A program made the translations under genes and the position numbers. Positions 1 through 62,763 of a DNA stretch of 62,763 nucleotides are shown piece after piece. Position 1 is the first letter of the stretch. Every line of letters begins with the position of its first letter. Location: contig CAIPKV010000010.1 of the NCBI GenBank assembly GCA_903865745.1, positions 1 through 62,763 of the forward strand, written 5' to 3'. Under the pieces are notes generated by a model. The model had not been told where the DNA came from. It searched no databases and saw only the letters and a list, made by a program, of their open reading frames with translations. Source of the stretch: an uncultured Verrucomicrobia subdivision 3 bacterium. Lineage in GTDB: Bacteria; Verrucomicrobiota; Verrucomicrobiia; Limisphaerales; UBA11358.

Positions 1-71
1 CTCTGCCCGCTGGTCTCCGCCTCCCGCAGGATGCGGATGATTTGCTCCGTCGTATGATGTGTCTTCTTCAT
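1..71 (-). CDS. IS3-like transposase OrfA, N-terminal fragment
   Basis: The frame opens at ATG (71-69) and gives a basic start, MKKTHHTTEQIIRILREAE, which matches the helix-turn-helix opening of IS3-family OrfA proteins. It runs off the left edge after 23 complete codons. OrfA is the DNA-binding half of the transposase and in this family is usually joined to OrfB by ribosomal frameshifting. Nothing beyond the first helix can be judged here. Confidence 0.75.
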   Translation of the reverse strand, partial: MKKTHHTTEQIIRILREAETSGQ

Positions 72-139
72 GATGGTTTTCTTTTCGTTACCCGAAAACC
101 ATCCCATCCTCAATGGCCTAGTTCAGAGGGGCCCAATCA
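1..139 (-). mobile_element. IS3-family-like insertion sequence, 5' end only
   Basis: This stretch is the exact reverse complement of 62624-62762. Read on the minus strand the element begins TGATTGGGCCCCTCTGAA, with the TG terminus usual for IS3-type elements, followed by a leader and the start of the first transposase ORF. The window cuts the element off. Because both ends of the window show the same (5') end of the element, they must be two different copies in inverted orientation, not one copy split by circularisation. Confidence 0.85.
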
Positions 140-158
140 GATCATCAAAAAAAAGCTT

Positions 159-533
159 ATGAAAAACAAAATTTCAATTGAAGCAGCGGCTCCAGCAAAC
201 GCCAGCCAGCTATCATCAAATAAACAAACTGGTTTTGTTCGGCATTGCGCCAATCGTCGGTTGACCACGGAGGCGGTCTTGAATTGCTTGCGGACACAGT
301 TGCCCCAGCAATATGAAGTTGCCGAGGTTGTCGGCAAGTGGGTTTGGCTCGATGTTTCACCGGCACGCAAGCCGATGCTGGCCAAAGTGCTTTGGTCTTT
401 AGGGTTTCACTGGAATCAGCGGCGGGGTGTCTGGCAGCATCCTTGCGGCAGTTTTGACCCGTTGGGCAGTCATCCCAACGACCCCCGCGCCAAATATCGT
501 TGCTACTTTCCCGCCGACGTTTTGCCCGCCTGA
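159..533 (+). CDS. Hypothetical protein of an accessory module
   Basis: This 124-residue protein is not recognised. An open frame runs back to 42 inside the insertion sequence, but ATG 159 is the first start outside it and lies only 20 bp past the IS boundary. The central part, with GKWVWLDVS followed by LGFHWNQRRGVWQHPCG, recalls small mobile-element proteins that share a W-x-x-x-x-L-x-x-x-GF-x-W pattern. The next gene encodes a RadC-like protein and starts 15 nt after this stop, so the two probably form one accessory unit. Its native promoter has probably been displaced by the insertion. A plasmid or island maintenance role is only a guess. Confidence 0.6.
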   Translation: MKNKISIEAAAPANASQLSSNKQTGFVRHCANRRLTTEAVLNCLRTQLPQQYEVAEVVGKWVWLDVSPARKPMLAKVLWSLGFHWNQRRGVWQHPCGSFDPLGSHPNDPRAKYRCYFPADVLPA

Positions 534-547
534 AAGGAGTTATTGCC

Positions 548-1057
548 ATGAATCAAACTATTTCAGGTCTTGAATCACTGGTGAAGCCGTTCAGGTTTGC
601 CACCAGTCCCCATGAATACAAAGTGACCAGCTTGCGGGAATGTCCCACGCCGGAGGCTTTGCAGCTATGCGAGACACCCGACAAAGCCGCCGATTATTGG
701 AAATTACACATTACCAGCCATCCCCACTTTAACCCTGACTGTGAATGTCTGGCTGTGTTGCTGTTGAACACCCGCCGGAAGGTCAAAGGGCATCAGCTTG
801 TGTCCATTGGCACGATGGACACGATTTTGGTGCATCCCCGCGAAGTGTTCCGGCTGGCCATCGTTACCGCCGCCAGTGCCGTGATTGTGATGCACAACCA
901 CCCCTCCGGTGAAAGCACCCCCTCCGAAGCCGACATCAAAGTGACCCGCGACCTAATCCGCGCCGGTCAGCTTTTGAAAATGGAATTGCTCGACCATGTC
1001 ATCATCGGCAACGGCAATTTTTTATCCCTCCGCGCTTTGGGTTATTTCTATTCTTAG
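548..1057 (+). CDS. RadC-like JAB-domain protein
   Basis: This 169-residue protein is a JAB/MPN metalloprotease-fold domain of the RadC (DUF2466) family. It keeps the metal-site pattern HNHPSG with a downstream Asp (His116, His118, Asp129). It lacks the N-terminal helix-hairpin-helix of full chromosomal RadC, as in copies carried by plasmids, phages and islands. The start at 548 is chosen because AAGGAG sits 8 nt upstream at 534-539; an upstream ATG at 500 would overlap the previous gene. The family name comes from an old, withdrawn DNA-repair assignment and its biochemical role is unsettled. The setting beside an IS and an unknown small gene suggests acquired DNA. Confidence 0.85.
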   Translation: MNQTISGLESLVKPFRFATSPHEYKVTSLRECPTPEALQLCETPDKAADYWKLHITSHPHFNPDCECLAVLLLNTRRKVKGHQLVSIGTMDTILVHPREVFRLAIVTAASAVIVMHNHPSGESTPSEADIKVTRDLIRAGQLLKMELLDHVIIGNGNFLSLRALGYFYS

Positions 1058-1214
1058 GCTACTGGCACTGTCAGTGAAACTGTCAGTCAAAGCTGACGCC
1101 AGCAGCCAAAAATTCTGGCGAGTTAAACCAAATAGTCTTTAGTTTTACCAGTAATCTGCTAATTTCCCTTTGTCTAAATTAATGCTCCAGACTGTGCCCA
1201 TCTGTGGCTAAAGT

Positions 1215-2168
1215 CTACTTGGCTTCGGGGGCTTTCGCCTTGGTCCGGCTGGGCGGCTCGAGGTAGCGGAATGGATTGTTCGGATTGTCGGTGGAATACG
1301 CAAAGGCGTCGCGATGGTCGAGAAAGCTTTTGACGAGTTCCACGGGGATGGCAAAACCCAGCCCTTCGCCAAACGTAATCTTCATATTGGTCACGCCCAC
1401 GACTTCGCCTGCGAGATTGAAGAGCGGGCCGCCGCTGTTGCCGGGGTTGATCTGGGTGCTGGTCTGCAAATAGAGTTCGCCTTCGAGCTGGCGGGTCTTG
1501 GTGCTCAAGATGCCTTGCGTGACGGTGCGCTCGAGCCCGAGCGGACTGCCGATGGCAAAGACGCCGTCGCCCACATTCAAGGCGTCGGAGTTGCCGAGGG
1601 TGACGGGCTTGAACTTGGGCGCGTTCTTGTCCTCGATATGGAGCAGGGCGAGGTCGTGGAATTTGTTGATGGCAATAATCTTGACCTGCTTGTAGGTCTC
1701 GCGGTCGAGCTGACCGTCTTTCTGCTGATAAACTTCGACGGAAATCTCGGTTTCACCTTCGATGACGTGGAAGTTGGTGATGAGATAGCCGTCTTCATTC
1801 AAGAAGAAGCCGGAGCCGAGGCCTTCGGGGGTCTTGACTTGGACGACGGCTTCGCCGATTTGCTTGACGAGGGAGCTGACATCGCGGGCGGCGGAGGTCT
1901 TGGTGGTGCTGGCGTAAAATTGACCGAGCGCGGACGGCACGATGGCGGTGGCGGCGGCGGCGGGACCGGACTTGACGATGCTGGTGACGGCGCTGCGCGG
2001 GATGACGAGGACGGTGTAGCCGAGGTCAACGATGTAGGCGTCGGTCTTTTCCTCTAAAATCTTGCCGGTGACGGCGGCGGTGTCCTTGAGCTGGAGCGTA
2101 TCGGCCAGCGCTGCGGACACGCCGGTACCGAGCAGGGCCGCGACCGCGAGATGTTTGTACAACGACAT
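1215..2168 (-). CDS. HtrA/DegP-like serine protease without PDZ domain
   Basis: This 317-residue protein begins with a signal peptide (MSLYKHLAVAALLGTGVSAALA). A small beta-rich segment follows (residues 23-65), then a trypsin-like S1C domain with a complete triad: His134 in ITNFHVIEG, Asp172 in KFHDLALL and Ser245 in NPGNSGGPLF. HtrA proteins normally carry one or two PDZ domains after the protease; here only about 40 residues follow. It is therefore likely a periplasmic quality-control or processing protease with altered substrate gating. A start 18 nt upstream is possible, but the inner ATG gives the cleaner signal peptide. It is transcribed divergently from the RNase D gene. Confidence 0.85.
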   Translation of the reverse strand: MSLYKHLAVAALLGTGVSAALADTLQLKDTAAVTGKILEEKTDAYIVDLGYTVLVIPRSAVTSIVKSGPAAAATAIVPSALGQFYASTTKTSAARDVSSLVKQIGEAVVQVKTPEGLGSGFFLNEDGYLITNFHVIEGETEISVEVYQQKDGQLDRETYKQVKIIAINKFHDLALLHIEDKNAPKFKPVTLGNSDALNVGDGVFAIGSPLGLERTVTQGILSTKTRQLEGELYLQTSTQINPGNSGGPLFNLAGEVVGVTNMKITFGEGLGFAIPVELVKSFLDHRDAFAYSTDNPNNPFRYLEPPSRTKAKAPEAK

Positions 2169-2241
2169 TTTGCGACAATAAACCACGGCGTGGGATTTGA
2201 CAAGCGGGAGGAGGGAGCCAGCTTCAGGGAATACTTTTCAA

Positions 2242-3327
2242 ATGGCTGCGGGTCTGGCATTCTGTCCAACCGTGATTGATACCCAAGAAAAGCTCGCCGC
2301 CTTCCTCCCCACCGTGAAGGCAGCGGCGTGGCTGGCGATTGATACGGAGGCGGACAGTCTGCACGCCTACCCGGAGAAGGTGTGCCTCATCCAAATCAGC
2401 ACGGCCGCGGGCGACCGTCTGGTAGACCCGCTGGCGAGCCTCGACCTCGCGCCCTTCCTGGAAGCGTTGGCCGGCCGCGAGCTGATTTTTCATGCGGCGG
2501 ATTATGATTTAAGGTTGCTGAAGAAGCATCATGATTTCACGCCGACGGAGATATTCGACACGATGCTGGCGGCGCGGTTGCTGGGCGAGCGGCAATTTGG
2601 GCTGGGCGCGCTGGTGGAGAAATTTCTTGGGGTGGTCTTGGATAAAGGTCCGCAGAAAGCGGATTGGGCGCAGCGGCCGCTGACCCCGCGCATGGAAACT
2701 TACGCGCGCAATGATACGCGTTATCTGAAGACGCTGGAGGAAAAGCTGCGCGCGGAACTGGTGGCGAAAGGCCGGCTGGCGTGGCATCAGGAAAGTTGCG
2801 CGCGATTGATCGCGGAGAGTTCGGTGCCGCCGGTGATTGATCCGGATGATGTCTGGCGCATCAAGGGCAGCACCTTCCTCGAACGCCCGGCGCTCGCGGT
2901 TCTAAGGGAACTGTGGCACTGGCGCGAGGCAGAGGCCGTGGCCGCGAGCCGACCGCCATTTTTTGTGTTGTCGCATGAGACGATGATTGCGTTGTCGTCC
3001 GCGGTGGCGGAGCAACAGCCGTTCGAGCAATTGATACCGCCGCGGATGCATCCGCGGCGGCGCGAAACGTTATTGGCGACGGTCCGGGCGGCGCGCGCGG
3101 TGCCGACGGAACAGTTTCCGGCGAAGATCCATCATCGGTCGCAGCGCCCGACGGAGGCGGAATTCAAGCGGTTTCGCGCGTTGGAAACGATTCGGGACGA
3201 GCATGCGCACCACTTGCAGATTGATCCGACGCTGATCGCGCCGAAATCCGTGCTGGGCGACCTGGCGCGGGATTGGGAACAGCACGCACCGGAGCTGATG
3301 AACTGGCAGCGCGCGCTGTTGCAGTAG
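2242..3327 (+). CDS. rnd: Ribonuclease D
   Basis: This 361-residue protein is a DEDDy-type 3'-5' exoribonuclease that trims tRNA and other small RNA 3' ends. Visible exonuclease motifs are IDTEAD (Asp34, Glu36), FHAADYDLRLL and YARNDTRYL, the last giving the Tyr/Asp pair of the DEDDy class. An HRDC-like helical domain follows in the C-terminal half (RELWHWREAEAVAASRPP region), as in E. coli RNase D. ATG 2242 was preferred because it places a normal short lead before the first beta strand; an in-frame start at 2197 would add 15 unlikely residues. Confidence 0.9.
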   Translation: MAAGLAFCPTVIDTQEKLAAFLPTVKAAAWLAIDTEADSLHAYPEKVCLIQISTAAGDRLVDPLASLDLAPFLEALAGRELIFHAADYDLRLLKKHHDFTPTEIFDTMLAARLLGERQFGLGALVEKFLGVVLDKGPQKADWAQRPLTPRMETYARNDTRYLKTLEEKLRAELVAKGRLAWHQESCARLIAESSVPPVIDPDDVWRIKGSTFLERPALAVLRELWHWREAEAVAASRPPFFVLSHETMIALSSAVAEQQPFEQLIPPRMHPRRRETLLATVRAARAVPTEQFPAKIHHRSQRPTEAEFKRFRALETIRDEHAHHLQIDPTLIAPKSVLGDLARDWEQHAPELMNWQRALLQ

Positions 3328-3436
3328 GGCGGGCGGGGCCGGGGAGGCGGGGGCAGCCAAATTAACCGTTTGCAATCAACCGGAACTCAGCTATTCTTTG
3401 CGCTCGTTTTTTCCGAAACAACCGAATAAATAATTT

Positions 3437-3592
3437 ATGTCACAGCATCCCAGCCTCCGCGCCGCCTCCACTCTCGGTGGCAAGCGCAATGTCCTCAAAC
3501 GTTTTGAACGCACGGCGCTCCTCGAGAAGCGCGGTCAGCGTAAGCCCGGCGACAAGATCACCGGTCTGCGCAAGACGAAGCCGGCGGCCTGA
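3437..3592 (+). CDS. Verrucomicrobial small basic protein
   Basis: This short gene encodes 51 residues starting MSQHPSLRAASTLGGKRNVL and ending KITGLRKTKPAA. The protein is rich in Lys and Arg. It matches from memory the small basic protein family restricted to Verrucomicrobia and Chlamydiae (TIGR04137), which has no firmly known function but looks like a ribosome- or RNA-associated protein. It sits alone between the RNase D and pseudouridine synthase genes, which is compatible with an RNA-related role. Confidence 0.85.
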   Translation: MSQHPSLRAASTLGGKRNVLKRFERTALLEKRGQRKPGDKITGLRKTKPAA

Positions 3593-3647
3593 CCTTTACG
3601 ATATTTGATTTACGGCGGGCGCGCTGACGGTCGGTTAGGGGCGTTGC

Positions 3648-3680
3648 AATCGTAAATCGGGAATCGTAAATCGTAAATCC
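3648..3680 (+). repeat. Short direct repeats of ATCGTAAATC
   Basis: Three near-identical copies of the 10-mer ATCGTAAATC (at 3649, 3663 and 3671) lie directly before the rluB start codon, with a fourth related GATTTACG further upstream at 3607. The origin is unknown. They lie where a ribosome-binding site would be expected, and no purine-rich SD motif is visible there. Confidence 0.55.
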
Positions 3681-3681
3681 T

Positions 3682-4392
3682 GTGGTTCGTTTGCAGAAAT
3701 TTCTCGCCGATGCCGGGGTGGCTTCCCGACGCGCCGGCGAGCAAATTATTTTGGAGGGGCGCGTTGCGGTGAACGGCCACGTCGTCCGGTTATTGGGCTC
3801 AAAGGTTGACCCTGACCACGACCAGGTGGCGGTAGATGGCAAGGTCGTTCGGCCGAAGAAGCTGATTTACGCCGCGCTGAACAAGCCCGTGGGGTGTGTG
3901 TGCTCGCGCAAGGATGAACTGAACCGCCCGACGATTTATGAGCTGCTGCCGCGCGAGTGGGAGACAGTGCAATCGGTCGGACGCCTGGACTATAATAGCG
4001 AAGGATTGATTTTTCTTACGAATGATGGACAATTCGCGTTGCGCCTGACCCATCCGCGCTACGGCATTCGCAAGAAGTATCTGGTGACCGTTGAAGGCGA
4101 AGTTACGGCGGCGACGCTGGAGCTGTTTAAGCGCGGGATTTTTCACGAAGGTGAAAAATTGAAGGCGCTGGCGGCCCGAATCGTTTCCGGTACGCGCCAC
4201 AAATGCGTGGTGGAATTGGAACTCGGCGAGGGTAAGAACCGGGAAGTGCGGCGACTGTTTGAGTCGCAAGCAATCACGGTAAAGAAATTGCAGCGGACGC
4301 AGATCGGGAAGATCCGGTTGGGCGAACTCAAGCCGGGCAAATGGCGGACGCTCAACGCGGTGGAAATAAAAACTTTGAATACTGATTTATGA
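3682..4392 (+). CDS. rluB: Pseudouridine synthase, RsuA/RluB family
   Basis: This 236-residue protein has an N-terminal S4 RNA-binding domain (RLQKFLADAGVASRRAGE) and an RsuA-type catalytic domain with the active Asp103 in GRLDYNSEGL. RluB and RluF modify 23S rRNA and RsuA modifies 16S rRNA; the length and S4 start favour RluB, but the exact target cannot be read from sequence. Translation begins at GTG 3682. The stop overlaps the start of the SH3 protein gene by 4 nt (ATGA), pointing to translational coupling. Confidence 0.85.
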   Translation: MVRLQKFLADAGVASRRAGEQIILEGRVAVNGHVVRLLGSKVDPDHDQVAVDGKVVRPKKLIYAALNKPVGCVCSRKDELNRPTIYELLPREWETVQSVGRLDYNSEGLIFLTNDGQFALRLTHPRYGIRKKYLVTVEGEVTAATLELFKRGIFHEGEKLKALAARIVSGTRHKCVVELELGEGKNREVRRLFESQAITVKKLQRTQIGKIRLGELKPGKWRTLNAVEIKTLNTDL

Positions 4393-5660
4393 AAAAGAAC
4401 TGTTGGTTGGTTTTAGGTACGATGCTGGCCACGGCTGCCGTGGCGCAGGTCAACACGAACAAATTGCCCGAAATTCCCGCTCCGGCCACACTCGCGACGC
4501 CGGCTCCGGTCGTCGCCCCGGTCAGCACCAATGTGGTGGTTACGGCGCCGACCGCCACGAAGCCGGTGGTTAAGCACAAGAAAAAGAAGGTCGTCAAAAA
4601 GATTTCCGAGCCGACCGTCGCGCTGACCGCGGGTCCCGCCACGGTGATGTCACAGAATCTCAATGTGCGCGGCCAGGCTGGCCTGAAGGGCGAAGTCATC
4701 AGCCACTTGAAGGCGGGCGACACCGTCAATGTGATTGCGCAAATCAATCTCGATAAGCACACCGCCGATGAGCCGGCGCAATGGGCCAAGATTTCGCTGC
4801 CTACGGAAACCAAGGTCTGGGTCAACACCAAGTATGTGGATGCAACGACCAAGACGGTTATTGCTCGCAAGCTCAATCTCCGCGCCGGCCCCGGCGAGAA
4901 TTACAGCGTGCTCGGGATGATTGAAAAAGGTACGCCCGTCACCGAAGTGTCTGAAAAGGGCGCTTGGTCACAAATCGAAACGCCCACGAACGCCTTCGCT
5001 TATGTGGCCGCGATGTATTTGAAGCAGGAAGCGGCGCCCGCGGTTGAGGTGACCAATGCCGCGCCCGCGCAAGTTGAAACGCCGGTGGCGGCCGCCGTCG
5101 CGCCGACGACTAATACGGTTGCCGAAGCCGCGCCGATTGTGACGCAGCCGCCGGTGACATCTGCCGCACCAGTGACGACGACGGCTGCCGCTACGGCGGT
5201 TGCGCCGGTTACGCCCCCGACGGACGCCAATCAAACGACGACGACGGTGGCCGCGAATACTGCTCCCGCCGTCACTGATACTAACGCCGCTGCCCCCGCC
5301 GTGGTTGATACCAATGCGACCGCTGCCGCTACCGTGGATACCAATCCGCCGCCGCCGCGCGTTGTGTCCCATGAGGGCTATGTGCGGGGCGCGACTAGCA
5401 TTGTTGCGCCGACCAGCTACGAACTTTATGACTCGTCCAGCGGCAATACGATTAACTATCTCTATTCTCCGACCACCAATCTGGATTTGTCGCTCTATAA
5501 CTCGTATCAAGTTATTGTTAGTGGTGAGGAGGGTATCTCTGCCCGCTGGAAAGACACGCCGGTGCTGACCATTCAGAAGATTTACGTAGTGTCGACTAAC
5601 CCGCCCGAGGGTTATAAACGCGTGTACAGTCCGCATGCCCTCAGCAACAAACGTCGTTGA
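4389..5660 (+). CDS. Secreted SH3-domain protein with Ala/Thr/Pro-rich linker
   Basis: This 423-residue protein has a signal peptide (MKKNCWLVLGTMLATAAVAQ), a short Pro/Ala stretch and a KKKKVVKK basic patch. Two bacterial SH3 domains follow: one around residues 80-150 (MSQNLNVRGQAGLKGEV) and one around 155-212 (ARKLNLRAGPGENYSVLG). Next comes a long linker of Ala, Thr and Pro with VDTNA-like repeats (about 215-325) and a C-terminal beta-rich segment. Bacterial SH3 domains commonly bind peptidoglycan or metals, so a cell-wall role is plausible. Its last 26 nt overlap folD in another frame. Confidence 0.8.
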   Translation: MKKNCWLVLGTMLATAAVAQVNTNKLPEIPAPATLATPAPVVAPVSTNVVVTAPTATKPVVKHKKKKVVKKISEPTVALTAGPATVMSQNLNVRGQAGLKGEVISHLKAGDTVNVIAQINLDKHTADEPAQWAKISLPTETKVWVNTKYVDATTKTVIARKLNLRAGPGENYSVLGMIEKGTPVTEVSEKGAWSQIETPTNAFAYVAAMYLKQEAAPAVEVTNAAPAQVETPVAAAVAPTTNTVAEAAPIVTQPPVTSAAPVTTTAAATAVAPVTPPTDANQTTTTVAANTAPAVTDTNAAAPAVVDTNATAAATVDTNPPPPRVVSHEGYVRGATSIVAPTSYELYDSSSGNTINYLYSPTTNLDLSLYNSYQVIVSGEEGISARWKDTPVLTIQKIYVVSTNPPEGYKRVYSPHALSNKRR

Positions 5661-6525
5661 TGGGCGCGCCATCGCGGCGCAAATCCAGTCGGAGCTCGCC
5701 GCGCGCGTGGCGAGCTTAAAGCAACGCGGCGTGGTTCCTGGACTAGCCTTCGTGCGCGTGGGTGAAGATCCCGCCTCTAAGGTCTATGTCGGTCGCAAGG
5801 AAAAAGCCTGCGCCGAACTCGGCATTGTTTCTGAAACGCACGTTCTTCCCGAAGCCACTTCCGAGGCGGACTTGCTGACGCTTATCGGCAAACTGAATGC
5901 CACGGCGCACGTTCATGGCATACTGGTGCAGGCGCCCTTACCGAAGCATATCCGCGAATCCGTTGTCTTCGCCACCGTGCTCCCGACTAAAGACGTAGAT
6001 GGTTTTCATCCCGTGAATGTCGGCAAGCTCATGCTCGGCGACGATACCGGCTTCAAACCTTGCACCCCCGCCGGTGTGGTCGAACTCCTCATCCGCTCGG
6101 GCGTGAAGACCGACGGTGCGGAAGTCGTGGTGCTCGGTCGCGGTAATATTGTGGGCAAGCCGATGGCCGCGATGCTTTGTCAAAAGGGCAAAGCCGCCAA
6201 CGCCACCGTGACCATCTGCCATTCTGCCACGCGCGATATCAAGGCGCATTGCCGTCGCGCCGACATCATTGTCGCGGCGATGGGTGTGGCGGAATTTGTG
6301 AAGGCTGACATGGTCAAGCCCGGTGCCGTCATCATGGACGTGGGCGTGAACCGTGTGCCGGACGCCACTTCGAAGACCGGCACCAAGCTCGTCGGCGATG
6401 TGGATTTCGCGAACGTGCAACCCATCGCCGGCAGGATTACGCCCAATCCCGGTGGCGTGGGTCCGATGACCATTGCGATGCTGTTGCAGAACACCGTGCG
6501 CGCTGCCGAGCAGGCGGCGAGTTAA
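5635..6525 (+). CDS. folD: Bifunctional methylenetetrahydrofolate dehydrogenase/cyclohydrolase
   Basis: This 296-residue cytosolic enzyme interconverts 5,10-methylene-, 5,10-methenyl- and 10-formyl-tetrahydrofolate using NADP. The YVGRK motif carries the catalytic Lys55. KPCTPAGVVELL, GRGNIVGKPMAAML (usually GRSxIVGKP) and NPGGVGPMTIAML are the other family signatures. The ATG at 5635 lies inside the end of the preceding gene, a 26-nt overlap, so the genes are probably co-transcribed. The length is typical for FolD. Confidence 0.95.
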   Translation: MPSATNVVDGRAIAAQIQSELAARVASLKQRGVVPGLAFVRVGEDPASKVYVGRKEKACAELGIVSETHVLPEATSEADLLTLIGKLNATAHVHGILVQAPLPKHIRESVVFATVLPTKDVDGFHPVNVGKLMLGDDTGFKPCTPAGVVELLIRSGVKTDGAEVVVLGRGNIVGKPMAAMLCQKGKAANATVTICHSATRDIKAHCRRADIIVAAMGVAEFVKADMVKPGAVIMDVGVNRVPDATSKTGTKLVGDVDFANVQPIAGRITPNPGGVGPMTIAMLLQNTVRAAEQAAS

Positions 6526-6580
6526 CCGGCCTTGGGAAAGAGTTCTGTCCGGTCGTCCGTTTGTTTATCCTCCCAGCTTC

Positions 6581-9115
6581 ATGGCCGACCGACTGCCCAT
6601 TTACGAGATCGAGCGCGACCTCATCGCGCGCTTGCAAAGCGACCGGCGCCTCATCCTCTCCGCGCCCACCGGCTCCGGCAAATCCACGCAGGTGCCGCAG
6701 ATGTTGCTCAAACATGGCCTGCTCGGTGATAGTCAGGTCGTTGTCCTCCAACCACGCCGGCTCGCCGCCCGGCTCTTGGCTGCACGCGTTGCGCAAGAGT
6801 TGGGTGTGAAGCTGGGTGAGGAAGTTGGTTATCAGATCCGCTTCGAGAACGTCACGTCGGCCAAGACCAAGATCCGCTTCGTGACCGAAGGCGTGTTGCT
6901 GCGCCAGATGATTGACGACCCGCAACTGCGCGGCGTCTCGGCCATCCTGTTCGACGAGTTTCATGAGCGGCATCTTTACGGCGACATCACACTCGCGCAA
7001 ACCCTCGACCAGCAGGAGAAATATCGCCCTGACATTATGCTCGCCGTGATGTCCGCCACCTTGAACGCGGGTGAGTTGGGGAAGTATCTTTCGCCGTGCG
7101 CCGTGCTCGCGTCCGAGGGCCGGATGTTTCCGGTGGAACACGAATACGCCGAACTGCCCGCCTACGCCGATAAACGCCCCGTGTGGGAACAGGCGGCGGA
7201 CGCGTTTAGCCGCTACGTCCATGGCGGCGGCGAGGGTGACGTGCTCGTCTTCATGCCGGGCGGATTTGAAATCGCCCAGACCATCGAAACCCTTCGCCAC
7301 ACGAGCGAGGCGAAGGGGTTTATCCTATTGCCGCTGCATGGCGAACTGCCACCGCGCGACCAGGACGCTGCCGTCGCGCGCTACGACCGGCGCAAAGTTG
7401 TCGTCGCCACGAATGTCGCCGAGACCTCGCTCACCATTGATGGCGTGCGGCTCGTGATTGATTCCGGCCTCGCCCGCGTGGCGCGTTACGATGCGAACCG
7501 CGGCATCAACACGCTGCTCATCGACAAGATATCGCAGTCGAGCGCTGACCAGCGGGCGGGCCGAGCCGGACGCACGGCGCCGGGCGTGTGCATGCGTTTG
7601 TGGTCGCGCGAAGAACATTCGCATCGTGCCGTGCAGGAATTGCCCGAGATTAAGCGGCTCGACTTATCCGAGGTCGTGCTGACCTTGAAGGCGTCGGGCG
7701 TCGAGGACTTGCGCAAGTTCCGCTGGCTCGAGAAGCCGGATGAGATTTCGCTGACGCACGCCGAGGAATTGCTCGCGGACTTGGGCGCGATTCACGATCA
7801 CAAGATCACCGCCATCGGACGCAAGATGCTGGCGTTTCCTTTGCACCCGCGTTACGCGCGCATGCTGCTCGCGGCGCAGGCTTACGGCTGCGTCTATCAG
7901 GCCTGTCTCGTCGCGGCGCTCACGCAGGGTCGCGACTTGCTGTTACGCAATTGCGGCAAGGAAGTGGACACCGCACGCGAAGATTTGCTGGGCGAAAAGG
8001 CGTCGTCGGACTTCTGGATTCTCATGCGCGCCTGGAGCTTTGCCTTCAACAACCAGTTCCGCCTCGACGCCTGCCGCAAGCTCGGCATCCACGCCGTCAC
8101 GGCCAAGCAGGTCGGCCCGCTGTTCGACCAATTCCTCCGCATCGCCAAGGACGAAGGTCTGGACACGAAGCCGCACGAGGTGAAGGACGAGAATCTCCAG
8201 AAGTGCATCCTCATCGGGTTCAGCGACCGCGTGGCGCGGCGTCTGGATCAAGGCACGTTGCGCTGTGAACTGGTCCACGGCCGGCGCGGCGTGCTGGCGC
8301 GTGAGAGTTCCGTGCAATCCAGTCCGCTCTTCGTCGCGGCGGAGATTCGCGAGATCGAAGGACGCGACCGCGAGGTCAACACCATCCTGTCGCTCGGCAC
8401 CGCCATCGAGGTGGAATGGTTGCGCGAACTCTTTCCCGACGACCTCAAGAGCGAGGTGCACGTCCAATTCGATGCGCAACAGAAGCGCGTCTTGGCGGCC
8501 GAGCTGTTGCGCTTTCGCGATTTGGCGCTGGCGGCCAAGCGCATTGACCCGCCTCCCGCCGATGCGGCAGCGCGCTTGCTGGCCGATGAGATTCTCGCCG
8601 GACGCTTGCTCCTGCCCAACTGGGATCATCATGTCGAGCAATGGCTGGCACGCCTCAACCTGTTGTGCAAGGAATGTGCCGACCTACAATTGCCCGCCAT
8701 CACGGAAGACGACAAGAAAGCCATCATCGAACAGTTATGCCACGGTGCGGTCAGCTACAAAGACATCAAGGAGCGCGAGGTCAAACCCATCGTCACCTCG
8801 TGGCTCTCGCACGCGCAGCGCGAATTACTCGACAAGCATGCGCCCGAGCGGCTCACGCTGGCGAACGGTCGCACGCCCAAGGTGAACTACGAGCCGGGCC
8901 GCGCGCCCTTCATCTCTTTGCGCATCCAGGAACTGTACGACGTGAACCAGACCCCGCGCATCGCCCTGAATCGCGTGCCCGTGACGGTGCACATCCTGAC
9001 ACCGGGCATGAAGCCGATTCAAGTGACGCAGGACCTGGCGAACTTCTGGCGCGAGCATTACCCCAAGATCAAGTCCGAGCTGGCGCGGAAGTATCCCAAA
9101 CACTTCTGGCGGTAA
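6581..9115 (+). CDS. hrpB: ATP-dependent RNA helicase HrpB
   Basis: This 844-residue protein is a DEAH/RHA-class helicase. Walker A is APTGSGKST (residues 28-36), motif II is DEFH (125-128, the form typical of HrpB), motif III is SAT (158-160), and NVAETSLTIDGV and QRAGRAGRT mark the second RecA domain. The C-terminal tail (TPRIALNRVPVTVHILTPG and YPKHFWR) resembles the HrpB-specific C-terminal domain. Its substrate is not well defined in bacteria. ATG 6581 is the first good start after folD; longer in-frame starts would overlap folD. Confidence 0.92.
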   Translation: MADRLPIYEIERDLIARLQSDRRLILSAPTGSGKSTQVPQMLLKHGLLGDSQVVVLQPRRLAARLLAARVAQELGVKLGEEVGYQIRFENVTSAKTKIRFVTEGVLLRQMIDDPQLRGVSAILFDEFHERHLYGDITLAQTLDQQEKYRPDIMLAVMSATLNAGELGKYLSPCAVLASEGRMFPVEHEYAELPAYADKRPVWEQAADAFSRYVHGGGEGDVLVFMPGGFEIAQTIETLRHTSEAKGFILLPLHGELPPRDQDAAVARYDRRKVVVATNVAETSLTIDGVRLVIDSGLARVARYDANRGINTLLIDKISQSSADQRAGRAGRTAPGVCMRLWSREEHSHRAVQELPEIKRLDLSEVVLTLKASGVEDLRKFRWLEKPDEISLTHAEELLADLGAIHDHKITAIGRKMLAFPLHPRYARMLLAAQAYGCVYQACLVAALTQGRDLLLRNCGKEVDTAREDLLGEKASSDFWILMRAWSFAFNNQFRLDACRKLGIHAVTAKQVGPLFDQFLRIAKDEGLDTKPHEVKDENLQKCILIGFSDRVARRLDQGTLRCELVHGRRGVLARESSVQSSPLFVAAEIREIEGRDREVNTILSLGTAIEVEWLRELFPDDLKSEVHVQFDAQQKRVLAAELLRFRDLALAAKRIDPPPADAAARLLADEILAGRLLLPNWDHHVEQWLARLNLLCKECADLQLPAITEDDKKAIIEQLCHGAVSYKDIKEREVKPIVTSWLSHAQRELLDKHAPERLTLANGRTPKVNYEPGRAPFISLRIQELYDVNQTPRIALNRVPVTVHILTPGMKPIQVTQDLANFWREHYPKIKSELARKYPKHFWR

Positions 9116-9123
9116 TCATCCTC

Positions 9124-9627
9124 ATGAACAGCATTGACCAACTCTGTCCCAATTGCGGCTTGTGCTGCGATAGCACCCTGTTCGCGGATGTCGAATTGCG
9201 CGCCAGCGACAATGCTGCGCGCTTGAGCCGGCTCGGCCTGACCTTGCTCAAGAAGAATAAGTTCACCACCGCCTTCGCCCAGCCCTGCGCCGGCTTCGAT
9301 GGCAAACTCTGCCGCATCTACGCCGACCGTCCCAAGCGCTGCCAGTTGTTCGAGTGCGGCCTGCTGAAGCGCGTTGAGTCCAAGGAAATCACCCCCGCCG
9401 CCGCCTTGAAGAAGATTACCGCCGCCCGCGCCCAAGCCGAGCAGGTGCGCGGCCTGCTACGTTTGATGGGCCAAAATAAGGAGCAGATGGCGTTGACGCA
9501 TCGTTATGCCGAGGCGATGAGTGCGCCCATTGATATGTCCGATGAGACCAATGCCGAGCGGCATGGGGAATTGATGCTGGCGGTCAACGACCTGATGACG
9601 CGTCTGGAACGGGACTTCCTCCGCTGA
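9124..9627 (+). CDS. YkgJ-like cysteine-cluster protein
   Basis: This 167-residue protein starts MNSIDQLCPNCGLCCDST, a CxxCxxCC cluster, with further cysteines in PCAGFDGKLCRIY and RCQLFEC. This is the pattern of the YkgJ family of putative Zn/Fe-binding proteins, where the cysteines probably bind metal. The C-terminal half is helical with no recognised motif. It begins 8 nt after the HrpB stop and is likely in the same transcript. The precise function is unknown. Confidence 0.8.
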   Translation: MNSIDQLCPNCGLCCDSTLFADVELRASDNAARLSRLGLTLLKKNKFTTAFAQPCAGFDGKLCRIYADRPKRCQLFECGLLKRVESKEITPAAALKKITAARAQAEQVRGLLRLMGQNKEQMALTHRYAEAMSAPIDMSDETNAERHGELMLAVNDLMTRLERDFLR

Positions 9628-9631
9628 CGGC

Positions 9632-11365
9632 TTACGCCGTCATCCCGACGTCATTGGAAACCTTCGCCGCCGCGTCGGTATCCACCCAGCGCACGAGCGC
9701 GATGAAGTTCACCAGCGTCGGACTATCCGCCTTCACCTTGAACAGATTCTTCAGCGCGTTGATCGTCTTGGTATAGACCGTCGCATACTTCTCATGCATG
9801 AGCCGCGAGACAAACGTCTCCAGAATCGGGCGCGCGAGGGGGTCGGCCTGGCCATCCGGCAGATAGGGGAACAGACAGAACACGCGCACGAATATCATCG
9901 GGTCGGCCTCCGTCAGAACGAGCCAGCAGGCCTTCACCTCATCGGCATCGTAGCGGCCGTGCAATCGCTTGCGGATGGTGCTGATAATCTCATGCGGCGT
10001 CGTGCGCGTGCCGATGAGGTCTTTGATGTGATCCCAGGCAAGCTGCCGTTCGCGTTCCGGTGACACCGTGGACTGCTCGTTCCAGCGGTCGAGCATCTCC
10101 TTCAAGCCGAGTTCGGCGGCGATATCCTTGCCCAGCTTCTCCGCGTCCTCCTTGCGCAAGCGGTCCGTTGTGCCGATGGCGCGGATGATGGACTGCTGCA
10201 TGTGCGGGTTGAAGAGTTTGACCACGACGGCGAGCGCGGCGGGTTCCGGCGGCTGGTTGCGCGGGATCAAATGCTTCACGCACTCCAGCGTCAGCGGGTC
10301 CATCTCCGTCAGCTTCTCCGCGCGGAACGTCAGCGTGTAGCGCAAGGTGCGCGGCAGACCGCCTGCCTTGCCGATGTTATTGATGACCGCCTTGCGATGG
10401 TCCGCGTTGATGATGAGCCCGAGCAACGCTTCCGCGGCGAGCAACGCTTTCTCATCCAGCACCTCGCGTTCGCCGGTGATGGCCAGTTGCTCGATGAGCG
10501 GCGGCAGGCGCTGGGCGAACACCACATCCGGCGATTCCGTGCTCTGGTTCTCGTAGTAATGCAGCAGTTCGAGGAAGAAGGACAGGCGCACGAAGGCCGT
10601 CTTCTGCGCGCGCGACGCCTCGGTGTTCTCGCGGCTCTGGCGCAGCTTCGTGTGCAACGCCTCCAGCTCCGGCCGGCGGCTGATATTCGGATTCTGCGTG
10701 AGCAACTCGGCAAACTCCGGCTTGAACGCCAGCATGATCTCCTCCGGCTTGGGGCGCGGATTGAACTTCACATCCGTCGTCACATCCTTGAAGAACACCA
10801 GTGCGTCCGGGCCAAACTCCTTGAGCACGCGCTCGCGCGGAATCTGGCCCTTCACGAAGGCGCGATTCGCCCGGGCCACGTGCGGCGAGAAGAAGTTATC
10901 CGGCTTGTCGAGCAGCGACGCCAGCAGGCCCGGCTCGAAGGGCGCCTCCAGCTTGAGCAACGTCTCCACTTCCGGCTTGAAGGCGTCGGTGAGGTCGCGT
11001 TTCGTCTTGTCGAGATTCTTGAGCAGGGCCGGCTGCAGCACGTTATCCTCCAGCTTGCCCTTGATGAGGCTGGCCGAGACCTCGGTCACGCGCTGGTTAT
11101 GTTCCACGAGCCGCGCCACGATGACGCCAATATCATTGAGCGGCAATTTGCTGACGAGGGTGGTGAGGAGGTTGACCAGTTCACCGTGCGATTTCTGGCG
11201 ATGTTCAATGACGCGTTCCAGCAGCGACCGCAGGGCTTTGTTTTCCGCTTCCAACGCCAGGCATTCCGTTTCCGCCTGCGCCACGCGTAGCGTCAGGTTC
11301 AACCAGTCCCGCTGGATTTTATCCACGGAGACCATGGCGATGGTATTGTCAGAATCGGCGGACAT
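9632..11365 (-). CDS. Hypothetical protein with coiled-coil start
   Basis: This 577-residue cytosolic protein is not recognised. Residues about 15-60 look like a coiled coil (RVAQAETECLALEAENKAL). The remainder is mostly helical, with no transmembrane segment and no obvious catalytic motif. It converges on the YkgJ gene, ending 4 nt from that stop. Codon use and GC content match the neighbouring housekeeping genes, so it is likely native. Nothing in the sequence supports a function. Confidence 0.75.
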   Translation of the reverse strand: MSADSDNTIAMVSVDKIQRDWLNLTLRVAQAETECLALEAENKALRSLLERVIEHRQKSHGELVNLLTTLVSKLPLNDIGVIVARLVEHNQRVTEVSASLIKGKLEDNVLQPALLKNLDKTKRDLTDAFKPEVETLLKLEAPFEPGLLASLLDKPDNFFSPHVARANRAFVKGQIPRERVLKEFGPDALVFFKDVTTDVKFNPRPKPEEIMLAFKPEFAELLTQNPNISRRPELEALHTKLRQSRENTEASRAQKTAFVRLSFFLELLHYYENQSTESPDVVFAQRLPPLIEQLAITGEREVLDEKALLAAEALLGLIINADHRKAVINNIGKAGGLPRTLRYTLTFRAEKLTEMDPLTLECVKHLIPRNQPPEPAALAVVVKLFNPHMQQSIIRAIGTTDRLRKEDAEKLGKDIAAELGLKEMLDRWNEQSTVSPERERQLAWDHIKDLIGTRTTPHEIISTIRKRLHGRYDADEVKACWLVLTEADPMIFVRVFCLFPYLPDGQADPLARPILETFVSRLMHEKYATVYTKTINALKNLFKVKADSPTLVNFIALVRWVDTDAAAKVSNDVGMTA

Positions 11366-11530
11366 GGTTTACATATTCATCCAAGCGCCCGTTTCATGCC
11401 ATTCATTTTTTCATGATGGGCCGGGCGGGCAGGGGCGGGGTGGGAAAGGATTACCGCGAAAGACACGAAATACGCGAACCCCCAAGGCACTGTGAACCGT
11501 TCTGTAGCCTATCAGTAGACATATCGGTCT

Positions 11531-11755
11531 TCAGCCAAATTTAATAACAAGAACGTATGTGATAGCAACTGCTATTGCGAGATTGAGAAACCAGTGGAAC
11601 CAATAGTCTGATGGCTGCTTCTTGCGGGAATAAATATGTATGCCAGTCCATTTACCTACATAAAGAACATAGCCTGACACCAAATAAAATATGATCACCG
11701 CCCAAACCAACGGTAATAGCCAGTATCGAAAGTCGTTATTGCTGGATGAACTCAT
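11531..11755 (-). CDS. Small two-helix membrane protein
   Basis: This 74-residue frame has two hydrophobic segments (about residues 11-32, LLPLVWAVIIFYLVSGYVLY, and 52-72, FLNLAIAVAITYVLVI) separated by a basic loop with SRKKQPSDYW. The arrangement is plausible for a small inner-membrane protein. No clear ribosome-binding site precedes the ATG and the gene is alone between two intergenic stretches, so it may be spurious. Confidence 0.45.
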   Translation of the reverse strand: MSSSSNNDFRYWLLPLVWAVIIFYLVSGYVLYVGKWTGIHIYSRKKQPSDYWFHWFLNLAIAVAITYVLVIKFG

Positions 11756-11938
11756 GTGTCAAATAGCTAGATATGCCTACCAGCTAATCGACGCCTCGTG
11801 GTGCAGTCTATCCTGTTTCATGAATTCGAGGTTCGCAGGTCATCAATCGATGTCAAGGTCATCTGGTTGCGCCCGACACCCTGTTCCCAACCGGTTATCT
11901 GGCCTTTTCCCGTCAATTTACCTCAAAAGCCTCCATTT

Positions 11939-12180
11939 CCTGCCCACAGGGGATGCACACCCTGCCTAGGAGGTGTTGACCTCCTGCCTAGGAGGTATGG
12001 ATACCCTGCCCATAGGTGATGCACACCCTGCCTAGGGGGTATCGACCTCCTGCCCACAGAGGATGGACCCTCTGCCCACAGGGAGTGGGCACCCTGCCTA
12101 GGAGGTGTCCATACCCTGCCTGCCATGTGCCCACACCTGCTTAAGCCTGTGTCCACACCTGGCATGCCCTGTACGCACAC
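11939..12180. repeat. 22-bp tandem repeat array, 11 units
   Basis: Eleven consecutive units keep an exact 22-bp period. Two unit forms alternate irregularly: one like CCTGCCCACAGGGGATGC followed by ACAC, and one like CCTGCCTAGGAGGTGT with a variable end. The second contains CCTAGG and can fold on itself (ACCTCC paired with GGAGGT). Units decay toward the right end. As 22 is not a multiple of three, the array is unlikely to be coding. Units are contiguous, without spacers, so it is not a CRISPR. Confidence 0.9.
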
Positions 12181-13267
<1,087 letters not shown>

Positions 13268-13357
13268 ACGCGTGGCCGGGAGCTGGGTGTTGGAATATAA
13301 GGGCGGCAAAGCCCGCTTCCCCAGCTTCCTTCGGCCAATATCTAGTTTCTAATCGCC

Positions 13358-14209
13358 ATGCCCGAATTGCCTGAAGTCGAGGTGCTCGCGCGGCATTTGC
13401 GTCCGCTGCTCACGGGCAAGACGATTCGCGAGGTGACGGTGCGGCGCGCGAAGGTGTTGCATCCGACGTCGCCGGGGAAGTTCGCCAAGGTATTGCGCGG
13501 GGCGAAGTTTAGCGGCCTGCAACGGCGCGGGAAATATCTACTGTTTGAATTGCGGTCCCCAAGCTCGCGCGAAAAGCTTCTGCTGCTTGGCCATCTCGGC
13601 ATGACGGGTCGGATGTATCTCGCGCCTAAAACCGAACCGTTGCCGAAACACGCGGCGGTGGTGCTGAATCTCGGCGCGAAGGATTTCATCTACGAAGACA
13701 CGCGCTACTTCGGTCGGCTGACGCTGGACATTTCAGCGGCGGAAAAGCTGGGGCCGGAACCATGGGCCGAAAGTCTCACGCCGGAGTTGTTTCAGCAGAA
13801 GCTTAAAACCTCGCGCCAGCCCGTGAAGGTGAAGCTGCTTGACCAAGCTCTGATTGCGGGCGTCGGCAACATCTACGCAAGCGAAGCGTTGTATCGTGCG
13901 GGCATTTCTCCGCGCCGCGCTGCGAATAAACTCACGGCGATAGCTGCCGGAAAGTTGCTCGCGGCCATCCGCGAGGTCATGCAGGAGGCGATTGATTGCG
14001 GCAGCACGATTCCGCTGAACTTTGCACCGCGCAAGACGGACGGGCTGTTCTATTTTGGACGCGCGGCGAATGCGCCGGATTATTATGAGGAGCGGTTGCA
14101 GGTGTATGATCGGGCGGGCAAGCCGTGCGGGGTGTGTGGTTCACCGATCAAGCGGATGGTGCAGGCGGCGCGCAGCACATTTTACTGTTCGCATTGTCAA
14201 AAAGTCTGA
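13358..14209 (+). CDS. mutM: Formamidopyrimidine-DNA glycosylase
   Basis: This 283-residue base-excision repair enzyme removes oxidised purines such as 8-oxoguanine and nicks the abasic site. It starts MPELPEVEVL, with the catalytic Pro2 and Glu3. It contains LLGHLGMTGRM, the H2TH region around LLDQALIAGVGNIYASEAL, and a C-terminal zinc finger (CGVCGSP ... CSHCQK). All key elements are present. It lies 90 nt after pyrH, in the same direction. Confidence 0.95.
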   Translation: MPELPEVEVLARHLRPLLTGKTIREVTVRRAKVLHPTSPGKFAKVLRGAKFSGLQRRGKYLLFELRSPSSREKLLLLGHLGMTGRMYLAPKTEPLPKHAAVVLNLGAKDFIYEDTRYFGRLTLDISAAEKLGPEPWAESLTPELFQQKLKTSRQPVKVKLLDQALIAGVGNIYASEALYRAGISPRRAANKLTAIAAGKLLAAIREVMQEAIDCGSTIPLNFAPRKTDGLFYFGRAANAPDYYEERLQVYDRAGKPCGVCGSPIKRMVQAARSTFYCSHCQKV

Positions 14210-14218
14210 CGAAACGGT

Positions 14219-14246
14219 TTGACGAATCCGTGCAGCCCTGTAAATT
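14219..14246 (+). promoter_or_regulatory. Likely sigma-70 promoter of tRNA-Asn
   Basis: TTGACG at 14219-14224 resembles a -35 box, and TAAATT at 14241-14246, 16 bp further on, resembles a -10 box. This would place transcription a few bases before the tRNA start at 14262. The assignment is by eye. Confidence 0.5.
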
Positions 14247-14261
14247 GTACGCCCTTCGAGT

Positions 14262-14336
14262 TCCAGAGTAGCTCAATGGTAGAGCACGCGGCTGTTAACC
14301 GTGTGGTTGAAGGTTCGAGTCCTTCCTCTGGAGCCA
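14262..14336 (+). tRNA. tRNA-Asn (GTT)
   Basis: The sequence folds as a full cloverleaf. The acceptor arms are TCCAGAG and CTCTGGA, the D arm contains AGCTCAATGGTAGAGC, the anticodon loop is CTGTTAA (GTT, asparagine) on a CGCGG/CCGTG stem, and the T arm contains GGTTCGAGTCC. The 3' CCA is encoded (14334-14336). Confidence 0.97.
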
Positions 14337-14461
14337 TTCGAAGTCAGACAGTATCTTCTTAGTGTTTTCCCCATGTAGATGAAGGCTGTCTAACGTTCTT
14401 TACGAACGCTTGCTCAGCCTTTTCTTCAAAGATTCCAGCCGGTATCTCCGGACTGAAACAC

Positions 14462-17400
14462 TTACTGTGGCGGGACGAGCTTCTGGAATTCCGGCAGGGC
14501 GCGCAGGGAATTCAAATGAACGTCGCTGCGGGCCTGAGTCAGCAGATTGCGTGCGGCGGGATTGGTCTTGAGACGTTCATTGCTCAGGTTGATCGCAATG
14601 GTGAGATTGGTGAGCGCGGGCGCGGTCTGGCCAAGGTAAGCCTCCAGCGCGCCGAGGTCGTAATGCGGCTCCGGTTGGTCGGGGGACAAGGCCGTGAGCC
14701 GTTCCAAGGCGTGTTCGAGCTTCGGAATGTTGCCCAACTGCGAGTAGTAACCAGCAATGGCGCCGGCATCGGCGACCTTCACGTTCGGGCTGGCGAGCGC
14801 CTGGTCAAAGAGTTCCGCACCGCGATTGGTCTGCTGCATCTGGATATATGTCACGCCGAGCATGATGAGGTTGCGGACATCACCGGGATTGGTACGGGCG
14901 GTGGCTTCCATCTGGTCAATCTGGCTGACGGTCTGGGCGCGCGCGGTGGACTGCGTCTTGTAGTCCTGCAAATTCTTGATGAGGCCGGTAATCTGGTCGT
15001 TGAACGGGTCCAGCTTCTGGCAGGTTTGGGCGATGAGAATGGCATCGTCAAAGCGACGCAGCGCCGCTTCTGGGTGGCCCGCCATTTCTTCGGTCTGCGC
15101 CATTTGCAGGATGAAATTGACGTAGCGATAGACGGCTTCCGGGCTGTAAGGGCAGAAGGCGAACGCCTGCTTGAAAGCGAAGTCCGTCTCGCGGATTAGC
15201 GCAGCTTGGGAGGCAGGAGACTTCTGGCGGTATTCCGGCGGGCATTGCGGGCTCAAGCGCCAGGCATACATTCCGGCCTGCGAGCTTCGCAATTTGGAGA
15301 AGGCCTTTTGGGCGTCATCATCGCGGACGAAGGCGCGGTCGCCGGTGTAGCCCTTGTAATTGTTGTGGATGTAGGTGCGCTCAATGAAGTCGCAAATGTT
15401 GCTGATGGAGGTGTCGTAAGTAATCCAATTGCCGCAGAGGCGCGTGGTGAAGTCGGTCCAGAACTTGTGGTCGAGGTCAAACACGTCCTGCGTCAGCTCT
15501 GTTACGGGCTGGCGGTTAATCTTCATGATAACGCTGAAGGGCGTCTCGTAGGGGTACATCCAGTCGAGCGGGAAGCTTTCCTCGACGTAGAACTCGTTCG
15601 TCGGGCAGTTGTCGAAGATGACCTTGCACAATAGGCCGTTAATCTTCATGACGGCGACCTGACCGGAAACCTGCACGCGGCCGTTCTCGATGTGAACATC
15701 TTCGCCGGGGGCGAGTTGATTGAGCTGTGCACGGCGGCCCACATCGGTGGTGTAATCCTCAAAACACTTCTGCGAATCCGCCGGGGAGGGGATATAAATC
15801 TCATTAGGCGGATAAACGCCACCTTTACGGCGGTAGTCCTCAACATACTTGCCCCACGCGGTGAACGGCCGGTCGAGCACATTATAGAGTACGCTGGCTA
15901 CGCCCTCAATGAGCCCGTTGCCAGAATCGCCACTGCCCAAATCGCCATCAACAGCAATTAAGCCTGGGGTAGTTAGATGGAATAGTGCGGAGACGTATTT
16001 GAAAAACCGGCTGAAAAACGGCGGGTCAATCTGGAGGTGCCGGTTATATTGGGAGCGCAAGTATTCGAGATACGTGCCGTCAGCAAGAGCGTTCTGCGTG
16101 ATGATATAGACGTCGCGGCGGTCGAACTTTTGGTCCTGTAATGGTTGGCAACGGTGCGGAATAAAACTCTCGCAGAAAATAATGTAGGTGGGGCAGAAAC
16201 GACCGGGGTCGGTGCCGCCAAAGAGAACCGTGTCGCGCGCCATTTCAGGATAAACCACTTTGGCGTTCTTCGGATCTTTTAGCAACTCGGCGCGGAGGGT
16301 GTTGTCGTAACTTAATTTGCCCGTCTTCGGGTCAAGGAATGGCGGCGTGAACATGTCATGTCCGAACCAATAGCCAAACCAGTGATTGCGCTGTTCGCTC
16401 TTATACCAATGCGACATGCCGGACCACAAAGGCATAATGCAGATTAGCCCAAGCAAAATCAGCAGCGGACCGCGCTTGCGATACACTAGCAGGGCGGCCA
16501 CGAAAATCATTGGGATGGCTACCAAAATCAGACCGGCAAACACGGGTAGACCATATTGATCTTTATCGAACGACAAAGCCACGTAATGAGGTAATTGTGA
16601 CAGGCTGATTTGGCCGGCGGGTCCGAAATAGAGTTTACCGGTTGCATCAACAAGGCAGTAGAGCGCCAGCACTACCGCCACCACACCACCTACAAGACCC
16701 CAGCGGCGGAAATTCTGATATTGCGTGGCCATGTAAGCGGCCATCAGGGTTAGACCATAACCAATCATCAGCGCAAAGAGCGCGTGCGATGCCGTGAAGA
16801 AGACTTTATTGAGTTCCGAGGTCGAACGATCCGGTGTTACATCCAACAAAATTACCAGAAGCACGGCCAAGCAGATATAAATTGCCGTGAGACCAACGAT
16901 CCACGAGCGTTCGCGCTTGTGCATCTTTGTGATGAAGAGGAACGGCATCAGTCCGATGAACATGTAGACCCGGCTGAAGGAGTCTGAAAGCCCCTGTGCG
17001 AGGTAGCTCAGCTGGAAGGCAAAGCGCGAGGGGTTTTGGAAAATATTATAACTGTGCGCCCCCTCATACTGCCCACGGCTCAGTGCATGGAAAAAACCTT
17101 CAACCGTGCGCGGATAGCCCCATTGCATCGGTGGCACGGTCATGCCAGAGATGGGTTCGTAGAAATAAAACGACACACCCAGCACCCACAGCACGCCCAT
17201 CCAGATGATTGATTGCCATTCGGTGAACAACCCCTTGGTCTTGGTGGCCAGCCAGCCGGCCGTGAGAATTGAACCGATGCCGACGACATGGAATAGCACT
17301 TGTTCAATCGAACTCATGTTGTTTAAGGCCGGAATATTGCCGCCCGCTAGCAACAGCAAGCAGACCACATAAATGACGGCGTTGCCAAAAAACAAATCCC

Positions 17401-18121
17401 TTCCCAGCTTAGGGGATACGGCCGCAATTAGCACTTCCACTCCCATCGCGCTCAACAGCAGCGTCTGGTGGATGGTCGCGCACAAACCATAAATGAACAT
17501 CGCCAGATAAAGATATCGTCGCTGCTGGGGCGCATACATCCAGCGCATCAGAAATAGCACTACGGCAATCAGCCAAGGTACCCCAAACACTGAAATACGG
17601 TTGATTACTACCGATTCGCTCCACATGAAGATATCCAACCCCAAAAGCGTTCCTGCCACACAGCCCGACACCAAGCAAATGGCGTTTTCCCATTCGCTGG
17701 TAAGTGATTTCAATTCCTCGATGCCCTCAATCAACATGCTACTGCCACGCGAAACCATCAGTGCCAGCATGCCACAGCCCATCGCCGCAGCGAAGGATTG
17801 GCCAACTTCAACGCGCCATGCCACATTGCCGATGGGCAAAACGAACGTCCAAAACCAGCTATATATCGCCCAAAACGGATAGCCTGGAGGATGCGGAATG
17901 CCCGCGTAGTAGGAGCCGGTGCAAAGTTCACCTGAATCTTCGAGGGTCAGCTCTGGAGCCAGAGTCCAAAGATAAACCGCCCACACTGATGCGAATGTAA
18001 TGATGAGGGCCAGCCAGTCAAACCGGCGGAACAGGGGCGGCACAATGATAGGTGCAGCGGCAGCGGTGGGCGCGGCGGTTTTGGTCGTCGCGGTGGGCTT
18101 GTTTTTGTTGTCGTTGCTCAT
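14462..18121 (-). CDS. GT117 (DUF2723) membrane protein with C-terminal TPRs
   Basis: This 1219-residue protein has a low-complexity Ala/Thr head. A polytopic membrane domain follows with the DUF2723 signature LTLEDSGELCTGSYYAGIPH and then PPGYPFW, and about a dozen hydrophobic helices up to residue ~580. A large soluble region follows, ending in tetratricopeptide-like repeats (about 1030-1210). DUF2723 is assigned to glycosyltransferase family 117; members are thought to use a lipid-linked sugar donor and act on the outer face of the membrane, and in Bacteroidetes a homologue is tied to protein O-glycosylation. The acceptor here is unknown. It converges on the tRNA-Asn gene. Confidence 0.85.
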   Translation of the reverse strand: MSNDNKNKPTATTKTAAPTAAAAPIIVPPLFRRFDWLALIITFASVWAVYLWTLAPELTLEDSGELCTGSYYAGIPHPPGYPFWAIYSWFWTFVLPIGNVAWRVEVGQSFAAAMGCGMLALMVSRGSSMLIEGIEELKSLTSEWENAICLVSGCVAGTLLGLDIFMWSESVVINRISVFGVPWLIAVVLFLMRWMYAPQQRRYLYLAMFIYGLCATIHQTLLLSAMGVEVLIAAVSPKLGRDLFFGNAVIYVVCLLLLAGGNIPALNNMSSIEQVLFHVVGIGSILTAGWLATKTKGLFTEWQSIIWMGVLWVLGVSFYFYEPISGMTVPPMQWGYPRTVEGFFHALSRGQYEGAHSYNIFQNPSRFAFQLSYLAQGLSDSFSRVYMFIGLMPFLFITKMHKRERSWIVGLTAIYICLAVLLVILLDVTPDRSTSELNKVFFTASHALFALMIGYGLTLMAAYMATQYQNFRRWGLVGGVVAVVLALYCLVDATGKLYFGPAGQISLSQLPHYVALSFDKDQYGLPVFAGLILVAIPMIFVAALLVYRKRGPLLILLGLICIMPLWSGMSHWYKSEQRNHWFGYWFGHDMFTPPFLDPKTGKLSYDNTLRAELLKDPKNAKVVYPEMARDTVLFGGTDPGRFCPTYIIFCESFIPHRCQPLQDQKFDRRDVYIITQNALADGTYLEYLRSQYNRHLQIDPPFFSRFFKYVSALFHLTTPGLIAVDGDLGSGDSGNGLIEGVASVLYNVLDRPFTAWGKYVEDYRRKGGVYPPNEIYIPSPADSQKCFEDYTTDVGRRAQLNQLAPGEDVHIENGRVQVSGQVAVMKINGLLCKVIFDNCPTNEFYVEESFPLDWMYPYETPFSVIMKINRQPVTELTQDVFDLDHKFWTDFTTRLCGNWITYDTSISNICDFIERTYIHNNYKGYTGDRAFVRDDDAQKAFSKLRSSQAGMYAWRLSPQCPPEYRQKSPASQAALIRETDFAFKQAFAFCPYSPEAVYRYVNFILQMAQTEEMAGHPEAALRRFDDAILIAQTCQKLDPFNDQITGLIKNLQDYKTQSTARAQTVSQIDQMEATARTNPGDVRNLIMLGVTYIQMQQTNRGAELFDQALASPNVKVADAGAIAGYYSQLGNIPKLEHALERLTALSPDQPEPHYDLGALEAYLGQTAPALTNLTIAINLSNERLKTNPAARNLLTQARSDVHLNSLRALPEFQKLVPPQ

Positions 18122-18275
18122 GCGTTATAAATCGATTGAAGTCGCATAGTTGAAAGGCAAAATCCTATTTTGTCCATCAAAAACGGCATCGGAAAGTAGA
18201 CTGCGCTGTCTTATTTGCGTTCAACTTTGAATTTTAGTCTTCACCCTCGCCCGTGCTTCCGGCAGCATCCTGTCC

Positions 18276-19022
18276 ATGTATAACGGCAAGAAAGTGGTCG
18301 TCGTCATGCCCGCCTACAACGCGGCCAAGACGGTTACCCAGACTGTAGATGAGGTGCACCAGCAGGGGATCGTGGATTTAATCATTCTCGTGGATGACCG
18401 CAGCCGCGACGATACTGTGAAAGTGGCCTCCCAACTGCTCGGTGTCCGCGTCCATGTCCACGAGAAAAACACCGGCTACGGCGGCAACCAGAAGACCTGC
18501 TACCGCCTTGCGCTCGAGTCGGGGGCCGACATCGTCATCATGGTGCATCCGGATTATCAATATACTCCCAAGCTGATTCCAGCGCTTGCCTCCATGATAG
18601 CCAACGACCTCCACCCTTGCGTCCTAGGCAGCCGCATCTTGGGCGGTTATTCACTGATGGGGGGAATGCCGTGGTGGAAATTCATTGCCAATCGTTTTCT
18701 GACTGCGGCGGAAAACATCATGATCGGCGCAAAACTATCCGAATACCACACCGGCTACAGGGCTTTCTCCAAGGAACTACTCCAGAAACTCGACCTATCG
18801 CACAATTCTGACGACTTCGTATTCGACAACCAGATGCTCGCGCAAATCATCTGGCATGGGTTTACGATTGGCGAAGTCAGTTGTCCCACGAAGTATTTCA
18901 CTGAAGCCTCCTCCATCAATTTCAAGCGCAGCGTCAAGTACGGCTTCGGCTGTCTCGGCACCGGCTCCAAGTTCCGCCTCGCCAAAATGGGTTTAATCAA
19001 ATCCAAGCTCTTTCACAAGTAA
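18276..19022 (+). CDS. Glycosyltransferase family 2 (DPM1/DPG synthase-like)
   Basis: This 248-residue GT-A protein starts with KKVVVVMPAYNAAKTV, followed by LVDDRSRDDT, IVMVHPDYQY and the acceptor-side HTGYRAFSKELL. This arrangement is shared with dolichyl- or polyprenyl-phosphate mannose/glucose synthases. No C-terminal membrane helices are seen. It is divergent from the GT117 gene (154 bp apart), which may use a polyprenyl-phosphate sugar, so a donor-making role for that protein is a reasonable inference. A strong hairpin terminator follows. Confidence 0.82.
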   Translation: MYNGKKVVVVMPAYNAAKTVTQTVDEVHQQGIVDLIILVDDRSRDDTVKVASQLLGVRVHVHEKNTGYGGNQKTCYRLALESGADIVIMVHPDYQYTPKLIPALASMIANDLHPCVLGSRILGGYSLMGGMPWWKFIANRFLTAAENIMIGAKLSEYHTGYRAFSKELLQKLDLSHNSDDFVFDNQMLAQIIWHGFTIGEVSCPTKYFTEASSINFKRSVKYGFGCLGTGSKFRLAKMGLIKSKLFHK

Positions 19023-19074
19023 AGCGCTCATCTGATGCCGGTTAGCCAGCACTGGCTGATAGTTTACGTTAGCT

Positions 19075-19115
19075 AAAATCTCTCGGCGTATTTACACCGA
19101 GAGATTTTTTCTTTT
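19075..19115 (+). terminator. Rho-independent terminator of the GT2 gene
   Basis: A 12-bp near-perfect stem (AAAATCTCTCGG paired with CCGAGAGATTTT) with a 10-nt loop is followed by a T-rich run. It lies about 50 nt after the stop at 19022. A mirror T run on the other strand could also let it stop transcription coming from the pseudopilins. Confidence 0.85.
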
Positions 19116-19175
19116 AAACCATATTTCAGCTACCTCGTAAACACTGTCCCAAAAGCGAACAGTGTCCAGAAGAAA

Positions 19176-19529
19176 TCAGGGCAGTACGTGAGCCGGTGTC
19201 ACCGTAGTACCCAGCGAGCACGTCGGGTTCGATCCAATAACATTATCTTGATAATAATCACCGCCGACCGGGCAGGGTGGCAAACTGCCCGACTTATTGA
19301 GCTTAATGTAGGGCAAAAGGTCAGTGGGAAAATTTACTGTTTGACCAGTCGTCGCACCGTGTTCAACAGCAAATTGATTGGCAGCCGAGTCAATCTGGCG
19401 AAGGTTGTTGATACAGGCATTGGCTTGGCTGGTGGCGCGCGCCTTGATGAAGTTAGGAATCGCAATGGCTGCCAGCAGGCCGATGATAGCTACGACAATC
19501 ATGATTTCTACGAGGGTGAAACCGCCCAA
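19176..19529 (-). CDS. Type II/IV pseudopilin, leader apparently frameshifted
   Basis: The open frame gives GFTLVEIMIVVAIIGLLAA, the type III signal and hydrophobic stem of a prepilin, followed by a soluble domain ending GGDYYQDNVIGSNPTCSLG. In-frame translation can only begin at TTG 19529, leaving no charged leader. An ATG at 19552 starts MKTNKK but is one base out of frame. One extra A in the A7 tract (19534-19540 on the plus strand) would join them as MKTNKKNQLGGFTLVEI, matching the paralogue next door. It may be a sequencing error, a phase-variable gene, slippage-dependent expression or a recent pseudogene. Confidence 0.75.
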   Translation of the reverse strand: MGGFTLVEIMIVVAIIGLLAAIAIPNFIKARATSQANACINNLRQIDSAANQFAVEHGATTGQTVNFPTDLLPYIKLNKSGSLPPCPVGGDYYQDNVIGSNPTCSLGTTVTPAHVLP

Positions 19530-19719
19530 CTGGTTTTTTTATTAGTTTTCATAGTATAGTTTTTATGAGTTCAAGTACAACGAGCAGATGAGATGCCAAT
19601 AATGTTTAATTAAATATCTGTAATTAGTAATGCCACTCCGCCCACCTTTTGTAAAAGTTTTTCCCTCTTGGCGCTCCAAATTTTCCACCTTCTCGCGAAT
19701 GACCGAAACCCGTAACCCA

Positions 19720-20097
19720 TTATGGCAGGACATGTGCCGGTGTCACCGTAGTGCCGAGGGAACACGTCGGGTTCGACCCGATAACGTTGTCCTGATAGTA
19801 ATCCCCACCGACGGGGCAGGGCGGGATGCTGCCCGATTTATTCAATTTGATATAAGTCGCCAAATCCGTGGGGAAGTTAATGGTTTGACCGGTGGTCGCG
19901 CCATGTTCGATGGCGAATTGATTGGCCGCTGCGTCAATCTGGCGAAGATTATTGATGCACGCATTGGCCTGACTTTTGGCGCGGGCCTTGATGAAGTTAG
20001 GAATTGCGATGGCCGCCAGCAGACCAATAATCGCAACGACAATCATGATTTCCACGAGTGTGAAGCCCGGATGCCCGATGCGTTTATTGGCGTTCAT
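19720..20097 (-). CDS. Type II/IV pseudopilin (intact paralogue)
   Basis: This 125-residue protein starts with a charged leader, MNANKRIGHPG, and is predicted to be cleaved before FTLVEIMIVVAIIGLLAA by a prepilin peptidase. The remainder is nearly identical to the downstream copy, including the CPVGGDYYQDN end. A GAAGGG motif lies 7 nt before ATG 20097; an upstream in-frame start at 20133 is less likely. Such short proteins are abundant in Verrucomicrobia and are related to major pseudopilins of type II secretion or type IV pili. No assembly machinery is encoded nearby. Confidence 0.88.
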   Translation of the reverse strand: MNANKRIGHPGFTLVEIMIVVAIIGLLAAIAIPNFIKARAKSQANACINNLRQIDAAANQFAIEHGATTGQTINFPTDLATYIKLNKSGSIPPCPVGGDYYQDNVIGSNPTCSLGTTVTPAHVLP

Positions 20098-20473
20098 AAA
20101 TTTGCCCTTCAAAATTCTAACATTATTTAGCATTTAAGATGCCATATAAGGATATTTTGATGAATGGCCCGCTCCGCGTTAAGTTCAAAGGTTTAAAAAT
20201 CATTACCGACCAGTTGGCCTGACCCCTCCAAATGCTTGACAATTCTCGCCTGACTTTACCAGTTCTCTCCTAGACTGGCCAAATCCAAAGCGCTCCACAG
20301 ACCTTTGCCGAAGACAGTACGCAAAGTACTTTAAATGGGCTGCTCTGGTTACGGGTCTGCATAAACCAATATTCAAAATCAACTCTCAACCTCTTATAAA
20401 ATTCGACTGGACCCTAAAGTCGCTAACCTTTTTTTGTGTAACCCCATAATCCACTAAATAATCGCATATAAGC
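20098..20473. other. Intergenic region between pseudopilin and FGE genes
   Basis: About 370 AT-rich bases separate the two divergent genes and must contain both promoters. I cannot point to convincing -35/-10 pairs. No repeat, RNA gene or hairpin with a T run is visible. Confidence 0.4.
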
Positions 20474-20569
20474 TTGAGGGTCAAGATTGTCGCTAAAAAA
20501 ATTGTGGCTGACCGGCATATCAGTCCAAATATTCATTGCCGCCCATTTGTATTTCATCTGCGACTATCT

Positions 20570-21682
20570 GTGGCTAAACTCGCCCGCGTGTATCAAGTTC
20601 GCTTTCTATTGTTATTCATCCTGTGTACGGGAGGCTTGCTCTCCGTGTTCGCGGGGGAGGATTCGAATGCCGTGGTCACCAGCAATTCGCCCTTTGGCCC
20701 GACTCTTCCCAACACTGCCCCCGCGCCGACGAATGCGCCGCCCGGTATGGTGTGGATTCCTGGCGGCGAGTTTTCCATGGGCAGTATCACGCCGTCCGAG
20801 GGCATCTGCACCCCGGCCACGATGAACGCCGTACATGATGCGGAGCCGGTTCATCGCGTTTATGTGGACGGCTTCTGGATGGACACGAATGACGTGACGA
20901 ATGCGAGGTTCGAGCAGTTCGTCAAAGCCACCGGCTACGTGACGGTGGCGGAAATCGCGCCGACGAAGGAACAGTTCCCTACCGCGCCGCCAGAAAATCT
21001 GGTGGCCGGTTCCACGGTCTTCACGCCCACGACGAACGCGGTGCCGCTGGATGATTTCTTCCAGTGGTGGCGGTATGTGCACGGGGCGAACTGGCGGCAT
21101 CCTACCGGGCCGGATAGTACAATAAAGGGCAAGGAGAATTTTCCGGTGGTGCAAGTGTGCTACGCTGACGCGTTGGCTTACGCGAAGTGGGCAGGCAAAC
21201 GCCTGCCTACGGAGGCGGAATGGGAATTCGCGGCGCGTGGCGGGCGGGCTGGCAAAAACTATGCGTGGGGCGATGAGTTCCGCCCGAACGGCAAGTGGAT
21301 GGCGAATATCTATACTGGCCGCTTTCCGTATGACGATAATGGGGCGGACGGCTACGCGGGCATCGCGCCGGTCGGGCAATATCCGCCGAACGGCTACGGG
21401 CTGTATGACATGGCGGGCAATGTGTGGCAATGGTGCAGCGATTGGTATCGCCCGGATTATTATGCGCGGCTAAAACTTGCGGGCATCACGATGGCGCGCA
21501 ATCCGCAAGGCCCGGACAAATCCTACAATCCGGAGGATGACCAGCCGCAGCGGGTGCAGCGCGGCGGATCGTTTCTGTGCACGGACGAATATTGCACTCG
21601 TTACCTGATGGGTACGCGCGGCAAAGGCGATGTGGATACCGGCAGCAATCATCTGGGCTTCCGTTGCGTGCAGTCGCCGTGA
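20570..21682 (+). CDS. Secreted formylglycine-generating enzyme homologue
   Basis: This protein of about 370 residues is a sulfatase-modifying factor/FGE-sulfatase domain protein. It begins with a signal-like hydrophobic stretch (VRFLLLFILCTGGLLSVFAG), then MVWIPGGEFSMGS, RLPTEAEWEFAARGG, YDMAGNVWQWCSDWY and RGGSFLCTDEYCTRY. The last motif keeps both copper-binding cysteines of true aerobic FGE (here Cys337 and Cys342, equivalent to C336/C341 in the human enzyme). FGE converts a Cys in sulfatases to formylglycine. The start is uncertain: GTG 20570 and 20588 or TTG 20474 are in frame and none has a good ribosome-binding site. No sulfatase gene lies in the window. Confidence 0.85.
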   Translation: MAKLARVYQVRFLLLFILCTGGLLSVFAGEDSNAVVTSNSPFGPTLPNTAPAPTNAPPGMVWIPGGEFSMGSITPSEGICTPATMNAVHDAEPVHRVYVDGFWMDTNDVTNARFEQFVKATGYVTVAEIAPTKEQFPTAPPENLVAGSTVFTPTTNAVPLDDFFQWWRYVHGANWRHPTGPDSTIKGKENFPVVQVCYADALAYAKWAGKRLPTEAEWEFAARGGRAGKNYAWGDEFRPNGKWMANIYTGRFPYDDNGADGYAGIAPVGQYPPNGYGLYDMAGNVWQWCSDWYRPDYYARLKLAGITMARNPQGPDKSYNPEDDQPQRVQRGGSFLCTDEYCTRYLMGTRGKGDVDTGSNHLGFRCVQSP

Positions 21683-21686
21683 GTTG

Positions 21687-21722
21687 ATAAAAAAGATTCC
21701 GCCGGGTAGTGCCGGCGGAATC
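21687..21722 (-). terminator. Rho-independent terminator of the acyl-CoA synthetase gene
   Basis: An 11-bp perfect stem (GATTCCGCCGG and CCGGCGGAATC, 21695-21705 with 21712-21722) has a 6-nt loop. On the minus strand it is followed by six T residues, as expected for a terminator of the gene ending at 21752. On the plus strand no T run follows, so it would not serve the FGE gene well. Confidence 0.85.
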
Positions 21723-21751
21723 GGGGCGGGGCAGGGGGATATTAGCTCGGT

Positions 21752-24508
21752 TCAGTAGGTGTAGCTGGCCGTGAAGAGATTGCTGTCGGCGTCGTGTTCG
21801 ACCTTGAACCCGACCTTGCGGCAGATGTGGTGCATGGCGTGATTGTCGCCCAGCACCTGGCCGGAAATCTTCGTGAGTTTCTCCACGCGGCCAATCTCGA
21901 TGAGCCGGCGGAGGAGTTCGGTGCCCAGCCCCTGGCCGTGCCAGGCGTCGCTGACGAGAATGGCGAACTCGGCCTGGTTCGTCGCGTGCTGTTTGCTCAA
22001 GCGGCCGACGCCGAGAATCTTTTTCTCATCACCCTTCTTGGCGGGCTTCAACTCGGCGACGAGCGCAATCTCGCGGTCGTAGTCGTTGAAGCAGATGCGG
22101 GTCAGGCGTTCGTGGGCGACGCGCTGCGAGAGTTTGAGCGCGGCGAAGTAACGGTTGTAAACGCTTTCTTCGGACAGGGTCTCGTGAAATTTCACCAACT
22201 GCGGTTCGTCTTCGGGCTTGATGGGGCGGATGAACAGCGGCGCTTTGTTCTTCATTCGCCACGGCGTTGCGTATTGGTTCGGGTACGGGCGGATGGCGGA
22301 CTTGGGCAGTTTGGCCTCCGGTGTTTTCAAGTCGTGCAGCACCACGCGGCCGTCGAGGGCGAAGATGCGTTCGGAGGAGACGAGCAGGGGATTGATGTCA
22401 ATCTCGGCTATCCACGGCTGCTCGACGACGAGCTGGCTAAAGCGGACGAGGAGTTGTTCAAGCGCGGCGATGTTTGTGGCTTTGCGCCCGCGCACGCCTT
22501 GAAGCGCAGTGAAGATCTTGGTGCGTTCCATCATGCGCCGCGCGAGCGTGGCGTTGAGCGGCGGCAGACCGAGCGCGCGATCTTTGTAAACTTCGACGAG
22601 CTGGCCGCCGGTGCCGAAGAGCAGCACGGGTCCGAACTGCGGGTCGATGCTGCTGCCAATGATAATTTCATAGCCTTCGAGCTTGATCATCGGTTGCACG
22701 GTGACGCCCTGGAAATGTTGTTTGCCCGCTTTCTTGGCACAGGAAGTTTCGATGGTCTTGAAGGCCTGGCGCACGGCGGAGGCGGTGCGGAGATTTAATT
22801 GAACGCCGCCCACATCGGTCTTGTGGGTGATGGTCTCGGAATGCAGCTTGAGCACGACGGGGAAGCCGAGACGCGCGGCCTGCTTGACGGCGTCGCTCTC
22901 GCTGGTGGCGATGTGGGTCTCGACGGTTGGGATGCCGTAGGCGGCGAGCAGCTTCTTGGATTCAAACTCGGTGAGGAGTGTGCGGCCGGACTTGCGGACG
23001 TCGGCGATGATGGCGGCCGCTTTGTCGCGATCAATCTCGCCGCGTTCGTCGTCGGGGGCGGCGGCGGGGGTTTCGTAAAGCTGGCGCAGATTCTCGCTGT
23101 AGCGCCACATATAATAAAAGGATTTTGCGGCGCGGTCGGGATACTTGAACGTCGGAATTTGCGCGGCATTCAAGATGTCCTCACCTTTCGCTACGATGTC
23201 CGCACCCATCCAACTGGCGAGCACGGGTTTGTTTGGAATCTGCGCGTAGGGCTTGAGACATTTGGCGGTGGCAGTCGGATCGGTCATCGCCTGCGGCGTG
23301 AGAATGACGAGGATGCCATCGGTGTTCGGGTCTTTCGAGGCAATCTCGAGCGACTTGGCGTAAAGTTCCGGTTTGGCGTCGCCGATGATGTCCACGGGAT
23401 TGTTATGGCTCCAGGTTGGGGGGAGAATGGCGTTGAAGGCGGCCATGGTTTCCGACGTGAGGTCGGCGAGCTGCGCGCCGCTGCCGATGAGCATGTCCGT
23501 GGCGATGACGCTGGGGCCGCCGGCATTGGTGACGATGGTGAGGCGCGGGCCTTTCGGGCGCGGCTGTTTGCCGAGCACTTCCGCCATGTCGAACAATTCG
23601 GAAATCGCTTCGACGCGCAAAACGCCGACGCGCTGGAACGCGGCTTGCAACACTTCATCGCTGCCGGTGAGCGAGCCCGTGTGCGACGCGGCGGCCTTGG
23701 CGGCAGCCTCTGTACGACCGGGCTTGATAACGATGATGGGCTTGGTCAAGGCGACTTCGCGCGCGGCGGAGAGGAACGCGCGTGCGTCACCGATGGATTC
23801 CATATAGATGACAATGCTCTTGGTATTCGGATCGTCACCGAGATGATTGATTAAATCGCCCCAGCCGATATCAAGCATCGAACCGAGTGAGACGAACGCG
23901 CTGAAGCCGACGTTTTCTTTCAGGCTCCAATCCAGAATCGCGGTGCAGAGCGCGCCGCTCTGGCTGATGAAACCGACGCTGCCCGGCTTGGCCATGTCGG
24001 CGGCGAAGGTGGCGTTCAGTTTGTTGCCGGGAACCATGACGCCTAGGCAGTTCGGTCCAACGATGCGGATGCCAGCCTTATTAGCTTCTTCCAAAACTTG
24101 ACGTTCGAGCTCCACGCCGACGGGACCAATCTCCTTGAAACCGGCGGAAATAATGATGACGCCTTTGACGCCTGCCGCACCGCAGTCTTTGACAATGCTT
24201 GGCACGGTTGCTGGGGGCGTGATGATGACGGCGAGGTCGGCTTTCTCCGGCACGGCGATGATGCTGGGATAAGCCTTGATGCCGAGCACGGTGTCGCGCT
24301 TGGGGTTGACGGGAAATATTTTCCCGGCGAAACCGCCCTTGACCATGTTATCCAAAATCGTCCGGCCGACGCTCCCGGGATTTTCTGTGGCGCCGATGAT
24401 GGCAACAGACTTGGGGGAGAAGATCGGGTCGAGCGGCCGACGGGTGCTGGTGTGCAGGATGTCGTGCGCGGATTCAAGCTGCGCAGAGGGGTTGGGTATG
24501 TTCGTCAT
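21752..24508 (-). CDS. PatZ-like ADP-forming acyl-CoA synthetase fused to GNAT acetyltransferase
   Basis: This 918-residue protein has four parts. They are a CoA-binding Rossmann domain (about 30-155, [19 protein letters not shown]), a succinyl-CoA-ligase-like domain with His276 in [10 protein letters not shown], an ATP-grasp domain (about 505-720, [19 protein letters not shown]), and a C-terminal GNAT domain (about 755-918, [20 protein letters not shown]). The order equals that of E. coli PatZ/YfiQ, a protein lysine acetyltransferase whose synthetase part is inactive. Here His276, the residue phosphorylated in ADP-forming synthetases, is retained, so the synthetase half may be active. A regulatory role in acetyl-CoA metabolism is inferred. 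It has its own terminator. Confidence 0.9.
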
Positions 24509-24651
24509 AATGTTTTTATTAATGTCATTTAATTTAATGGTGAGAAAATGACAGTGAACGGCGGCGAGGACTTCACCGCCTTTGGCAAATCATCACCCAA
24601 TATTGTCATTCGGTTCCGGTCGGCGAACCGGTAGAAAGGGCTGCAATACGG

Positions 24652-25344
24652 CTAGCCGAGCTTTGGGGTTTGTCCTTGTGAGTCCACCCAGCGCACGGCG
24701 AACCGCATTAGTTCGGTGGCGGATTTGAGGCCGAGCTTGCTCTTGATGTTGGCACGGTGGACCTCCACCGTCTTGACGCTCAAGTGTAATTGCTCGGCGA
24801 TGGCACGCGTGCCGACACCCGAGCCGACCAATTGGAAAACTTCGAACTCGCGGTCCGAAAGTTTTTGCACGGGGGAGCTGGAATGTTCCGGCTGACGTCC
24901 CGAAAACATTTCCATAATGCGCGAGGACATGTTTTCGCTGACGTAAATCTGGCCAGCCAACACCTGTCGGATGGCTTTCAAAAACTTTTGCCCACCCTCC
25001 TGCTTCATGATGTAGCCGCGCCCGCCGGCCCGCAGCACGCGCTCGGCATAAATCATTTCGTCGTGCATGGACACCACCAAAATTGCCAGCTCCGGCCGCA
25101 ACGACCGAAGGTCTTTGATTAGCTCCAGACCATTTTTATCTGGCAATGAAATGTCGAGCAGCGCGAGGTCAAATTTTAGTTTTGCCACGAGGTCAATCGC
25201 CTGGCCGGCAGTGTCAGCTTCGGCAGCGACCATCAGATCCGGTTCGTTGCCAATCAACTGGGCCAGGCCGGTGCGCATCATTGGATGATCGTCCACGATG
25301 AGGATGCGCTTGCTGGGGTTTTTATATTTTACATTCACATTCAA
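24652..25344 (-). CDS. NarL/FixJ-type response regulator
   Basis: This 230-residue regulator has a receiver domain (RILIVDDHPMMRTG, phospho-acceptor Asp64 in LALLDISLPDKNG) and a LuxR-type helix-turn-helix (LSDREFEVFQLVGSGVGTRA, TVEVHRANIKSKLGL). Its TTG start overlaps the kinase stop (TTGA). The overlap and order make it the cognate partner of the upstream histidine kinase. The target genes are unknown. Confidence 0.92.
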   Translation of the reverse strand: MNVNVKYKNPSKRILIVDDHPMMRTGLAQLIGNEPDLMVAAEADTAGQAIDLVAKLKFDLALLDISLPDKNGLELIKDLRSLRPELAILVVSMHDEMIYAERVLRAGGRGYIMKQEGGQKFLKAIRQVLAGQIYVSENMSSRIMEMFSGRQPEHSSSPVQKLSDREFEVFQLVGSGVGTRAIAEQLHLSVKTVEVHRANIKSKLGLKSATELMRFAVRWVDSQGQTPKLG

Positions 25345-26504
25345 CGGTGTTTGGGGGCGACAAAAATGACCGAGGTGCCACCGGTGGGCTGGCGTTCGAT
25401 GGTCACCGAACCGCCGACCATCCCAATGCGGCTTTGCATGATACGCAATCCCATCCCGGTGCTGGTGGAAAAATTCCTCGGAAAACCAATGCCATCGTCA
25501 CTCACACGTAGACGTAAATGGCCGGCATCTTCGCGCAAATGAATGGTAATCTTTTTCGCCTTGCCGTGCTTGATGGCGTTGGAAACCGCCTCCTGTGCAA
25601 TGCGGAATAGATGCGTCGAGGCCGCATGGTCATTAAATTTTACGACTTCAGGACAATTAAACATGCAGCGGACGCGGAAGATCTTTTCCGTATTCAACGC
25701 CAGTTCCGTTAGTGCGGACATGAGACCCTCCGATTCGAGTGTAACTGGCGAAAGCCCGCGTGCGAGCAAGCGCGTTTGGCTGATGCTTTCGCGCACAGCT
25801 TTGGCGATTTCGGTGGCGCGGTCGGAGCCGTCTTTGGTTTTCTTTGCCAGTTTTTGAGCAAGCACCTGCGCCAACATCTCAATGCCGGCGAGATGCTGGC
25901 ACAATCCATCGTGCAAATCCTGCCCAATGCGGCGTTGTTCACGCTCGCTGATTTCGAGGATTTCCTTTTCCAGCCGCTTGCGCTCCGTTATGTCGCGGAC
26001 GAAGCCGGTAAAAATTCTGCGGTCGCTCAATTTCACTTCACTCACCGACAAATCTATCGGGAATAGCGTGCCGTCCTTTTTTCGCGCAAACGTCTCGCGC
26101 CCGATGCCGATAATCTTAGCACGGCCGGTATGCTGATAATTTTCTAAGTAGCCATCGTGCTGCTCGCGGTGTGGTGTGGACATGAGCACGTTGACGTTTT
26201 TACCGATGACCTCGTTGGCCGAATAGCCAAAAATTGTCTCGGAGGCGCGGTTAAAGGACTCGATGATGCCACATTCGTCAATGGTGATGATGCCCTCGAC
26301 CGCCGTTTCGAGAATGGCGCGCAGCCGTTCCTCTCGGTCGCGAACGGCGGATTCTGATCGAGCCAGTATGTTTGCTCTCGACTCTTTTTTGTTTTCCTTC
26401 ATCCCGTTGTTGGAGGGAATGTTAGGATTTTGACGGCCAAAGCCAATGCCAATCGCGGAATCAAGAACGACCTGCGATTTTTCTGGCGCGTGAGGCGAAG
26501 CCAT
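25341..26504 (-). CDS. Cytosolic PAS histidine kinase (NarX/HisKA_3 type)
   Basis: This soluble kinase of about 387 residues has a PAS domain (residues ~60-170, LRAILETAVEGIITIDECG ... GFVRDITERKR). A HisKA_3 dimerisation helix has the phospho-His in RRIGQDLHDGLCQHL, and a HATPase domain shows ISNAIKHGKAKKI, DDGIGFP and GMGLRIMQSR. No membrane segment is present, so the signal is intracellular. Translation could begin at TTG 26516 (overlapping the PocR-AraC stop), ATG 26504 or ATG 26402. It is sandwiched between the PocR-AraC gene and its response regulator, all overlapping or nearly so. Confidence 0.9.
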   Translation of the reverse strand: MASPHAPEKSQVVLDSAIGIGFGRQNPNIPSNNGMKENKKESRANILARSESAVRDREERLRAILETAVEGIITIDECGIIESFNRASETIFGYSANEVIGKNVNVLMSTPHREQHDGYLENYQHTGRAKIIGIGRETFARKKDGTLFPIDLSVSEVKLSDRRIFTGFVRDITERKRLEKEILEISEREQRRIGQDLHDGLCQHLAGIEMLAQVLAQKLAKKTKDGSDRATEIAKAVRESISQTRLLARGLSPVTLESEGLMSALTELALNTEKIFRVRCMFNCPEVVKFNDHAASTHLFRIAQEAVSNAIKHGKAKKITIHLREDAGHLRLRVSDDGIGFPRNFSTSTGMGLRIMQSRIGMVGGSVTIERQPTGGTSVIFVAPKHR

Positions 26505-26512
26505 TGGCGCAG

Positions 26513-27487
26513 TCAATGCGCGAGTAGTTGCGAACGGTATTCCGTCGGCGATAGGCCGAGGATTTTCTTGAACACACGGTTGAAGTGCGTGAGGGATTGG
26601 AATCCAACCTCGAAGGCAATTTCGCTGATACGCAAATTCGGGTTCAGCAATAAATTTTTGGATTTCTCAATGCGGACACGGGTGACATAGTCGGTGAAAT
26701 TGATGCCGGCAAATCTTTTGAACATCTTGCAGAAGTAAAAACTGCTCATGTTCACAGCCTTGGCGACTTGGCCGAGTTTGATTTCCTCGGTCTGATGCTC
26801 GGCGATGTAAGCGCGCGCCTTGGTGATCACCGGAGGCTCTGAGTTTTCCTGTTGGATGAACACCTGATTGCTCAGCATTGACAGGTGCTGTGCAAAAATT
26901 GACAGTAGTTTTACCGCAGATTCATGTTCTTTCTGTGAGACTACCTTGCCGGCGAAATAGGCTTCGCGTAACGATTCGCGGGTTACCTCGAGTCCCCACT
27001 TTTCGCAAAGTTGCACCACTTTATGGAATTGCGCCTTAGTGGGTTTCTTGCGAAAAACCTGACCGACTTGCAGGAAGCCCACCAGCCGATCATTCATGCG
27101 CACTGGGACGGCAGTGTCGCACAGGCCCACAGGGCAGGTGATGGAATCTGCGGTTAATTTGGCCTTCTGGCATAGGCGTTCTTGCACTTGCAAACACGCG
27201 GCGCACGCGCGGCTTTTTTGGGAGATGAGGGCGCAAAACGGGTTTTCATTGCGCTTGCCGTGGTGAGGAAGTTGCCAGGTTTCAACTGGCTGCAACGCGA
27301 TAGGCAGGCCAGTCATGTCGCTGAAGGCACGCTCGTAATCGCGGTAGACGCGCGAGTTGGTGAGCGCGTCCACCAGAGCCCGGTTATTCGTATCGTTTTC
27401 TGCGGAGGTTTCGGCGGTAAATTGGCTTTGGAATTGGTCGGTGACCGCCTTGCTGTCGTTTTCTGGTTGAGCAAAAATTGTTTGCAT
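26513..27487 (-). CDS. PocR-domain AraC-family regulator
   Basis: This 324-residue protein combines a PocR-type ligand domain (about 35-200) with a C-terminal AraC helix-turn-helix pair (about 222-322; LGQVAKAVNMSSFYFCKMF and ISEIAFEVGFQSLTHFNRVF). The PocR part has a cysteine set (SRACAACLQVQERLCQKA and CPVGLCD) that could bind a metal or cluster. PocR in Salmonella activates propanediol and cobalamin genes; no such genes occur here. The gene heads an operon with a kinase and response regulator, an unusual pairing for an AraC protein. Confidence 0.88.
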   Translation of the reverse strand: MQTIFAQPENDSKAVTDQFQSQFTAETSAENDTNNRALVDALTNSRVYRDYERAFSDMTGLPIALQPVETWQLPHHGKRNENPFCALISQKSRACAACLQVQERLCQKAKLTADSITCPVGLCDTAVPVRMNDRLVGFLQVGQVFRKKPTKAQFHKVVQLCEKWGLEVTRESLREAYFAGKVVSQKEHESAVKLLSIFAQHLSMLSNQVFIQQENSEPPVITKARAYIAEHQTEEIKLGQVAKAVNMSSFYFCKMFKRFAGINFTDYVTRVRIEKSKNLLLNPNLRISEIAFEVGFQSLTHFNRVFKKILGLSPTEYRSQLLAH

Positions 27488-28054
27488 GACGACAATTTAA
27501 GGTAAGAGCTGAGTGGCTTCAATTGGTGGAACACCTGATTGGTTGTAATTGAAAACATTGTTTAAATAAGGGATACCCTTAATTTTGGTTTGAATAAATA
27601 AATCTAGTCGTGGCGACTTTTCCTAATAATATTAAACCTGTAATCAACCACCATCTAGAGAGTGCGAAAGATTGTCGGCTAGAAATCATTTCAATCGGCA
27701 AATTCCCAAGCTTCCATGATTTTGAGCACATTATTATGAACTGACGAGGTCCTTGTTGTTTGTGTTTTTTGGGGTAGGCACCGGTTTTTTGGACAGACGG
27801 AAATGCGAAGCAAATATAAGTTGGTAGCGGAAAATCTGGCGGTTCGTGGCCAGCCACCACAATGCTAAAAATTACCGTTCCCAGAATTGAATAGGCTGGC
27901 CAGCGTGCGCTGAAAAATCTGGCATGCTTATAGCCAGTCCCAAACAGTTGATAGTGAATGAATTGGAATCAAAAAAACCATTGTCGGGTTTGTGCGCACG
28001 CAGAATTGTCTTGTACTTTGCTAAGTTCGCATACGGGTGAATTTTCACGCGCTT
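27488..28054. other. Intergenic region upstream of the PocR-AraC operon
   Basis: These 567 bases lie between the start of the PocR-AraC gene and the stop of the next glycosyltransferase, so the operon promoter should be here. A 93-codon frame on the minus strand (27579-27860) has no ribosome-binding site or recognisable motif. A short palindromic GGCTGGCCAGC-like motif occurs near 27892. I see no RNA gene or clear terminator. Confidence 0.4.
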
Positions 28055-28999
28055 TTATCTGGTGGCCGGTTGGCGTATACGGCGTTTGATTTTTTCAGCA
28101 TACACGCAACATTCCTCGTTCAATATAGCTAGCCACGAGCCGATCTCGCTATGTTTACGTCGGTGATGCTCTAATCGGGCAATTGTAAATGGCCGCGAAT
28201 AAGCCTGCCTATCAAAGGTAAATGGTTTATGGCCGCAAAAATGACCAATTCGTGGCCGTCGAACTTTTTTTGGAAAATGCCACCCTGCCCCGGCACAATC
28301 CTGTTCGAATTCCGCCCGACCGTGATGATCAGGGATATGTTGTAAATCGGCCAGGCCCGTTTTTAATTTTCCGCGTTGCCCCAGAGAATGGACGATGTAA
28401 TTCAACATACCCATGTCACCCCAAGCAAAAAGCCCTGGTTCGGTGTCCGCAAGCTTTTTGATGCGACAATAATCATCATAATCAAAGGCATTGCGCCGCG
28501 CAGCGTAGACTCCTGCGGAAAAATATGCGTGACCGCGCCAATCAAATTCCGGATCGAACTCACGTAATTTTTCAGGGTCGAAATAAAAGTGTGGCAGCCA
28601 GCTAGGTGTTTTTTGAGCCTTGGCGGGCACAGAAATCTCATTCCACAAAATTTGGAAGTCTAGGTTGGTCCGGATTTGTTCGGTGAAATCGCCCCAAACT
28701 ATGGCATCAGCATCGAGCCAGACATAGAATTCAAAGGGTCCCTCCCACATTGCCGCCTGCTTGGCGTGAAAACTTCTGCCAAGAGTTTTTCGCATTTCTA
28801 GTGACGGAAGTTCTTCAATGCGCAACATAATTGGCTGGTATTCTTGCTCCAAGTCAGACACATCAACTTCGCCGTCCACGGTAAGGCAGACTGGCACGTG
28901 CGGGCAATAATACCGTAGGCTGGCCAGTGTGGCCTGAACCATGAATTTATCGCCGGCGTGGCAGCCCGTGACGAATCCGAATGGAGCTTGAACATTCAT
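28055..28999 (-). CDS. Putative nucleotide-sugar glycosyltransferase (GT-A fold)
   Basis: This 314-residue protein begins FGFVTGCHAGDKFMVQATLA and carries a DxD-type metal/nucleotide motif in FYVWLDADAIVWGD, with FHAKQAAMWEG before it. This is the layout of GT-A retaining transferases related to GT8. It has no signal or membrane segment. It stands alone among regulatory genes, about 7 kb from the main EPS locus, and its acceptor cannot be told. Confidence 0.65.
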   Translation of the reverse strand: MNVQAPFGFVTGCHAGDKFMVQATLASLRYYCPHVPVCLTVDGEVDVSDLEQEYQPIMLRIEELPSLEMRKTLGRSFHAKQAAMWEGPFEFYVWLDADAIVWGDFTEQIRTNLDFQILWNEISVPAKAQKTPSWLPHFYFDPEKLREFDPEFDWRGHAYFSAGVYAARRNAFDYDDYCRIKKLADTEPGLFAWGDMGMLNYIVHSLGQRGKLKTGLADLQHIPDHHGRAEFEQDCAGAGWHFPKKVRRPRIGHFCGHKPFTFDRQAYSRPFTIARLEHHRRKHSEIGSWLAILNEECCVYAEKIKRRIRQPATR

Positions 29000-29113
29000 T
29001 GCGGGTTAGCTCTAGTCATGTTCAGAAGGTTCAAAGCGGAAACGACGGTGACAGCATTTTTGGCTGTAAACAAGCAAATAGCCGACTGGGGAAACGCCGT
29101 TAAACGAGAATTA

Positions 29114-29566
29114 TTAGAAAGCCAACAACTGGTCAATGGCGTCTTTTATAGCTAGTAAATAAGTCGGCTTACGAATAACGACATCAATTGCAGAACAATC
29201 TTTCGGCGGGTTGCCACTACACATGACGATGGGCGTGGCGGGCGAGCGTGATTTAATAATCTTAGCCATTTCACCACCGGTCATGCCAGGCATGGAATTA
29301 TCAGTAAGCACAAGCAAATGTTGGTTGGGGCTGAATCGAGTCAACGCCTCGCAAGCTGATTCTGCTGAGTCAACCTCGTATCCAAAATTGTTTAAAAACA
29401 TCTCAGTCAATTGACGCGTGTCACTGTTGTCGTCAACCAACAAAATGGTGCGGGCTTGAGACTCTGATTTAATTTCCACAAGTAATATGCAGCTGTTTAT
29501 AATGGCTGCTTTTGAAAATGGTAGGCTTTGCCGAAGGTCGTTTCTATACGACTTTGAGACATGCAC
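29114..29566 (-). CDS. Single-domain response regulator (CheY-like)
   Basis: The receiver domain starts at ARTILLVDDNSDTRQL, with a phospho-acceptor Asp in LLVLTDNSMPGMTGG. No output domain follows. The 150-residue frame from ATG 29566 has about 38 residues before the receiver, which is unusual. GTG 29479, giving 121 residues, is an attractive alternative start. It is divergent from the NarL regulator at 29679. The conserved receiver Lys is probably that in VVIRKPT. Confidence 0.82.
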   Translation of the reverse strand: MHVSKSYRNDLRQSLPFSKAAIINSCILLVEIKSESQARTILLVDDNSDTRQLTEMFLNNFGYEVDSAESACEALTRFSPNQHLLVLTDNSMPGMTGGEMAKIIKSRSPATPIVMCSGNPPKDCSAIDVVIRKPTYLLAIKDAIDQLLAF

Positions 29567-29678
29567 TTTCAGTATGGGGACATGGGCAACTCGGCAGTGG
29601 CATTTTTGGGGTTAATCTATTTGAAATTGCCTTGTATGTATTACGGTGGTGGATAAAGTAACCCTAGTTTTATTCACT

Positions 29679-30350
29679 ATGGCAAAAATCCCCAAGCAAC
29701 CCTCCGGGCGGCAAAAGCGGATATTTCTGGTGGAAGATCATCCGGTTTTCCGCGATGGTTTGGCTAAACTCATCAATGCGGAAAAGGATTTCACTGTTTG
29801 TGGTGAAGCTGGCGATGCTAAGCAAGGACTAAAATCCATAGCCAAGTTGAAGCCCGATCTCGCAGTTGTAGATTTGGGTTTGCCTGGCAAAAGTGGTTTG
29901 GAACTTATTAAGGAAATCCGAGCGGCCAAAATTCTAGTTAAAATTCTCGTGGTCTCCATGTTTGATGAAGCTTTATACGCGCAGCGTGTGTTGCGTGCCG
30001 GAGGCGACGGCTACATCATGAAACAGGAAGACCCGGAGGAAATCATCAATGCCATTCGTGACGTGTTGGATGGCCATATCTACGTCACTGAGGATGTTTT
30101 TGCCGCCGAATCTACACCAAAAACCATTGAATCCCAAGGAAGCGGGCTAGATCTGCTGACCGATTCGGAATTGGAGGTTTTAGAGCTACTTGGCCAAGGC
30201 AAGAGCACGACAGAGATTTCTTCAGCTCTCGGACTTACCGATGCTGAGGTCAATAAGCACACCAGCGGCATTCGCCGCAAGCTAAAATTAAACAGCACCA
30301 ACGCACTTATTCGCTACGCTGTTTGTTGGGTTGAAGGCAGCGCAAAATAA
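29679..30350 (+). CDS. NarL/FixJ-type response regulator
   Basis: This 223-residue regulator has a receiver domain (RIFLVEDHPVFRDG, phospho-Asp in LAVVDLGLPGKSG) and a LuxR-type helix-turn-helix (LTDSELEVLELLGQGKSTTE). The recognition helix (LTDAEVNKHTSGIRRKL) departs from the usual TVEVHRANI pattern of the paralogue at 24652, so it probably reads a different site. ATG 29679 is chosen; a GTG at 29646 is also in frame. The hybrid kinase gene converges on it with 12 nt between stops and is the likely partner. Confidence 0.9.
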   Translation: MAKIPKQPSGRQKRIFLVEDHPVFRDGLAKLINAEKDFTVCGEAGDAKQGLKSIAKLKPDLAVVDLGLPGKSGLELIKEIRAAKILVKILVVSMFDEALYAQRVLRAGGDGYIMKQEDPEEIINAIRDVLDGHIYVTEDVFAAESTPKTIESQGSGLDLLTDSELEVLELLGQGKSTTEISSALGLTDAEVNKHTSGIRRKLKLNSTNALIRYAVCWVEGSAK

Positions 30351-30362
30351 AAAAGTCGCCAC

Positions 30363-32606
30363 TTAAACCTCCGAAATTCGTTCCTTTTTAGCGCTTATAA
30401 ACTTTTGTGGAATCGTAGCGGGCACCCGCACTTTTATGGTCGTCCCTTTTTTGAGTTTGGAGTTGATTTCGCACGTGCCACCAAGCGACAGGGCCCGCTC
30501 ACGTAAATTCGTCAGCCCCAGGCCGTGCCGCTTCTTCCGGTAAAGATGAACTGTTTTGGGGTCAAAGCCCAAGCCGTCATCCTGAATTTTCAGCTCAACA
30601 AAATCGTCTTCCAGTCGCATTTGCAGGCGGACTAATTGGGCCTTCGCGTGTTTTTCAATGTTGTTAATAGCCTCCTGCACGATGCGAAACAGATGTAGTT
30701 CCACTACCGGCGATAAACGTTGCGCCGGTTCGAGCAAGCGTAACTGAAATTGTAAATTTGTCCGCAATTGCACGTCGCTACAAAAACTGGTGCAAGCAGC
30801 GGTTAGGCCGAGATTATCCAAGTCGGTGGGTCGCAGGTTATGTGCAATCCGGCGGTTCTCCTCTAGTGCCTTTACGAGTAGGCGGTCACAGCGGTGCAAG
30901 ATTTCCCTCGCAGCCGGTTTTAGATCCGGCAAATTTCCTTCGACCTTGTGTAAACGCATTTTCACCGAGGCAATAATCTGGTTAATGCCGTCATGCAATT
31001 CCAAAGCAATGCGCGAGCGCTCATCCTCCTGGGCCTTGATGATGCGTTGTGGTAATGAGCGTAATTCCGTTTCGGCTCGCTTTTGCTGCGTGATGTCGCG
31101 GATGTAAATCGTGAACATCGGATCGCCCGGCAGCCGGATGCGCGTGATGGTGAACTCAGCCGAAAAACTACTGCCGTCCGCTCGCAAAGTCGGCATCTCA
31201 ATGCGGCTGCCCTGCGTTGGTCCCTTGTAACCAGAAAAAGAATTTTCCAAGCCATTTTTGAACCACGTCCGGAATGACGGTGGTACGATACTCATTACAT
31301 TTTCGCCAATTAATTTAGTTCGGCTGTGCGCAAATATTTTTTCCGCGGACGGGTTCAACTCAATCATGCGTCCCTCGTGGTCAATCGTAATGATGCCGTC
31401 CAAGGCGGCTTGCATGATGGCGCGCTTGCGGGCCTCACTCTCGCCAAGTGCGTCCCATGCCTGTTTACGTTTGGTGATGTCGTCGGCAATGCCGACGATA
31501 CGATAAATTTTCCCGGAAGCATCTCGGATGGGAAAGGCGCGATCTTGCACCCAGCGGATAGAGCCATCAGGTCGGATGATGCGATAGGTTTCGTCATATT
31601 CCCCAAGATCTGTTTTGCTGTTCGAGCTTTCCAGTACGCGGTGGCGGTCGTCGGGATGGATGGCGTCGCTCCAGTTATGCGGCCGGGCGTAGAGGCTTTC
31701 ACGTGTCTGCCCCCAAATTTCCTCAAAAGCCGGGCTGACATAAATCATCTTGCTGCGGTCCCCGGAGGTCATCCAGAAAACTTCACGGATATGGTCGGCG
31801 AGTTGGCGGAAACGTTCCTCACTTGCGCGTAATGCCTCTTGTGCCTGTTTTCGTTCGGTGATGTCGCGCACAACGCTCAATAAGCCAGCCGGTTGGTTGT
31901 TAATTCCCAGCGAAACCGTTGCGCAAAGTTCAACGCGGAACGGGGTGCCGTCTTTACGTAGCATGGTATATTCGGCGTTACGAATGACCCCGGTCTTCAA
32001 AGCTTTTATGAAATCGGCCTCGATGCGTGTGTGTTCTTCCGCGGGCGTAAAATCAAAAATATTTTTTTGCAGCAACTCCTCCGTATTAACGAAACCAAGC
32101 ATCGCCGCCGCTTGAAAATTACCAGCAAGCAACCGGCCTTTCGGATGAATTAGGCAGACTGCATCCGGTAAAATGTCGATGAGCTTGCGATGATGTTCCT
32201 CACTCGCCCGCAAGGCGGCCGTGGTATTGCGCAGGCGCAAGAGCGTCTGCACCCGCGCAGAAAGTTCCTGAAGGCCAAATGGCTTTACTAGATATTCATC
32301 AGCGCCAATTTTGAAGCCGCTAACCTTGTGCTCATCGCTCGTCGCTTCGCCGGAGCAGAAAGCGACAAAAACGTCAATTAGTGCTGGGTCTGTTTTAATC
32401 AGGCGGCAGACTTCCACCCCGCTAATGTCTGGCAGCCCGACATCCAGTAATACCAAGTCTGGCCGACGTGAGCGCGCCAGTTGCCAGCCTTCTTGGCCGG
32501 TGCCGGCCTCGATGATTTCGTAGCCTTCGCCTTTGAGAAATGTTGAAAACAATTGGCGGAGCTGGTCGTCGTCATCCACCAGTAGTATGAGGCCTTTTTT
32601 ATTCAT
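30363..32606 (-). CDS. Hybrid histidine kinase: REC-PAS-PAS-PAS-HisKA_3-HATPase
   Basis: This 747-residue soluble protein has an N-terminal receiver (Asp55 in LVLLDVGLPDISG) and three PAS domains. These lie at about 136-255 (KLIDILPDAVCLIHPKGR), 260-380 (RQLADHIREVFWMTSG) and 385-510 (IMQAALDGIITIDHEGR). A HisKA_3 helix with the phospho-His in RIALELHDGINQII and a HATPase with QEAINNIEKHAKAQ and GLGLTNLRERA follow. It has no membrane helix. The receiver in front suggests it is a relay intermediate taking phosphate from another kinase. The nearby NarL regulator (29679) is its probable output and the CheY-like protein a possible side branch. Confidence 0.9.
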   Translation of the reverse strand: MNKKGLILLVDDDDQLRQLFSTFLKGEGYEIIEAGTGQEGWQLARSRRPDLVLLDVGLPDISGVEVCRLIKTDPALIDVFVAFCSGEATSDEHKVSGFKIGADEYLVKPFGLQELSARVQTLLRLRNTTAALRASEEHHRKLIDILPDAVCLIHPKGRLLAGNFQAAAMLGFVNTEELLQKNIFDFTPAEEHTRIEADFIKALKTGVIRNAEYTMLRKDGTPFRVELCATVSLGINNQPAGLLSVVRDITERKQAQEALRASEERFRQLADHIREVFWMTSGDRSKMIYVSPAFEEIWGQTRESLYARPHNWSDAIHPDDRHRVLESSNSKTDLGEYDETYRIIRPDGSIRWVQDRAFPIRDASGKIYRIVGIADDITKRKQAWDALGESEARKRAIMQAALDGIITIDHEGRMIELNPSAEKIFAHSRTKLIGENVMSIVPPSFRTWFKNGLENSFSGYKGPTQGSRIEMPTLRADGSSFSAEFTITRIRLPGDPMFTIYIRDITQQKRAETELRSLPQRIIKAQEDERSRIALELHDGINQIIASVKMRLHKVEGNLPDLKPAAREILHRCDRLLVKALEENRRIAHNLRPTDLDNLGLTAACTSFCSDVQLRTNLQFQLRLLEPAQRLSPVVELHLFRIVQEAINNIEKHAKAQLVRLQMRLEDDFVELKIQDDGLGFDPKTVHLYRKKRHGLGLTNLRERALSLGGTCEINSKLKKGTTIKVRVPATIPQKFISAKKERISEV

Positions 32607-32737
32607 GATTTGCTGATTTGCTGTCTACACCTTGATATACAATAGAAAAAATTCAGCCTAAAGAAAATAAGCCGTGCCTTAAAGCGGGTAGGGTCAGACG
32701 TGAAATTGATTAAATCCAAGGAAGTCCGCCTTTACAC

Positions 32738-33688
32738 TCAAAGACTCGCAGCGCGGTAAAACTTATTGCCGGAAGCAGAGGAATTGGGATCCGAGAAAAG
32801 AAAGGGCGCGGTGTTTGTCTCAACCGATGTCCAGTTCACAAAATCCGTGGTGGACTGCACGATATAGGAGCTGCCAGCCGTGCCGTTAACTGTGAAAGTG
32901 AACTGGCCATTAACCATGCCAGCGGTGGTCAGAGTGGCCGGGGCGGCGACTTGAGTTGCGCTGACTAACTGAGCGGCAGCTGCCACCTTTGTCTTGGGCA
33001 AAACCGTTACGGTAAAACTGCGGGTGAAACTTTCGTTCGCCGTGCCTCCCGTGACCGTGACATTGATAGTCACCGTGCCGCTGGCGTTTGCAACCGGTTT
33101 GAGTTTAAGCCCGCCGGTGGAGTTTGGGCTCGTGTAAGTTACTTTGGGCGTGCTGATTATTTTCGGGTTGCTCGAGGTGGCGACAATTTTGAGTTTTTTT
33201 GCCGGGTTCTTCTTGTTTGAACTTTGTTTTTGCACCGCTCCGCCCGGAGAAATCCCCGTTAAATCAATACTTTGCACCCCGGCGTTACAACTCAGTGTGA
33301 GATCGGCGATGGAATCCAGGGTTGGCAAAGTAGAATTCACTATCGGTAACGGGTTCGTGGTCGTGTAGGAAGCTTCATTTGAAAACTTGCTTTCGAGGCC
33401 AGCCGAGGTGTAAGTGGTCGCGGCAAAATAATAGGTTGTGCCGGCAACCAAACCGGGGACTACCGCGTTGGTGACATTGCCGACATCCAGCGAATTAGTG
33501 TAGGTTTGGCTCGCGCCGCCGTAGTAAATCTTGTAGCCCACAACATTGGTGTCCGTGCTGGCATTCCAGGTCAGCGGTACGTTCACACCGGCCCACACGG
33601 AGGTTGCCGCCGACGCCAGAAAAATCAGCAAGCAACGCAGCCAAGACTGCTTAACGTTGAAATTTGAGGTTTTTGCTGGCCGCGTCAT
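32738..33688 (-). CDS. Secreted fibronectin type III protein
   Basis: This 316-residue protein has a signal peptide (SWLRCLLIFLASAATSVWAG) and one fibronectin type III domain (about 36-108, VPLTWNASTDTNVVGYKIYY to GTTYYFAATTYTSAG). A Ser/Lys-rich linker, an Ig-like beta region (about 170-232) and a C-terminal module containing SSYIVQSTTDFVNWTSV follow. That last motif is common at the ends of verrucomicrobial secreted proteins. No PEP-CTERM-type sorting tail is present. A surface or matrix role is likely but unproven. Confidence 0.8.
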   Translation of the reverse strand: MTRPAKTSNFNVKQSWLRCLLIFLASAATSVWAGVNVPLTWNASTDTNVVGYKIYYGGASQTYTNSLDVGNVTNAVVPGLVAGTTYYFAATTYTSAGLESKFSNEASYTTTNPLPIVNSTLPTLDSIADLTLSCNAGVQSIDLTGISPGGAVQKQSSNKKNPAKKLKIVATSSNPKIISTPKVTYTSPNSTGGLKLKPVANASGTVTINVTVTGGTANESFTRSFTVTVLPKTKVAAAAQLVSATQVAAPATLTTAGMVNGQFTFTVNGTAGSSYIVQSTTDFVNWTSVETNTAPFLFSDPNSSASGNKFYRAASL

Positions 33689-34079
33689 TAGGCCTGCTAT
33701 TGCATAATGAGTGCCAAAGGTATTTCAGAAGGCTGAACAAAGTGACCACGTCGTCGGCAGGAAACAGGGGCGAAGGCACCACGGTAAATTCCTGCTCAAT
33801 TTCAGGTTTTTTGGGGACTATTTGAGGGGATCCTCGAAAAACGCGCCCACCGGAAATGTTTCCATCGAATTGGAGTCGCCTTGAGAAATTACATCGTTCA
33901 AGACAATTACTGTCTTGAGTGTCCCAAAACCACACAGGGCTTGCTGAAGGTGAAGCCAGCGAGATTCAGTATTGGCGCTAGAACCGTTTGACCACCCAAC
34001 AGCGTAAAATGGACGAATATTGCGTTTTTTAGCGTCTTTATTGCAGAATTGCCACTTTTTGCCCGTTTGAAGGCCGCAA
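33689..34079. other. Intergenic region left of the 21-bp array
   Basis: No recognisable gene is seen in these 391 bases. A minus-strand frame (33907-34212) reads from the tandem array into this stretch, ending TLLGGQTVLAPILNLAG, and could be the tail of a decayed repeat protein. Confidence 0.4.
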
Positions 34080-34458
34080 ACACTAAAGTGTTTGCCACGC
34101 CGACTGTAAGCGATGCCACCTCGACTGTAGTGTTTGTCATCCCGACTGCAGTGTTTGTCGCCCCGACGACAGTGTTTGTCACCGCCAAGATAGTGGAGTA
34201 CCACCTCCACAATTGGGTAGGTCACGCCGATTGCAGTAAATCCGACCCCGACTACAGTAAACCCGACGTCGACTGTGATAAACGTGGCCCCGACTACAGT
34301 AAACGTTACGCCGCCTGTAAGAAATCTGACCTCAATTGCAGTAAATCCCGCACCGACGGCGATAAACCCAACCTACATTCGAGCAAATGTGGCCGCGCTA
34401 ATCCCTCAAGTCACCGAGATTGCAGTCAACTTGGCCGAAGTAGTTGTAGGGTGCAGAT
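34080..34458. repeat. 21-bp tandem repeat array, about 18 units
   Basis: About 18 contiguous, diverged copies of a 21-bp unit (consensus near CGACTGCAGTAAACGTGACCC) occupy this stretch. All units are 21 bp except the one at 34185-34206, which is 22 bp. Units left of that point share GTGTTTGTC; those to the right share GTAAAC or ATAAAC. As 21 is a multiple of three, both strands translate into heptads (minus strand VGATNTA and VGVTFTV-like), but the odd unit breaks the frame. There are no spacers, so it is not a CRISPR. Confidence 0.88.
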
Positions 34459-34633
34459 AAACAATTAACGCGGCGACATACGCCCGCACGGTCAGGGGGC
34501 GATCTTGAATAGCTACCTTACCAATCCGTGGAGGGTGGCAATTAGCTTGTGTTTAGTATAAAATCTGGCTTAATGTTAACGTGTTGGGGTTTGTCGTTAA
34601 TACGGAAAACGCTGTGGTCTTTGGAGTCTTTGT

Positions 34634-35644
34634 TTGAACCAGCCTGACTATTTGTCTTTGCGCCAAGTGCGCCTGAAACCCCCGCTAGAACTCGAGTTCA
34701 AGGGTGACGCCCTGTATTTTATTTTCAGCCAAGGCAGCGCTGGGAAATTTAGCTCCTCCCGGGCGAATCACCGTCTGATGGCGGGTGACGTCTTGGTTTT
34801 TAACGGGGTTAATCCGGGCAAAATCAGCCCCGCCGAGGCCGGTAAGGAATATGTGTTCAGCAGTTTTTCCGTTAGTTTTGAACAGCTGCTCCCGCTGTTC
34901 TCCAGCACGGAAATCAGCCAGCTTCACGTTCTCAACGAAAATTTCAAAACAGCCAATGTAATTGCCGCCACCACGCCTTTGGCGAAGGATTGTCAGCGGT
35001 TGCTGGCGCAGGTTCCGGCGGATTTTGATTTGAACCATCGCGGCCAATTGCTGCGGATTGCTGCCAGCCTGCTAGCTGTTGAATTTAAGGCGATTCAGGC
35101 ACAATTTGGCGCGGCCGGCTCGGAAAATCAATTCTTGCAGATTTTTAAAAAATTGTCGGCTGCTGAATTGATCAGTCTTTCAGTGGGCGACCTAGCCAGC
35201 CGGTTTAATTGTAGCCGACGGCATTTGAACCGCCTGTTCCACCAGAATTTAGGGGTCTCTGTGGCGTCGTTGCGGATGGAGATGCGGATGCTCAAGGCGG
35301 TTTCACTGTTGCGCGATGGCGAGGCCAAAATCATCAATATTGCCGAGCAATGTAGTTTCAACCATCTCGGTCTCTTCAATACCTGCTTCAAGCGGCGCTT
35401 TGGCGTAAGCCCCGGCCAGTGGCGCAAAACTGCCGTCAAGCCAGATAACACTACTTTTCAGAAAAAGGGAAATGCCAAAACCAGCCTACTCGTGACGGCT
35501 GAAAAAAAGCCGGTTGGCCTACCGACATTCCAGGATTTAATTGCTGGTAAGATCGCCGGCGGCACTGAAATTTTAGCAGATTCAAGGCAGCGTCAGCATC
35601 TGGTCGGGACAAATCCAGCCCGACAATCTGGAACGACCACATGA
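34634..35644 (+). CDS. AraC-family transcriptional regulator heading the EPS locus
   Basis: This 336-residue protein has an N-terminal cupin-like sensing domain (about 1-100, HRLMAGDVLVFNGVNPG) and a C-terminal AraC DNA-binding domain (about 175-275; VGDLASRFNCSRRHLNRLF and IINIAEQCSFNHLGLFNTCF, then RRFGVSPGQWR). About 60 poorly conserved residues follow. It begins at TTG 34634; no closer ATG gives a full cupin domain. It lies 67 bp before the first EPS gene in the same direction and immediately after the 21-bp array, so local control of the EPS operon is a fair inference. Confidence 0.82.
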   Translation: MNQPDYLSLRQVRLKPPLELEFKGDALYFIFSQGSAGKFSSSRANHRLMAGDVLVFNGVNPGKISPAEAGKEYVFSSFSVSFEQLLPLFSSTEISQLHVLNENFKTANVIAATTPLAKDCQRLLAQVPADFDLNHRGQLLRIAASLLAVEFKAIQAQFGAAGSENQFLQIFKKLSAAELISLSVGDLASRFNCSRRHLNRLFHQNLGVSVASLRMEMRMLKAVSLLRDGEAKIINIAEQCSFNHLGLFNTCFKRRFGVSPGQWRKTAVKPDNTTFQKKGNAKTSLLVTAEKKPVGLPTFQDLIAGKIAGGTEILADSRQRQHLVGTNPARQSGTTT

Positions 35645-35711
35645 AAACGGGGTTATTCGGCAAGGATTGTGCTTCCGCTCAGACCGCATAACTTAGATAA
35701 TTAAAAAACAT

Positions 35712-37016
35712 ATGCCGATAACTGCTAAACTGTTTACCTGGCCATCGCGACTGGAATGGTTTCTTTTGTTGCTATTGGGAGCTTGCCCCGCTATGGCGCA
35801 AGAGGCCATCAACAACATTCAGGCGGGCGTATCAGCCGCTGACCAGCGTTCGGCGTTGATGGCGTCACCGGAGCAAAAAGATTATACGTTCAAAGATGGT
35901 GATTTTAGACTGTTGCTGGAGCCATCCGCAGGATTTGAATGGAATGATAACGTTAATATTTCCAAGACCAACAAACTGGATGATTTTATCCTAAAACCGG
36001 CACTAGGTATCCGAGCCAGTTATCCCTTTACGGAAAAAAATCTTTTGTTCGTGGATATTACCGTGGGCTATGATCGTTACCTTAAAAATCCCAGCCTGAG
36101 TTCATTTGATTTAAACTCTTCTTCTGGGACAGGCCTCTCTTTTGATGTTGGTGTTGATGATTTCACTTTTAATTTCCACGATTGGATCAGCTACGTACAG
36201 GACTCGGCACAGACTCCCACCACCGCCAATACGGATAATTTTGGTGTATTCCAAAATACATCCGGCCTGTCTGGCACCTGGGATATGAATCAGGCGACGA
36301 CAACGCTTGGCTATGATCATCAAATCCTGCTTGCCACCAGTAGCAATAATAATCAAATCAACCATAATTCGGATATGCTCAATGCCCGCTTTGGCGTTCG
36401 GCCGGAGCCTAATTTGACCGTAGGCACGGAGGCGACTGCTGCCTTCACTACTTACGAGCAGTCCTACCTCAATAATAATAACGCCTACACGCTCGGTGCC
36501 TACGCCGAATTTTCCCCGGGCCAGACCCTCAAGGCCACTCTCCGTGGTGGTTTTACCACCTATCAGTTTCAGGGTGGCAGCACGGCCATTGGCACTAATC
36601 CGCCTGTCCACACGAGCGATCAAAATTCGTGGTATGGGAGCATTAACCTTTCGCAAGAATTGCGCAAATCCATTGCCTACTCGCTGGACGCTGGCCACGA
36701 AGTGCAGCTTGGCACGCAGTCAGATTTAGTCGAAGACTGGTATGTGCGGCCAAATGTGAATTGGAAATTCATTCGCGGCACTAGTTTTCAAACCGGATTT
36801 TTTTATGAACATGGCAACCAGGGAGTTGGCAACATATCCGGAAATTTGAATGAAAATTTCGACTGGTATGGTGGCCAGTTTAGCATGCAACAAATCCTGA
36901 CGAGTCGGCTGACGCTGGATCTTACTTATCGGCTGACAGAGCGTTCGTCTTCCATCTCCACCGACGGATACACCCAAAACCTCGTTGGTCTCCAATTGAC
37001 CTATCATCCGCAATGA
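35712..37016 (+). CDS. EPS-associated outer-membrane beta-barrel protein
   Basis: This 434-residue protein has a signal peptide (LEWFLLLLLGACPAMAQ). Many alternating amphipathic strands follow (GFEWNDNVNISKTN, LLFVDITVGYDRYLKN, RLTLDLTYRLTERSS) and a final strand GLQLTYHPQ of outer-membrane type. Proteins of this kind accompany exosortase/PEP-CTERM EPS loci in proteobacteria, where they are thought to help polymer export. Its stop overlaps the next gene by 4 nt (ATGA). Confidence 0.8.
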   Translation: MPITAKLFTWPSRLEWFLLLLLGACPAMAQEAINNIQAGVSAADQRSALMASPEQKDYTFKDGDFRLLLEPSAGFEWNDNVNISKTNKLDDFILKPALGIRASYPFTEKNLLFVDITVGYDRYLKNPSLSSFDLNSSSGTGLSFDVGVDDFTFNFHDWISYVQDSAQTPTTANTDNFGVFQNTSGLSGTWDMNQATTTLGYDHQILLATSSNNNQINHNSDMLNARFGVRPEPNLTVGTEATAAFTTYEQSYLNNNNAYTLGAYAEFSPGQTLKATLRGGFTTYQFQGGSTAIGTNPPVHTSDQNSWYGSINLSQELRKSIAYSLDAGHEVQLGTQSDLVEDWYVRPNVNWKFIRGTSFQTGFFYEHGNQGVGNISGNLNENFDWYGGQFSMQQILTSRLTLDLTYRLTERSSSISTDGYTQNLVGLQLTYHPQ

Positions 37017-37711
37017 ACTGCTGCCTACCCCTTTTCTTAAGTAGTTTTAGGCTGGTATTCCTAAAGATTTGTTTCGTGCTGGTCTTGTGTCCCATTGCTT
37101 TTTTTTCGACGCGATTGTCGGCCGCGGAAACAAATGACCTAGTCGACGTAAACACTGCCAGCCGCGTTTCCGCAATCGACGATAAATATAAGCTTAACAT
37201 TGGAGATCAGTTGAGTTTCCAGATTATCGAGGATGAAGAAGACCCCAAGACGCTCACAGTGACCGATTCCGGTGATTTGCAGATACCTTATATCGGCCGT
37301 TTTCCGGCAGCGGGAAAAACCTGCAAGGAGTTAGCAGCGGGGTTAAAACAAGAACTGGAAAAAAATTATTATTACCACGCTACGGTAATCGTTGCCGTGG
37401 ATGCCAAGCCGCGCAGCCGCGGTAAGATTTACATCGTTGGTGCCGTCCGCACGCCGGGGTCACTTGAGATTGAGAGTGATGAGACACTGACCGTTAGCCG
37501 GGCAATTTTACGGGCGGGTAGTTTCACCGAATTTGCCGATGAGAAAAGCGTTCGCATCACTCGGAGCCCGGCATCTGGCAGCAAGGAAGAGGGAAAAAAA
37601 ATATTTACGGTGAACGTGGCGCAAATCTTTGAAAAGGGGAAAACTGAGAACGACCTGGTACTTCAGCCGGGTGATTTGGTTTTTGTGCCGGAGCGGATGA
37701 TCCGGTTCTGA
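37013..37711 (+). CDS. Wza-like polysaccharide export protein
   Basis: This 232-residue protein has a signal peptide, then a Poly_export domain (about 58-135, YKLNIGDQLSFQIIEDEED, DLQIPYIGRFPAAGKT) and one SLBB-type domain (about 140-230, KIYIVGAVRTPGSLEI; LQPGDLVFVPERMIRF). It is shorter than Wza and lacks its C-terminal amphipathic helix, so the separate barrel protein upstream may supply the outer-membrane pore (inference). No lipobox cysteine is evident. It is coupled to its neighbours on both sides (4-nt overlap before, 4-nt gap after). Confidence 0.88.
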   Translation: MNCCLPLFLSSFRLVFLKICFVLVLCPIAFFSTRLSAAETNDLVDVNTASRVSAIDDKYKLNIGDQLSFQIIEDEEDPKTLTVTDSGDLQIPYIGRFPAAGKTCKELAAGLKQELEKNYYYHATVIVAVDAKPRSRGKIYIVGAVRTPGSLEIESDETLTVSRAILRAGSFTEFADEKSVRITRSPASGSKEEGKKIFTVNVAQIFEKGKTENDLVLQPGDLVFVPERMIRF

Positions 37712-37715
37712 GCCC

Positions 37716-39872
37716 ATGAAAGATTTAGTCCATATTTCGTCGTCAGATTCGGGTCTGCAACTGCTCGAGCCGATGAGGCAGGGTGGTCAGGAACCGCCAG
37801 CGCCAAAGTTTCGCCTCCAGAAGCTATTGATGTTTCTGCGGAAGTTCTGGTGGATACCGGTGCTGACGCTAACTTTGAGCTTGGGGGTGGCAGTGGTAGT
37901 TTTTTTGCGTTCGCCACCGATTTTTTACTCAGTTGGCAGCCTTTGGGAGACGGAGAAATTACGACTGCCGGATGGTGCGGCATTTACCGAGGACCGGGAG
38001 CGAGATTTAGGTACACAGGAAGACGTACTGCGCAGCAAGGTGCTGCGTGATCTCACACTTGCTCAGATGCGCGCTTCGGATAGTAATAGTATTGTTACCG
38101 ACGAAAATGGTGATCCGCTTTCCGTGCAAATTGAAGTTAGCTCTACGCCCAAAAGCTCCGTTTATGTAATACAGTCCTCCAGCGCGAACCCTGCGTTTAC
38201 CCCAAATTACCTTAATGCTTTGATGGAGCAATATCTGGAATACCGTAAAAACATACGCAGCCGCGTTTCATCTGGCACTTTGGCCTCCATTTCTGAGCAG
38301 GTACAGCGACTAGAACGTGATATGAAGCTTGGCCAGGAAGCGCTCAACGAATACGAGCGCAGCAATAATCTGACTGTCTTGGTTGAAGAAAGTTCACAGG
38401 AAGCCAGCTATTTGGCCAAACTGAAGACAGAACTCTCTGATTACCAACTCGAATACAAATTGCTTGCCGCGAAAGCATTGGAGGAGAATTCTCCTGCAAA
38501 TAATAGTTCTAAAGACACGGTTTTTGACTCCCTGAATAATTCTGAGTCAGCCCGCAGTGCGGTAGCCGAACGACAAGGCGCCGACAAAGAAATACAGTTG
38601 CTTAAGCTAGACCGCGACCGGCTCGCCAAAAATTTGCGTCCGAATCATCCCAAAATGATTAAGTTGAACCAGGACATCGCTAGGTCTGAAAGACTCATTG
38701 AAGTTTATCATCAGCAAAGTCAGGAACAAATCGACGCTTCCCGGGAGGCGCTCCAAATTAAAATTGATAGTCTTTTACAGGCAGTTAAAGACTGGGAAGA
38801 AAAAATTGGTGCTGTGAACGAGCGGATTGCCGTTGCCGATGGCCTAAAACAAAACGTTCTGCGTAACCAAGGTTTATATGACCGTTTGACTGCTTTGCTG
38901 CAAAACGTGGACATCAGCCGAAACATTGACCAGGAGACGCTTTCTATTTTGGAACCCGCCACCCCAGCTAAACGCTCATACACTCAGGCAAAAACGATGC
39001 TGACTCAGGCCTTTATTATTGGTCTCGGACTTGGCTTGGGCATAATCTTTCTAATTACTCTGCGAGACGACCGGTTCAACACCCTGGCTGAAGTCAATGA
39101 ACGCTTTGGTGATACCGTTGTTGGCCAAGTGCCCGATATGCCGGAGTTGTCGCAGCTTGGTCCGCTCGTGTTGCTGCATGATAATGACGACCGGCATATG
39201 TTTGCTGAATCCTATCGCAACCTGCGCTCTGCCCTTCTTTACCTCACCGTGGATGGCAAACGACCTCGCGTTCTGCTGATTACTAGCGCTGTGCCAAACG
39301 AAGGCAAGTCCACCATTGCAACCAATCTCACCCGCGCAATGGCACTTGGTGGCGCGAAAGTGCTGCTCATTGATGGCGATTTGCGCAAAGGCCACATCCA
39401 TGACCGCTTGGGCGTACCGTCCAAACCCGGCCTGCATGAACTGCTCCGGCAGCAGGTAAGTCCGGAATCAATCATTCAAAAAACCGACCTGCTCAATCTC
39501 TCCTTTATCGCGCGTGGCAATATCTGTCGCAATCCAGGCGATTTGTTTTTGCAACCGGTCTTTGACACCCTGCTCACAAAATTTCGGGAAAATTTTGACT
39601 ATGTTGTAATTGATTGTAGTCCAGTATTTGCGGCAGATGATTCTTCCTCGCTCGCGCCGAAGGTCGACGGCACGTTGTTCATTGTGCGCAGCCGATTCAC
39701 CCACACGCGTGCCGTGCGAGAGGCATTGGAAATTTTATTCCAGCGTCAGGCCCGCATTCTTGGTTTGATCTTGAATCGAGCCGATTCGACGTCCAGTGGT
39801 TACTATGCTTACAAATATGCAGAGTATTATGCGGAAAATACCCAGGCAGATGTTGTGGGCGAAAAAATTTGA
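37716..39872 (+). CDS. Wzc-like polysaccharide co-polymerase/tyrosine autokinase
   Basis: This 718-residue inner-membrane protein has a Wzz-type N-terminal part with a helix at about 46-64, a long periplasmic coiled coil (SEQVQRLERDMKLGQEALNE) and a second helix around 428-447. A cytosolic BY-kinase domain follows with Walker A VPNEGKST (526-533) and the A' motif LLIDGDLRKGH. The Tyr-rich tail (GYYAYKYAEYYAEN, about 695-708) is the usual autophosphorylation cluster. Wzc proteins control chain length and couple synthesis to export by Wza. Confidence 0.93.
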   Translation: MKDLVHISSSDSGLQLLEPMRQGGQEPPAPKFRLQKLLMFLRKFWWIPVLTLTLSLGVAVVVFLRSPPIFYSVGSLWETEKLRLPDGAAFTEDRERDLGTQEDVLRSKVLRDLTLAQMRASDSNSIVTDENGDPLSVQIEVSSTPKSSVYVIQSSSANPAFTPNYLNALMEQYLEYRKNIRSRVSSGTLASISEQVQRLERDMKLGQEALNEYERSNNLTVLVEESSQEASYLAKLKTELSDYQLEYKLLAAKALEENSPANNSSKDTVFDSLNNSESARSAVAERQGADKEIQLLKLDRDRLAKNLRPNHPKMIKLNQDIARSERLIEVYHQQSQEQIDASREALQIKIDSLLQAVKDWEEKIGAVNERIAVADGLKQNVLRNQGLYDRLTALLQNVDISRNIDQETLSILEPATPAKRSYTQAKTMLTQAFIIGLGLGLGIIFLITLRDDRFNTLAEVNERFGDTVVGQVPDMPELSQLGPLVLLHDNDDRHMFAESYRNLRSALLYLTVDGKRPRVLLITSAVPNEGKSTIATNLTRAMALGGAKVLLIDGDLRKGHIHDRLGVPSKPGLHELLRQQVSPESIIQKTDLLNLSFIARGNICRNPGDLFLQPVFDTLLTKFRENFDYVVIDCSPVFAADDSSSLAPKVDGTLFIVRSRFTHTRAVREALEILFQRQARILGLILNRADSTSSGYYAYKYAEYYAENTQADVVGEKI

Positions 39873-40062
39873 AGGATTTAGTTTTCAAACGAGGTTTACA
39901 CTTCGAATCATTAGAATAAATTTACGTTTGGAGGGAGAAGAGGTTGTGATTTCTCGTGAAGCACATGAATGAAAATGAAGATAGAATAGTAGATTTGAGG
40001 CGAGATATGACTTTCCGAATGAACCAGGACAAAGTCTGCACCTCCTAATAGAAACGTTGATA

Positions 40063-41826
40063 ATGTCGCTATTCCGCTCATTTTTTGGCCTGCTAGCTCG
40101 CTGTTATCGCATGGCGCTGCCTTATGGACGTCTAAAGATGTTTGGCGTGCTGGGACTCATATTGTTCAATGGTGTATTGCAATTAATTGGGGTTACGTCC
40201 GTTTTTCCATTCTTCGCCCTAGCAGCCGATCCGGAACGCCTTCAAAAATCCAAACTCGGCAGTCATATTTTGCAATTTTTGCCGCCGCTTAACACGACCC
40301 AGTTGCTAGTCTGGACGGGATGTTTTGCAATTGTGATGCTTGTCGTAGCAAGCATCGGGAGCCTTTTCAGTGAGGTGCTACGCATCCGCTATGCCTACGG
40401 TTTTTGCCACTGGCTACGTGGTCGGCTTTTCGAATCCTATGCGAGCCAGCCGTATGCTTTTTTTCTCCGCCGCAACACCGCTGAATTAAACCAGCGGATG
40501 TTCGATGTGCAGATGTTTATCCAAAACGTGTTGCTGCCGGTTGGTGAAATATTGACGCGGCTTGTTATCGTATTGTTACTCATTACGGCAGTTTTCGTAG
40601 TGCAACCGTGGGTAGCGTTGGGATCAGCAGTTATCTTCGGTGGATTTTATTTATTGGTCTTTGTCTGGTTGAGGCCTCGAACTCGGAGTGTTTCTAATGG
40701 CTTACAGCTTTACACGGTTGGCTTCTGGAAAAATACAAACCAATTTTTGCAGGGGATCAAAACTGTGCTTGTGCATGGCCGCAGCCGTTATTTCATGGAC
40801 CGCGCACTAGAACATTCTGCACGCATTGGCGACTTTTCCAGTAAAGTTCCGATTTACAGTAACGGCCCTCGCTATTTAATTGAACCAGTCGCGTTCGGTG
40901 GATTGATGGCAGTCGTTGTTTTCCTAGCCTTGCGCGGACGTTCGTTTGCGGACATTTTGCCAAATCTAACAGTAATGGCTTTCGCTGGTTACCGGCTTCT
41001 CCCCGCGCTCCAACTGCTTTATGCCCAATTTGTTACTGTTGCAGCCAATAATTACACATTGAAACAGCTTGAAGAGGAAATAATTGAAATTGAAAAACTA
41101 GTTCCGGTCGTCGCTGCCGCGGCTAGCGCCGCACCGTTGAAATTCCGCGACAAATTGCGCCTGGAGCAAATCACCTTCCAATACACAGGCGCGACGGCTC
41201 CGGTGTTCAGCGGTTTTTCCCTCGAAATTGCTAAGAACGAATCCGTAGGCATTGCCGGCTCGTCTGGCTCCGGCAAATCTACGCTGGTGGATCTAATTCT
41301 AGGCCTGCACCAGCCGCAGTCTGGTGTGATCCGAATAGACGACGAGCCGCTTACCGCAAAAAATTTGGATTCTTGGCGTAGGATGATTGGCTACGTGCCG
41401 CAGGATATTTACCTGCTGGACGACACCATTGAGGCGAACATCGCTTTTGGCATAGAATCGAAAGATGTGGATGCTACCGCCTTGCGTGAGGCTGCGCTTG
41501 GCGCGCAAATTTTAGATTTCATCGAAAAAGAATTGCCGCAGGGAATGCACACCAGTGTTGGTGAACGCGGAGTGCGCTTGTCTGGCGGTCAGCGCCAACG
41601 AATTGGCTTGGCCCGCGCACTTTATCATCGTCCACAGATATTAATCTTGGACGAAGCCACCAGCGCCTTGGATCATCAGACAGAGCTGGCTGTAATGGAA
41701 ACCATCCACCGTCTGCAAGGCACGTTGACCATCATCACTATCGCCCATCGCTTGAGTACGCTCGAACGCTGCGACCGGGTTATTCATTTACTTTTAGGAC
41801 AATCTCAAGTTGGCCAACAAATCTAA
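40063..41826 (+). CDS. ABC transporter, fused permease/ATPase, likely oligosaccharide flippase
   Basis: This 587-residue half-transporter of the MsbA/PglK exporter type has six hydrophobic helices (about 20-330). A nucleotide-binding domain follows with Walker A AGSSGSGKSTLVD, Q-loop YVPQDIYLLDD, signature LSGGQRQRIGLARAL and Walker B ILILDEATSALD. All ATPase motifs are intact. In an EPS locus without a Wzx flippase this protein is the best candidate for flipping lipid-linked repeat units, as PglK does; substrate assignment is inference. About 190 bp without features precede it. ATG 40063 is preferred to TTG 40057. Confidence 0.9.
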   Translation: MSLFRSFFGLLARCYRMALPYGRLKMFGVLGLILFNGVLQLIGVTSVFPFFALAADPERLQKSKLGSHILQFLPPLNTTQLLVWTGCFAIVMLVVASIGSLFSEVLRIRYAYGFCHWLRGRLFESYASQPYAFFLRRNTAELNQRMFDVQMFIQNVLLPVGEILTRLVIVLLLITAVFVVQPWVALGSAVIFGGFYLLVFVWLRPRTRSVSNGLQLYTVGFWKNTNQFLQGIKTVLVHGRSRYFMDRALEHSARIGDFSSKVPIYSNGPRYLIEPVAFGGLMAVVVFLALRGRSFADILPNLTVMAFAGYRLLPALQLLYAQFVTVAANNYTLKQLEEEIIEIEKLVPVVAAAASAAPLKFRDKLRLEQITFQYTGATAPVFSGFSLEIAKNESVGIAGSSGSGKSTLVDLILGLHQPQSGVIRIDDEPLTAKNLDSWRRMIGYVPQDIYLLDDTIEANIAFGIESKDVDATALREAALGAQILDFIEKELPQGMHTSVGERGVRLSGGQRQRIGLARALYHRPQILILDEATSALDHQTELAVMETIHRLQGTLTIITIAHRLSTLERCDRVIHLLLGQSQVGQQI

Positions 41827-41905
41827 AAAAATCGCGCAAGTTTAATGCAAATCCGTGCGTGATTTTAGGCAGCCGTTTTTACATTGTCAAAATTGTGTGT
41901 TTGAT

Positions 41906-43159
41906 ATGAAAGTATTGCATTTAGGGTTATATGACCGACATGGTGGTGCGTGCATTGCCGCCTATCGTCAGCATCAAGCTTTGCTAAGGGAGGGGGTGGA
42001 TTCGCAAATGTGGGTGCGTTTTAAGACCACTGCGGATTCATCTGTTCACGCTTACACGCCTTCGCCAGAGCCATTCGTTCGTATCCGGCGGATTTTTCAA
42101 CGGCATTTTTTCCACGCCCAGCACCGGCACTTCGTGAAGCGTGGCGTTTTTCTGGATGACCGGTCCGAAGATGGCGGAGCCGAATTGGTGCAAATGCCCA
42201 AGGCTGACGTGATCAACTTGCAAAGTTTTTGGAATTTCGTCCATCTGCCGGCCATATTGGAAGCCATTCCACCTTCCGTGCCCGTGGTTGTAACCATGCA
42301 TGAAATGGCACCGTTCACCGGTGGCTGTGACTATGCGGGGGACTGTTCTAGGTTTCATGAGCAGTGCGGAAATTGCCCGCTAATGGGTGGCAGGCAAGAA
42401 AACGATTTGTCGCGCCGTTCCTGGAACCGTAAACAGCGGGTATTTCATTCCCGCCCGGCGGGAAAGATTTGTTTTGTGGCAGACAGTCATTGGCTGGCGG
42501 CGGCGGCGCAAAAAAGCGGATTATTGTCAGGCCTGCCGGTTTCGGTCATCCATTATGGTTTGGACACCGAGGTGTTTCGACCTTTAGACCGTTCGTTCGC
42601 GAGGACGGCGCTTGGAATTCCCGCCGGTGCCAAGGTGCTTTCGTTTGCCGCTTCTTTTGTCAATGATGCGCGAAAAGGAATGAAACATCTGGTTGATGCC
42701 ATCCGGTTGTTGCCGCAAAAGCCGTTTCTGCTTATGTGGGGCAATCATTTGCCGCCGGTGCTTGGGGATATTCCACATCGCCATTTGGGCGGCATACACA
42801 GCGAACATTTGGCTGCGCTGGCTTATAATGCCTCGGATGTATTTGTCATGCCATCATTAGAAGAGGCTTTTGGCCAAACCGCTTTGGAGGCCGTTGCCTG
42901 CGGCATTCCGGTGGTGGCGTTCGCTGCCGGTGGCATACCTGACATCGTTCGTCACGAGGTAACCGGCCTGCTTACCCCGGTTGGGAACAGCCAGCTGCTG
43001 GGAGAAGCCATCCAGCGGATTTTGGAGGATCAGAACCTTCGGAATGAATTGAGTTTTCAAGGTCGTCGTTGGGCCTTACAGCACTTTTCCATGGCCAATA
43101 ACGCGAGCCAGTATCTCAAACTCTACCATTCGTTGCTGGATGAAACTGCCTCAAAATAA
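41906..43159 (+). CDS. Glycosyltransferase family 4
   Basis: This 417-residue GT-B protein starts MKVLHLGLYDRHGGACIAAY. It has the acceptor-side VTMHEMAPFTGGCDYAG and the donor-site MPSLEEAFGQTALEAVACG with the EX7E motif, followed by AGGIPDIVRHEVTGLL. It probably adds a hexose to the growing EPS repeat unit; the sugar cannot be deduced. ATG 41906 is used rather than the upstream ATG 41855. Its end overlaps the next gene by 20 nt. The HEMAPFTGGC motif is close to that of the GT at 44104, so the two are probably paralogues. Confidence 0.9.
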   Translation: MKVLHLGLYDRHGGACIAAYRQHQALLREGVDSQMWVRFKTTADSSVHAYTPSPEPFVRIRRIFQRHFFHAQHRHFVKRGVFLDDRSEDGGAELVQMPKADVINLQSFWNFVHLPAILEAIPPSVPVVVTMHEMAPFTGGCDYAGDCSRFHEQCGNCPLMGGRQENDLSRRSWNRKQRVFHSRPAGKICFVADSHWLAAAAQKSGLLSGLPVSVIHYGLDTEVFRPLDRSFARTALGIPAGAKVLSFAASFVNDARKGMKHLVDAIRLLPQKPFLLMWGNHLPPVLGDIPHRHLGGIHSEHLAALAYNASDVFVMPSLEEAFGQTALEAVACGIPVVAFAAGGIPDIVRHEVTGLLTPVGNSQLLGEAIQRILEDQNLRNELSFQGRRWALQHFSMANNASQYLKLYHSLLDETASK

Positions 43160-44102
43160 TTCAGTTAATTCCGTCTGTCTGGCAATCTTGAATTACAACG
43201 GCCGGCAGCACTTGGAAAATCTGCTGCCGACCGCTCTAGCCGCTGCGAAACAATGCCCGGTCATTTGTTCTGTGCTTGTGCTAGATAACCGCAGCACCGA
43301 CCCTGACGTGGAATGGATCAAAGTTTGTTTCCCATCAGTTAAAATCGTGATCGCACCAGAAAATGATTTTCTGTTCTCCTATAACCAGCTGTTTACGCAA
43401 CTGCCGGACGACATCGTTGTCATCTTGAACAACGACCTGCGGCTCGACAAAAATTTTCTGGCTCCGCTGCTTCGGCATTTTTTTCAAAAAGATGTTTTTG
43501 CCGTTTCAGCTTCTAGTTACGACTGGGGTGGTACCGAACGCACCATCGGTCCCGCGCGGCTAAATTATCAACACGGGTTTTACCATTGGTATTACGAGCC
43601 GCAACGGCAAGAACTATGCCATACACTGTTTGCATCCGGTGGTTTCATGGCTGTTCATCGGGGAAAATTTCTCGAACTAGGCGGCTTCAACCGGCTTTTT
43701 CATCCGGCATATTGCGAGGATTTGGATCTCTGTTTTCGTGCTTGGAGACGTGGATGGCGCTCGATTTACGAACCTGCCAGCATTGTCTGGCACCGAGAAC
43801 AGGCAAGTTGGAATGTGAGTCCCGCTGCGCGACCACAAAAACTGCACTTGCGTCACGCACTTTTATTTCAATGGTCAAGCTTGCCGATGCAACGAGGTCG
43901 CCTAGCGCGCTGTTGGAGTCTTATAAAATTGTTTATCGGCGGTTTGTTTCGGGGTGAAAAACTATGGCTAGAAATTTACCCAAGGACCTGGCTAGACTGG
44001 CGAAAAATGCGGAAGCAATTTGTCAATTTAAAAATATCCGAGAAAGAATTAGCCGCTATTCAAAAAGCTATGCTCGCATCAGTTGAAAAGACTAGTAGCT
44101 GA
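43140..44102 (+). CDS. Glycosyltransferase family 2 (rhamnosyltransferase-like)
   Basis: This 320-residue GT-A protein has the nucleotide-binding start VCLAILNYNGRQHLENLLP, the metal site VVILNNDLRLDKNF, and the acceptor-site GGFNRLFHPAYCEDLDLCFR, as in WbbL-type rhamnosyltransferases. It carries no membrane helix. It overlaps the preceding gene by 20 nt and ends one base before the next ATG, so translation of the three genes is tightly linked. Confidence 0.88.
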   Translation: MKLPQNNSVNSVCLAILNYNGRQHLENLLPTALAAAKQCPVICSVLVLDNRSTDPDVEWIKVCFPSVKIVIAPENDFLFSYNQLFTQLPDDIVVILNNDLRLDKNFLAPLLRHFFQKDVFAVSASSYDWGGTERTIGPARLNYQHGFYHWYYEPQRQELCHTLFASGGFMAVHRGKFLELGGFNRLFHPAYCEDLDLCFRAWRRGWRSIYEPASIVWHREQASWNVSPAARPQKLHLRHALLFQWSSLPMQRGRLARCWSLIKLFIGGLFRGEKLWLEIYPRTWLDWRKMRKQFVNLKISEKELAAIQKAMLASVEKTSS

Positions 44103-44103
44103 A

Positions 44104-45339
44104 ATGAAGATTGTTCATTACAACACCCACTCCGATGGTGGCTCGGCGGTCTTGATGCTGCGATTACACTCCGCCTTGCGCGAGCTTGGCCACGAAAGCT
44201 GCGTTCGTTATCGGAAGGGAATTCTGCCTGACGCCGAAAGGCGGGAGTTTTGCCGGAGCTGGCTAGACCGCCAGCGCGAACGCTTGCATCGGCGTTTTGA
44301 AACGTGGGCGATGCGAGCCGACGCACAATCTTTTTATGGCGGTTACTGGGCGCCACATCAAACGCCACCGACAGTAGACGATAATGCCACAGACATCGTG
44401 CATTTGCATTGGGTAAGCCAATGGCTCGATTTACCAAGTTTTTTGACTGTTATACCGTCATATGTGCCGATTGTCTGGACGATTCACGACATGAGTCCGC
44501 TGGCTGGCGGCTGTTTCACATATTTTGGTTGTGATGAAATGGAAAAAAGATGTGAAATATGTCCTATTTTTAGGGCTCCTTTTAATCGCTGGTTTGCTGC
44601 GTCGGAATGGAAACGTCGTGCTCACTCACTAGCTGGCCGAAAGATATTTGTTGTGGGAAATAGCGCTTTCACTACTGGTCTCATCAGAAAATCTGCTTTG
44701 TTCAGAAACGTCAATAATATTACAACAATTTTACCTTCTTTAAAGCTCGGCGAATTTTTTCGACACGACAAACACGAAGCTCGGCGGCAGCTCGGCATTG
44801 CCCCGGATAGGTTTGTGTTGGGCTTTGGTGCGGCAGCTTTGGCGGACGTCAACAAAGGCATAAACCGGTTTTGGGAAGTCGCTGATAAAGTTGGGCGAAA
44901 ACTTGGCGCGGTAGATGCTTTGGTTTTTGGGGACGGCTTTCTAGCGGACAAAGGTATAAGTGTGAATGTTCGCAGTCTTGGTCGGATGAAGTCGCGGGCG
45001 CAGCAAAGTCTTGTCTATTCAGCAATGGATGTTTTCATTATTACCTCGCGCATGGAAACATTTGGTCAGGTCGCCACCGAGGCTCAGGCATGCGGCACAC
45101 CGGTTTGGGCGTTTGATGTCGGCGGCCTGCGCGATGCGGTGCAAGCCGGGATGACAGGAAATCTAGTGCCTTTTGGCGACACTGAAAGGATGGCGGAGGA
45201 TATTTGCATGCAAGCTCTCGCTGGAAATTTACCTGTAATGGGCGACCGTGCGGCGACATGGGTTTCTACAAACTTTTCGGCGGAAAAAATGGCGGCGCAA
45301 TATATAGAGCTTTATCGTACGGCTACCAACGGAAAATGA
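44104..45339 (+). CDS. Glycosyltransferase family 4
   Basis: This 411-residue GT-B protein starts MKIVHYNTHSDGGSAVLML. It has WTIHDMSPLAGGCFTYFGC, resembling the 41906 protein, and the donor motif ITSRMETFGQVATEAQACG with GGLRDAVQAGMTGNLV. The middle cysteine-containing stretch (CDEMEKRCEICPIF) is typical of the wcaC-like GT4 group. ATG 44104 is chosen over 44083, which would overlap the upstream gene. Its stop shares ATGA with the next start. Confidence 0.9.
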   Translation: MKIVHYNTHSDGGSAVLMLRLHSALRELGHESCVRYRKGILPDAERREFCRSWLDRQRERLHRRFETWAMRADAQSFYGGYWAPHQTPPTVDDNATDIVHLHWVSQWLDLPSFLTVIPSYVPIVWTIHDMSPLAGGCFTYFGCDEMEKRCEICPIFRAPFNRWFAASEWKRRAHSLAGRKIFVVGNSAFTTGLIRKSALFRNVNNITTILPSLKLGEFFRHDKHEARRQLGIAPDRFVLGFGAAALADVNKGINRFWEVADKVGRKLGAVDALVFGDGFLADKGISVNVRSLGRMKSRAQQSLVYSAMDVFIITSRMETFGQVATEAQACGTPVWAFDVGGLRDAVQAGMTGNLVPFGDTERMAEDICMQALAGNLPVMGDRAATWVSTNFSAEKMAAQYIELYRTATNGK

Positions 45340-46310
45340 GTACGCCGATGAACATAGTTTTTTGCGCGGACCGCCGCGTGCTGCCAGGACTACACGTTGC
45401 AATGTATTCCCTCCTGGAAAGCATTGGTGAGGAAACTTCTGAAACCCGTTTTTTTCTTTTTAGCGACGATCTATTCAACTATGAAATAGAGCTGTTGAGA
45501 AAGACACTATCCGTCTTAAAAAAAAAATTTACTCTGGAAAGACAACGTTTGGATACAAAACAATTCGCAAATCTTTTGCCGCTGAACGGCAGTAGTGCGG
45601 CATATTACCGGCTAATTGTTCCACAAATGCTGGCTGTGGAGCGTTTTCTATATATCGATGCTGATACATTGTGTGATGTAGATGTGAGTATTTTAAATGC
45701 TTTCAAAATGCATGATAAACCAGCAGCGTTTGTGTCAGAGGCGCCGATGGCCTACGCGGTGGACCGTTTCGTAGCGGACCAACTCGGAAATAGCACTACA
45801 GAACCATATTACAATTCTGGTGTAATGCTGGTAGAAGTTGCAGCGTGGCGTCGGCAGTGTGTGACCGAGCGCGCGCTGGAATATATCACCAAGCAAAACC
45901 CTCCTTATCATGACCAGTCAGCCCTGAACGTTGTGCTGCGTGGTAATGTGGTAACGCTGGATGAGCGATTCAATTGTATCGCGAACATGCGCAAGCATTG
46001 GCCAGTTCTGTGCCAACCGCTTGGTAGCATTAACCGGCTGATACATTTTGTGGATTATCCGAAGCCGTGGGATTTGCTCGGCGAATGGGTTAATCCGTAT
46101 TACGGGCTGTGGCACGAAGTGCTTGCAAAGACTGCATTGAAAAATTTCCGTTCGTGGCATAATACTCCGACGCGTAGGTTTCCAAACACGGCCAAAGCAC
46201 TGACCGGTTATAAGAAGTTGTTCAAAGACCGGCTCCTATTAGCCAGCTATTCACGCGGCTGGCTTAAAAACATAAAAGGGGTGCCGGCGGAAAATGGAAT
46301 GGCTGATTAA
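45336..46310 (+). CDS. Glycosyltransferase family 8
   Basis: This 324-residue retaining GT-A enzyme has the family signature MNIVFCADRRVLPGLHVAMY, the DxD site FLYIDADTLCDVDVS, HDQSALNVVLRG, and IHFVDYPKPWDLLGEW, matching the HxxG/KPW region of LgtC and glycogenin. Such enzymes usually transfer galactose or glucose. Start ATG 45336 overlaps the previous stop by 4 nt, and its stop shares one base with the next start (TAATG). Confidence 0.9.
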   Translation: MSTPMNIVFCADRRVLPGLHVAMYSLLESIGEETSETRFFLFSDDLFNYEIELLRKTLSVLKKKFTLERQRLDTKQFANLLPLNGSSAAYYRLIVPQMLAVERFLYIDADTLCDVDVSILNAFKMHDKPAAFVSEAPMAYAVDRFVADQLGNSTTEPYYNSGVMLVEVAAWRRQCVTERALEYITKQNPPYHDQSALNVVLRGNVVTLDERFNCIANMRKHWPVLCQPLGSINRLIHFVDYPKPWDLLGEWVNPYYGLWHEVLAKTALKNFRSWHNTPTRRFPNTAKALTGYKKLFKDRLLLASYSRGWLKNIKGVPAENGMAD

Positions 46311-47164
46311 TGAAATCTAAACCGACCGTTGCATTCTTAATTCCTTTTGCGTCGCGCTCCGCGAAGAAAAACTGGGAGGTGGCGTGTGCGCATCTGCGGC
46401 AGACGCTAGCATCAATTAGGAATTCGGCGGATGGGAATTTCTGCGTGGTGGTCGCCGGCAATGAAAAACCAAATTTCTCCGTCGAAATGGATGAGCGGTT
46501 TCGTTTTGTGTCGTTAACGCAATCAGCACCGGTGTCTCCGCTTATCCATGTTAATAGCGTTTTAGACAAACTAGCTAAAATCAACCTCGCGTGGGAATAC
46601 GCCAAGGCTGATTATAATCCGCGCTACGTGATGAAACTAGACGCAGATGATTTAATCAGTTCGCAGCTCGTTGACTGGCTGACGCGGAAAGGTGACGCTG
46701 CGGGTTATCTGATTTCCCATGGCTGGTATTGGAATGATGGCGCGCGATTTTTCATTGAGCGTTCAGAAACATTTGACCGTATATGCGGTTCTTGTCTACT
46801 TATCCGGAGTGACCTTGTGGAATGCACTGGACCATTTCGCACTCAGACGGAAGGTGTATTGCTCAGCCAGGAAAATGAGCGGTTCGCAAAGTCTGACCAT
46901 TATTCACTTGTACCTGGATCAGAATTCAGCACGCTACTAGCGAACGATAGTCATCAGCGATACGCGGCACAATTTTGCTATCTTGGCCACAAACTGCCGG
47001 TCTTACCATTTCCAGCGGTAGTTTACCGCATGGCAAACGTTGACAGCATGTCTTGGCATAAAAAAAATGCCCCCATTTCCTTGCGCTATCGGCTGGGATC
47101 TTTACGCCGTCATCGGTTAATAACGCCAAATATACGGCAGGAATTCTGCCTGCCGGACAAATAG
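46310..47164 (+). CDS. Glycosyltransferase, GT2-like
   Basis: This 284-residue protein opens PTVAFLIPFASRSAKKNWEV and has a metal-binding motif in RYVMKLDADDLISSQLV. The remaining sequence is diverged from ordinary GT2 enzymes, and the C-terminal third lacks a recognisable acceptor motif. Position and one-base overlap with the GT8 gene place it in the EPS operon. It could be a glycosyltransferase with unusual specificity or a related A-fold protein. Confidence 0.75.
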   Translation: MKSKPTVAFLIPFASRSAKKNWEVACAHLRQTLASIRNSADGNFCVVVAGNEKPNFSVEMDERFRFVSLTQSAPVSPLIHVNSVLDKLAKINLAWEYAKADYNPRYVMKLDADDLISSQLVDWLTRKGDAAGYLISHGWYWNDGARFFIERSETFDRICGSCLLIRSDLVECTGPFRTQTEGVLLSQENERFAKSDHYSLVPGSEFSTLLANDSHQRYAAQFCYLGHKLPVLPFPAVVYRMANVDSMSWHKKNAPISLRYRLGSLRRHRLITPNIRQEFCLPDK

Positions 47165-47177
47165 AAAATATTCAGTG

Positions 47178-48032
47178 ATGACTTTCTCGGTAATGATTAC
47201 AACCAAAGACCGCGTGACGGATTTACGTCGCACGCTAGCGGTATTGCGCACATTAAATCCCGCGCCGTCAGAAGTTATTGTTACTGCCGATGGCTGTACG
47301 GATGACACTGTTGCTACAGTCCGGTATGAACTGCCAGCTGCGCGTCTTATCGTCAATGAAACCGGCTGCGGTTCGATAGTTTCGCGAGATCGAATGATGC
47401 GCGAGGCGCAAAGCGATTTGGTACTAGCATTAGACGATGATAGTTACCCGGAACAAGTGGATTGTCTCGCGCGCATCGCGCCGTTATTTGAAAACAATCC
47501 AAAGCTGGCCGTTGCGCATTTTCCACAGCGTACTGACGAATACCCGGAGACGCTGACGCAGACGGATTTTGGACTGGCGCGGCTGACGCGGTCGTTCGCT
47601 AATTCCGGCGCGGTGTTGCGCCGCGCGGCTTATCTCGAATTGCCGGGTTTTGTGCCGAAATTTTTCCATATGTATGAAGAGCCAGATTATGGTCTGCAAT
47701 GCGTTGGTGCCGGATATGAGGTGTTATACACGCCGGGCGTGACAATTCGGCATCATTATTCTGGGCAGGCGCGGAACGAACTACGTAATCATCACCGGCA
47801 TTCGAGAAACGAATTCTGGAGTATGCTATTGCGGTGTCCATTTCCGCAATGTGTCGCGCTAATTTGCTATCGAATTTATTCGCAGTTTAGTTATGCCTGC
47901 AAACGCGGGGCAGGTTGGGCAATCCGCGAACCGATATGGTGGTTTCAGGCATTGATGGGGGGCAGCTTTTGCCTCCTACAACGACGAGTAATCCCATGGG
48001 GTAGATATAGAATTTGGTTGAACCTGCCTTGA
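47178..48032 (+). CDS. Glycosyltransferase family 2
   Basis: This 284-residue protein starts MTFSVMITTKDRVTDLRRTL, then IVTADGCTDDTV, the metal site LVLALDDDSYPEQ and the acceptor region HMYEEPDYGLQC. A GTG at 47175 directly precedes ATG 47178. Two weakly hydrophobic C-terminal stretches are present but no convincing membrane anchor. It starts 13 nt after the previous stop and belongs to the EPS operon. Confidence 0.88.
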   Translation: MTFSVMITTKDRVTDLRRTLAVLRTLNPAPSEVIVTADGCTDDTVATVRYELPAARLIVNETGCGSIVSRDRMMREAQSDLVLALDDDSYPEQVDCLARIAPLFENNPKLAVAHFPQRTDEYPETLTQTDFGLARLTRSFANSGAVLRRAAYLELPGFVPKFFHMYEEPDYGLQCVGAGYEVLYTPGVTIRHHYSGQARNELRNHHRHSRNEFWSMLLRCPFPQCVALICYRIYSQFSYACKRGAGWAIREPIWWFQALMGGSFCLLQRRVIPWGRYRIWLNLP

Positions 48033-48059
48033 CAAACATCTTGGCGTAAAGTTTGCTAT

Positions 48060-50099
48060 ATGAAAGCTTGTAGATATGTTCTAAGAATGAAATCGCTAAA
48101 GACTAGACAATCAAAAAGCGGACAGACTGTATCTGAAGAGTCTGTTTATAAGGCATTGCTGTTGGTTCTATTGATTAACCTCCGTTTTGTTTTGGTTGCC
48201 GATGCTCAGTCTAGCTTGAACGTTACCGATTATGGAGCGGTTGGCGATGCTGTTCAATTAAATGTCAACACTACAGCCGGTTCTCCTTTGGTGACAACGG
48301 TTAACCAACTTTCAAGTGCTGATATAGGTAAGTCAATTGAGGTTTTTGGAGTTGGCATGCAAACAATTGGCATAAATTCCTACGGCGTGAACTCTACAAA
48401 TAACCTTGATCTTATTGCTGTCATAACGAATGTGCTCAATGGAACAAACATCTATATTTCTACCGTTCCCCAAGCAACTATACTAAATGCTTTTGCAACT
48501 TACGGGACAGACAATACCCCTGCCATTACCAATGCGATAGCTGCCGCCGGAACCAATGCTATAATCCATTTTCCAAATGGCACTTTTCTTTGTATGCCAA
48601 CCGTTCAGACTCCCGGTGTAGCCTACTCGCTAGCTGCCATATGCCTGCATCGTGGCGGGCTACACTTTCTCGGCAGCGGTTCAACTATATTACTTTCAAG
48701 GGGAGCTTTCCATCCGGAGGATTTTACCGCTTGGGGGTGGGGCAGTAATTCGCCAGCGCGAGGATATTTGTTTGAGGTTGTAGCTCCCATTGCGAATGAT
48801 TTACCCATTATCGTGGACAACCTGACGCTTGATGGCGGTATTCAGCAGGGCAATACCTCTGTGCATGGGAACTACGTTAATAATATTGACGGGCAAGGGT
48901 GGGACGTCGGGCACTGCGCTTGGGTTTGTACGGATAACGGCAATAACACTGGCACGGCTACTCATCAAGTGTTCACGAATGTTACTGTTCAACACTGGCG
49001 TGGTGAAATGTTCAAATCCATAGACCAAAATAATAATGGCAATATTAGCATTCACAATTCGTCATTCATTGACGGTAATGCAACGGCACTGAACATCTAC
49101 GGATCTTGGGATGTGACGAGTAATCAGTTTGTGAACCTGTTTCAAACGGCTGAATATTTTCAGAGCTACTACACCAACACATCTTATTTTCAGAACAACT
49201 TGGTTACTAACATCACCGGAAATGGTTGGGCATGCAATGGAGCGTTAGCGAGTTCCCCGCCGTTTATCATTCGTAGCAATACATTTTACTTTATGGGTTA
49301 TGGCAATAATGGGATTCAAACGGCACCCGGCGCCAACATTTCCGTTTTGAATAATCAGATTTATTGTGCTGATTATATGACGGCTTTTTCTATTGGTGTA
49401 GCAGGTTCACAGGGAACATTCATTAACAGTAATATTTTGATCTCTGGAAATTCGATTTACGCATCAAACAAGTTGACTGCAGTAGTAAGTGGCGGTCCAG
49501 GGAATACGGGCTTTGGTGGTTCCGGCATTTATGCTGTTAATGGATTAACCATTAGCAGCAATATAGTCACGATTTTCAATACTGGTTCTGGTGAAGTGGT
49601 AAATATCATTTCCCAACAAGGTGGGTCTACGAATGTCCGCTTTTACGACAACACTATCAACAGCGTACTTGGAAAATATAACATTGGATCTGGGCAACCG
49701 ATGGCTTTAATCGAGACAAATAACGTTTATAGCGCCGACCAACTTTTCGGAAACACTGGCACCACCAACCTCATTTCCTACGGTGGTGGACCGGTCTATC
49801 CCACCATGTATGTTCAGACAGCGGCGAATTTTGTCCTGGATGATTCTACGCCGAGCCAGATTCCTGCCGGTGCTTATTTGCGCTTTGATAACAGTGTGAA
49901 CACACAAGGCAGCTATTTCTATATATATCCTTCGACGTCATTGGCCAGTTCTATCACTGTGACCAATGGGCAGGTTATAACATTTAATTGGTCCGGCAAG
50001 GCTTGGACGACTAACGCCCAGACATCCTTGCAAAACAGTACCACCAGCACAAACATCGCTCCCCCGCCACCCCCCACCAATTTCAGGGTGCTGAATTGA
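48060..50099 (+). CDS. Secreted right-handed beta-helix protein
   Basis: This 679-residue protein has a long N-terminal signal region (KALLLVLLINLRFVLVADAQ). A pectate-lyase-3-type start follows (LNVTDYGAVGDAVQLNVNTT), then many short repeats rich in Asn, Ser and Gly (NISIHNSSFIDGNATALNIY, ISVLNNQIY), typical of parallel beta helices. Such proteins in EPS loci are often polysaccharide lyases, epimerases or binding proteins. No catalytic triad could be assigned by eye. It ends in a proline tract and PTNFRVLN, like the first strand of a missing fibronectin domain. Confidence 0.8.
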   Translation: MKACRYVLRMKSLKTRQSKSGQTVSEESVYKALLLVLLINLRFVLVADAQSSLNVTDYGAVGDAVQLNVNTTAGSPLVTTVNQLSSADIGKSIEVFGVGMQTIGINSYGVNSTNNLDLIAVITNVLNGTNIYISTVPQATILNAFATYGTDNTPAITNAIAAAGTNAIIHFPNGTFLCMPTVQTPGVAYSLAAICLHRGGLHFLGSGSTILLSRGAFHPEDFTAWGWGSNSPARGYLFEVVAPIANDLPIIVDNLTLDGGIQQGNTSVHGNYVNNIDGQGWDVGHCAWVCTDNGNNTGTATHQVFTNVTVQHWRGEMFKSIDQNNNGNISIHNSSFIDGNATALNIYGSWDVTSNQFVNLFQTAEYFQSYYTNTSYFQNNLVTNITGNGWACNGALASSPPFIIRSNTFYFMGYGNNGIQTAPGANISVLNNQIYCADYMTAFSIGVAGSQGTFINSNILISGNSIYASNKLTAVVSGGPGNTGFGGSGIYAVNGLTISSNIVTIFNTGSGEVVNIISQQGGSTNVRFYDNTINSVLGKYNIGSGQPMALIETNNVYSADQLFGNTGTTNLISYGGGPVYPTMYVQTAANFVLDDSTPSQIPAGAYLRFDNSVNTQGSYFYIYPSTSLASSITVTNGQVITFNWSGKAWTTNAQTSLQNSTTSTNIAPPPPPTNFRVLN

Positions 50100-50132
50100 G
50101 ATTACACTGGGGTTGAATGAAAGCCTCTTGAT

Positions 50133-51359
50133 TTGGCCTCAAATAATCCATCCTGGATTTGCGCCCAGATTGGCGCGCGTGAACATTTTGCCATTGCTCG
50201 GGCTTTAAAAAAAAATGGCCGGCTTGCAGGACTGTACACCGACTTTTGGGCGGGATCGTTCACACGTCAATTCGCCGCTGGCAAATTACGCCCGCTCGCC
50301 ACTCGATTTCATGCGGATTTAATGCTGCAAAAAAAGCTGGTCCACTCATGGAACCTGCAAGCCCTTGGCTGGGAATTTCTATCGCGTCATAGATTTGCAG
50401 GACAACCATATCACGGATTTAATGAAATTGGCAGACGCTTTTCGCTCCGTGTTCGTGAACAATTGCAAAGTCGAAAGGATTTGAATGATGAATCTATTTT
50501 CTACGCTTACGACACCGGTGCACTTGAATGTTTTGCTTGGTGTCAGCAAAAAAAAATTAGATGCGTCTTAAATCAGATGGATCCAAATCGCACTGAAGTT
50601 GAGCTGGTGCGCGCGGAGGAAAAAAAGTGGCCCGGCTGGTCATTGCATACTCTGGAAGTGCCCGAAGCCTATTTTGCAAGGCGAGAACAGGAATGGGTAC
50701 TAGCCGATCGCATCATTGTTAACTCAGATTTTTCCCGAACTGCATTACTCCGTCAAGGTGTGCCGGCGGAAAAACTGATTGTAATTCCTCTATGTTATGA
50801 AGCCGACCCAGCCAATCCAATGTCCAAAATCGAAAATCGAAAACTGCCATTGCGTGTTCTTTTTCTTGGCCAGGTCATTTTACGAAAAGGAATCCAGTAT
50901 CTGCTGGCTGCCGCGCATAAGTTGGTAACGGAAAACATCCAATTTGACATTGTTGGACCACTGGGCATTTCTGAAACTGCCGTAAAGACCGCGCCCCATA
51001 ATGTCATATTTCATGGTCGCGTCAGCCGTGATCAGGTAGCAGATTGGTACCAGAAATCGAATCTGTTTGTGCTCCCGACGCTATCCGATGGTTTCGCGCT
51101 GACACAGATAGAGGCGATGGCGTATGGTTTGCCAGTAATTGCCACGCCTAACTGCGGTGAAGTCGTAACTGACGGTCTGGACGGCTTCATAGTGCCAGCT
51201 TATGAAGCAGACTTGCTCGTGGACGCTTTCCGCCGCTACTTGGCGCAACCCGAATTACTACAGGAACAATCGATAGCGGCGCGTGAAAAAGCTCGACAGT
51301 TTAACTTAAGCCGGCTGGCGGGAAATCTTGCTCGGCTGGAGGCAAGTTTGCAGAAATGA
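50133..51359 (+). CDS. Glycosyltransferase family 4
   Basis: This 408-residue GT-B protein begins at TTG 50133 (ASNNPSWICAQIGAREHFAI). It has the donor-domain motifs VLFLGQVILRKGIQYLL, VLPTLSDGFALTQIEAMAYG and PNCGEVVTDGLDGFIVP. No ATG closer to the expected N-terminus exists, and the next in-frame ATG would delete the first fold. The spacing from the beta-helix gene is 33 nt. The product is expected on the cytosolic face, extending the lipid-linked unit. Confidence 0.88.
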   Translation: MASNNPSWICAQIGAREHFAIARALKKNGRLAGLYTDFWAGSFTRQFAAGKLRPLATRFHADLMLQKKLVHSWNLQALGWEFLSRHRFAGQPYHGFNEIGRRFSLRVREQLQSRKDLNDESIFYAYDTGALECFAWCQQKKIRCVLNQMDPNRTEVELVRAEEKKWPGWSLHTLEVPEAYFARREQEWVLADRIIVNSDFSRTALLRQGVPAEKLIVIPLCYEADPANPMSKIENRKLPLRVLFLGQVILRKGIQYLLAAAHKLVTENIQFDIVGPLGISETAVKTAPHNVIFHGRVSRDQVADWYQKSNLFVLPTLSDGFALTQIEAMAYGLPVIATPNCGEVVTDGLDGFIVPAYEADLLVDAFRRYLAQPELLQEQSIAAREKARQFNLSRLAGNLARLEASLQK

Positions 51360-51400
51360 ATTCTCTTCCTATGAATCAGCGTTAATCTTTTAGCTGCGTC

Positions 51401-52909
51401 ATGTTACATTTATTGTCCATAATGCCCATTTCGTTTTGGGTTGTAATGGGGCTGCTTGTTGGCGGCGGATATGCTGCTTTGAAGCAATTGGACGACGCTA
51501 CGAGTCTTCCGTCATTAGCCGTATTAGGCACAACTGCCGCGTGGTATGTCGGGGATGCGTTTTACAATGACTACGCCAATAACCACGCTAAAATATTTAC
51601 TGCTGAGACGCTTGCTAGTGCTTGGTGGCAGGTAGCGTGGTTTATCATGGTGATTCTGGTAACGGTGCGTTCATTAAATGAACGGTTAAATGCTCCGCTC
51701 ACAAAGCGCAAAAGTGGCGTGATGCAACTTTTCAAAAATGGTGTCGGCTTTGCGGAAGTTCAAAAACAGTTAAACATCCTGTTTACAGGCTGTGCGATAG
51801 TCTGGACTATTCTATTTGTAATCGCGCTGGTGATTTTGAAAACCGAAATCCCTTATTATTTATTCCCTTTTTTGGGCTATAAGGCCAACCCTTGGTCGCA
51901 CGGTCGCATTGGCTCCGGTTTTGACGCGTTTTCCATTGTTGCAGTTTATTTTCAACTTCTGACAACTTCCATGTTTGGTGTAGTCGCTGCACTGGCTACC
52001 ACGCAACGGGTGCGGCGGTTGGCGCTGATGTTTGTGTTATTGTCATGGCCGGCGTTTATTTTTGACCGCACCCGAAACTCAATGTTGGCGATGGCGGTGC
52101 CCGCTATCTTGAGTTGGGTTTTTCTACGATTACGTGGTGGTATGATAAAAAAAACTCTAGTGCTCTTTTTATGTTTTTTTGTCGTCAATACTTGGATGAA
52201 ATTTATAATCGCAAACCGATCCCAAATGAGCATCACGGCTGCCTTTCATAACAAAGGACTGAATCTATCTGAGCAACAGAAAGTTCACAACGAAGGGTTG
52301 AACATGTTCGAGGAACTTTGTTGGGTTAGCACGTTTATTGATAATGGACGTTATAAAGTTAATTGGGGGCAGCGCTATTTTGCAGAACTGGTGAATCCCA
52401 TTCCACGAGGGTTGTGGCATGGTAAGCCATTAATCGGCCTTGATTATGCCATTGCGCGCGGGCACGGCGATGCCAATGATACCCAAGGCGGTGTCAATAC
52501 AACCATATCAACCGGTTTCATCGGTCAGGGTGTCGTGAATTTTGGACGCTTTCTGGGGCCGGCGGCGGCGGGAATTTTGATGAGCTTGTGGATTGTTTGG
52601 CTCGCGCGGCTTGACCTCACCATTCATCAGCTAGGTCGGCTCCCGCTTTATAGTCTTGGCCTCATTTTGACCTTCAATCTCGGTCGCGACATTACCTTAA
52701 TTACTCTTTATCCATTTGTATTCGGGGCACTTGCTATTTGGTTTCTCGAACATTATCAGATAATCAAACCCTCGCCGGATACAAACACTGATAAACAAGC
52801 CTTTTCACAAAAAAATCCTCGTACTAATGTAACTGTAAAAAATCATTTTGTTTACCGGGCTTCCGGCGGTTTTGTCCGCCGCGATAATTTACAGCATCCA
52901 AAAAAATAG
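51401..52909 (+). CDS. Wzy-like O-antigen/EPS polymerase candidate
   Basis: This 502-residue protein has about ten hydrophobic segments, including FWVVMGLLVGGGYAAL, ALVILKTEIPYYLFPFLG, LSWPAFIFDRTRNSMLAMAV and a large extracytoplasmic loop (about 275-360, containing NMFEELCWVSTFIDNG and NPIPRGLWHGKPL). The FDRTRNSMLA motif and late loop match the O-antigen polymerase/ligase layout. No other gene in the locus fits the Wzy role. Polymerases are too variable for certainty. Confidence 0.7.
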   Translation: MLHLLSIMPISFWVVMGLLVGGGYAALKQLDDATSLPSLAVLGTTAAWYVGDAFYNDYANNHAKIFTAETLASAWWQVAWFIMVILVTVRSLNERLNAPLTKRKSGVMQLFKNGVGFAEVQKQLNILFTGCAIVWTILFVIALVILKTEIPYYLFPFLGYKANPWSHGRIGSGFDAFSIVAVYFQLLTTSMFGVVAALATTQRVRRLALMFVLLSWPAFIFDRTRNSMLAMAVPAILSWVFLRLRGGMIKKTLVLFLCFFVVNTWMKFIIANRSQMSITAAFHNKGLNLSEQQKVHNEGLNMFEELCWVSTFIDNGRYKVNWGQRYFAELVNPIPRGLWHGKPLIGLDYAIARGHGDANDTQGGVNTTISTGFIGQGVVNFGRFLGPAAAGILMSLWIVWLARLDLTIHQLGRLPLYSLGLILTFNLGRDITLITLYPFVFGALAIWFLEHYQIIKPSPDTNTDKQAFSQKNPRTNVTVKNHFVYRASGGFVRRDNLQHPKK

Positions 52910-52926
52910 GTCGCATAAATTTGAAC

Positions 52927-54156
52927 ATGCCACACAATTCCAAAATATCTTGTTTTTCAAAAGATACCCGGGTCGCCGTATTGTTTCAGCGCTTTGGCCC
53001 ATATCATCACGCTCGGCTTAATGCTGCCGGGCGATTGATGACTATTTGTGGTATTGAATCCTGTGGCATGGAAAATACCTATGCTTGGGACAAGGTCGAA
53101 GGCGCGGCGGCATTTACGCGCATCACACTTACTGAACGAGAAAAAGATACACGAGAGTGGCGCCGAGATTTGCGAAGAAAAATGTGGCAAGCTCTAGACG
53201 ATTTCACGCCCGATGTGGTCGCCCTTCCAGGTTGGTCACACATTGATGCCTTAAGTGCACTCAAGTGGTGCGCCAGCAATCAGACGCCAGCTTTGGTTAT
53301 GTCCGAAAGCACTTCGTGGGATGAACGTCGCGTGTTCTGGAAGGAGTGGGTCAAGAAGAGGTTGGTGAATATGATTTCCGCCGGACTGGCTGGCGGCACG
53401 CCGCATGAAAAATATCTGGTTCAGCTGGGCCTTGCGCCCGAGCGCATCTTTCTTGGTTATGATGTAGTGGATAATGATTATTTTAGTCAGCGAGCCAGCG
53501 TTGCACGTGCCGATGCTCCAAATCTCCGGCAAAAGTTTAATTTGCCGGAAAAGTATTTTTTAGCCAGCGCACGGTTCATAGAAAAGAAAAACCTGCTCGG
53601 ATTGTTACAAGCCTATGCGGGCTATTGCGATTTGGCGAAAAACGAGATATGGTCGCTAGTTCTCCTTGGTGACGGTCCGCTCAAGCCTCAGCTAAAACAA
53701 TTAATCGTCGATTTGAAGCTTGAAAGCTACGTTCATTTGCCCGGGTTTAAGCAATACCACGATTTGCCAGTTTATTTTGGCCTAGCCAGTGCATTCGTCC
53801 ATGCTAGCACGACTGAACAATGGGGCCTCGTCGTCAACGAAGCAATGGCATCTGGGCTGCCCGTACTCGTTTCCGACCGCTGTGGCTGCTCGATAGATCT
53901 GGTTTCGTCTGGTGATAACGGGTACCAATTTGACCCAAAGAACTTGAATGAACTCACAAAGTTATTCTTAAAATTATCCACCCCAGGTTTTGCGTTAGCA
54001 AATTTCGGTATGGCCAGTCGAAAAATTGTTTCACGGTGGGGACCGGATTGCTTCGCCAACGGATTGCGTGACGCCGTGGCTGTCGCCCTAAAAAATCCGC
54101 ATAGACAACTTGGCTGGATTGACAGAGCACTCTTACAACTAATGGTTAGTCGTTGA
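52927..54156 (+). CDS. Glycosyltransferase family 4
   Basis: This 409-residue GT-B protein starts MPHNSKISCFSKDTRVAVLF (ATG 52927; a TTG lies at 52921). It carries VVALPGWSHIDAL, FIEKKNLLGLLQAY, VLLGDGPLKPQL and the donor motif VHASTTEQWGLVVNEAMASG followed by SDRCGCSIDLV. Its stop is 2 nt before the next open frame. Linkage specificity is not readable. Confidence 0.88.
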   Translation: MPHNSKISCFSKDTRVAVLFQRFGPYHHARLNAAGRLMTICGIESCGMENTYAWDKVEGAAAFTRITLTEREKDTREWRRDLRRKMWQALDDFTPDVVALPGWSHIDALSALKWCASNQTPALVMSESTSWDERRVFWKEWVKKRLVNMISAGLAGGTPHEKYLVQLGLAPERIFLGYDVVDNDYFSQRASVARADAPNLRQKFNLPEKYFLASARFIEKKNLLGLLQAYAGYCDLAKNEIWSLVLLGDGPLKPQLKQLIVDLKLESYVHLPGFKQYHDLPVYFGLASAFVHASTTEQWGLVVNEAMASGLPVLVSDRCGCSIDLVSSGDNGYQFDPKNLNELTKLFLKLSTPGFALANFGMASRKIVSRWGPDCFANGLRDAVAVALKNPHRQLGWIDRALLQLMVSR

Positions 54157-54181
54157 GGTGATTTATATTCGATATTGTTAT

Positions 54182-55384
54182 ATGGTTAAATATGCTCATC
54201 TTACCGAATCAATTTCGCGCCAGGCTGGCGGTCTTTTTGATGCGGTGATGCGGCTAGCGCAGTCGGAACAAAACCATGGCGCAAAGGTGAAAGTTTTTGG
54301 CCTGCGCGACGCGAGCACCGAGGTTGATTCGCCTGCTTGGAGGCCCGTTTCAACCGCTGTATTTCCGCGAGGCTGGCCCAATGGCATCGGCACCTCACCT
54401 GGTTTTTTGAGCGAATTAAAAGCTTTTGAACCGGATATCTGCCACACACACGGTCTTTGGCTTTATCCAAGCATAGCCGCAAAAAGGTACGGACTAAAAT
54501 TTAGGCGTCCATACATCGTTTCGCCGCATGGCATGCTTGATCCGTGGGCATTAAAAAACTCGCGCTGGAAAAAATTTATTGCGTGGTACGCTTTTGAAGC
54601 TGCGCATTTGAAAGGCGCACATTGTCTCCGTGCGCTTTGCCAGTCCGAAGCCGATTCCATTCGCAAACTGGGTTTGAAAAATGAAATTGTCGTGGTGCCA
54701 AATGGGGTTGATTTACCATCTGGATCATCAGATGTAACTCCTCCGTGGAGAGAATTTATTACGTCTGAAAAAAAAGTTCTTCTTTTTTTAAGCCGGATTC
54801 ATCCAAAAAAAGGTTTAGTTAATTTGCTTAGGGCGTGGTCGCAAATTCATGACCCAAACTGGATTTTGGCCATTGCTGGTTGGGATCAGACTGGGCACGA
54901 GGCGGAGCTAAAAAATCTGTGCTCCGAACAAAATATTGTCTACGCCGACATCCGTCAGCCGCCCGCCCTGGCTAATTTTCCGCCAACGGTTTTATTTTTA
55001 GGCCCGCAATTTAAGGCCGCCAAAATGGCGTGCTATCATCATTGCCATGCATTTATTTTACCCTCGTTTAGCGAAGGTTTACCAATGGTCGTGCTAGAAG
55101 CTTGGGCAAATGCCAGACCTGTTCTGATGACGCCGGAATGCAATCTCCCGGAAGGTTTTATAGCCGGAGCGGCGATAAAAATTGAACCCAATGCAATCAG
55201 TATCGCTGCCGGTCTAAAAAATCTTTTTGCGATGAGTAATGCGGAACGTAAAGCAATGGGGCGGCGTGCACGGACAATTGTAGAATTCGGTTTTACTTGG
55301 GAAAAAGTCGGGAGACAGATGCATGACGTTTACGGGTGGGCTTTGGGCGGCAGTCCTAAACCAAATTGCCTTCTGCACTCTTGA
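54182..55384 (+). CDS. Glycosyltransferase family 4
   Basis: This 400-residue GT-B protein begins MVKYAHLTESISRQAGGLFD. It has HTHGLWLYPSIAAKRYG, YIVSPHGMLDPWALKN, LFLSRIHPKKGLVNLL and LPSFSEGLPMVVLEAWANA. ATG 54182 is chosen over GTG 54158. The SPHGMLDPWAL stretch occurs in GT4 enzymes beside WcaF-type acetyltransferases, and a WcaF-like gene follows directly, so the two probably act on one sugar. Confidence 0.88.
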   Translation: MVKYAHLTESISRQAGGLFDAVMRLAQSEQNHGAKVKVFGLRDASTEVDSPAWRPVSTAVFPRGWPNGIGTSPGFLSELKAFEPDICHTHGLWLYPSIAAKRYGLKFRRPYIVSPHGMLDPWALKNSRWKKFIAWYAFEAAHLKGAHCLRALCQSEADSIRKLGLKNEIVVVPNGVDLPSGSSDVTPPWREFITSEKKVLLFLSRIHPKKGLVNLLRAWSQIHDPNWILAIAGWDQTGHEAELKNLCSEQNIVYADIRQPPALANFPPTVLFLGPQFKAAKMACYHHCHAFILPSFSEGLPMVVLEAWANARPVLMTPECNLPEGFIAGAAIKIEPNAISIAAGLKNLFAMSNAERKAMGRRARTIVEFGFTWEKVGRQMHDVYGWALGGSPKPNCLLHS

Positions 55385-55415
55385 AGCAGTACGCAAAAAT
55401 CCTCTAGTGTATGAC

Positions 55416-55997
55416 ATGAGCGAAAAACTGGATCAAATCAGTAGTCAGTCTGAGGTGGATTTGTCGCACTACTCTCCTGGTCGCTTTGACCGCGGGGCAA
55501 GCTTGCTTATTGAAGGGCTTTGGCTTGTGGTCAGTTTGATTTTGTTTCGGCTGTGTCCGTTCAGTTTTAGCAACTTCAAATGCTTCATACTTCGCTTGTT
55601 CGGCGCGAAAATTGGAAAGAACGTTACGATAAAGCCTCAGGTGAAAATTACATTTCCGTGGAAACTCTCCGTCGGTGATAATGTATGGTTTGGTGAAGAA
55701 TGCTGGCTGCTCAACCTCGATTACATCACTATTTGCAACAATGTATGTATTTCGCAACGCTCTTTCCTCTGCACCGGCAGCCACGATTACAAGCGGTCTA
55801 GTTTTGATCTTATTGTTAAGCCAATTTACATTGAAAATGGTGCATGGCTTGGCGCTGGTTGCTGGGTTGGTCCTGGTGTGACGGTCGGTGTCCATGCCAT
55901 TTTAACAGCTGGATCTGTGACGTCCAAAATATTGGAGCCGCGTGGAATATATCGGGGTAACCCGGCAGTATTCGTGAAAAAGCGATTAATCTCCTAA
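55416..55997 (+). CDS. WcaF-like acetyltransferase (hexapeptide repeat)
   Basis: This 193-residue protein has left-handed beta-helix hexapeptide repeats (IGKNVTIKPQVKITFP, LSVGDNVWFGEECWL, ICNNVCISQRSFLCTGSHDY, GAWLGAGCWVGPGVTVGVHA). SHDY with the preceding region matches the acetyl-CoA site of WcaF, which O-acetylates a colanic-acid sugar. A hydrophobic stretch (LWLVVSLILFRLCPF) near residue 35 is also usual for WcaF. ATG 55416 is preferred; the longer frame would overlap the upstream gene. Confidence 0.88.
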   Translation: MSEKLDQISSQSEVDLSHYSPGRFDRGASLLIEGLWLVVSLILFRLCPFSFSNFKCFILRLFGAKIGKNVTIKPQVKITFPWKLSVGDNVWFGEECWLLNLDYITICNNVCISQRSFLCTGSHDYKRSSFDLIVKPIYIENGAWLGAGCWVGPGVTVGVHAILTAGSVTSKILEPRGIYRGNPAVFVKKRLIS

Positions 55998-56002
55998 AAT
56001 TC

Positions 56003-57577
56003 ATGCCTGTTTTAGTAAATAATTTCGTTCGAAAATGGGGGCTTTTGACACTTCCGCTCGGTTACCTATGGATTCGTTTAGTAGATAATTTGGGATTAGA
56101 ATGGTCGTCAAATCCGCAATACAGCTACGGCTTGGTTGTGCCACTATTTGTCGCCGGTCTTATTCTGCGCCGCTTGCATTATGCAAAACAAATTTCACGT
56201 GATAATACAACCAGCGGAAGCACATTCCCGCCGTTGTTACTCTGCGGACTAATAGCTTTTCTTTACTTGCCAACCCGGCTCATTGAGGAGGCAACGCCGG
56301 AATGGCGACCAATTCAATGGCTGCTAGGATTTGAAACTATCGGTTTGACCCTGTATGTGGTCTGGCTTAGCGGTGGCAAATTCTGGCTGCGGCAACTGGC
56401 TTTTCCTATTGGATTTTTTTTGGTTTCGATTCCTTGGCCAACGCTAGTTGAAGCGCCAATCATTCAAGGCTTGAGCCGGATGAACGCCGGTATGGTGGTC
56501 AATGTGCTAGGCTTACTCGGTGTCCCAGCTATTCAGCATGGCAACACCATCGAGGTTAGTACCGGCATCGTAGGCATCAGTGACGCATGTAGCGGCATCC
56601 GATCATTCCAGTCTAGTCTAATGATTTCGTTGTTCCTTGGTGAATACTATTTGTTCAATTTGCAACGACGGATGCTGCTTGTGCCCATCAGCTTTACGCT
56701 GGCGATGTTTCTCAATCTTTGTCGTGCATCATTGCTCACTTGGATTGCAGCAAAAAAAGGAATCGGCGCAATTGCTGAATATCATGATGAGGCAGGCCTA
56801 ACGATTTTGCTCGTCTGCACAGCACTGCTGTGGGGTGCCGCGTGGTTTTTGAATCTGCAAAGAAATTCGACCTTGGTAAAACCATATGCGGAGAAATATT
56901 ACGAGTCCCCAACGGTCGGGGAGAAAATTTATCAGCGTGTCAGTCGGTTTGGGCTGATTTTAATCATCTGGATTATCATCGTAGAATGTAGCGTGGAAAT
57001 GTGGTATCGTGTTCGTGAATCACAATTGCAGCCGACCGTAAACTGGACGGTGAATTATCCGAGGGATAATCCTAGTTATGAGGATGTGCCAATCACAGCC
57101 GATGACCGCACTTTACTAAGGTTTGACGGAGGCCAGAAAGGTCGTTGGCGTGACGCTGATGGCACGGATTGGCAAGCATTTTACTTCACTTGGAACCCAG
57201 GCCGCGTAGCCGGTTACCTCGCCAAGCGCCATACGCCAGATGTTTGCATCACCGCTACCGGTTTAAAAATGATTGGCCGACCGGATATGTCATTTATGAC
57301 CGTCGGACCAGTAGTCTTACCTATGCGCCACTATATTTTTGAAACATCTAGCGGTCCGCTGCAAGTTTACCAATGTCATTGGGAAGCAGGTTTACCACCT
57401 GAAGCATATACCGTTCAGGAATCAACGCGATTCAACCTCATCCGCGGCGTTTGGGCTGGGCGCGGCAATCATGGGCAAAAAGTTTTTGAAGTCATTCTTA
57501 CTGGTTATGAAAATGCCAATAAGGCAGAGGCCTCGCTTAAGCATCGTCTAAACCAGCTAATTAAAATTGAAAACTGA
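56003..57577 (+). CDS. Exosortase with fused EpsI-like C-terminal domain
   Basis: This 524-residue membrane protein has eight or more hydrophobic helices in residues 10-295 and the exosortase active-site set. Cys196 lies in GISDACSGIRSFQ, Arg241 in NLCRAS and His261 in YHDEAG. After a last helix (about 312-330) comes a roughly 190-residue extracytoplasmic domain resembling EpsI (DUF3485), with NYPRDNPSYEDVP and HTPDVCITATGLKM. Exosortases cleave and anchor proteins with PEP-CTERM-like tails in EPS producers. No substrate is visible in the window. The exact subfamily (XrtA, XrtC or other) was not determined. Confidence 0.88.
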   Translation: MPVLVNNFVRKWGLLTLPLGYLWIRLVDNLGLEWSSNPQYSYGLVVPLFVAGLILRRLHYAKQISRDNTTSGSTFPPLLLCGLIAFLYLPTRLIEEATPEWRPIQWLLGFETIGLTLYVVWLSGGKFWLRQLAFPIGFFLVSIPWPTLVEAPIIQGLSRMNAGMVVNVLGLLGVPAIQHGNTIEVSTGIVGISDACSGIRSFQSSLMISLFLGEYYLFNLQRRMLLVPISFTLAMFLNLCRASLLTWIAAKKGIGAIAEYHDEAGLTILLVCTALLWGAAWFLNLQRNSTLVKPYAEKYYESPTVGEKIYQRVSRFGLILIIWIIIVECSVEMWYRVRESQLQPTVNWTVNYPRDNPSYEDVPITADDRTLLRFDGGQKGRWRDADGTDWQAFYFTWNPGRVAGYLAKRHTPDVCITATGLKMIGRPDMSFMTVGPVVLPMRHYIFETSSGPLQVYQCHWEAGLPPEAYTVQESTRFNLIRGVWAGRGNHGQKVFEVILTGYENANKAEASLKHRLNQLIKIEN

Positions 57578-58798
57578 ATGCGAATTCTTCTTGTTAATCA
57601 GGCGTTTCATCCAGATGTAGTCTCAAGTGGACAACATTTGAAAGATCTTGCCATAGCGCTCGCGGAAAGAGGTCACAATGTCACAGTCGTAACCAGCCGT
57701 CGTGCCTACGATGATCCTTACAAACTTTTCCAAAAATGTGAAATATGGCGCGGGATAAAAATATATCGAGTGTTTAACTCTGGTTTTGGAAAGCTCACGA
57801 AATGGCGAAGAGCTGCTGATTTTATGACGTTTCTTATTTCGTGCTCGATGCGAATGTTATCATTGCCGAAACCGGATGTGGTCCTGGCTCTGACGTCGCC
57901 ACCGTTGGTTTCAGTGATTGCTGTCGCTTTCGCCAATCTACGCGGTGCGAAGTTTTGCTACTGGATTATGGATTTGAATCCCGATGAAGCTATTGCTGCT
58001 GGATGGCTTACCCCCAATTCATTCGGGGCGAAATGCTTGGAACGTCTGTCTCTTTATAGCCTGCGCAATGCTGAAAAAATTGTAGTGCTCGACAGATTCA
58101 TGGAAAAACGGATCCTGGATAAAAAAATACCTGCTGAAAAAGTTGTTATTATTCCACCCTGGTCGCACGATTCGGAGATAAAATATGACGAAGTTGGGCG
58201 TTCTCGATTCCGCGCTCTGCACGGACTTCAAAATAAGTTTGTCATCATGTATGCAGGCAACCACAGTCCATGCCATCCGCTCGATACAATTCTCGCTGTC
58301 GCTAAAAAAATGGCAGAGGATGACTTGCAGCTTTTTTTTTGCTTTGTCGGAGGTGGTTCGGAGCATCGCCGCGTCAAAGAATTTGCGTTACTGCATAAAC
58401 TCCAAAACATCCTCTGTTTGCCCTATCAGCCGCTGGAACAGCTCGGAGAAGTTTTATCGGCAGCTGATTTGCACTTCGTTGTAATGGGAAACCCTTTTGT
58501 CGGCCTTGTCCATCCGTGTAAGGCCTATAATCTTTTGCGCATAAATGCACCAATTCTTTATATGGGGCCGCGACCAAGCCACATTTCTGAAATATTGGAT
58601 GAATTGAATAATCAATTAGCGAGTGCAGTTACTTCACACGGAGACGTGACTGCAGCTGTTAAATCAATTCTTGAATTAAAACAAGTCGTGTTCCAAGCTA
58701 AGCGTAAGGATTGCGTGTCTTTGGATGGACGTTATTCTAAAGAAACTTTGCTGCCACAACTGGTGGCTGCGATTGAATCCACTTATCAAAAGAATTGA
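57578..58798 (+). CDS. Glycosyltransferase family 4 (WbuB-like)
   Basis: This 406-residue protein starts MRILLVNQAFHPDVVSSGQH, then ERGHNVTVVTSRRAYDDP, YWIMDLNPDEAIAAGW, and FVGGGSEHRRVKEFALLHKL. This is the layout of WbuB (fucosyl/N-acetylfucosaminyl transferase) type GT4 enzymes. The usual EX7E site is replaced by a shorter LVHPCKAYNLLRINAPIL, common in this subgroup. It starts directly after the exosortase stop. Confidence 0.87.
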   Translation: MRILLVNQAFHPDVVSSGQHLKDLAIALAERGHNVTVVTSRRAYDDPYKLFQKCEIWRGIKIYRVFNSGFGKLTKWRRAADFMTFLISCSMRMLSLPKPDVVLALTSPPLVSVIAVAFANLRGAKFCYWIMDLNPDEAIAAGWLTPNSFGAKCLERLSLYSLRNAEKIVVLDRFMEKRILDKKIPAEKVVIIPPWSHDSEIKYDEVGRSRFRALHGLQNKFVIMYAGNHSPCHPLDTILAVAKKMAEDDLQLFFCFVGGGSEHRRVKEFALLHKLQNILCLPYQPLEQLGEVLSAADLHFVVMGNPFVGLVHPCKAYNLLRINAPILYMGPRPSHISEILDELNNQLASAVTSHGDVTAAVKSILELKQVVFQAKRKDCVSLDGRYSKETLLPQLVAAIESTYQKN

Positions 58799-58834
58799 CC
58801 CGAAGATTTCTAAATTTGCAAAAGCAATCAACGC

Positions 58835-60706
58835 ATGTTTGGTGAGTTGGACGAATATTTGCTGGTTTTTTTGACCGGCCTTCTCGTAACCTATCTGCTA
58901 ACGCCGATAGTACGCAAAATTGCGTTTAGATTTGGGGTTGTCGACAAGCCTGACGAGCGGCGAACGCACAAGCGCATAACCGCCCGTGGCGGTGGCGTTG
59001 CTGTGGTAATTGGTGTTCACGGGGCATGTCTTTTGGCGGTGTTGTTTCCCTGGTCGCATTCAAGTGGCGTGCTGGATTTTGCCTGGTGGCAAAAATATGC
59101 GTTGGCTTCAGTGGTGCTACTGGTGGTAGGCGTGGTTGACGATGTGCGCGGGATGCGACCGTTGGTAAAACTCGGCGGTCAAATCCTAGCAGCGTTAGTA
59201 ATGTGGTTTTCAGGAACGCATTTTGGGACTTTCCTTGGCCATGATTTGCCAGCGCCGATGGATTGTGCGCTTGTTGTAATCTGGCTTGTGGCGATCATCA
59301 ATGCCTTCAACCTGATTGATGGTCTTGATGGCTTGGCGTCAGGGCTAGCTGGTATTTCTGCCGTTGGTCTCACTGGAATTTTGTTGATGCAGCAAATTCC
59401 CGGAGAGGTGTTGCTGCTGGCCGGCTTCATTGGTGCTTGCTTGGGATTTCTACGCTACAATTTTCATCCGGCGAGTATTTTTCTAGGTGACACCGGAAGT
59501 ATGTTTCTCGGATTTACCCTCGGAGTGGTAGCCTTGCAGACATTCACGAAAAACACTTTTCTTATTTCCATGACGATTCCCATCATGGTTTTGGGCGTGC
59601 CAATTTACGATGCTCTGCTGGCAATCTGGCGGCGCTCAATCCGGTCATGGGTTAGCGGTACCGGCGGCAAACGGGGAATTATGCAGCCAGACGTAGATCA
59701 CCTACATCACCGTCTGGCAAAATCTGGTTTGAGCACTCAACGCGTGGCGACTTTTCTATATATATTGAACGGTGGCCTAGTGACGGTCGGGCTTTCCATC
59801 ATGTTTTTCCAGTCGCATGCGGCCGGAATATTTCTTATAGCTTTGCTGGCCGGCGTGTATGTTCTCATGCGGCAATTGGCTGTTATTGAATTGCGCGAAA
59901 CGGGCCGGGCCTTGTTGATGGGCTTGCACCGTCCAACTCATGCGACGTCCAAGGCGTTGGCCTATCCGATTTGGGATATGTTTTGTTTGTCCGGTTCGCT
60001 GGCGGCGATTATGTGGGAGATTGAGGGGCAGCGCACAGATTTCTGGCACACCTGGTTTGTAGATTTACCGGTCTGGGCGACGCCGACGTTTTCGCTACTC
60101 GCGTTATCGCGAACTTACATCACCGAATGGCAGCGAGCCAGGTTGCGTGATGTGCTCATGGTCCTGTGCTGGCTTTTCTCGGGAACTCTCTTAAGCTTGG
60201 GGCTGGCGTTGGTCATTGATCCGGCCAATGGTTCAAAATGGCTGATTCGCGCGGTGCTCTTAGCCGGCATAAGTCATCCGGTTATTATAGCTTCGCGGCT
60301 GGTTTATCGGTGCATCGAGGAAGTAGTCCTGTGGCTGCGGCGGCACGATGATGCCACAAACCAACTGGAACGTGTGTTGCTTTATGGCGCCGGCACTCGG
60401 GCACAACTTTTTCTAAAGGATCGCGCTCTTAAAGTTTCAAAAAAGTCGGATCGACGGCACCTAATCGGTTTCATTGATGATGAAAAGTCCCTACATTTTC
60501 AATGGGTTTATGGGTTACTAGTACTGGGTGGACTAAAGGAGTTGCCGTATCTTATTGAACGTCGGCGGGTGCACCGGATTATAATAGTGTCCGAACTTTT
60601 ACCAGAAAGCCGAACGGCTCTTCCGGAAATTGCGGCGAGCGGCGGCGTTAAATTGAGCGAATGGGAGCCTGCTGAACATGAGATCAGCCTTTCCCCAAAA
60701 GTATAA
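58835..60706 (+). CDS. WecA/MraY-like initiating transferase fused to FlaA1-like membrane and Rossmann modules
   Basis: This 623-residue protein has a polyprenyl-phosphate sugar-1-phosphate transferase domain (about 1-330). It shows GVVDDVRGMRP, NAFNLIDGLDGLASG, FLGDTGSMFLGF and the HHRLAKSGLS loop, which are the metal and substrate motifs of WecA/TagO. A second helical block (about 365-490) and a Rossmann-type nucleotide-binding segment (RVLLYGAGTRAQLFLKD, about 510-600) follow. These two match the N-terminal half of FlaA1/CapD-type proteins, but the catalytic short-chain dehydrogenase domain of FlaA1 is absent. It should start EPS repeat-unit synthesis on undecaprenyl phosphate. Confidence 0.88.
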   Translation: MFGELDEYLLVFLTGLLVTYLLTPIVRKIAFRFGVVDKPDERRTHKRITARGGGVAVVIGVHGACLLAVLFPWSHSSGVLDFAWWQKYALASVVLLVVGVVDDVRGMRPLVKLGGQILAALVMWFSGTHFGTFLGHDLPAPMDCALVVIWLVAIINAFNLIDGLDGLASGLAGISAVGLTGILLMQQIPGEVLLLAGFIGACLGFLRYNFHPASIFLGDTGSMFLGFTLGVVALQTFTKNTFLISMTIPIMVLGVPIYDALLAIWRRSIRSWVSGTGGKRGIMQPDVDHLHHRLAKSGLSTQRVATFLYILNGGLVTVGLSIMFFQSHAAGIFLIALLAGVYVLMRQLAVIELRETGRALLMGLHRPTHATSKALAYPIWDMFCLSGSLAAIMWEIEGQRTDFWHTWFVDLPVWATPTFSLLALSRTYITEWQRARLRDVLMVLCWLFSGTLLSLGLALVIDPANGSKWLIRAVLLAGISHPVIIASRLVYRCIEEVVLWLRRHDDATNQLERVLLYGAGTRAQLFLKDRALKVSKKSDRRHLIGFIDDEKSLHFQWVYGLLVLGGLKELPYLIERRRVHRIIIVSELLPESRTALPEIAASGGVKLSEWEPAEHEISLSPKV

Positions 60707-60731
60707 AACTAATTTAGCAACTAAATTTATA

Positions 60732-62399
60732 ATGCGCAAAACCATCATCGTTATTGTCAGTTCCATCATCCTGCTATTGCTTGGCTATGTTGGGTATCGC
60801 AGCTTCAAGATTTGGAAACAAGATCACTGGCTAAAAATGGCGCTAGATTTTGCGGCTAAAGGTGACGTTCGGGCCGAGCTGCTTAGCCTCCGGCAGGTGC
60901 TGAATTTGAACCCGCAAAATCCTACCGCCTGTCGACTTATGGCTGAAATGGCCGAAACGACGCACTCGGATTCCGCACTAATTTGGCGGCAAAGATTGGT
61001 AGATTTAAACCCTAATTCGCTAGTTGACCGGCTGGCTTTGATACAGACAGCGATGGCGTTTGGCGATTTGGCCATTGCCTCTAACGCGCTGGCTGGCGTG
61101 GCTCCCGCAGATCAGAAATCAGCACTTTACCAAAATACCGCTGGCCTTTTGGCATCTGGGGCGGGGGATGTTGCTACTGCCAAAAGTCATTTTTTGGAAG
61201 CCATCAAATTAGAGCCCGCCAATTATATCCCGCAGCTAAACCTGGCGGCCCTAGAATTACGCGGGCAAAACCCGAACGAAGCCATGGCAGCACGCGCTAG
61301 TTTGAGGCAAATCAGCCTGACCTCAACAAATCTAATCGTGAGCAACCAGGCAAAGCGTGAACTCATTGTGGATGCGCTACGTTTGAATAATTTCCCCGCC
61401 GCCGAGGCAATGGCGAGAGATCTGGTCAAGCCGGCCAATGCGGAATTTTCCGACCGGTTGCTATTTTTGGAAGTGTTGCTCAAGGACAAAAGCCCTGAAT
61501 TGGACGCCATACTGGCCGTTTGCGAACATGACGCTGCCGGTGACTCTGTCAAGCTATCTAGCATGGCAGTTTGGTTGATGAAAAACCGCTCGCCTGGACA
61601 ATCGTTGGCTTGGTTGCAAACCCTGCCAAAATCACTCCAAACCAACCAACCAGTAATGCCTTTGATGGGAGAATGTCTTTTGCGCATGGGTGACTGGCAC
61701 CGCCTTCAAGCTAACATTCAAAATCAGAACTGGATTGAATTGGAATTTGTGCGCCACGCTTTTCTGGCCCGAGCCTTGCGCGGTCAGGATTTAAGAGATG
61801 CCAGTACCGGTGAATGGGCTGTGGCGTTGAACCTTGCTAATAACAATAAGGGAGAATTAATTTCCCTGTTTCGAATGGCGGCGGCTTGGGATTGGTCCAA
61901 TGAAGCGGATGAAATACTCTGGCTGGTGGTAAACCATTATCCTGAGGAACATTGGGCGCCGCCAGTGCTCATGCAATCATTAATCAACGGTGGCCGGACG
62001 CGATCGTTGTTGCAATTATTCAGCCTCCTCTCCAGTCGTAACCCAGGCGACCTGGAGATGAAAAACAATCTGGCGTTTACCGCTCTGTTACTCGGTGCCC
62101 AGGAATTGAATCCGAATGATATCGCTCTTGAAGTTTATAAGAAATCACCCAAAAGTCCTGCGTTTGCTGCTACATATGCCTATTCGCTCTACCAGCAAAG
62201 ACGCTACGCCGACGCGCTCAAAGTGATGCAGGGTTTAAGTGATAAGGAATTGGAAAATCCGGCAGTAGCTGGGTATTACGGTATCATTCTCAAAGCAACC
62301 GGGAGTGTGGCGAAGTCAAAAACTTATCTGCGGACGGCTCTTACAATCAAACTCCTGCCCGAAGAGCAGGTGATTTTTCAACAGGTATTAATCAATTAA
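60732..62399 (+). CDS. Membrane-anchored TPR-repeat protein
   Basis: This 555-residue protein has an N-terminal helix (TIIVIVSSIILLLLGYVGYR) with no clear cleavage site, so it is probably anchored with the rest in the periplasm. Multiple tetratricopeptide-like repeats follow (KGDVRAELLSLRQVLNLNPQ, YQNTAGLLASGAGDVATAKS, AGYYGIILKATGSVAKSKTY). Exosortase EPS loci in proteobacteria also contain a TPR protein, which is thought to scaffold the synthesis complex; a similar role is inferred. ATG 60732 is chosen because an upstream ATG at 60678 overlaps the preceding gene. Confidence 0.83.
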   Translation: MRKTIIVIVSSIILLLLGYVGYRSFKIWKQDHWLKMALDFAAKGDVRAELLSLRQVLNLNPQNPTACRLMAEMAETTHSDSALIWRQRLVDLNPNSLVDRLALIQTAMAFGDLAIASNALAGVAPADQKSALYQNTAGLLASGAGDVATAKSHFLEAIKLEPANYIPQLNLAALELRGQNPNEAMAARASLRQISLTSTNLIVSNQAKRELIVDALRLNNFPAAEAMARDLVKPANAEFSDRLLFLEVLLKDKSPELDAILAVCEHDAAGDSVKLSSMAVWLMKNRSPGQSLAWLQTLPKSLQTNQPVMPLMGECLLRMGDWHRLQANIQNQNWIELEFVRHAFLARALRGQDLRDASTGEWAVALNLANNNKGELISLFRMAAAWDWSNEADEILWLVVNHYPEEHWAPPVLMQSLINGGRTRSLLQLFSLLSSRNPGDLEMKNNLAFTALLLGAQELNPNDIALEVYKKSPKSPAFAATYAYSLYQQRRYADALKVMQGLSDKELENPAVAGYYGIILKATGSVAKSKTYLRTALTIKLLPEEQVIFQQVLIN

Positions 62400-62623
62400 T
62401 TAGGCGAAATTTGACCGCTAAAAACAGGTGGGTTTAATTTTCTTTCATGGCTGGCTTCAATTTGAGGCAAGTGGATTTTTGACTATATCCAGCTTGGGCA
62501 AAGTTATTCGGCCCCTAGCAACCTCCGAAAGCTCTGAATAGCTTTAGCGTAACCGATTATTTCTTTGTTGGTTTATTTCAAGCCAGTTACGACCAATTCG
62601 TATAGAAATTATCTGAGCTACTA
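62400..62623. other. Intergenic end of the EPS locus
   Basis: These 224 AT-rich bases follow the last EPS gene. A 6-bp hairpin (AAAGCT with AGCTTT, near 62528-62545) is present, but it is short and not followed by a T run. No gene is visible. Confidence 0.4.
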
Positions 62624-62763
62624 TGATTGGGCCCCTCTGAACTAGGCCATTGAGGATGGGATGGTTTTCGGGTAACGAAAAGAAAACCATCATGAAGAAG
62701 ACACATCATACGACGGAGCAAATCATCCGCATCCTGCGGGAGGCGGAGACCAGCGGGCAGAGC
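62624..62763 (+). mobile_element. IS3-family-like insertion sequence, 5' end only
   Basis: The element starts at 62624 with TGATTGGGCCCCTCTGAA and continues to the window end. All bases but the last are present in inverted orientation at 1-139. The same end of the element faces inward at both borders, so these are two copies. The target-site duplication cannot be seen because neither right end is included. Confidence 0.85.
62692..62763 (+). CDS. IS3-like transposase OrfA, N-terminal fragment
   Basis: The frame starts at ATG 62692 and gives 24 residues before the window ends; the first 23 codons match the copy at 71-1. The sequence is the predicted first helix of an OrfA helix-turn-helix. Confidence 0.75.
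   Translation, partial: MKKTHHTTEQIIRILREAETSGQS

Follow-up and report, generated by a model that had tools for sequence, protein, structure and literature searches.

A polytopic phosphoglycosyl transferase fused to a FlaA1/WbaP-type membrane module in Verrucomicrobiota

Results

The fusion gene and its anatomy

The gene at positions 58835-60706 of the window (the whole stretch of 62,763 nucleotides that was analyzed, from an uncultured Verrucomicrobia subdivision 3 bacterium) encodes a WecA/MraY-type polytopic phosphoglycosyl transferase (PGT) that is followed, in the same polypeptide, by a membrane bundle and a Rossmann-like domain of the kind found in the front half of FlaA1/CapD dehydratases and in the WbaP-type large monotopic PGTs (LgPGTs). 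The fusion is real and widespread in its phylum, with ordinary parts in an unusual combination that is apparently uncharacterized, and its product is probably an initiator transferase with its own regulatory part. The features to which the text refers are as follows.

58835-60706, + strand: fusion gene, polytopic PGT, four-TM bundle and PF13727-type Rossmann domain (623 aa; stop included)
58835-59869, + strand: WecA/MraY-type catalytic domain, residues 1-345 (PF00953, motifs, PDB sequence matches)
59930-60349, + strand: four-helix membrane bundle, residues about 366-505 (hydropathy, positive-inside pattern, module model, WbaP 8t53 alignment)
60350-60703, + strand: Rossmann-like domain, residues about 506-623, predicted cytoplasmic (PF13727 in relatives; 3nkl structure match)
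Catalytic-half motifs: GVVDD 99-103, NAFNLIDGLDG 156-166, FLGD 216-219, DVDHLHH 286-292
Rossmann-domain motifs: LLYGAG 515-520, FIDDE 546-550, VLGG 563-566, W610
56003-57577, + strand: exosortase-family protein, two genes upstream (PF09721, E 5.7e-39)
57578-58798, + strand: WcaI-like glycosyltransferase, directly upstream (NF007640, 130.2 of 276 bits, below the cut-off)
60678-62399, + strand: TPR protein, directly downstream (TPR matches, weak PrsT match)

The open reading frame listing gives the gene as one uninterrupted frame of 623 codons with an ATG start, and together with Pfam and NCBIfam it bears out the coordinates and domain order of the preliminary description. In the Pfam scan of the 623-residue protein at E ≤ 0.1, PF00953 and PF13727 were matched and no further family; neither a dehydratase (SDR) nor a monotopic-transferase family was found at that limit, in keeping with the earlier statement that the catalytic dehydratase domain is missing, and the protein terminates at residue 623, 13 residues past W610. 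An assembly artifact or a frameshift join was considered and is excluded by nine other genomes that match the whole protein at 57-88% identity and by the conserved gene order.

The hydropathy profile was read as 15 transmembrane segments. The catalytic half accounts for 11 of these, with one pair merged at 309-345, and the bundle for the other four. Loops rich in K/R (24-56, 259-308, 346-376, 424-442 and beyond 488) lie on one side and alternate with K/R-poor loops, so that the cytoplasm is predicted to hold the Rossmann domain as well as the junction where the catalytic half ends and the bundle begins. WecA has 11 transmembrane segments and its C terminus inside, and with a cytoplasmic junction as predicted, a WecA part and a FlaA1/LgPGT module could be joined with neither topology broken. 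The full-length structure model (mean pLDDT 56.9, pTM 0.42, 14 alignment rows) is poor in the catalytic half, with pLDDT below 50 at residues 156-365, which counts against reading contacts between module and active site from it, and a PDB structure search with this model returned no row at E ≤ 0.001.

The catalytic half

The preliminary description of this half as a complete WecA-type initiator is confirmed by a strong match to PF00953 (Glycos_transf_4) over residues 88-235 (E 1.8e-36, 126 bits against a cut-off of 27) and by intact catalytic motifs. The same family is matched at E ≤ 0.1 by all of 30 diverse fusions, which were the best-scoring loci of a survey of the phylum and so not a random selection. 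Residues D102, D103, N156, N159, D162, D219, D286, H289, H291 and H292 are invariant in these 30 and in all members of a second set of 40, picked from the same survey list and overlapping the first; the DD pair, NxxNxxDGxDG and HxHH we take to be the catalytic motif residues of PF00953 polytopic transferases. A strict motif pattern missed the DD motif in 25 of the 40 fusions and the third motif in eight; the DD pattern had a fixed glycine at position 106, which varies among the 40. Sequences of MraY and DPAGT1 in the PDB are matched by the catalytic half, and in NCBIfam the E. coli-type WecA model TIGR02380 covers residues 10-319 at 97.8 bits, far short of its cut-off of 326.05, with two MraY models also matching the protein. 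From its sequence the enzyme half looks active, and its reaction would most likely be the transfer of a UDP-activated HexNAc-1-phosphate to undecaprenyl phosphate, as the first step towards the repeat unit of the surface polysaccharide that the locus produces.

Identity of the C-terminal module

By profile and predicted fold, the C-terminal module belongs to a family common to the FlaA1/CapD dehydratases and the WbaP-type LgPGTs. PF13727 (CoA_binding_3) lies at residues 443-585 with a score below the Pfam cut-off (E 0.0076, 16.7 bits against 25), and among 10 close relatives, the fusion protein included, it reaches E ≤ 0.1 in just two; the doubt raised by this score is removed by 24 of the 30 divergent full-length fusions, which match at E ≤ 0.1 with a best value of 1.4e-11. 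In 145 genomes of the phylum, PF13727 loci above the cut-off coincide with fusion genes (G132:C12 at 43.6 bits, G145:C37 at 40.4 bits). Two NCBIfam models of polysaccharide glycosylphosphotransferases also match, TIGR03025 over residues 380-593 (E 1.5e-8) and TIGR03023 over residues 387-589, both by the N-terminal part of the model only, with the matches ending at model position 203-204 of 445-453. In the Rossmann part, G518 and G565 are invariant in the 30 fusions and in the 40 of the overlapping set, and G518 is common to all 58 rows of an alignment of fusions, FlaA1 and LgPGT proteins. Counted per column, D548 and D549 are each kept in 36 of the 40 fusions of the second set, and the 548-549 pair in 77% of fusion, 88-100% of FlaA1 and 35-40% of LgPGT rows, while W610 is kept in 97% of the 30 fusions but in 22 of the 40 of the second, overlapping set.

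The preliminary description had proposed a domain search and structure prediction as checks, and the structural comparisons agree with the profiles in placing the module in the FlaA1/LgPGT family. A profile of the 30 fusions matches residues 3-96 of PDB entry 3nkl (E 0.00033), deposited as UDP-D-quinovosamine 4-dehydrogenase, and the AlphaFold2 model made for residues 364-623 (mean pLDDT 80.9, 14 rows) shows four long helices and, after them, an alpha/beta domain. In a Foldseek search with this model, 3nkl came first at E 8.2e-6 and WbaP 8t53 came fourth at E 3.8e-4. In VIA-align the model superposes on 3nkl with Z 13.9 and rmsd 2.5 over 108 aligned residues, and on WbaP 8t53 with Z 9.7 over 208 aligned residues that cover both bundle and domain, the rmsd of 13.0 in the latter case indicating that bundle and domain are differently angled or imprecisely modeled. 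Because many Rex repressor chains stand in the same list at Z 9.3-11.7, beside WbaP at 9.7, fold alone singles out neither WbaP nor a ligand. The PF13727 match reaches position 148 of 175 and the protein stops shortly after, with the last strand pair still present in the model; with the domain ending so soon after the fifth strand, the beta-hairpin that forms the dimer in WbaP may be absent or reduced here.

The Rex matches raise an alternative in which the Rossmann domain would sense NAD(H), as Rex repressors do, and so link initiation to redox state. The glycine loop of the module and the position of the Rex-family chains, next after 3nkl, speak for this, yet a Rossmann fold match cannot by itself reveal a ligand, the Z of 3nkl exceeds the best of the Rex rows (13.9 versus 11.7), and published ligand screening of the related domain in WbaP favors uridine nucleotides: according to PMC10942596, the isolated domain (residues 146-272) is stabilized by UMP, UDP and UTP and destabilized by UDP-Gal. 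We therefore regard NAD(H) sensing as improbable.

A module closer to FlaA1 than to LgPGT by profile

Front-half profiles were built from 20 LgPGT and 8 FlaA1 proteins of the same phylum, 28 of 31 loci that could be classed by sequence motif; L081, L083 and L087 were missed by the motifs and left out. All of 30 fusion modules scored higher with the FlaA1 profile (38.5-89.7 bits) than with the LgPGT profile (10.5-52.5 bits), in line with the preliminary description of a second membrane block and a Rossmann segment like the N terminus of FlaA1. Shuffled copies of the modules reached at most 0.8 bits against both profiles, and with random LgPGT subsets of eight, 0 of 300 comparisons favored LgPGT. 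When members were held out, 28 of 28 preferred the profile of their own family, with narrow margins for two LgPGTs (L086, 62.6 versus 61.3 bits, and L023, 34.5 versus 28.5 bits), which indicate that divergent members are poorly captured by the LgPGT profile. Held-out LgPGTs scored 28.0-88.0 bits on the FlaA1 profile, suggesting that the fusion module is about as distant from FlaA1 as the LgPGTs are, and on these scores the module is a third branch of the family, not a recent copy of FlaA1. In hhalign the module aligned with the FlaA1 front half at 99.7% over 237 columns and with the LgPGT front half at 98.9% over 222 columns. Searched alone against plasmid records with an E limit of 10, the module matched 22 of them, the best at E 5e-5 and many rows weak; among the 20 matches listed, the annotation at the match is NDP-sugar epimerase/dehydratase in 12, lacking in eight and in no case a sugar transferase. 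Profile preference and plasmid annotation together make "FlaA1 front half" a better label than LgPGT. A likeness of the WbaP module to PglF-like dehydratases is itself remarked on in PMC10942596.

Distribution, origin and selection

The preliminary description implied that the fusion was rare, which did not hold: at least 113 of 387 genomes of the phylum, its own included, have a near end-to-end match, from model position ≤30 to ≥540 (at most three candidates scored per genome, matches to near E 1e-45). These comprise the genome itself, four of the same class and 108 of the same phylum, and among the matches listed a further 12 genomes have matches that end at model position 440-539 and three have a cut start. 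A recent local fusion was also considered and is excluded by this spread. In a closer sample of 59 genomes, its own included, there were 10 whole-protein matches, the nine others being those at 57-88% identity; all 10 belonged to the 36 genomes from the same genus, and the 23 genomes of other families in the order gave no match past residue 357. A scan of genome contigs with two narrow peptide patterns yielded 13 close relatives, seven of them labeled Limisphaerales or Verrucomicrobia subdivision 3 and the rest bearing other or broader names. In 72,556 plasmid records there was no match over 80% of the fusion protein, and the 19 records that match it do so only within residues 4-326. Within its own genome there are also an LgPGT-like gene (C60, by motif class) and two other frames that resemble the catalytic half at 36% and 40% identity.

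A single old origin of the fusion fits the tree of the catalytic domain, in which 34 fusion rows lie on one side of a branch and 11 other rows on the other (support 95/95, 94% of bootstrap trees); this tree is unrooted, has a small non-fusion sample and a very long branch for L003, and leaves out L002, in which the motif was missed. Among 14 close relatives, the dN/dS range was 0.05-0.11 in the catalytic half and 0.06-0.14 in the bundle (nine pairs each, dS being saturated in 2 of 11), and in the Rossmann part it was 0.07-0.25 (11 pairs); the ratios are rough, as dS often approaches or exceeds 1, and the pairs share sequences. The dN of the Rossmann part exceeds that of the catalytic half in all 11 pairs. 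Going by these ratios, the module is under purifying selection, somewhat weaker than that on the enzyme half. It might alternatively be an inert remnant of an old gene fusion, a view to which the faster change of the Rossmann part and the lack of any dehydratase or transferase domain after the module lend something, but dN/dS values well below 1 for that part in 11 of 11 pairs, the retention of the module across the phylum and the invariance of G518 and G565 in 40 of 40 fusions make this highly improbable.

Locus context

Judged by its gene content, the fusion gene sits in an EPS-type locus, with a polysaccharide export protein, a Wzc-like ATPase, an ABC transporter, several glycosyltransferases, a WcaF-like acetyltransferase, the exosortase, the WcaI-like protein, the fusion and the TPR protein. 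Among the NCBIfam models the XrtD type fits the exosortase best, although its 109.6 bits fall short of the cut-off of 400. No flippase was recognized among the scanned frames of the locus, and a putative polymerase at 51401-52909 scores 16.6 bits, below the model cut-off of 40, so that the assignment of the pathway is incomplete. For a frame of 679 residues in the middle of the locus (48060-50099), Pfam gave nothing below E 0.087 and NCBIfam nothing at E ≤ 0.01. The TPR frame opens at 60678, inside the fusion gene; the ATG at 60732 is a likelier start and fits the start MRKTIIV of the neighbor in locus L006.

Among the 13 close relatives, the TPR protein is downstream in 12, the WcaI-like protein upstream in 11 and an exosortase nearby in nine, some of the gaps being due to contig ends. 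Across 40 fusion stretches from the whole phylum, an exosortase model was matched in four and a TPR model in none. The L119 fusion lies near BacA/UppP and a SIS-CBS protein, with no recognizable EPS locus among 10 neighbors scanned, and the L134 fusion near RodA- and PBP-like genes, with none among eight. These differing settings indicate that the module is not tied to an exosortase locus. Nor is a fixed pairing of module and FlaA1 within a locus supported, the FlaA1 motif being found in 2 of the 40 stretches, some of which end at contig ends.

This variety of neighbors bears on the possibility that the module is mainly a platform for protein-protein contacts, setting the oligomeric state or docking a response regulator or the next glycosyltransferase, with any ligand secondary. 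Precedents exist in that the dimer interface of WbaP lies mostly within the PF13727-type domain (PMC10942596), and in that a response regulator is proposed, with structural modeling, to promote the active dimer of Myxococcus EpsZ (PMC12802240). We nevertheless consider this rather unlikely for the fusion, in which the hairpin of the WbaP dimer appears reduced and which has no constant partner gene, as the exosortase and TPR counts and the dissimilar L119 and L134 neighborhoods illustrate.

Discussion

Product feedback as a possible function

UMP is a by-product of WecA-type enzymes. It is also inhibitory to full-length WbaP (apparent IC50 4.1 uM), for which a regulation that spares undecaprenyl phosphate has been proposed (PMC10942596). 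The idea in the preliminary description that the Rossmann part could bind a nucleotide or sugar nucleotide and regulate initiation is plausible and has this precedent in WbaP. Given this precedent, and given that the polytopic enzymes release the same by-product, we propose that the module provides product feedback. The Rossmann domain would bind a uridine nucleotide, most simply the by-product UMP; as product accumulated, the module would turn the attached transferase down; and the shared pool of undecaprenyl phosphate would thereby be protected, as proposed for WbaP. The whole reading, of an initiating polytopic PGT whose uridine-nucleotide-binding module provides product feedback, is one that we put forward tentatively, as quite possible. 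It is counted against this reading that the module is nearer to FlaA1 by profile, whereas the ligand screen was made on WbaP, an LgPGT.

A broader suggestion, which is more doubtful, is that the module may be a transferable device through which uridine nucleotides govern the assembly of lipid-linked sugars. In this view it has been attached to enzymes of three unrelated kinds (dehydratases, monotopic transferases and, in the opposite order, polytopic transferases), and it would give the WecA-type initiators of this phylum a UMP feedback without equivalent in plain WecA. Undecaprenyl phosphate is common to peptidoglycan and other envelope glycans, and the fusion bears on the question of how cells keep one pathway from exhausting it. 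A module that can be removed from, or compared between, two unrelated enzymes with the same by-product would also allow a clean test.

In open-access PMC literature, covered by the titles and starts of abstracts that were listed, in one case 30 of 821, no description of a polytopic PGT carrying this module was found. A network analysis of monotopic PGTs was reportedly published in PNAS in 2021. The preliminary description had supposed the sensor-enzyme arrangement to be undescribed; for polytopic PGTs this stands within those searches, while for LgPGTs the arrangement is described in PMC10942596. A proposed nucleotide-sensing module on large monotopic PGTs is thus already described, and what our searches did not turn up is the module on a polytopic PGT.

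Comparison with known systems

The fusion shares its catalytic domain and motifs with the polytopic PGTs WecA, MraY and DPAGT1, and differs from them in carrying 260 further residues, the poly-PGT domains being entered as "PGT only" in Table 1 of PMC10942596. A second extended polytopic type was observed in eight loci from genomes of the same order (L013-L016 and L019-L022), in which PF00953 is followed, in the same order as in the fusion, by about 150 residues. Unlike the fusion, these have soluble tails without a second membrane bundle, as judged by eye. No Pfam family was found in more than one of the eight tails, and a profile of seven of them found no PDB relative better than E 0.1; a "GAF-like" identity was dropped on both grounds. 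In genome G026, a fusion like that of the window (C106) occurs together with a 533-residue frame (C186) matched only over 9-334.

With the FlaA1/CapD/PglF dehydratases the fusion has in common the bundle and the Rossmann domain, which give the best profile match and, in 3nkl, the best solved structure. In the fusion, however, the module is C-terminal to another enzyme and no SDR dehydratase domain was found, and the FlaA1 segment G...R.V...DLLGR is without counterpart.

The LgPGTs of the WbaP/WcaJ type carry the same module beside an enzyme of the same reaction kind. The catalytic domain of the fusion comes instead from the polytopic superfamily, with no monotopic domain matched in Pfam at E ≤ 0.1, and its module is C-terminal where theirs is N-terminal, has an apparently reduced beta-hairpin and scores lower with their profile. 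According to PMC10942596, the catalytic domains of initiating transferases differ in structure between the two superfamilies. That one accessory module occurs in both superfamilies, in opposite orders, is an argument that it serves the reaction and does not belong to a single catalytic fold.
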